Shown here piece by piece: positions 1 to 64,000 of a stretch of DNA of 64,000 nt. Below the pieces are notes generated by a model, which was given only the letters and a program-made list of their open reading frames with translations, did no database searches and was not told where the DNA came from. The stretch covers positions 32,482,254-32,546,253 of the forward strand of contig OZ025260.1 of assembly GCA_964019135.1 (NCBI GenBank), given 5' to 3'. Source of the DNA: Arenicola marina. Taxonomy: Eukaryota > Annelida > Polychaeta > Arenicolidae. A program made the translations under genes and the position numbers. Position 1 is the stretch's first letter, and each line of letters begins with the position of its first letter.

Positions 1-2248
1 GCATTAAAGCATTGTATCAATGCGCCAAGAAAGTCTTGAACTCGTTTTCTAAGTCTTAGAGATTAATGTATAATGGTTAAATACATTCGAGAAATGATTC
101 ATCAAACAGTATGTCTGACATTTCAGGTTAGATTGATACAGTTGCGATCTGAACGAAGCGAATAGGCACAATTAATTTGACAGAGTTCCTCAGATTGTCA
201 ACTTCGTTAAGTACACAATTATTGTGGTTTTAACATTACATAAAAAATGACAATGTCTTTTGACAAGGGATTCTATACGCGAAGGTTCACAGCTAACGTA
301 CACATTTTGGCGACTTGGGCTATCAAGAATTCGTTGCATGCCCATTGAAGCTATTCGGCAGGGCGCGACATAAACACCTTGGTAAAGTTCTCGTGATACA
401 AAAACTAACTACCCAAAGTGCAATTGTATCGTGCAAGAAATGAGTAACTCCATATTACATTCCCGAGGTCCTTTTTCTGGCAGATGAATGTTAGCCAAGC
501 ATTAATTGGTACATGTATATAGAATATGTTGGCGATGCAACATAAATAATATAAAAAAATGTATGTGCAGATATATTTTAACTTAGTTATGAGTATTTTT
601 ATGCTACAGCTACCACAAATGGGTTATCAGGTCATTTATTATATGTACATCTATAATATTCATTGCACATACAAGTTAATATTCCAAATAATTTACCAGT
701 GCATATATACATATTTTCAATGATAAAGAACGAAGTAAAAAATAACATTGATAAAAAATATCAACACCATACAAAAACAAGTTAGAAACAGCTAACTTGT
801 CTTCAATACTTTCGTGTTGCTTAATAGTCTGAAAACATATTAAAAGTAACCAATTCGTTGTTCGGATTGTTGCGCATATTTTTCTTGCAACTAACTTACA
901 TGGTTTCACAAATGCATATCAAAGGGTAGAAAATGCAGGGGCAAATTAATTCCCATGCATGCTGAATTGAACGCAACAGGCGTGGCCGAGTGACAGTCTC
1001 AAGGCACTGTCTAAATTAAGCTACTAGACACTCACTGAGGACACTGCCTCACGACGCTGTCTCAAGAAACTGTTTGAAGAAACTGTTTGAAGACGCTGTC
1101 TCAAGAAACTGTTTGAAGACGCTGTCTCAAGAAACTGTTTGAAGACGCTGTCTCAAGAAACTGTTTGAAGACGCTGTCTCTGGAACCTGTCTGAAGACGC
1201 TGTCTCAGGAACCCGTCTGAAGACGCTGTCTTAAGACCCGGTCACAAGACCCTGAATGTACTGTCTCAAGACACTGTCGAGACGCTCTTAAGATGCCGAT
1301 AGTCTGCATTGTGAAGACGCTCAATATACTGAAGTATATCTTCATCAATGACCGAGTCTGTAAGACGCATGATTTTTTCTCCCCGTGAGAGTTTGTGATG
1401 TGGTCGTTTTCCTGCGTTTGACATGCGCCCTTTTTTACGTCTCACACGCGGGCGTTGGATACGTCCCATGCGCGCTTTTCTGGCGTTTCGCGCGCGTGTG
1501 GTGACATTTTACAAACTCCCGGACCCGCGCACGTATGGTATATATGCGTAACCCAGCATCCATATCTGAATCGTGCTTTGATCATGGCCATGAAGCTTAT
1601 ATCCAGCGAGTCTACATAATTATCCCTATTTCATAAGTCATATTTTATAGCATATTTTCATTCATATGATTGTCTTCTTCTCATTAATAAATATCTTCTT
1701 TGGGTTGGTTGTCAGGCTGAGAACCACGACGCTACAAGTTGTCAGTGGATGTGGCCGCGGCATATGGTCTACGTATCCATATTGGTCCCGGTTCTGGAAC
1801 TCACACAAGCCCGGATATAGACTTTGGGATCTGGATCCACGCCGATCGCAGGATGTCCGCCAGCGATCACGCCACCCGAGGCTGAGTACAGGAGAAGGCT
1901 TGAAGAGAGTGAATCTCCGAGATCCATACTATATTCATGTACTCTCCGTGCCGTCTGGGTTACACATGGATTGGGTCTGTGAGGCACACTTTAATCAGCG
2001 GTCCATTCACTTCTCGTGGGATGAGTAGAGGCTTCACATTGTCATCCACGATGGGTTCCAGATGGCGGGGGTTGTGGATTAATCGAGCCATCGGAGAGAT
2101 CCTAAACGATGTATGAAGCACATAGCCCGTTAGCCCTATTGGTCTAGCTATTAGACTGCGAGACGATAAAGGCGCGGGCGGGAGGGTAGGAGGTTGGGGG
2201 GCGGGGGTATAGGCGCCCGTATATTATTTCACAGATATATATATCTAC
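1..2248. other. Sequence downstream of PPEF, mostly featureless
   Basis: Contains a 26-bp minisatellite at 1053-1245 and otherwise AT-rich sequence with only short unsupported ORFs. It may include the PPEF 3'UTR, but I see no AATAAA close to the stop codon on the minus strand; the nearest I noticed is near 636. Confidence 0.5.
1053..1245. repeat. 26-bp minisatellite
   Basis: About seven units of GACGCTGTCTCAAGAAACTG plus TTTGAA, becoming diverged (GGAACCYGTCTGAA) toward the right end. One truncated unit sits near 1077. Confidence 0.9.
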
Positions 2249-38197
<35,949 letters not shown>

Positions 38198-38394
38198 GCT
38201 GGGCAACCAGCATACACATAGACCTATATCCACCGGCGGCCCCTGCGTCAAAGAGGCGACAAGCAAATCACAGCGCTAAAAAGGAGGCATCAAATTCACC
38301 AGCTTTTAGGTGACCATATCCCCCACCCTCGTCTAGAGCCGGGTGCAGTCAGTGATCACGGTTTTGCGCATCCACCTGAGCCATATCTGCCCTT

Positions 38395-39024
38395 TAGGGG
38401 TGTATTTGATTATGCACTTCGCCTGCCCAGCGCGATTTTTTTGCGCATGCGCTTTTAAAGTTCCGTGTGTCTGATAGTCAAACGTGAAATCCGCGTTGTC
38501 CGACAGCAACATGGCAGACGAAGGAGTTATGTGGATGTCATTTCACGAAGATCTGGAATTTTTGCTCGTAAGATAAAAAAAAATGAACTGCCTGCCCGAA
38601 GAGAAACGAAAAAGGTTGACTTTATCATAAATGCATAGCAAAATTTTTTTTGAATGATATTGCTGGAAAATAAATTGCACGAAGTTGGCCGCAATAATAA
38701 CGGCCCCAATAATATTGGGGTATAATATCAGTAATATTAATAATATTAGTATGATGCTTATTTTCGTTGCTCGTAAAATTACAATCTCTCGTTAAACTAG
38801 CATGTATAAGATACGGTTGCGAGCTCGTAATTGCAAGTGAAACGATCCACTTGGGTGGTTCCTTTGACGCCATGTTGGAAATCCTTTTGCCCCTGCTCGA
38901 AACCGAGAGCACGCGGCGCGGTGAAATTGATCACGTGACGCAACGCTCGGGGCACGATTTTCACTGTTTGATTTACAAGACGTCGTGATCGAGGTACCCC
39001 ACGCGCATAATCAAATACGCCCTA
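38395..39024. mobile_element. TIR element of 630 bp with TA target duplication
   Basis: TA then GGGGTGTATTTGATTATGCA at the left, and GCGCATAATCAAATACGCCC then TA at the right, about 20-bp imperfect TIRs. No transposase ORF. It starts 200 bp upstream of the PPEF start codon, so it lies in or near the promoter. Contains CACGTG near 38933. Confidence 0.8.
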
Positions 39025-41110
39025 GGATGGCGGCTTCACAGACGACAAAAACCGTTTGCGCTAGAAAGCGTTACAACGCCTCCTTGGAGTGTGTGCGCCC
39101 TCCTGCCACCGATATTTGATGGCGGATGGCCGGTGCTGGGTGGATGTAAACAGAAACAGCGGTCAACGGCTGCTCTGATTGATGTGAATGTACACACATG
39201 CATACATACATACATGCATGCATGCATTCAGGCTGATGCCATGTGCCCGCTGTCCAGAGAGACACTGGCGGATGTCACCGGAAATACTGACATGGGCTGG
39301 ATGGAAGGCGGGGCAGTGCCCGGGGTCAGTGTCCGCGCCCCGTAAGCAGGTTATTACAGCTACATAACGCCCTGAAGGTGCTGTATACGTAGTAGGTCTA
39401 ATCCGTAGGGGCACCAACCACTACCCCGACTGGCTAGCCTCCCCAGCTGTTTGGTGATGTGCCCCGCGCCTTTGCGGGCTTTCTCTCGGCCACCGCCCAC
39501 TCCTCAACGTACGCGGACGGCGTCGTCGTCGATGGTGGTAACCGGAGGCGTGTCAAGGTGTGGGCAGCGCAATCATCGGGCGTATCTATGTATACTCATA
39601 TGTAGCAAGGAGTGGTGTCCATCGGTAGTTCTTTCCTTCGCACCGTCCGTGTTGGGCATTTGTGTCTTGCTAAGTGTATTACCCGCGCTTTGCCCACCAA
39701 CGATGCCACAATGGTAGACTATATCATTGACATACACCGTGCGCGCGATTAAGACACGTTGGGTTTATGGAGACAGCTCCACACGCCATGCGACACCCGA
39801 GAGGAGCGTGAGTGTGCACGGAGTTCGAAAAACAACCCGCGCGGAATATCGCCAAAAACCCAGACGACAGCGCGGCGCTTTGGCGGGAAAACTTCCCTTC
39901 GCGGCATGTTGAAACACAAGACTCCCTGCAACATACCGCCTCATATTGGGACATGATCACCTTGCCTAGCCCTGTTCCCCCGGACTAGTTTATTACTCCC
40001 AAGCCTCGCGCCAGGCCACACCCTGACGGGATATTATTCGACAAAGCCACCCCCTCCTCTCCACTGCTACACCTCCACCCCACCCCCCCTTCCACCGCCA
40101 TTAGCAGGTATCTCTCTTTCCGTCTCTCGCTGCCCTCCTACACTCCCCTCCCCTCCCGCAATCCCCGGTGCACATGTTGCACGAGCCCCAGTGGCCCAGC
40201 TTGCGCTGATATAGCTAATGGCCTCGGGCTGGAGTAGGAGGTGAGACACGGACTGAATCCAAGACTAACACATTACTCGTCGCAGCCGCAGCCGCAGTGT
40301 ACCTGTGATTACTCTTTCGGCGAAGCCGCTCTTGCGACACCAACCTCGAGATCGTATCGCCCCCCCACTGCTCCCGCCACCCTCCTCCTCGCTACCCCCC
40401 CCCCTCCCACACTAAGCCATCCCGTCCCCGCCACCAACCCCCCCCCGTCTCACCCCTCCTCTCCCACCACCACCTAGCGCCCCCCCCATGCCCGCCGAAC
40501 CCCCTTCCACCCGTCCTTTGCCTCTACAGCACACCACCCCATTCCACCCCACCCCATCCCAGCGCTACGTTTCATCCGCTAACCAACTCGGCGGCCTTTC
40601 CCGCGGGCGAATAACGACGGCGTTATATCGATTTGTGAATCCCTTGGTTGGCATTGGCCGTGTCCCTGCCGCCCTGTCTGCCATACATCTATACATACAT
40701 GTTGCAAACGGCAGGCGAAGACGATACGGCCGTGTAATTATCAGAAGTAATATTCGGTGTTTAATTTCTTGCTTAAATTTTTTCTAAGCCTAGCGTCGGA
40801 AATCTTGTCAGGTCGCTTGGCACGTGACGCTGGGAAGTCACTCGGCAGAAGGCAATCAGCTGACATTTCACATACGGTTGGCAAAATTGTCAGTCCCAAG
40901 ATTAATAATGTGGGTCTTTTTTATATTTGATTACGGAAAGTCTTTCTTCTTTCTCTCTTCGGCGGGCAGGGGGTGGGAAGAAGAGGTGGTCGCCTATGGT
41001 GCTACAGCTAACAGGGTGTTACTGTATACAAACCTCAGGAAACATAACTCGGCTTCAATGTTGCAACAATTCACCCTCTTGTTAAAGATGGGTAGAAGTC
41101 AGTAAAGGAC
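39025..41110. other. PPEF-Clock spacer, left part
   Basis: No gene recognised. Includes a CATACATACATG microsatellite at 39197-39230 and a strongly pyrimidine-rich stretch at 40040-40560 that generates Pro/Ser/Thr ORFs. Confidence 0.5.
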
Positions 41111-41199
41111 TAATAATTACATAGTTATAGCAGCTCCTTAGCAAAACTGTTTGATTGGCTAGGAAAGAATGGCGATAAGTTAAAAACGGAGGATCTGTG

Positions 41200-42430
41200 G
41201 TGGAAACTGTTAATTATTTTACTGCTAATATCCCCAAAGCTTATGTCTTACTCCGGATGCTTCGAAAGCCTTTGATACATAAAGCTATTTCATTTACGGC
41301 TTCGAAGAGGGGTGCACCCATTGTATATCAGATGTCTGCTCTATATGTACACTTAACAGGAACTTAATGCCAACTGGAACGACAAGAGATCTGAATACTT
41401 CTCCATTTCCAACGGCGTTAAACAGGAAACCGTTTTATCACTAATTTTATTTGGTATATATATATATTATAGTATTATATATATTATATGCTTCTACGTC
41501 TTACAATGTCAGGATACGGCTGCATGGTTGGTCATATATTCTGTGGAGCTATTAGTTATGCAGATGACGCTAGTCTTTTGGCTCCCAATTTACATACCCT
41601 GACATTGGAAATGATGTGCAATATCTGTAACGTGGTTGCAAAGGATTTCTGTCTTGAGTTCAACCCGTCGAAGTGTAAGCTGATTAACTTCAGTCGAAAT
41701 GCTTTTATTTCAACAACATGCCGGGAGATGTTGTACGGATTGGCACACACCTAGGCCATCTAATAGGACCCAACGTCTCATATGACGTTTTAGGATGGTA
41801 TCGTGTGACATGATCCGCCGCTCTAACTACGTCTTAGCCAATTGTGGCACATGCGATGTATTGACGTTATATACGCTTTGTAATTCATATTGTACTTCGT
41901 TTTATGGATGTTGTCCGTGGGACCTGCAGCACAAGGACGTACGTAACTTTTTTTTTATTCCTGGAGAGTATGCACAAGAAAGGTTTTAACATTGCCATCA
42001 TATGCACACGGCAGCTTAATCCTCTTAATAACACAATGTCTTACAATTGAAGATCAAATCTCATATCGTATATTAAAATTTGCAAATGTCGCGTATAATA
42101 GTGACAATCAATTAGTCAAATTTCTGGTCAAGATGGCTACAAATTGTAGTTATATTATCCTATTTTCAAGTTTAAAACACATTTTACCAAAGACTAAGAT
42201 ATGATGATAGGCGACGTTTTTAATGCTGCAATATTCTATGGATATATAATTTAAACGTTTATGCACTGGGCGTGTTAACGAATCACTTACCAATAGAGAT
42301 ACAGTTTTCGGTGCTATTGCGCAATCTATTATTAAAGAGAGAGACGCTTGTCCTTATGATAATTTTATGTCTGATGAGGAATTGGATTGCAATCATGGAT
42401 CTTTCGGATCTTTTCATAAGAATTGTTAGC
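41200..42430 (+). mobile_element. Degenerate copy of LINE A
   Basis: Plus-strand fragments of the same family as 6398-7555: DASKAFD at about 41255, then MSGYGCMVGHIF and AISYADDASLLAP at 41506-41590, FNPSKCKLINFS, FYGCCPWDLQHKDVRNFF and later blocks to about 42180. Many frameshifts and stops. The YADD motif survives. An AT-rich insertion sits near 41450-41490 just before MSGYG. Confidence 0.82.
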
Positions 42431-43213
42431 TCTCTCAGGCATTATTGGGCGTTCAGGGTTTGTACAACAGTGCCTCCTCCGTCGGCCACCCCTCCGAGTT
42501 GTGGATACCGCGCCAAACCAGCACCAAATCTGGTGCTGTTTGAAGTAATTAGCATGTGTAACATACAGTGCACAGGGGGGTGCACAGGGGTGTGGAGCCA
42601 TATTGATGGCACTTGCCTTGTTGATTGGCTAGAAGTCAAGCGAGGGCGAAAACGCGATAATGCGAGATCGAAAATATCGTGAAACGCGAGACTGCGATGG
42701 CGAGAAATTACGAGAGAACAAGCGAATGCAAAAACGCGAGAAGGCGAGAACAAGAGATAACAAGGGTTCCTGTTTCAGTTGTCACCTTGGTATGGCATCG
42801 GACAGCCTTGTTAGTAAGCAACCGAAGACGATTTCGTCGGAAGAATATAATAAACTGCAGTGTTCACAGGGTCATGATTATGCATGATTATGGACTGCAG
42901 CAGCAGAGCAATTAAGCCAAAGCCACGGGTTTCGAGTTTCAGGCTCGCTGCATTGTATTGATTGAGAGCACGTAGTTGTATGTGTTCTTGGATATAAAGC
43001 ACGCTCCATTAACGAGGCCATCACTAATAGCTATATACACCAGCCAAAAAGGATGAGGACAAAAATCTTCCAGGCAAACACTGCTCGATAGTGACAAAAA
43101 TCCTCCAGGCAAATGCCGCTGCTTTAGGGACATCACACGAGACAATACCCGATATCAAACACTGTGTGACATCGATAAGTCCAATATTCCATGGGATAGC
43201 GAATGTCAGAGAT

Positions 43214-43325
43214 GAGTACTTCTCACGTGTACCTACCGTCAGCTATGATTGCCAATTTCATACTCACGATTAAGAAGCAAGGACTCGAGCGTGTAGTGGT
43301 GGGCGGGGCTTATGTTCGGAGTATG
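43214..43325 (+). repeat. Dispersed repeat (family C), copy 2
   Basis: GAGTACTTCTCACGTGTACC, CTATGATTGCCAATTTCATA and GGGCGGGGCTTATGTTCGGA match the copy at 25151-25250. This copy has a 12-bp or so insertion and a CACGTG where copy 1 has CACTTG. Confidence 0.7.
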
Positions 43326-43836
43326 GATTGTTGACTGTTCAGTATGAACAGAAGAAGGATGTATCTTAATATTGAGATGAATTTAAATTCTTGAGTAAAG
43401 AGGCAAACATTAGGTGTTTGATTTGTTGAAGTTATAAAATGTCGAATAGTATTTTTCCTTGCATTTTAAACATATCAAGGCCTCAACGATATGAATATGA
43501 GGTTTCAAAGTGTCAGATCGCGCATAGAACATGTAGGTGCCCAATGGAGAAAGTACATGGTTGGCTGAAACTCATCGCGTGACTAGTCAAGGTAAATGTT
43601 GTCCTAGCCGCCAATCACAAGTTCCCGTGCAGATTGTATCGAATTTTACCCGTGTTTACCCATGGACTAGGGGGACTTACTTCATTATGGAGGCGTTTCT
43701 CGGGGCTAAACACTAGTCGCGCTCAGTCACGCCATACTAAATCGACCCCCGCGCAGCAGACGTTCCCATACCGCCGCAAGGGCTGATGGGAGAAGGTCAT
43801 AACGACATCATGTCAGGGATGGAGACACAACCCAGA

Positions 43837-44799
43837 TAGGGCTATACAGTTCTCGCGATCGGGCCGCGAGATTTCAATTTTGGGGACAAACAAACCCACG
43901 TGCTCCATGTTGAAATATAGGCAGCTATAAGTCAATTTCTTTCCAGGTTTATTCTAAAGACAATGAGTACCATTTCACTAAACATGGCTATGGGAGATAG
44001 ACGTTAAAATATTTGGAGGCGATGGAGCGCAGAACTTTCGGAATATACAAGGAAAAACCCGTCTTCACAACACTCGAAAGCTAAAAATAGCCTTCTAAAT
44101 TTAGCCCTGCACCCGGGCTTTGGCGAGTTCTCCAAAGTGCGAGTGACGTCACAGAGTTTCACGTGCCTCCGCGGTAACAAAAACGGCGAGAGCAAGTGAT
44201 CGACTTAACCATTCCGCTGTCAAAATGTGCAGCGCATGGAGTAGCAACACACGGACGCGTCATTAAACCACATGGTAAAGGTAAATTAAGACCAGTAGGA
44301 TGTTTTCGTATCACTTTTGGATCACGAAAAGACAAAGTTCTTCATTCTTTGTAAGTTTTCTGTTTGAAGCGTTGCGCCAACGTTGTCACTCAGGGAGAAT
44401 CCGCGTGACGTCATAATGTCTCGTTTTCGTAGGAAATGCAAAAAAACGTTAGTTTCTCAGCCGCGTTGTCCCGTCGTAACAGATATTAGTCATTGTGGTG
44501 GCGCAAATGAATGAAAAATATGTCGTCTATCCGTTTTGGGCAGCTATATTTCTTAAATATTCTTAATTATATCGCCAGGCCTTCCGCAATGGGCCCACCC
44601 CTCAGCGCCTGGCTTTTGCGCAGGTAGTCTGGTTCCCAGTCTCTCTCTTTGCGTAACATACACGTCACGCCTACGTCACAGATAGTCAGGATACCAGTGT
44701 GCGCAGAGATTCTAAACTCGTTCCAAACACGTGCTTCGTTTGTTTGTCCCCAAAATGAGTAAACCGGAAGTCTAGGCGAACGAGACTTTATAGCCCTAT
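43837..44799. mobile_element. TIR transposon (family A), short copy
   Basis: TAGGGCTATA at 43837 and TATAGCCCTA at 44790-44799; subterminal GGGGACAAACAAAC is inverted at both ends. Similar over most of its length to the inverted 2931-5232 element but lacks its middle. Carries CACGTG at 43897, 44160 and 44728 and TGACGTCA at 44144 and 44406. No transposase ORF. Located about 6.7 kb upstream of Clock exon 1. Confidence 0.82.
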
Positions 44800-47700
44800 A
44801 GCAACTGAAACATTGCCTGATATTCCTCGATTTTTAGATGTCCGTAGTTATTGTATAATGGTGAAGACATGCAATTTTGTTCGAAATTAAATTTCCAGCT
44901 ACTTGTTTATTACGTGTGAATAAACGTTTATTGCGCCTTCCATGGCGTGTACAAGAACCTCCCTAGCTTGGTTGGTAAGCAGGCTGAGCGGTAAGTCAAT
45001 ATGTCATGGTTTCGCTACCTGCATCTGTGGCATGTTTACTTCAACCCGATTTCAGTTTTAAATTTAGCCTTTATATGTACAAAGGTAACCTAATACAGAA
45101 TTATCTAAGCATAGTAGACATACTGGTAGGTCGACAATGATGGATTGATTTGATTTATATACCGATGAATTTTGTTTTCACTGATCTTCTATATCTACCC
45201 TAATTGCGCAGTAGCAAGAGCGAATTTAGCAAAAAAAGGTGGGGTGGACGGTCGGCACGAAAACTGACGACCGGTGGTGGCACCAACAACTGCAATTTGC
45301 CCCAAGACGCTCCAAATGAAGTGGGCGGAGGATAGCCAATTTTGGGGGGTAGGTGGACACGCTCTGCTGTAAACGGCCGGTGTCAATATTTTGTTTCTAT
45401 GGAGCCCCTAAAACATTTCTAGGAGGCCCACCCCTGTCGGGAATCCACAGACATTTCTAGAGAACTGTATCTAGTAGCAGTTTGGTAAAGAAAGGTGGTT
45501 ACTCGCACGATATAGACGAATGAATTGCTGTCTCGCAATCAAGCATGGTATTTAATGCGGCCGCCAATACGTGAAATGTCCATTCAGTCACAGGTTCGGA
45601 GAGATGACATGTCGAGTGTAGCTTGCTAGGTCGAGCCCCATCTTTGTTATAACTGTTTAATGTCAAAACGTTAGGCACATTCAAAGTCTACCATATAAAC
45701 CAATGGGACACCTTTCCCTCCGTATCCTTTTCTGGCACTCTTATTCTCTCCGCACCAATCTCTCCATATTGCGATTTGGCAATAACATTCCCTTCTCATC
45801 CTCTTTTGCCATTCTCTGTCCTTTTTCATCCCCTCTTGCACGCCCTGTTTCTCAGTATCCTCTTTTGGCACTTCCATTCTTTAAGTACCATTTCCTGGCA
45901 CTCCCAAACCTTACTTTCCTCTCTTGACACTCACATTCCCTACTTTCTTGTTATTACCATTCTCTTCATACCCTTTCATATATTGTACTTGGATATGTAA
46001 TGCATTTTTTGTCATGTCGTATGAAAGTCGATTAAAGTTTGCTTCTAGCCGTCCTTCTCAACGTTCACTACCATGACGTTTTCGTTGAATTTACACAATA
46101 TTAACCCCTGCGATATTGTACTTGCACAGATAACTCGATTCAATACACCCGTGGCATAGATGTCAACACCCGTGGCATAGATGTCAACACCCGTGGCATA
46201 GATGTCAACACCGGGCTATCTTTTATATACTATTTCTCGCCTGTGACATTCCCTTCCCTACCCGTCTGTTCAAAAAGGGTCATTCGGCCCTGCTTTCTTC
46301 ATATCCTCAACACCTCTAACTTGCCGGGGTTACGTACCTTGAATGAAGTCTGTCAGCTAACAATCCATGCTGGATGACGACAAATTGAATTGCTATATTT
46401 TAGCGGCCATTTCTAAAGCCATGTTTGACAACAAGGGACTTTCTGCCCACAGTGATAACGCTGGGATATGAAATCCCAGTAAGGTGTAAGTCGTGTAGAA
46501 TATCATATCAGGTTACCGACTTTTGCTACCGTCTCGGACGTCATCTTCGATTGTGACGATGTATATAGCCCGATTTTGTGAAAACTGGGTTTCTAAATCC
46601 ACGCATATTTATACATAGTAATACATTCCATAACTGTTCGACTTCGAACAAATAAATATCGAACAGAAAAGGTTTTGTTTAATTCCACAAAGTTGCAGGC
46701 ACATTCAAAGATTTCTTATCGGAGCTACAATGAAATCTCTCAGCTAAATAACATGTCGACGCCATCTTGGCCGCCATCTTGGTCGCCAATTATGACGCCG
46801 TGCAGTAACCAATTATTTTTATTCCAAATTCGGATTCTACGTCCAATTTTACCGTGGAAGAGACCCAAGAACCTTTTGGACTCGGAAGCATCAATCAAAG
46901 GCAGTGGGCTCTTTCAAAGTGCAACTATTTGCTGCTTCATATGTACTTTTCAGATAATTGGAATTTTTCTGATAGCGTAGCCACTATAGGCTATATAATA
47001 CATACATTGCAACTGGCTGTTACCAGCTTACTATCACTCAGACGTCCTGTGTTCTTTATTAGTTCGCAAGCTTAGCCAATAAGGGTTCCAGATAAATATT
47101 TAAATGTTCGCCCTGTTGGCATCAAATTATCTCTAAATGAACTTTCAAAGTCAAATCTAAGGTGGAACCACCTTGGTTTGAAAATTCACCTCGTGTAGAT
47201 ATTATTCCACCAAGGTACCCACCAATTGTAACAAACTATGCCATCAAATTTTATTTTGGGCGAGTTTGGCCGGCCCACCATATTCAGTGTTATCCAGGGT
47301 TTTTCGAGGCCAATTTTGGTTCTAGGGGATGCAGTGATAAAAACCTCCCTGAAATTTTCTGTGGAATTTCGCAGGGCCTTTTAAAGCAGAGCGTGTCCAC
47401 CCATCCCCTCTTGGCCACCCGGGTACTTCGCGTTGAACCAGGAATTGTACAGATAACGATCTCCATTAATTGCCAACAGCGAATTTCCAAGAATTCATGG
47501 ATGCCATTCGCAGAGATCGGAAAATGTATTCCCAACTCATAATACACTGTGGGAGAAAGAATTAAGCGGGAACCAACTTCAACCAATTCTGCACTAATAA
47601 CGGAATAACACACACTTTATCCATGTGTTGGAGTGGGACACTCTATAGGGCTTTCGCGACACAATGAAATGATTTAGTGTTACAGACCGCTGAAACCCTG

Positions 47701-50700
47701 TCGGAACGATAAAGGATATATGGCTCTCATCACGAACGAAGAAAATGCAAAAAAAAAGAATGATTTCGACGTAACCCCATTTCGGGCAAATCAGCAGTAA
47801 TAAACATACATGAAGTGAGGACTTTACCTGCGGTTTCAAGTGGGGCCGATCGCCATACTGAAGATCGATTGACGTCACCTGAATACTATATCCGTTAATA
47901 TACGACAGTTATCTCCAGTGTACCTGAGATAAATTCATGTATATTTATGTGATATTCCTTATGTCTAAAGCAGCGAACCACGACGTGGATCATTCGAAGA
48001 CTATTTTGATCTTGTTTCACCAGAAGGCTTAGCATGTATTCTAGACACGGACGTCCACAAGTTGTGTCGTATATTACAGTCACGGACAACTGGAAGCTAG
48101 CTAGCTTGCCTGCTAGCTATAGCCGACGATGTATAATGCTCTAGGGCCCAGTAACAGGATCGGCACCGCAATGTGGAGAGATCAGGTTTAGAGGTATTGA
48201 TGGCGGCACGTTGTGTGCGAAGAGGGGAGTGACGGGTGTGGCGGAGAGTGGGGAGTAGAGGGGTGGCCGCAACGGCGATGGGGGCGGTCGGGGGGTGGGG
48301 ACAGGCGGGTAAATTAAACCCTGCAGATCACTCAGACTTGGCCTAATCCGACACGCATCAGGGAGGTGGCAAGGTAAACAACAAGGCAATCCTCAGCGCC
48401 CCACCATGGGGCCCTGAAGCCCTCCTGTATGCAGATGGCTGTATGTATGCGCCGTCCGACCCTCCCTCCGGGCACCTCAGCCGAGACTCTCTGTGATGCC
48501 ACTACATATGGCCACGGCTCAAAATGACTGGCACCACGGACCCAGCCTTCATACCAACAAATAGAAGGGCATTTGCTATTATGAGAGCGTCATGAAGTGA
48601 CGGAAAATAGCCGGCTATAATTTGTTTATAAAATTACATTTAGAGTATAATGGGCAATAACAGGTTTTGTGCATGCTTTATAATTGCACATCTTAGCGTG
48701 GACACTAGCTGTAAGAAGACATCGGCGCCCAGGAGTTGTAAAGCAACTCTCGACAGCTTCTTCAAAGCTTAGATTTTTTTGTAAATCGCCTTCACGACAA
48801 CTGTGGCTGACGGAAGCTTACGTGCTGGAGTGGCGACTTTAATTCACCTGCTTGTAGGTGGGTGTTCTGCTGTCACATCATGCACATCTGTGCTTATTGG
48901 TTGTTCGCAGATTATACGATATCGACGAACCCTAGAGTGTAATTTGTAATTGAATTAGCAATTGAGCTACGTGTTATGTATTTCACGCTACGTGTTACGT
49001 AATTTGTCACCAAAGCGAGTAGAGTTTCGCATAATAAATTAACCACGCACAATTCCGCTATTGCGGTCTTCAATCACAATGTTTGTGAATCCATGCAGTA
49101 CATCGCAGAATCCTTCAAATGGTATCGGATATGCAAACAGCCCCCCCCCCCCTCACGTTCCCCTATGCCCTCCACTCATTCATATGTACACCCAAAGCTT
49201 GACTTAATCTGTAACGAAGTACTGCTAATTGCAGGCGAAAAATGATGGGAGAGGGGGGAAGGGGGTGGGGGGGGGGGGGGGGGTAGCGGACGTCTCTTCC
49301 TGCCTCTGCAAACTGCCTCTTCCTCTAGACCCAAAGCTGGACCGTCCGCGGCTGAAAAAACTTACAGTTGCTTTAGTTATATTTAACCGCGTTCTTTTTA
49401 TCGAATGTATAGATTCAACCGCTGATGCCAACTTACTGGCTGCAACTGGCCGATGATCGTTTTAATCCATATCTCGAGAACAACATGTCGTACTTGTACA
49501 CCGGTGTCCCATGCAGAGATGCTCCCCATGCAGAGATGCCCCCTCCCCCCCTCCCCCACGTACCTATCATTATGGCACCGTACGAATACATGGAGCGGCG
49601 AGGGTCTCAATATCATGCAATTCAAGTTATATAAGGGGGCATCTCCGCATTGGGGGGGAGGAGGCATTTTCGCATGTGACGCCGGCCTGTAGGAGGGGCG
49701 TGTGCAGCAATTCTTGGAAGGGGAGGTGGGGGTGGGGGCGGGCACAAAAACATAAAAAAAATGCGTGTCAAAGCCTTAGACGTAGGTGACCGTGGTGCAC
49801 ATAATTTGAAAGAGGGAGGGGAGGGGGTAAGGCATATCTTAGGGTCTGAAACGGAATGGGGGCATGTGCCCTCCCACCCCTGGCCAGGAGGAACATCATT
49901 TAAAAAGGGGGGGGGGGGGGGCACAGATCCTAGGGTCTAACCCCCCCCCCCCCCCTGGACACCCCCACGCCCACGCCCACCACATTTTATTTGCATTTCG
50001 CTGTGTCCGGCACAGTGTAAGTATCATCCTCAACATGGATGAGTTCGACGAGATGCATTGTGACTGCAAGCTGCGATTAAGCAGCGGTTTCGTAACACCC
50101 GAGAATTGTGTCCGGCGTTTTGGACTGGCCTTCTATTGTGCATTGCGACAGTCGCGGGTCTTAACAGCCGAGATATAATATGGCTACGTCATTCCGCACC
50201 CATGCAAGTTGTTATATGTAGCATATATGGGCTTATAGAATTGCTGTATCTGGAGTAATTAAGGATATTGACGAACTATTCTTGTTGAGACTTCTTAATC
50301 CGCGACATGAAACATCAGGTTGAAGGAAGAGCTGGGCATCATAGGAAGCCTTCCTCTGGTGCTCAGCATTTTTGTTCGTTTATATATACTATCAAGCATA
50401 GAGAGAGACAGAATTAAGAGGCCAACCGTGACAATAACGATTAAAATCTAGTATTTAAGGATATCCGTAATCCACCTTAAGTATTTTTCTGAACTTATTT
50501 GAAAAAAGTCTTGACACTTTCATGTATTACGTACATAACCTGAAATACTTGCCATGCGTCAAAATCGTAATCAGAGCTTTTTCGGTGTTTAGTAATCTCA
50601 GGTGATCAAATTTATTATGCTGGTACCGCCGCTTCATGTACTGGTCCAAAAGGAACAGGTGCGCGAAGTAGAACCCGGGAAACAGGCTAAGCTATTTGTC

Positions 50701-51496
50701 CCGGGCAGGTGTCAACACAAGCGATTATATATTTTGGTTTTGGATTGTTTGACTAACAACAGAATTTGGTTTATTTGGACATTTATCTAAATAACTCATA
50801 ATGTCTTCAGCGTGAGTACTTGCTTGTGTGGCGTTTCAATATGTGTAAAAGTTATTTTCACATTGTATGAATATTGCATGACAAAATTGCAGATGCTAGA
50901 TCTAATATATAAACTGATATAAGCTTAGTTATATAGATATAAGTTATGTATAACTTTATAAGTAAATTATTACTGTCTTTACTCCTTATAGACTATAGTG
51001 TATGTCTGAATAAAAACTGTTTAAATATTTGCCCATTTTGAGAAATCAATCACATAAAAAATAATATTTAATAAAATACAATAATTATTTACATAAGCTT
51101 AATAATGGCTTAATGCATTTATGGGGTCCATTTATGTTTTATATATCTGAGAGTCTGTAAAACAACAATTTCAACATAAAACTGCACGGTTCATTTAAGC
51201 TTATATCGCGCGCGGACGTGATAGCGAGCTGCGGTCGACATCACACAAAATACTGAACAGCGAACAGATACGCAGGGATATAAAGCCGGCTACCAACTTC
51301 TGCTCTGGTGATCAAATTCCTTCTCTCCGGATAGCCCACAGGGTTTCGGGATTTAAATTTAATATAGAATATACTTATTTGACATGGGGAAGAGGTTGGT
51401 AATACAAAAAAATACAGAATATATTGCTTTAAGTAAATTATAAACAAAATTACTTTTCACAATTTATACTTAAATTAAAAATTTATATATTTTCAG
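44800..51496. other. Upstream flank of Clock, no gene recognised
   Basis: Should contain the Clock promoter and any 5' exons, but I could not locate them. Notable content: a pyrimidine-rich stretch 45700-45960, a 21-bp triplicate at 46144-46206, and G/C homopolymer stretches at 49140-49285 and 49890-49965. The ORFs at 46675-47542 and 49864-50178 have no recognisable homology. Confidence 0.45.
46144..46210. repeat. 21-bp tandem triplicate
   Basis: Three perfect copies of ACCCGTGGCATAGATGTCAA plus C, then a diverged fourth start. Confidence 0.92.
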
Positions 51497-51550
51497 AACT
51501 GAATCTATGTGTCAACAAGAAGGGGGAAAGGTCAAAGAAGTGGTTAAAAG
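51497..51550 (+). CDS. Clock: Clock exon 1 (first coding exon found)
   Basis: ATG at 51507 gives [14 protein letters not shown] and a split AGG codon that joins exactly to KTRNLSEKK of the next exon. An AG acceptor (TTTTCAG) precedes it, so this is an internal exon with either 5'UTR or further coding sequence upstream; the frame stays open to the exon start (TES-M). The ATG context is poor (T at -3), so the true start could lie in an exon I did not find. Confidence 0.75.
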
Positions 51551-54500
51551 GTAATATATTGTATACTACTTTTTTCTCATAAATTTATTAATTATAAGAA
51601 GCTTGAATTAGTATCGTTATACTGTAAACTGCCTTTTCAAACTATAACTTGTGTACAGAATTTATATTTATAACCTATTGTATTTAACTACAAATATTTG
51701 GGTGCAGCTTTAAATACAGGGTTTCCCTGAATTTAACTAGATTTGTACTGGTATATAGAGAAGGAAAGGGTATGTGTAGAGGTTTTTTCAGTTGAGGGGC
51801 AGTATTCAAAGTTAGGAATTGGAAAATTAAACATTAAACTTTAATAGTGTAAGATATAAAATATATATGGACATTATGGTCTTTATTCCTGTCTTAATAC
51901 ATAAATTTATACAAGAATAAGATATACCTTTCAATACTTTGTCATCCAAACCCTCTCTACAAACCCAGAGGAATCTTATAATCTTTATCAAAGGGGCTTA
52001 CCAGTATACAAGGGATATCTTCATCCCTGATCTCTGGGAGAGTATATGGAAGATCATACCAGTACCCATAGAAAATCTTGCTGGGCAGGTGCCAGATATT
52101 TTTTTATTCAATTATTTAAGTCTCTGTCAATGATTTATAAAGATACCTGGGAATGCCTCACTTTGATCCCACACTGGGAAACATTTTCGAGACAGATATC
52201 AGCTGGATGGGATTGAGCTTTGTAAACATTCAATCAGTGCTGGGGCAAATGGCCATTGATCTGGGTACGTGGATGGTATTAAACGTCCAGGCTGGTTATA
52301 TATACAATTGGCACCTAAGTACCGTCATTTACGTATGTTTTGGAACACCAAAAATGTACCTATGTTTTGGAACACCCCCAATTTTGGAAAAAATTATTAT
52401 TTTTCTTGGCTGTATGTTTTAGTACACTACAGATGGTGGATAATTTTTTTGTATCAACGTCAAGTTTAGTACACCCTAATTTTCCAGAAATATACCTATC
52501 CAGTTAGGTCATCTCTCTCTGACCCATGCCCTGGTTTATCAGTGACCAATCAGAATGCAATAACAATAACATTGTCTGTGTGATAAGGGAGTATCAGCCT
52601 CCGACCCAGCATCCTCCTAACTTCTAGGCATCAGTTCCCACGCTCACCGACCATCCAATATCACTCAACTGCTCAAATGGGTAATATTGTAAAGGAGTTG
52701 TGTTCGTTTTGGGGCATATATCAAATGTCAGTCAAAACTCGCAGTGGCACCCGCGCGTTCATTGTATATATATGTCTGGGCTGCCTGACTGACCGCCTCT
52801 CCCCCCCCCCTGACTCGTGTACATTGTTTATGTCTGGGCTGCCTGACTGCTCTGTCTGCTCCCCCCCCCCCACCCCTGCCTAGCCATGTGACGCACATTT
52901 CTCCACTTCTCTTCTGTCCATCAGAGCTGGTTGACCGACAGTAATCCCCATTCCAACCGCTGCCCACCCCACCCCCGTCGTCGACGGAGGGCCGTTCCTC
53001 GTGTGACACCTGCCCCATCCCCCTCCTCGACAGATCCCCTTACCCTTGTGTTGCCGGTTAGTCTGAGCGGTTTTCGGTATTTAGTTTAGTTCTGTTAATT
53101 TTGTGCGGGATTTCGCGGGCTTCCGGTGCGCCAGATTCCGGTGGTCCTCAGAGCATGACTTGCTGCTGAGGATCCACAGAGAAAACACGTACATCAAGAT
53201 CCAGTCATCACGAAACATCTTTTACCCGTTCAGACCACGCGGCCACAACTCCCGGTTTTCCTTCTGACCCGAAATAAAGTATATCAATGACAATGCCACT
53301 TTGCTGGGTTGTGTAAGTGCATACAGAAAACAGCCAGAACAACACCCGCTCCACCCCGTAACATTTTGGCGCAGTCGGCAGGATTTGTCAGCAGCAAGTC
53401 ACGGTGTGGAGGGTGAGAAGAAACCGGGAGGAACAGGGACAGCATCATGCTCACACTGGAGGAGATGGGGGCGCAGCTGCAGCAGCTGAAGGAGAGCCAT
53501 GAAGAGGCGCAGGCGGCCATGGCTACCGCCGAGGCTGCTAGGGGGCGGGAGCAGCCCCTGTACATCCCGCGTGAGCGGAAGCTCGCCAAGTTTGGCGGGT
53601 ATAGGGACGGCGGACAGTCGATTGAGGACTTTCATGACGAGGTCAGCCATGTCGTCCGTACGCGCCATCTCCCGGATGATGACGCTGTGGACTTCGTGTT
53701 GGCCCACTTGGAGGGTCCGGCCCGACAGGAGGTACTCCTGCAGCCGCCGCCGAGAACGCTGCCAGGCGTGATGAATACGCTGACCTCGGTGTTCGGGGAG
53801 GCGCGGTCAGTGGCGCAGCTGCTGCACTGCGTCTATGACCGTCGCCAGAGGCACGGGGGACCCTGCGGGAGTACTCCTACGAACTATCAACCCTGATCAA
53901 CAAGGTGAGGAGCCGGGACGCTCGGGCGCTTGCCAGCGCAGACGTCACGCTCCGCGACCAGTTCGTTGAGGGGGTGGCGGATCCGCAACTGCGGCGGCAC
54001 CTTAAGCGCGTGGTGCGGGAGCGGGCCGAGGTAACTTTCCTCGACCTAAGGGAGGACGCCGTCGCATGGAGCGTGAAAGACCCGGAGTGTCCTGCGGTGT
54101 CGCAGAAGGCTGAGTGCAACGTGCATGAGCGCCGGACCACAACCAGGGAAGACACTTTCTCCAACCCGACGGACTTGACAGAGGTACTGGTGCTCATGCG
54201 GGCACAACAGCAGGCGTTGCTGGACCTGTCGCACAGAGTCCAGGGGATCGCTTTGGCCCAAACGGGTCAACCGCCAGCGGCTATGTCGGCGTATCCGCCT
54301 GCGACTTTGGGCTCCCACCCCCCAGCGGCCAGGACGGGCCACCCGTTGGCCCGGGCGACGACACCGGCAGCAGCCCAAGGTAACGAAGAGGGACGCCGAG
54401 GTCACGCTGAAACTCGCTCCTGCTATCGTTGTGGTCAGGTGGGCCACCTAGCGACGAGATGCCCCTTCCAGAATGCGCCCGGGCAGAATGGACATCATGC

Positions 54501-57500
54501 AAGAAACGAGTGTCCCGCGCCACTGTGAGCCAAATGGTGACATCTCGGGAGTCAGGTTCGGCACACAGCTACGTCCCTGTGTGCTATAGGTGTAAACGTG
54601 CTGGGCACGTTGTAAGGGACTGTCCGACGGAGAGGCGGGTCCGCGGAGGGGCTTGTTTCAGGTGCGGCCAGCAGGGTCACTTGAAGCGCGACTGCCCCGG
54701 GCGGAGACAGCCGAAGTGTTACCGCTGCGGTCGGCCCGGTCACCTGGCCCGGAACTGCAGCGAGAGGAGCTGGACCGGCGCGGAAGATAACGTCGCTGAG
54801 GCAAAACGCGAGCCGGACCCGAGACATCCGAAGCACGGCGACGGCGTAGAGCAGGGTGACCTCGTCTACGTGAAAAATCGTGCCAGGCTTTGTTTGAGAG
54901 GAAGCAAGGAAGCCAAATACTGTCGCACAGTTGACAGGCTGACATCACCCCACCCTGCCCCTTACACGCATCCTGTGGTGGCTACGACTACGGAAGCTCT
55001 TGAGATGACTGACCATACAAGCCCCCTACCCTTTACCACCCACCCACCTCCCCCACTCCACCCCACCAAAAAAAATATTATCAAAGTTTCGGAACAGCTG
55101 GAAAATTGAATGTGTTTGTATAACAATGTACGTTGGAAATATTATTTAATTGGAAATATTATTTCTGCTGCACAATATTAATTGTAGATATTATTGACAT
55201 TTTACTGATTACTTTTTTAAATTACCGTAAACGACCTATTAGAAGCCGCGGCTTATATTAGGAAGTTGGAGGGTCAAATTCCCGGGTTTTAGTCGGAAGT
55301 CAGGGTGCGGCTTATAATAGGGCCTTTTGCCGATTTCAAGTGAGCGTGGCAGGACAAGGCGGGGGGGGGGGGGGGGTAATGCGAAAGTTACCAATGTTGC
55401 TAAAATAATTTATTGCATCATAACGTCATACGATTCAACAAAACATATATTGCATCATAATGCATCACAATGTCGTACACGTCAACAAGTCGGGAGATCA
55501 TCCATTTCAAATGTCAATAGTCTGTTCCCTCCACAAACCCCCAGAAATCTACCACCGTCTACCACCGCCAGGGAGCCTCTTCGAGCTGCGGGGTCAAACA
55601 GCCATCTCAGATCGCTTTTTCTTCCACTCTCGGACTTGTTTCTCATTGAGACCAAAGTGCTCAGCAGTAGCTCCGTTACTCTGAGACTCAGTCGCATGTT
55701 GAATAACCTTCAACTTGAAAGCTGCGTCGTAAGATGTTCTTTTTCCCAGGCATTGTGTTACCCAGGGCAATCAAGACCGACAATGAGCTACTTATGGTTG
55801 TGTTATTTATTTATACTGCCACGCGACTCCCCCCACACCTATTGTAGACCAATGATCAGACGCCAGGTTTGAGGTGGTGTAACTTGATGCGGCTGCCGGA
55901 TTCATAAACATGCAGTAGGAGCCAGCCACTGGTGTGACACTTGATAAGAGCAGCGATCGGAAAGAGAGGTGAATGTTGTTAGTAGTCGCGACTGCTTGTA
56001 TAAACAATTAATTGGTTTGGTAAGGTCCAGGAGAGCCAGCCACTGGTGTGACACTTGATAATAGCTGCGATTGGAGAGGGAGAGGCGAATGCTGTTAGTG
56101 GTCGCGACTGCTTGTATAAACAATTAAGTGGCTTGGTTGGCCGGATGGATTAAGCAGGAATACAGGGCGGAGGGCGGGCCGGTGGGGGGGGGGGGGGGGG
56201 GGGGTCGGAAGGCCAAAGTCCGGGTGCGGCTTATAATACGTAGTTTTCCGGAAATGGTTCTGGGCACCGGCCAACCCGGTTTTTAGGCCAAAGTTGGGGT
56301 GCGGCTTCTAATAGGTCGTTTACGGTATTTATTTTTCTATTGTGTTTGAGTTAGAATAGCAATGCTGAGGTATTATGCTTTATTTTCATATATGCAAATA
56401 GCAGTCGCTGATTTTCAATTTAATTTTAAATTCTCTTTTTCTTTCACAGGAAAACAAGAAATTTGAGTGAGAAGAAGCGGCGGGACCAGTTCAACGTGTT
56501 GGTGAATGAGCTGTATTCTATGGTCGCCACTGGGGGACGACGCATGGACAAAACAACTGTGCTAAAAGGGACAATAGCATTTTTACGGAAACATAAAGGT
56601 GAGGTTATTGTACCCTGGTTTCCAGCACTCAATTCTTGCTTTTGATAAGAATGGTCATGTTGCTAGCCCCTGGCCACATGTAGCTAGGCATCTTAATTCT
56701 CTAACTCGGTAAGTGTTTTAGATGTTGACCAATAGATATCGATTTGCAGCTGGTGATCTGTCATCTGGCAGTTGTTTCACCCTTTTCATTGTCCAAGTTA
56801 CTGTCTTCAGCTATTAAGACAAAAGAAATTCATTTCCAACTGCAATTTTTAAGGGAAAAACGAGAGCTGCATTCATTATGGGATATATATATAGACATCA
56901 AACACTAGATTATATATATGATAAAGATTACACCTTATAATCTATAATCCACATTGCCTGGTTTTCCCTATCAAGCAAGTCAGATATTGGTAAAGCGCCC
57001 ATTTGTCTTGAAGACCAGATATTCTCTTTTTAGAGAGCTTCATTATAACAATGAACTAAGCAAGGAATGCACTGTCAAGAATGCTTTGGATACCTTATTT
57101 GCAGAGACTCTTCGGTTGTCACAAGCTCATGAGATTCAAGAAAACTGGAAACCATGCTTTCTGTCTAACGACGAATTTGCGCAACTAATGCTCGAGGTAA
57201 GCTTTGAATTCAAGCCAGTTGATATCTGTAAGATATTGTAGTCTTTAACATTTAAATAGATTTTTTTTATATATTATTACTCCTTCGGATTCAGTTTAAT
57301 AGTAATGGTATGAGCGAAAGAAGATGAATTATCCACATCTCTTTCCAATTATAGCACAAATCAAGTAAATACATGCCTATAAATATAAATTGATGACCAA
57401 TTAAAGTATTATGCAATGGCTTCTCGCTATAGGCTCTGAATACCTTCATCAGCGTGATCACGCAGGACGGGACTATCCTGTACACTTCTGATAGCGTGGT

Positions 57501-60500
57501 TCCCCTCCTCAACTACCTCCCGGTAAGTCCTCGCGCCCTTTGTTTTGACAATAATTAACCTAGTTTCGTCCCACACAGGATTATTGAGCGATTTTTTTCC
57601 CTGTTGCTATACCAGACTTTTCATTGGGAAATTTGCCTTCGCCCACAGGTACCTAAATCGCGGGTCGGCAGGGCGGGAGGGGGGGGGGGGGTGGCGGCCG
57701 GCTTCACACATATGTCATATTGCTTCGCCCATACCAGCATGGTGCTATGGCAGCAGGATCTTTGCGCGACCTGTTGCCATGCCACCCGTATACATGTATA
57801 TACATACACCTTACGCGACTTGTAACCATGGCAACATGCTATAACTACTTGGTTGATACCATGGCAACAGGCTATAACTACTTGCTTGTTACCATGTCAA
57901 CCGGATATCGCCATACTTGCCTGTTACCATATCAATATAATATATATACCAGGTATGTCCTCTCATTCTCTGTTCTCGCAGACCGAGATCGTGAACCGGA
58001 ATATGCTGGAGATGATCCACCCAGAGGAGCGGCAACGAGTGAAGAAGATCCTCTGCAGTCACTTGATGTACCTTGGTCCCGGCATGCTCAAGGAGTTTGA
58101 ACGCAGTAAGTCGTCTTTAGGGGTGCGTTTCGTATGGCTATCGACCGCGATCTCTCTCCTTGCGGCACGACAGATAAGGATTTGAACTTGGCGGATTGGT
58201 CAAGGACGCATACAATTTTAAACCGGAAGTGGGGTATGGTTCGCCGTGATCGAGAGCAGTCCCGCATGATAATGTTAAACTCTAAACGATTCTTCTGAAA
58301 TACGTAGAGATAACCCGCACGTATCTATGCGTAATACTTATCCTTTATTTATGAATATTTTACACTATTTAGATTGTGCTGCCATTTCCAAGTGAGTTAA
58401 TTATTTAGCGGATATGCCCCCAACGAATGGAAACAGTTCGATGTGACCAATGTCGTTCTATAACGAGTTCAGGGTTACCAAACACGGCGATCGACCGTGA
58501 TACGGAACTCGGTCCAGGCTCACGGGCGTATGACCCAGCTTAAGAATTGTAGTCCAGTTTTACTACTGATGATTTGTTTGTTATGATAGTGCGTTTGAGT
58601 TTGATGTGGTTTGAGAGTTGTGTTGTTGCTATACCACCTTTGATTCTGAATGAACTTTCATTCGCCGCGTCTAGTCGAGAACCAGTTGATGTTTTCCTGC
58701 CACATCCGGATGGGGTCATGCACTTCCGGGGACGCTGAAGCCTGCTATGAACACGTGGAGTTTAAAGGTCACTTCCGGAGCAATCACGTGACTAGTGAGT
58801 ATGGCTTCGCTGCATCTTGAGCTTATTGCCTTGCTATGGACACTCATGAAACGCATTAAAACATCACAACATATTCAATAATCTACAATTAAACTGGAAC
58901 GTACATCTGCGTTTGCCATATCCCGGCCGAAACGGCGATGTTTATTAGGTGTCTGAATTGATAGAATGAAATAATCGAGTTTTCTGCAAATTTGGTGATA
59001 TATATGTCGCCTAGGCTTAGTTTTGGCGGGAAAGACCTCGATATGCCACTTTAAGGCACCCCAATATTTTGTATTGCCTGCCAGTGGGCGCGGACCAGGA
59101 GAACCAGGCGGACCGACTGGAGTCCAACGTATGCTTCTGCTGCTCCATCCAAGTCAAGTCCTTCCAGGTCATCCGCGAGCTACCAACCTTTCACGATCTC
59201 AATCAGGAGTTCACATCCCGCAACAGTCTCGAGTGGAAATTTCTTTTCCTCGACCACAGGTAAGCTAGCTCTTCAGCGGGTTAATTGAGTGTCTTTATTA
59301 AACGTCAGTGAAAAAGTAGTAATTGACAGTGGCGGGTTTTAACAATGGGGGGTGAAGATATATATACTCTACACTTGTCACGATTTTGGCTTATCTGCAT
59401 ACAATTAATCCGAACATATTTTTTTGTATTTTACGCAAAAATGGTTATTTTGGCGGCTACCTTTTTCCATGCTGTATTTCTCTCGCATGTCCGTGCTAGC
59501 CATATATATATATGGAGATATCTATACTAATTTCAATCTGCAATGTTACATTTTTTGATACCGTGTCACAGAGGCCCCGCAGTCATAGGATATCTGCCCT
59601 TTGAAGTTCTGGGAACGTCGGGGTATCACTACTACCACCCGGACGACCTTGACATCATATGTGAAGGTCACAAGCAATGTAAGTTATCTATATTACAATT
59701 TTTAATTACTTGATGTTGCCGGCCCGGTGGATAATTTCGGCTCTTCTCAACACCGCCCCCCTCCCCCCCCCCCCCCCCCCCCACACCCTGCAAACGATAA
59801 TAATTCGGTCTACTATTGGACTTTCAGTGATGCACACTGGAGAGGGGACCTCCTGCTACTACCGGTTCTTGACCAAGGGACAGGAGTGGCTGTGGCTGCA
59901 GACCCACTACTACATCACCTACCACCAGTGGAGCTCCAAGCCAGAGTTCGTCGTCTGCACCAACCGCGTCATTGGGTGGGCTGATGTTAACATTATCACT
60001 TCTCGTTCCTAGGCTGATATAATAATAGGACATTCTTCCTGTACTGATATTATCATTTCTCCTTCCTACCTTGTCCTGTTTCGGGCTTTTGATATTAATA
60101 TATTATCTATTTTCGTTTCTGTACTGATATTAGTAATATCACTTCTCCTTCCTTTGCTGATATTCTCATTCTCCTTCCTATCTTGTCCTGTTTTGGGCTT
60201 GACTGATTTAATGTACACATACTGGTGGGAGCTTCTCGTTCAGCGCGTTGGGGAATTTGGTTGGGCAAGACTGTAATAAAATGTTGGAACTGAATAAACC
60301 GAACATGTTTGGGATATGCGATGTAGACTATTTGGAGGTCTTCGCTTTATCGGTTCTTTTATGGGAAGAAACAAAATCGGAACCTGACAAAAAGGTCCGA
60401 TATTGACAGGATTTTGGTTTTGTTACTAATTACTTAAATGAGATTAAAATAAAATTGAAATAGTGGAAAATATAAAATTAAAAAATGAATTAAATTAAAA

Positions 60501-63500
60501 TAATGCAAAAATTAACATTATAAAATGAATTAAATTAAAACAGTTTAACACATTAAAATAAATTAGATTAAAATAGTGGAAGAAAATGGAAAAATTATTT
60601 AAATTGAAGTAGTGACAAAATGCGATTTATTGGATATAGGTCTGCCGAGGTGAAGGAAAAAGCCATGACGCAGAACAAGCGAGAGAAGACCGTCTCCCTT
60701 CGTGAGGCTGGTAGTTGTGGCAACGACGCGCTGGACACGCCCATCCACAGCCCCAGCTCTGTGTCCTCGGATGACGTCATCAGCTCGCTGGGTCTGTCCA
60801 CGGCCAAGGCGGACCAATCACAGGGCGAGGACCCCCCAAGTAGGTGTCGTCTGCTGGGAGACTCGGCGGAAATGGTTTTAAAAAAATGTTGTGTTGGACC
60901 CGTTTTGTTTCTCGAGGGCTAAAATAGGCATTGGAACAGCAGAGGAAAAACTGCGTATTTTTTTATACTCAATATCTGATCACCATAAAACGGATCGGTT
61001 ACTTCCAATAAGAGTTTTTTGCTTATTTATTTCCGTTTCCAATGCCATTAGGCCCAAAGTACACAATATAAACGACTCACTGCAAATGAAATACAGAATG
61101 AATAAACAAATGTTGGGCATACACAATCAATTATCGAGTACTTATAAGTATCCCTCTTTTTTTTCGACAGTGTAAGTATACCATTGGACATGGAAATGTG
61201 TGCCGGAGAAATGATGGTATCTGCCTTGTCAGATTCCCGGTAGAGTTGTTGTTCTGTAGCGATTGATTTGTGTGTAAACGGAAGTGCCTCCATGTTGGCA
61301 GACCTGTCCGAGTCCGGCGACCCGGAGGTCCCGGATGACGCCCCGGCCTCGTTCACCGGCAAGTCTCGCGTCGACGAGAAGACCTGGTCATGTGACGACG
61401 CGTCCGATGACGTCACCGGGTCGACGGCTCAAACAGGGTCAAGGACGAAGAAGGAAGAAAACGAAGCTCAGTCGCCTGCGGTTCACTCTACACAGGTGAG
61501 GGTTGGGGTGATGGGAGGAGGAGGGGTCACTCCACAGGGGTAAGGATTGGGGTGATGGGAGGGGGGGTCACTATACACAGGAAAGGGTGGGGTTGATGGG
61601 AGGGGGGTCACTCCACAGGGGTATGAGGGGGAGGTGGGTCACTATACACAGGTAAGGATGGGGGTGATGAAAGGGGGGGGGGTCACTACGCAGGTAAGGG
61701 TGGGGTGATGGGAGTGGGGGTCACTCTACACGGGTAAGGGCGGAGGGAATGGGAGGGGGGCGTCACTACGCAGGTAAGGGTGGGGGTGATGGGAGGGGGG
61801 TCACTACACTGGTAAGGGTGGGGTGATGGGAGGGGGGTCACTCCAGAGGTGTATGAGGGGGGGGCGGTCACTCCACGCAGGTAAGGGTGGGGGTGATGGG
61901 AGGGTGGGGCACTCCACAGGGGTATGAGGGGGAGGTGGGTCATTCCACGCAGGTAAGGGTGGCGGTGATGTGAGGGGGGGGGTCACTCCACAGCGGTAAG
62001 AGGGGGAGGTAAGTAACTACACATGTAAGGGTGGGGGTGATGGGAGGGAGGGGGGGTCACTCCACAGCGGTATGAGGGGGGGGGGTGTGTTTAACTCTAC
62101 GCAGGTAAGGGTGGGGGTGATGGGAGGGGGGGGTCACTCCACAGGGGTGTATGGGGGGGTGGGTAACTCTACGCAGGTAAGGGTGGGGGTGGTGGGAAGG
62201 TTGGAGGTCACTCCACAGGGGTATGAGGGGGAGGTGAATAACTATGCTTACTCTATGTTTACTATCTTAGTTTACTACAAAAGTATAATAATAGATAACT
62301 GTGAAGGATAGGAAGAAATCGTTCTGGATTGCTCTCTCGCACATTGCGTATAATTTGTTTACTGTTACCCGTTGTTTGTACGAACTCAACTGTTGGATTG
62401 ATTGGACACCTAGCGGACTGGTCGCGTTTCCATTAATAAACACAATATATAGAGAGTATTATTACGTGGAATGAGACAACGGTAGATATGTTGATGACAC
62501 ATACAAAGCACATGTCTCACCGCACACGTCAGGTCTTATCGTAAACCTAATTAGTTATAGCAAAAATTTTGAAAGAATCATATTTACCTTTCCAGATTCC
62601 ACTAGAACTCGTCATTCCGCAGGTAAGCTGAGTGATTAACGGCCATTCGTTTATTGCGTTTTTCTGACATAATCAAATAATCACACCTTCAATTTGATTG
62701 GTTTTCGGTGTATTTGTTGATGCCATACCTACTACAAGTTGGTTGTGTGTCAATGTCAAACATATGGATGCTGTCCACTCTTATCAAAGCAGTTTACCTT
62801 TAAGTTCCGTTATATAAGTCCGTCTTTAATCATACATTTTGGGTTTCGCGACTCGCGAATTTCTAAAATTACCCGCAATGCTTCGTCTCTCTTTATACTC
62901 CCATGCAGTCTTTTATAGCGTGATTATGACGGCATATCGTGTTGCCTCATTGTGGATATTGGTGATGCGGTGAGGCTGAGTAAGGGACACAAACATGGGA
63001 GGAGAGGTCATTCCCTCCATCCAGTGTCTGTAAATAATGACATAGATCGTCTAATACATTCTAACACCTTGTGATCTGGTTGCAGCACGTGATGCAGATG
63101 TCGCCCACGCAGTACCAGTTCTACGAGCAGCTGCGGGAGAAACACCGGCAGCTGCAAGAGACCATCGTCAAGCAGCAGCAGGAGCTGCGGTGGATCTGGG
63201 ACCAACTCTTCCTCACCTGCCAGCTGGCCTCAGTCACGGACAGCCAAGGTAAGCGTGACGCTGATCTGAGACCAACTCTCTCTCACCTGCCAGCTGGCCT
63301 CAGTCACGGACAGCCAAGGTAAGCGTGACGCTGATCTGGGACCAACTCTTCCTCACCTGCCAGCTGGCCTCAGTCACGGACAGCCAAGGTAAGCGTGGCG
63401 CTGATCTGGGACCAACTCTTCCTCACCTGCCAGCTGGCCTCAGTCACGGACAGCCAAGGTAAGCGTGACGCTGATCTGAGACCAACTCTCTCTCACCTGC

Positions 63501-64000
63501 CAGCTGGCCTCAGTCACGGACAGCCAAGGTAAGCGTGACGCTGATCTGGGACCAACTCTTCCTCACCTGCCAGCTGGCCTCAGTCACGGACAGCCAAGGT
63601 AAGCGTGACGCTGATCTGGGACCAACTCTTCCTCACCTGCCAGCAGGCCTCAGTCACGGACAGCCAAGGTAAGCGTGACGCTGATCTGGGACCAACTCTC
63701 TCTCACCTGCCAGCTGGCCTCAGTCACGGACAGCCAAGGTAAGCGTGACGCTGATCTGGGACCAACTCTTCCTCACCTGCCAGCTGGCCTCAGTCACGGA
63801 CAGCCAAGGTAAGCGTGACGCTGATCTGGGACCAACTCTTCCTCACCTGCCAACTGGCCTCAGTCACGGACAGCCAAGGTAAGCGTGACGCTGATCTGGC
63901 ACCAACTGTCTCTCACCTGCCAGCTGGCCTCAGTCACGGACAGCCAAGGTAAGCGTGACGCTGATCTGGGACCAACTCTCTCTCACCTGCCAGCTGGCCT
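51497..64000 (+). CDS. Clock: Clock, bHLH-PAS circadian transcription factor, partial (3' end beyond window), 13 coding exons
   Basis: CLOCK pairs with BMAL1/cycle, binds CACGTG E-boxes and drives the circadian feedback loop. Exons: 51497-51550, 56450-56598, 57105-57196, 57433-57522, 57982-58105, 58675-58794, 59085-59259, 59572-59678, 59828-59975, 60640-60839, 61302-61495, 62596-62622, 63086-63248; all GT-AG and in phase, about 544 residues from the first ATG. Basic helix-loop-helix at about 18-64, PAS-A about 85-205, PAS-B about 240-350 ([12 protein letters not shown], then [20 protein letters not shown]), a Ser/acidic linker, then a Gln-rich helix resembling the mammalian exon-19 region. 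The basic region [16 protein letters not shown] is closest to Drosophila CLK. Vertebrate NPAS2 is a paralogue, so Clock is the simplest name in an invertebrate. Transcription start and 3' end are not seen. Confidence 0.93.
53047..55110 (+). mobile_element. Ty3/gypsy-like LTR retrotransposon remnant: 5' LTR and gag, no pol
   Basis: A putative LTR at 53047-53363 begins TGTG and ends AACA, with AATAAA at about 53273. Three bases later comes TGGCGCAGTCGG, a primer-binding-site-like sequence of the kind used by some gypsy-group elements. Gag follows. No protease, reverse transcriptase, integrase or 3' LTR is present before 55110. It lies in Clock intron 1 in sense orientation. Confidence 0.82.
53447..54790 (+). 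pseudogene. Frameshifted gag with four CCHC zinc knuckles
   Basis: The first frame (53447 on) encodes an N-terminal Gln/Glu/Ala helix, then a retrotransposon-gag-like domain ([32 protein letters not shown]). A frameshift near 53855 moves it to the frame covering 53905-54528, and a second near 54470-54530 moves it to the frame with knuckles 2-4. C-X2-C-X4-H-X4-C knuckles lie at 54421-54462, 54582-54623, 54654-54695 and 54717-54758. Typical gypsy gag has one or two knuckles. Broken, so presumed inactive. Confidence 0.85.
55223..56327. mobile_element. pogo/Tigger-like DNA transposon remnant, TA-flanked
   Basis: TA then CCGTAAACGACCTATTAGAA at the left and TTCTAATAGGTCGTTTACGG then TA at the right: about 28-bp near-perfect TIRs, with a further GGTGCGGCTTATAATA block inverted in both subterminal regions. 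1105 bp. Contains a transposase N-terminal fragment on the minus strand and a 113-bp tandem duplication (55919 and 56032). It ends 120 bp before the Clock bHLH exon. Confidence 0.85.
55594..55746 (-). pseudogene. Transposase N-terminal HTH fragment (pogo/jerky type)
   Basis: The minus-strand frame starts [20 protein letters not shown] and continues [20 protein letters not shown] before a TGA at 55596-55594. This is the Psq/CENP-B-like helix-turn-helix found at the N-terminus of Tigger/jerky transposases. The rest of the transposase is missing. Confidence 0.78.
56450..56598 (+). CDS. Clock: Clock exon 2 (bHLH)
   Basis: Encodes [18 protein letters not shown], then [20 protein letters not shown]: basic region, helix 1, loop and helix 2 of the CLOCK bHLH. 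Acceptor CTTTCACAG, donor AAAG|GTGAGG, ends phase 1. Confidence 0.97.
56641..57104. other. Clock intron 2
   Basis: AT-rich intron with no repeat or gene recognised. Confidence 0.5.
57105..57196 (+). CDS. Clock: Clock exon 3 (linker to PAS-A)
   Basis: Encodes [20 protein letters not shown] then [11 protein letters not shown], matching [22 protein letters not shown] of vertebrate CLOCK. Acceptor TTTGCAG, donor CTCGAG|GTAAGC. The split GAG codon with exon 2 confirms the junction. Confidence 0.97.
57433..57522 (+). CDS. Clock: Clock exon 4 (PAS-A core)
   Basis: 30 codons, phase 0-0: [20 protein letters not shown] then [10 protein letters not shown], aligning with the PAS-A core [20 protein letters not shown]. 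Acceptor GCTATAG, donor CCCG|GTAAGT. Confidence 0.96.
57523..57981. other. Clock intron 4 with short diverged repeats
   Basis: Contains a G-run at 57668-57688 and four or five diverged copies of a 30-bp or so motif (TTGCCATGGCAACAGGCTATAACTACTTG type) at 57770-57930. No gene. Confidence 0.55.
57982..58105 (+). CDS. Clock: Clock exon 5 (PAS-A)
   Basis: Encodes [20 protein letters not shown] and [19 protein letters not shown], matching the [21 protein letters not shown] segment in position. Acceptor CTCGCAG, donor CGCA|GTAAGT. Confidence 0.93.
58110..58505. mobile_element. Dispersed repeat (family D), copy 2
   Basis: Lies in Clock intron 5 starting directly after the donor at 58106. Matches 37351-37735 in the same orientation. 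The ends carry ATCGACCGCGAT and ATCGACCGTGAT in related positions. Confidence 0.75.
58675..58794 (+). CDS. Clock: Clock exon 6 (end of PAS-A)
   Basis: Encodes [14 protein letters not shown], then [16 protein letters not shown], matching NQLEFCCHMLRG and YEYVKFIGNFKS of CLOCK. Acceptor CGTCTAG, donor ACTA|GTGAGT. Confidence 0.95.
59085..59259 (+). CDS. Clock: Clock exon 7 (PAS-A/PAS-B linker, start of PAS-B)
   Basis: Encodes [19 protein letters not shown] and then [20 protein letters not shown]. The [19 protein letters not shown] block is a hallmark of CLOCK/NPAS2. Acceptor GCCTGCCAG, donor CACAG|GTAAGC. Confidence 0.97.
59572..59678 (+). CDS. Clock: Clock exon 8 (PAS-B)
   Basis: Encodes [20 protein letters not shown] and [16 protein letters not shown], almost the same as the CLOCK PAS-B motif [19 protein letters not shown]. 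Acceptor TGTCACAG, donor CAAT|GTAAGT. Confidence 0.98.
59828..59975 (+). CDS. Clock: Clock exon 9 (PAS-B)
   Basis: Encodes [20 protein letters not shown] and [20 protein letters not shown], the most conserved part of the CLOCK PAC segment. Acceptor CTTTCAG, donor ATTGG|GTGGGC (a three-G run makes the exact base depend on phase). Exon length leaves phase 2, which the next exon completes. Confidence 0.97.
59976..60639. other. Clock intron 9
   Basis: Contains three diverged copies of CTGATATTATCATTTCTCCTTCCTAYCTTGTCCTGTTT-type sequence at 60000-60200 (about 65-120 bp apart), then an AAATTAAAAT-rich stretch at 60440-60600. No gene. Confidence 0.6.
60640..60839 (+). CDS. Clock: Clock exon 10 (post-PAS linker)
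   Basis: Starts [16 protein letters not shown], aligning with SYAEVRAERRRE after PAS-B, then a Ser/Pro-rich stretch ([20 protein letters not shown]). Acceptor GATATAG is weak in pyrimidines, but the phase fits on both sides. Donor CCAA|GTAGGT. Confidence 0.88.
61302..61495 (+). CDS. Clock: Clock exon 11 (acidic/Ser linker; 3' end seeds a minisatellite)
   Basis: Frame-matched exon encoding [17 protein letters not shown], then [17 protein letters not shown] and a Lys/Glu stretch ending AVHSTQ. Acceptor TTGGCAG has a poor pyrimidine tract. Donor ACACAG|GTGAGG. Its last 18 or so bases and the donor recur about 20 times in the following 750 bp. Confidence 0.8.
61478..62240 (+). repeat. Minisatellite of about 35 bp seeded by the Clock exon 11 end and donor
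   Basis: About 20 imperfect units of 29-46 bp, each starting GGTCACTCYACRCAGG and followed by a G-rich TAAGGGTGGGGGTGATGGGAG-type tail. The first unit is the real exon end plus donor. At least seven units keep a perfect CAGGTAAG donor sequence. Confidence 0.92.
62596..62622 (+). CDS. Clock: Clock exon 12 (27-nt microexon, probable)
   Basis: Nine codons (IPLELVIPQ), phase 0-0, bounded by a good acceptor (TTACCTTTCCAG) and a consensus donor (CCGCAG|GTAAGC). Both neighbours are also phase 0 at these junctions, so it can be included or skipped without changing frame. There is no homology support. Confidence 0.6.
63086..63248 (+). CDS. Clock: Clock exon 13 (Gln-rich coiled coil; 3' end seeds a 70-bp array)
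   Basis: Encodes [20 protein letters not shown] and then [20 protein letters not shown], resembling the [25 protein letters not shown] helix of mammalian CLOCK exon 19, a region that contacts regulators such as CIPC. Acceptor GGTTGCAG, donor CCAAG|GTAAGC at 63249, ends phase 1. The following exon is outside the window. Confidence 0.9.
63190..64000 (+). repeat. 70-bp minisatellite built from the 3' end and donor of Clock exon 13
   Basis: Each unit holds about 59 bases of exon-end sequence plus the 11 bases GTAAGCGTGAC. GTAAGC donors recur exactly every 70 bp at 63249, 63319, 63389, 63459, 63529, 63599, 63669, 63739, 63809, 63879 and 63949, and a twelfth unit runs off the edge. Unit variants differ at two sites (GATCTGGG/GATCTGAG and TCTTCCTC/TCTCTCTC). 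Confidence 0.97.

Follow-up and report, generated by a model that had tools for sequence, protein, structure and literature searches.

Tandem arrays that copy exon ends with their 5' splice sites in Clock and other genes of the annelid Arenicola marina

Tandem repeats that copy a piece of exon together with the adjoining intron have been described in amphioxus, where mirage minisatellites are reported from Adh3, the globin genes BflGb6 and BflGb9, TnC and PGBD5 (PMC3087553, PMC3902484). Their tandem copies span exon-intron boundaries with periods of 10-160 bp, many of them (not all) carrying AG/GT signals, and their mechanism of origin is called "unclear" (PMC3087553); splicing is reported to be undisturbed and copy number to vary (PMC3087553, PMC3902484). 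In genes of human segmental duplications, exon-intron boundaries are reported to hold variable internal tandem repeats, about four units of ~30 bp each, by which splicing can be altered; 27 intron modifications are reported among recent paralogues, and the accessible part of that report describes no donor polarity, unlike the skew found here (PMC2812944). In annelids, intron 1 of an earthworm metallothionein gene is likewise reported to contain large intronic minisatellites and exon duplications that are absent from the transcript, but the units are not described, in the accessible part of that report, as copies of an exon end with its donor (PMC12783039). Intron gain by tandem duplication of AG/GT-containing segments has been proposed (PMC4974935; the idea is credited to Rogers in PMC3087553), and the duplicated donor and acceptor-like signals of the arrays studied here could similarly turn pieces of exon into new introns or microexons, although what is seen in Clock is the lengthening of an existing intron. 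Annelid boundary repeats of the donor-array type were not found in the literature searched (one open-access library).

The array from which this work started extends from a window of 64,000 nucleotides, the whole stretch of DNA that was read first (C13:32482254-32546253 in an assembly of 867 Mb). It resembles the amphioxus mirages in spanning an exon-intron boundary, each unit being the last 56 bases of the coil exon of Clock plus 14 intron bases, repeated in 47.2 copies, and in carrying splice signals inside the repeats, with a donor in 47/47 full copies (GTRAGC) and an acceptor-like CAG in 44/47. It differs in its host, an annelid where mirages are known from cephalochordates, and in its length, as amphioxus BflGb6 is reported to have 6 and 3 units. 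The arrays described below look as if a mirage-type process also runs in another phylum, where it is common and favours donors; the kind of object is already known, and what is new is the phylum, the scale and the donor skew. The coordinates of all features are collected in Table 1.

Table 1. Features of the Clock locus and of other donor-spanning arrays. Positions are those of the window unless a contig is named; a slash in a sequence marks the exon-intron boundary.
Feature	Position	Strand	Evidence and remarks
Phosphatase exon, ends ...DRHK/GTGAGT	17872..18021	-	Pfam Metallophos E 5e-4, 21.0 bits, cut-off 21.5
77-bp x 2.1 tandem duplication across phosphatase exon donor	17749..17912	-	TRF
Clock bHLH exon	56430-56642	+	Pfam HLH E 3e-7
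Clock PAS match, weak	59531-59710	+	E 0.005, below Pfam cut-off
Clock exon before the coil exon (provisional start), last residues ...VHSTQ, end phase 0, CAG/GTGAGG	61302..61495	+	sequence
Second donor-spanning array, next-upstream Clock intron	61483..62244	+	TRF; unit ~CACTCTACACAG/GTAAGGGTGGGGG..., degenerate, periods 41/72/80 bp
Clock coiled-coil exon, 163 nt, starts in phase 0, ends in phase 1	63086..63248	+	splice sites, weak 5vji match
Clock 70-bp array	63193..64000 in window (11.5 copies); to C13:32548752 (47.2 copies)	+	TRF, copy alignment
Clock donor 1 (GT of AAG/GTAAGC)	63249..63250	+	only single donor joining next exon in frame
Acceptor-like tract + CAG (to 63293) and potential 25-nt microexon (63294-63318), copy 2	63276..63318	+	sequence only
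Clock donor 2	63319..63320	+	use shifts frame; read-through towards later donors ends at TAA, 63320-63322
AASS-like exon array, starts at exon ...KAQEPNMALLDAILEK/GTGAGT	C1:333k	-	
ALDH exon array, starts at exon ...FRYFAGWCDKIQ/GTAAGT	C1:606k		Pfam Aldedh E 7e-8
Array at C1:1.09 Mb (L056, L053), >4 kb, mostly ACAG/ATAAG, few ACAG/GTAAG	C1:1094k		stretch fetched stops short of upstream edge
Lustrin/antistasin-like array	C1:1754k		exon Lustrin_cystein E 2e-5, 25.2 bits, cut-off 27; adjoins Antistasin exon E 1e-9

The sequence-only reading had assigned the repeated exon to the coiled coil of Clock, and this was supported by a bHLH exon on the same strand and by a match to a solved CLOCK structure, the gene name resting on its context (the bHLH exon, the weak PAS match and their common strand). 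Four other presumed Clock pieces matched no Pfam family or unrelated sub-threshold ones only, and the last exon matched none. When the 54 residues encoded by the coil exon were compared with solved structures, 32-33 of them aligned with the 51-residue chain 5vji (E 0.11-0.15), which we take to be an exon-19 piece of CLOCK; alone this match is weak, as a designed helical protein ranked above it (E 1e-6 to 8e-6) and hemerythrins came somewhat below it. The coil exon is, to judge from this match, probably the counterpart of mouse Clock exon 19. It is preceded by an acceptor ...GGTTGCAG, is followed by the donor AAG/GTAAGC and lies between introns of ~1.6 and 3.5 kb; the final exon begins at C13:32548964 after TTTCCTTGCAG, with ~210 bp between it and the array, and continues as far as a stop, its frame from donor 1 having a Q-rich end. 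The possibility that an earlier donor is used and that the exonic part of the unit is in truth intron was considered and rejected because the I-x-x-Q-L pattern of the coil matches CLOCK. The mouse Clock-delta19 allele is reported to combine a mutation of the exon 19 donor with skipping of that exon (PMC1802832); in the annelid gene the first donor is intact, and a donor-destroying defect of that type was not seen.

Two further elements were noted in the window. An open frame upstream of Clock (53839-54525, +) has a gag-like CCHC zinc knuckle (Pfam E 3e-6), an overlapping frame carries further CCHC-like motifs to ~54.9 kb, and the frame is probably part of a retroelement. At 15052-16701 TRF reports a 1.65-kb array of 109.5 copies of a 15-bp unit, CCCAGTCGCCGTACC.

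The 70-bp array itself was confirmed by TRF, with 96% matches and 0% indels, and the eleven donors that had been read in the window at an exact 70-bp period were all recovered as AAGGTAAGC. The claim that an exon end is repeated together with its 5' splice site stood, but its bounds were moved: homology between copies starts at 63193 and not at 63190 and, the coding exon being 63086-63248, the unit comprises 56 exonic and 14 intronic bases instead of 59 and 11. The array was also correctly expected to continue past the window, and covers C13:32545446-32548752 without indels. Copy-by-copy alignment of the 11 full in-window copies found 0-4 of 70 positions differing from copy 1, again with no indel, and 47 ungapped copies at ~96% identity are not a chance product. 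The donor string is AAG/GTAAGC (AAGGTAAGC) in 41 of the 47 full copies, AAG/GTGAGC (AAGGTGAGC) in 5 and AAA/GTAAGC (AAAGTAAGC) in 1. Divergence is on the whole higher in distal copies. Copies 4, 6 and 9 are identical to copy 1, the exon copy, and a block of eight units is nearly duplicated, copies 15-22 recurring as 23-30 with a single difference, between copies 22 and 30, which suggests recent turnover of the array. No sign of constraint was seen on the donors inside it, with 2 of 18 variable positions falling in the 9-base donor, about the chance expectation. Searched against the genome, the exon with the first copies had at least 20 matches, all within the Clock locus, of which one copy was found in the assembly. 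Tandem arrays are error-prone in assembly, and this one could in principle be a collapsed or falsely expanded repeat; however, the 47 contiguous copies, with graded and structured variants and a repeated block, lie in a 42-Mb contig, and independent arrays with different units occur in other genes, so we regard an artefact as very improbable.

To describe the distribution of such arrays, donors were scored in tandem repeats around Clock and in the whole genome. In 113 kb (58 TRF rows), a period of at least 20 bp with a unit donor score above 10 was found at only three places, two in Clock and one at a phosphatase exon that we take to be PPEF-like. The second Clock array lies in the next-upstream intron, and its unit is again an exon end, that of the ...VHSTQ exon, with its donor. 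Within Clock, copies were found downstream (≤5 mismatches, 1 kb) for 2/7 donors and 0/6 acceptors, a test that proves little alone as 26/300 random positions also had such a copy and the sample is small. Genome-wide, three AGGTRAGT motifs at spacings of 32-62 bp gave 20838 matches compared with 6595 for the reversed motif, these totals being matches rather than loci and dominated by big arrays. Among the matches listed (~100), the donor triples fell into 4 loci within C1:0.33-1.75 Mb and the reversed-motif control into 8 loci within 13.9 Mb; one of the control loci is the same donor array as was found with the pattern and another holds ACGGTAAG. The upstream edge was reached in three of the four C1 donor-triple loci and in all three (3/3) is a probable coding-exon donor. 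The matches in the ALDH and AASS-like arrays are spread over >5 kb, the name AASS/LKR-SDH being our presumption and not the result of a search. In the array at C1:1.09 Mb (L056, L053), donors have been lost or gained inside one array.

Two other samples did not enter the rates. A codon-model exon finder run on 125 kb called 3 and 14 exons and was too weak to be used. Among kinase loci, 0/30 had an array donor scoring above 10 (best 9.4, L023), and the set was put aside as an exon sample because these are mostly long single exons, several on probable contaminant contigs. Of the 122 protein-kinase matches listed for the genome, about 70 by eye are near full-length single-exon copies on C3, mostly at 45-57 Mb and many with frames of 281-315 aa, and look like a lineage-specific kinase expansion. 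On the short contigs C443, C465, C504, C330, C652, C609, C497, C684 and C232, kinase matches are broken only by TAA/TAG and not by TGA, so these contigs look like a ciliate-code contaminant or commensal. The assembly also holds a mitochondrial contig (C762; 15,942 bp) with all genes on one strand, in the order cox1-N-cox2-D-atp8-Y-G-cox3-Q-nad6-cob-W-atp6-R-(gap)-H-nad5-F-E-P-T-nad4L-nad4-C-M-(rrnS)-V-(rrnL)-L1-A-S2-L2-nad1-I-K-nad3-S1-nad2, presumably the annelid (Lumbricus-like) order; its protein genes were named by eye, its rRNAs were placed by gap, and a second Ser(tct) and opposite-strand Ile and Val tRNA calls were taken as spurious. On this gene order amphioxus, which the resemblance to mirages had suggested as the host, was rejected. 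The GFP family had 0 matches in the assembly, but its controls had none either, so that this result carries no information on the host.

Donors and acceptors were compared in an exon set of one family that had been picked without regard to repeats, the 77 exon matches of the Myosin_head profile, from which rows 1-48 by E-value less row 35 were sampled with flanks of up to 350-450 bp. An echo was counted where the 24-mer across the best donor recurred downstream. With ≤1 mismatch, 8/47 donors echoed (rows 8, 15, 28, 29, 31, 33, 45 and 48), and with ≤3 mismatches 10/47, rows 43 and 44 being added with 3 mismatches each; all ten were real-looking exon-end repeats when inspected, with periods of 28-126 bp and 2-13 copies in the fetched pieces by TRF (row 43 by eye). 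In contrast, 1/45 scored acceptors echoed, in a clear 85-bp, 3.5-copy array (row 42), two rows having no acceptor call. Donors thus exceeded acceptors at both thresholds (Fisher, p 0.031 for 8/47 and p 0.0076 for 10/47), neither of which was fixed ahead of counting, and as donors were picked by score some may be misplaced. Amphioxus mirages are reported at both boundaries; in the myosin set both occur, with a strong skew towards donors. The donor echoing in row 33 (L089, C11:42.55 Mb, -) looks to be of the GC type, CAG/GCAAGT, tandemly repeated with a period of 85 in 5.5 copies. In row 15 (L071, C7:32.81 Mb, -) the unit is a C/pyrimidine run followed by CACAG, TGTCATCATCAG and GTACGT, and its better copies hold TGTCATCATCAG as a potential 12-nt microexon.

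A skew of this kind could arise with donors being in no way special, if minisatellites are everywhere and those at exon ends survive only where the donor lies inside the unit; this is a narrower form of the explanation that we prefer below. Survivorship alone would favour donor-containing units. Minisatellites are also abundant in the region, where 5.7-9% of positions have a close copy within ~0.5 kb downstream, so that chance should account for part of their overlap with donors. Across the 125 kb around Clock, 12374 positions (every tenth) gave a background echo of 5.75% (≤1 mismatch) and 7.6% (≤3), with nearly equal values upstream. The myosin donors nevertheless stood above this background (10/47 vs 7.6%, p 0.0024; 8/47 vs 5.7%, p 0.005), whereas the acceptors did not differ from it (1/45, p 0.26). 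Donor-motif triples were also 3.2-fold over the reversed motif, counted in matches, and the start of C1 had ~4-fold more loci per Mb among the matches listed (4 in 1.75 Mb vs 8 in 13.9), a comparison of small numbers in which one, perhaps two, of the 8 control loci are themselves donor arrays. Chance overlap of this sort is possible but, on these figures, somewhat doubtful as the whole account. The skew may reflect tolerance, if acceptor choice follows another rule, or mutation that is biased towards exon-intron junctions. In its strong form, the latter would have 5' splice junctions initiate tandem duplication as hot spots and not merely tolerate it, probably via transcription or R-loops at the junction, which we consider rather unlikely.

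The consequence of the Clock array for the protein was followed by joining each donor to the acceptor of the downstream exon. With donor 1 the frame stays open for 402 codons, counted from the start of the coil exon; donor 2 shifts the frame and leaves 135, and later donors (3-5 and 47) end after 78 codons at the TAA inside donor 2. The sequence-only reading had drawn attention to this TAA at 63320-63322 and argued that only the first donor preserves the frame; the TAA is present, and the argument holds against the downstream acceptor for direct donor choices, with 402 aa against 135 or 78. Most Clock units also contain a pyrimidine tract (commonest CTCTCTCTCACCTGCCAG) ending in CAG, followed by 25 nt to the next donor, and a branch-like CTGAT motif is visible by eye, so that the array can be read as 45-nt introns alternating with 25-nt microexons. 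One or two such microexons would break the frame and three would restore it (427 aa).

The array might accordingly be thought a regulated splicing device, in which repeated donors and acceptor-like sites are used and array length tunes the outcome, the products being truncated CLOCK or an in-frame insert of 25 residues from three 25-nt microexons. Consistent with this, the donor persists in 47/47 full units and the pyrimidine tract with CAG in 44/47, accompanied by the CTGAT motif; three microexons keep the frame; and the myosin array L071 also has units built of a C-run, CACAG, a 12-nt piece and a donor. Introns of 45 nt and exons of 25 nt are very short, however, and similar arrays lie in unrelated genes for which there is no obvious regulatory reason. 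The exon affected is probably the counterpart of the one whose skipping is reported for mouse Clock-delta19 (PMC1802832), a point in favour of regulation, but for the mirages of amphioxus splicing is reported to proceed undisturbed (PMC3087553). We regard a regulated device as improbable.

We consider it likely instead that the arrays arose where local tandem duplications ran across an exon end, and that they are tolerated because the first donor is the one chosen under exon definition. On this view a minisatellite would have been built up as the 3' end of a coding exon and its 5' splice site were duplicated together in tandem time after time, and every copy but the first would today be part of the last Clock intron. 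Splicing would most likely join 63248/63249 (donor 1) to the acceptor at C13:32548964, leaving CLOCK unchanged; extra copies would then be invisible to the mature mRNA, and hence tolerated, presumably neutral and free to expand. In minigenes with two strong identical donors the upstream one is reported to be used exclusively under exon definition, whereas pairing across the intron is reported for alternative sites where introns are short (PMC9225289). With 163 nt and its long flanking introns, the Clock coil exon is within the exon-definition range.

Choice among identical 5' splice sites has so far been followed with engineered donor pairs, and the arrays described here offer it in natural form, from two donors to tens. 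Should donor 1 always be used, they would speak in vivo for exon definition and against the choice of intron-proximal sites; otherwise the rule is broken. The donor affected in Clock probably corresponds to the mouse donor by which Clock-delta19 is defined. The excess of donors over acceptors makes it testable whether boundary duplications are made at junctions or only tolerated there. If junctions were hot spots, thousands of genes would have self-copied donor arrays, which would be a natural experiment on donor choice and a reservoir of microexons and introns. Donor arrays are also raw material from which introns could be gained and gene structure could become unstable.
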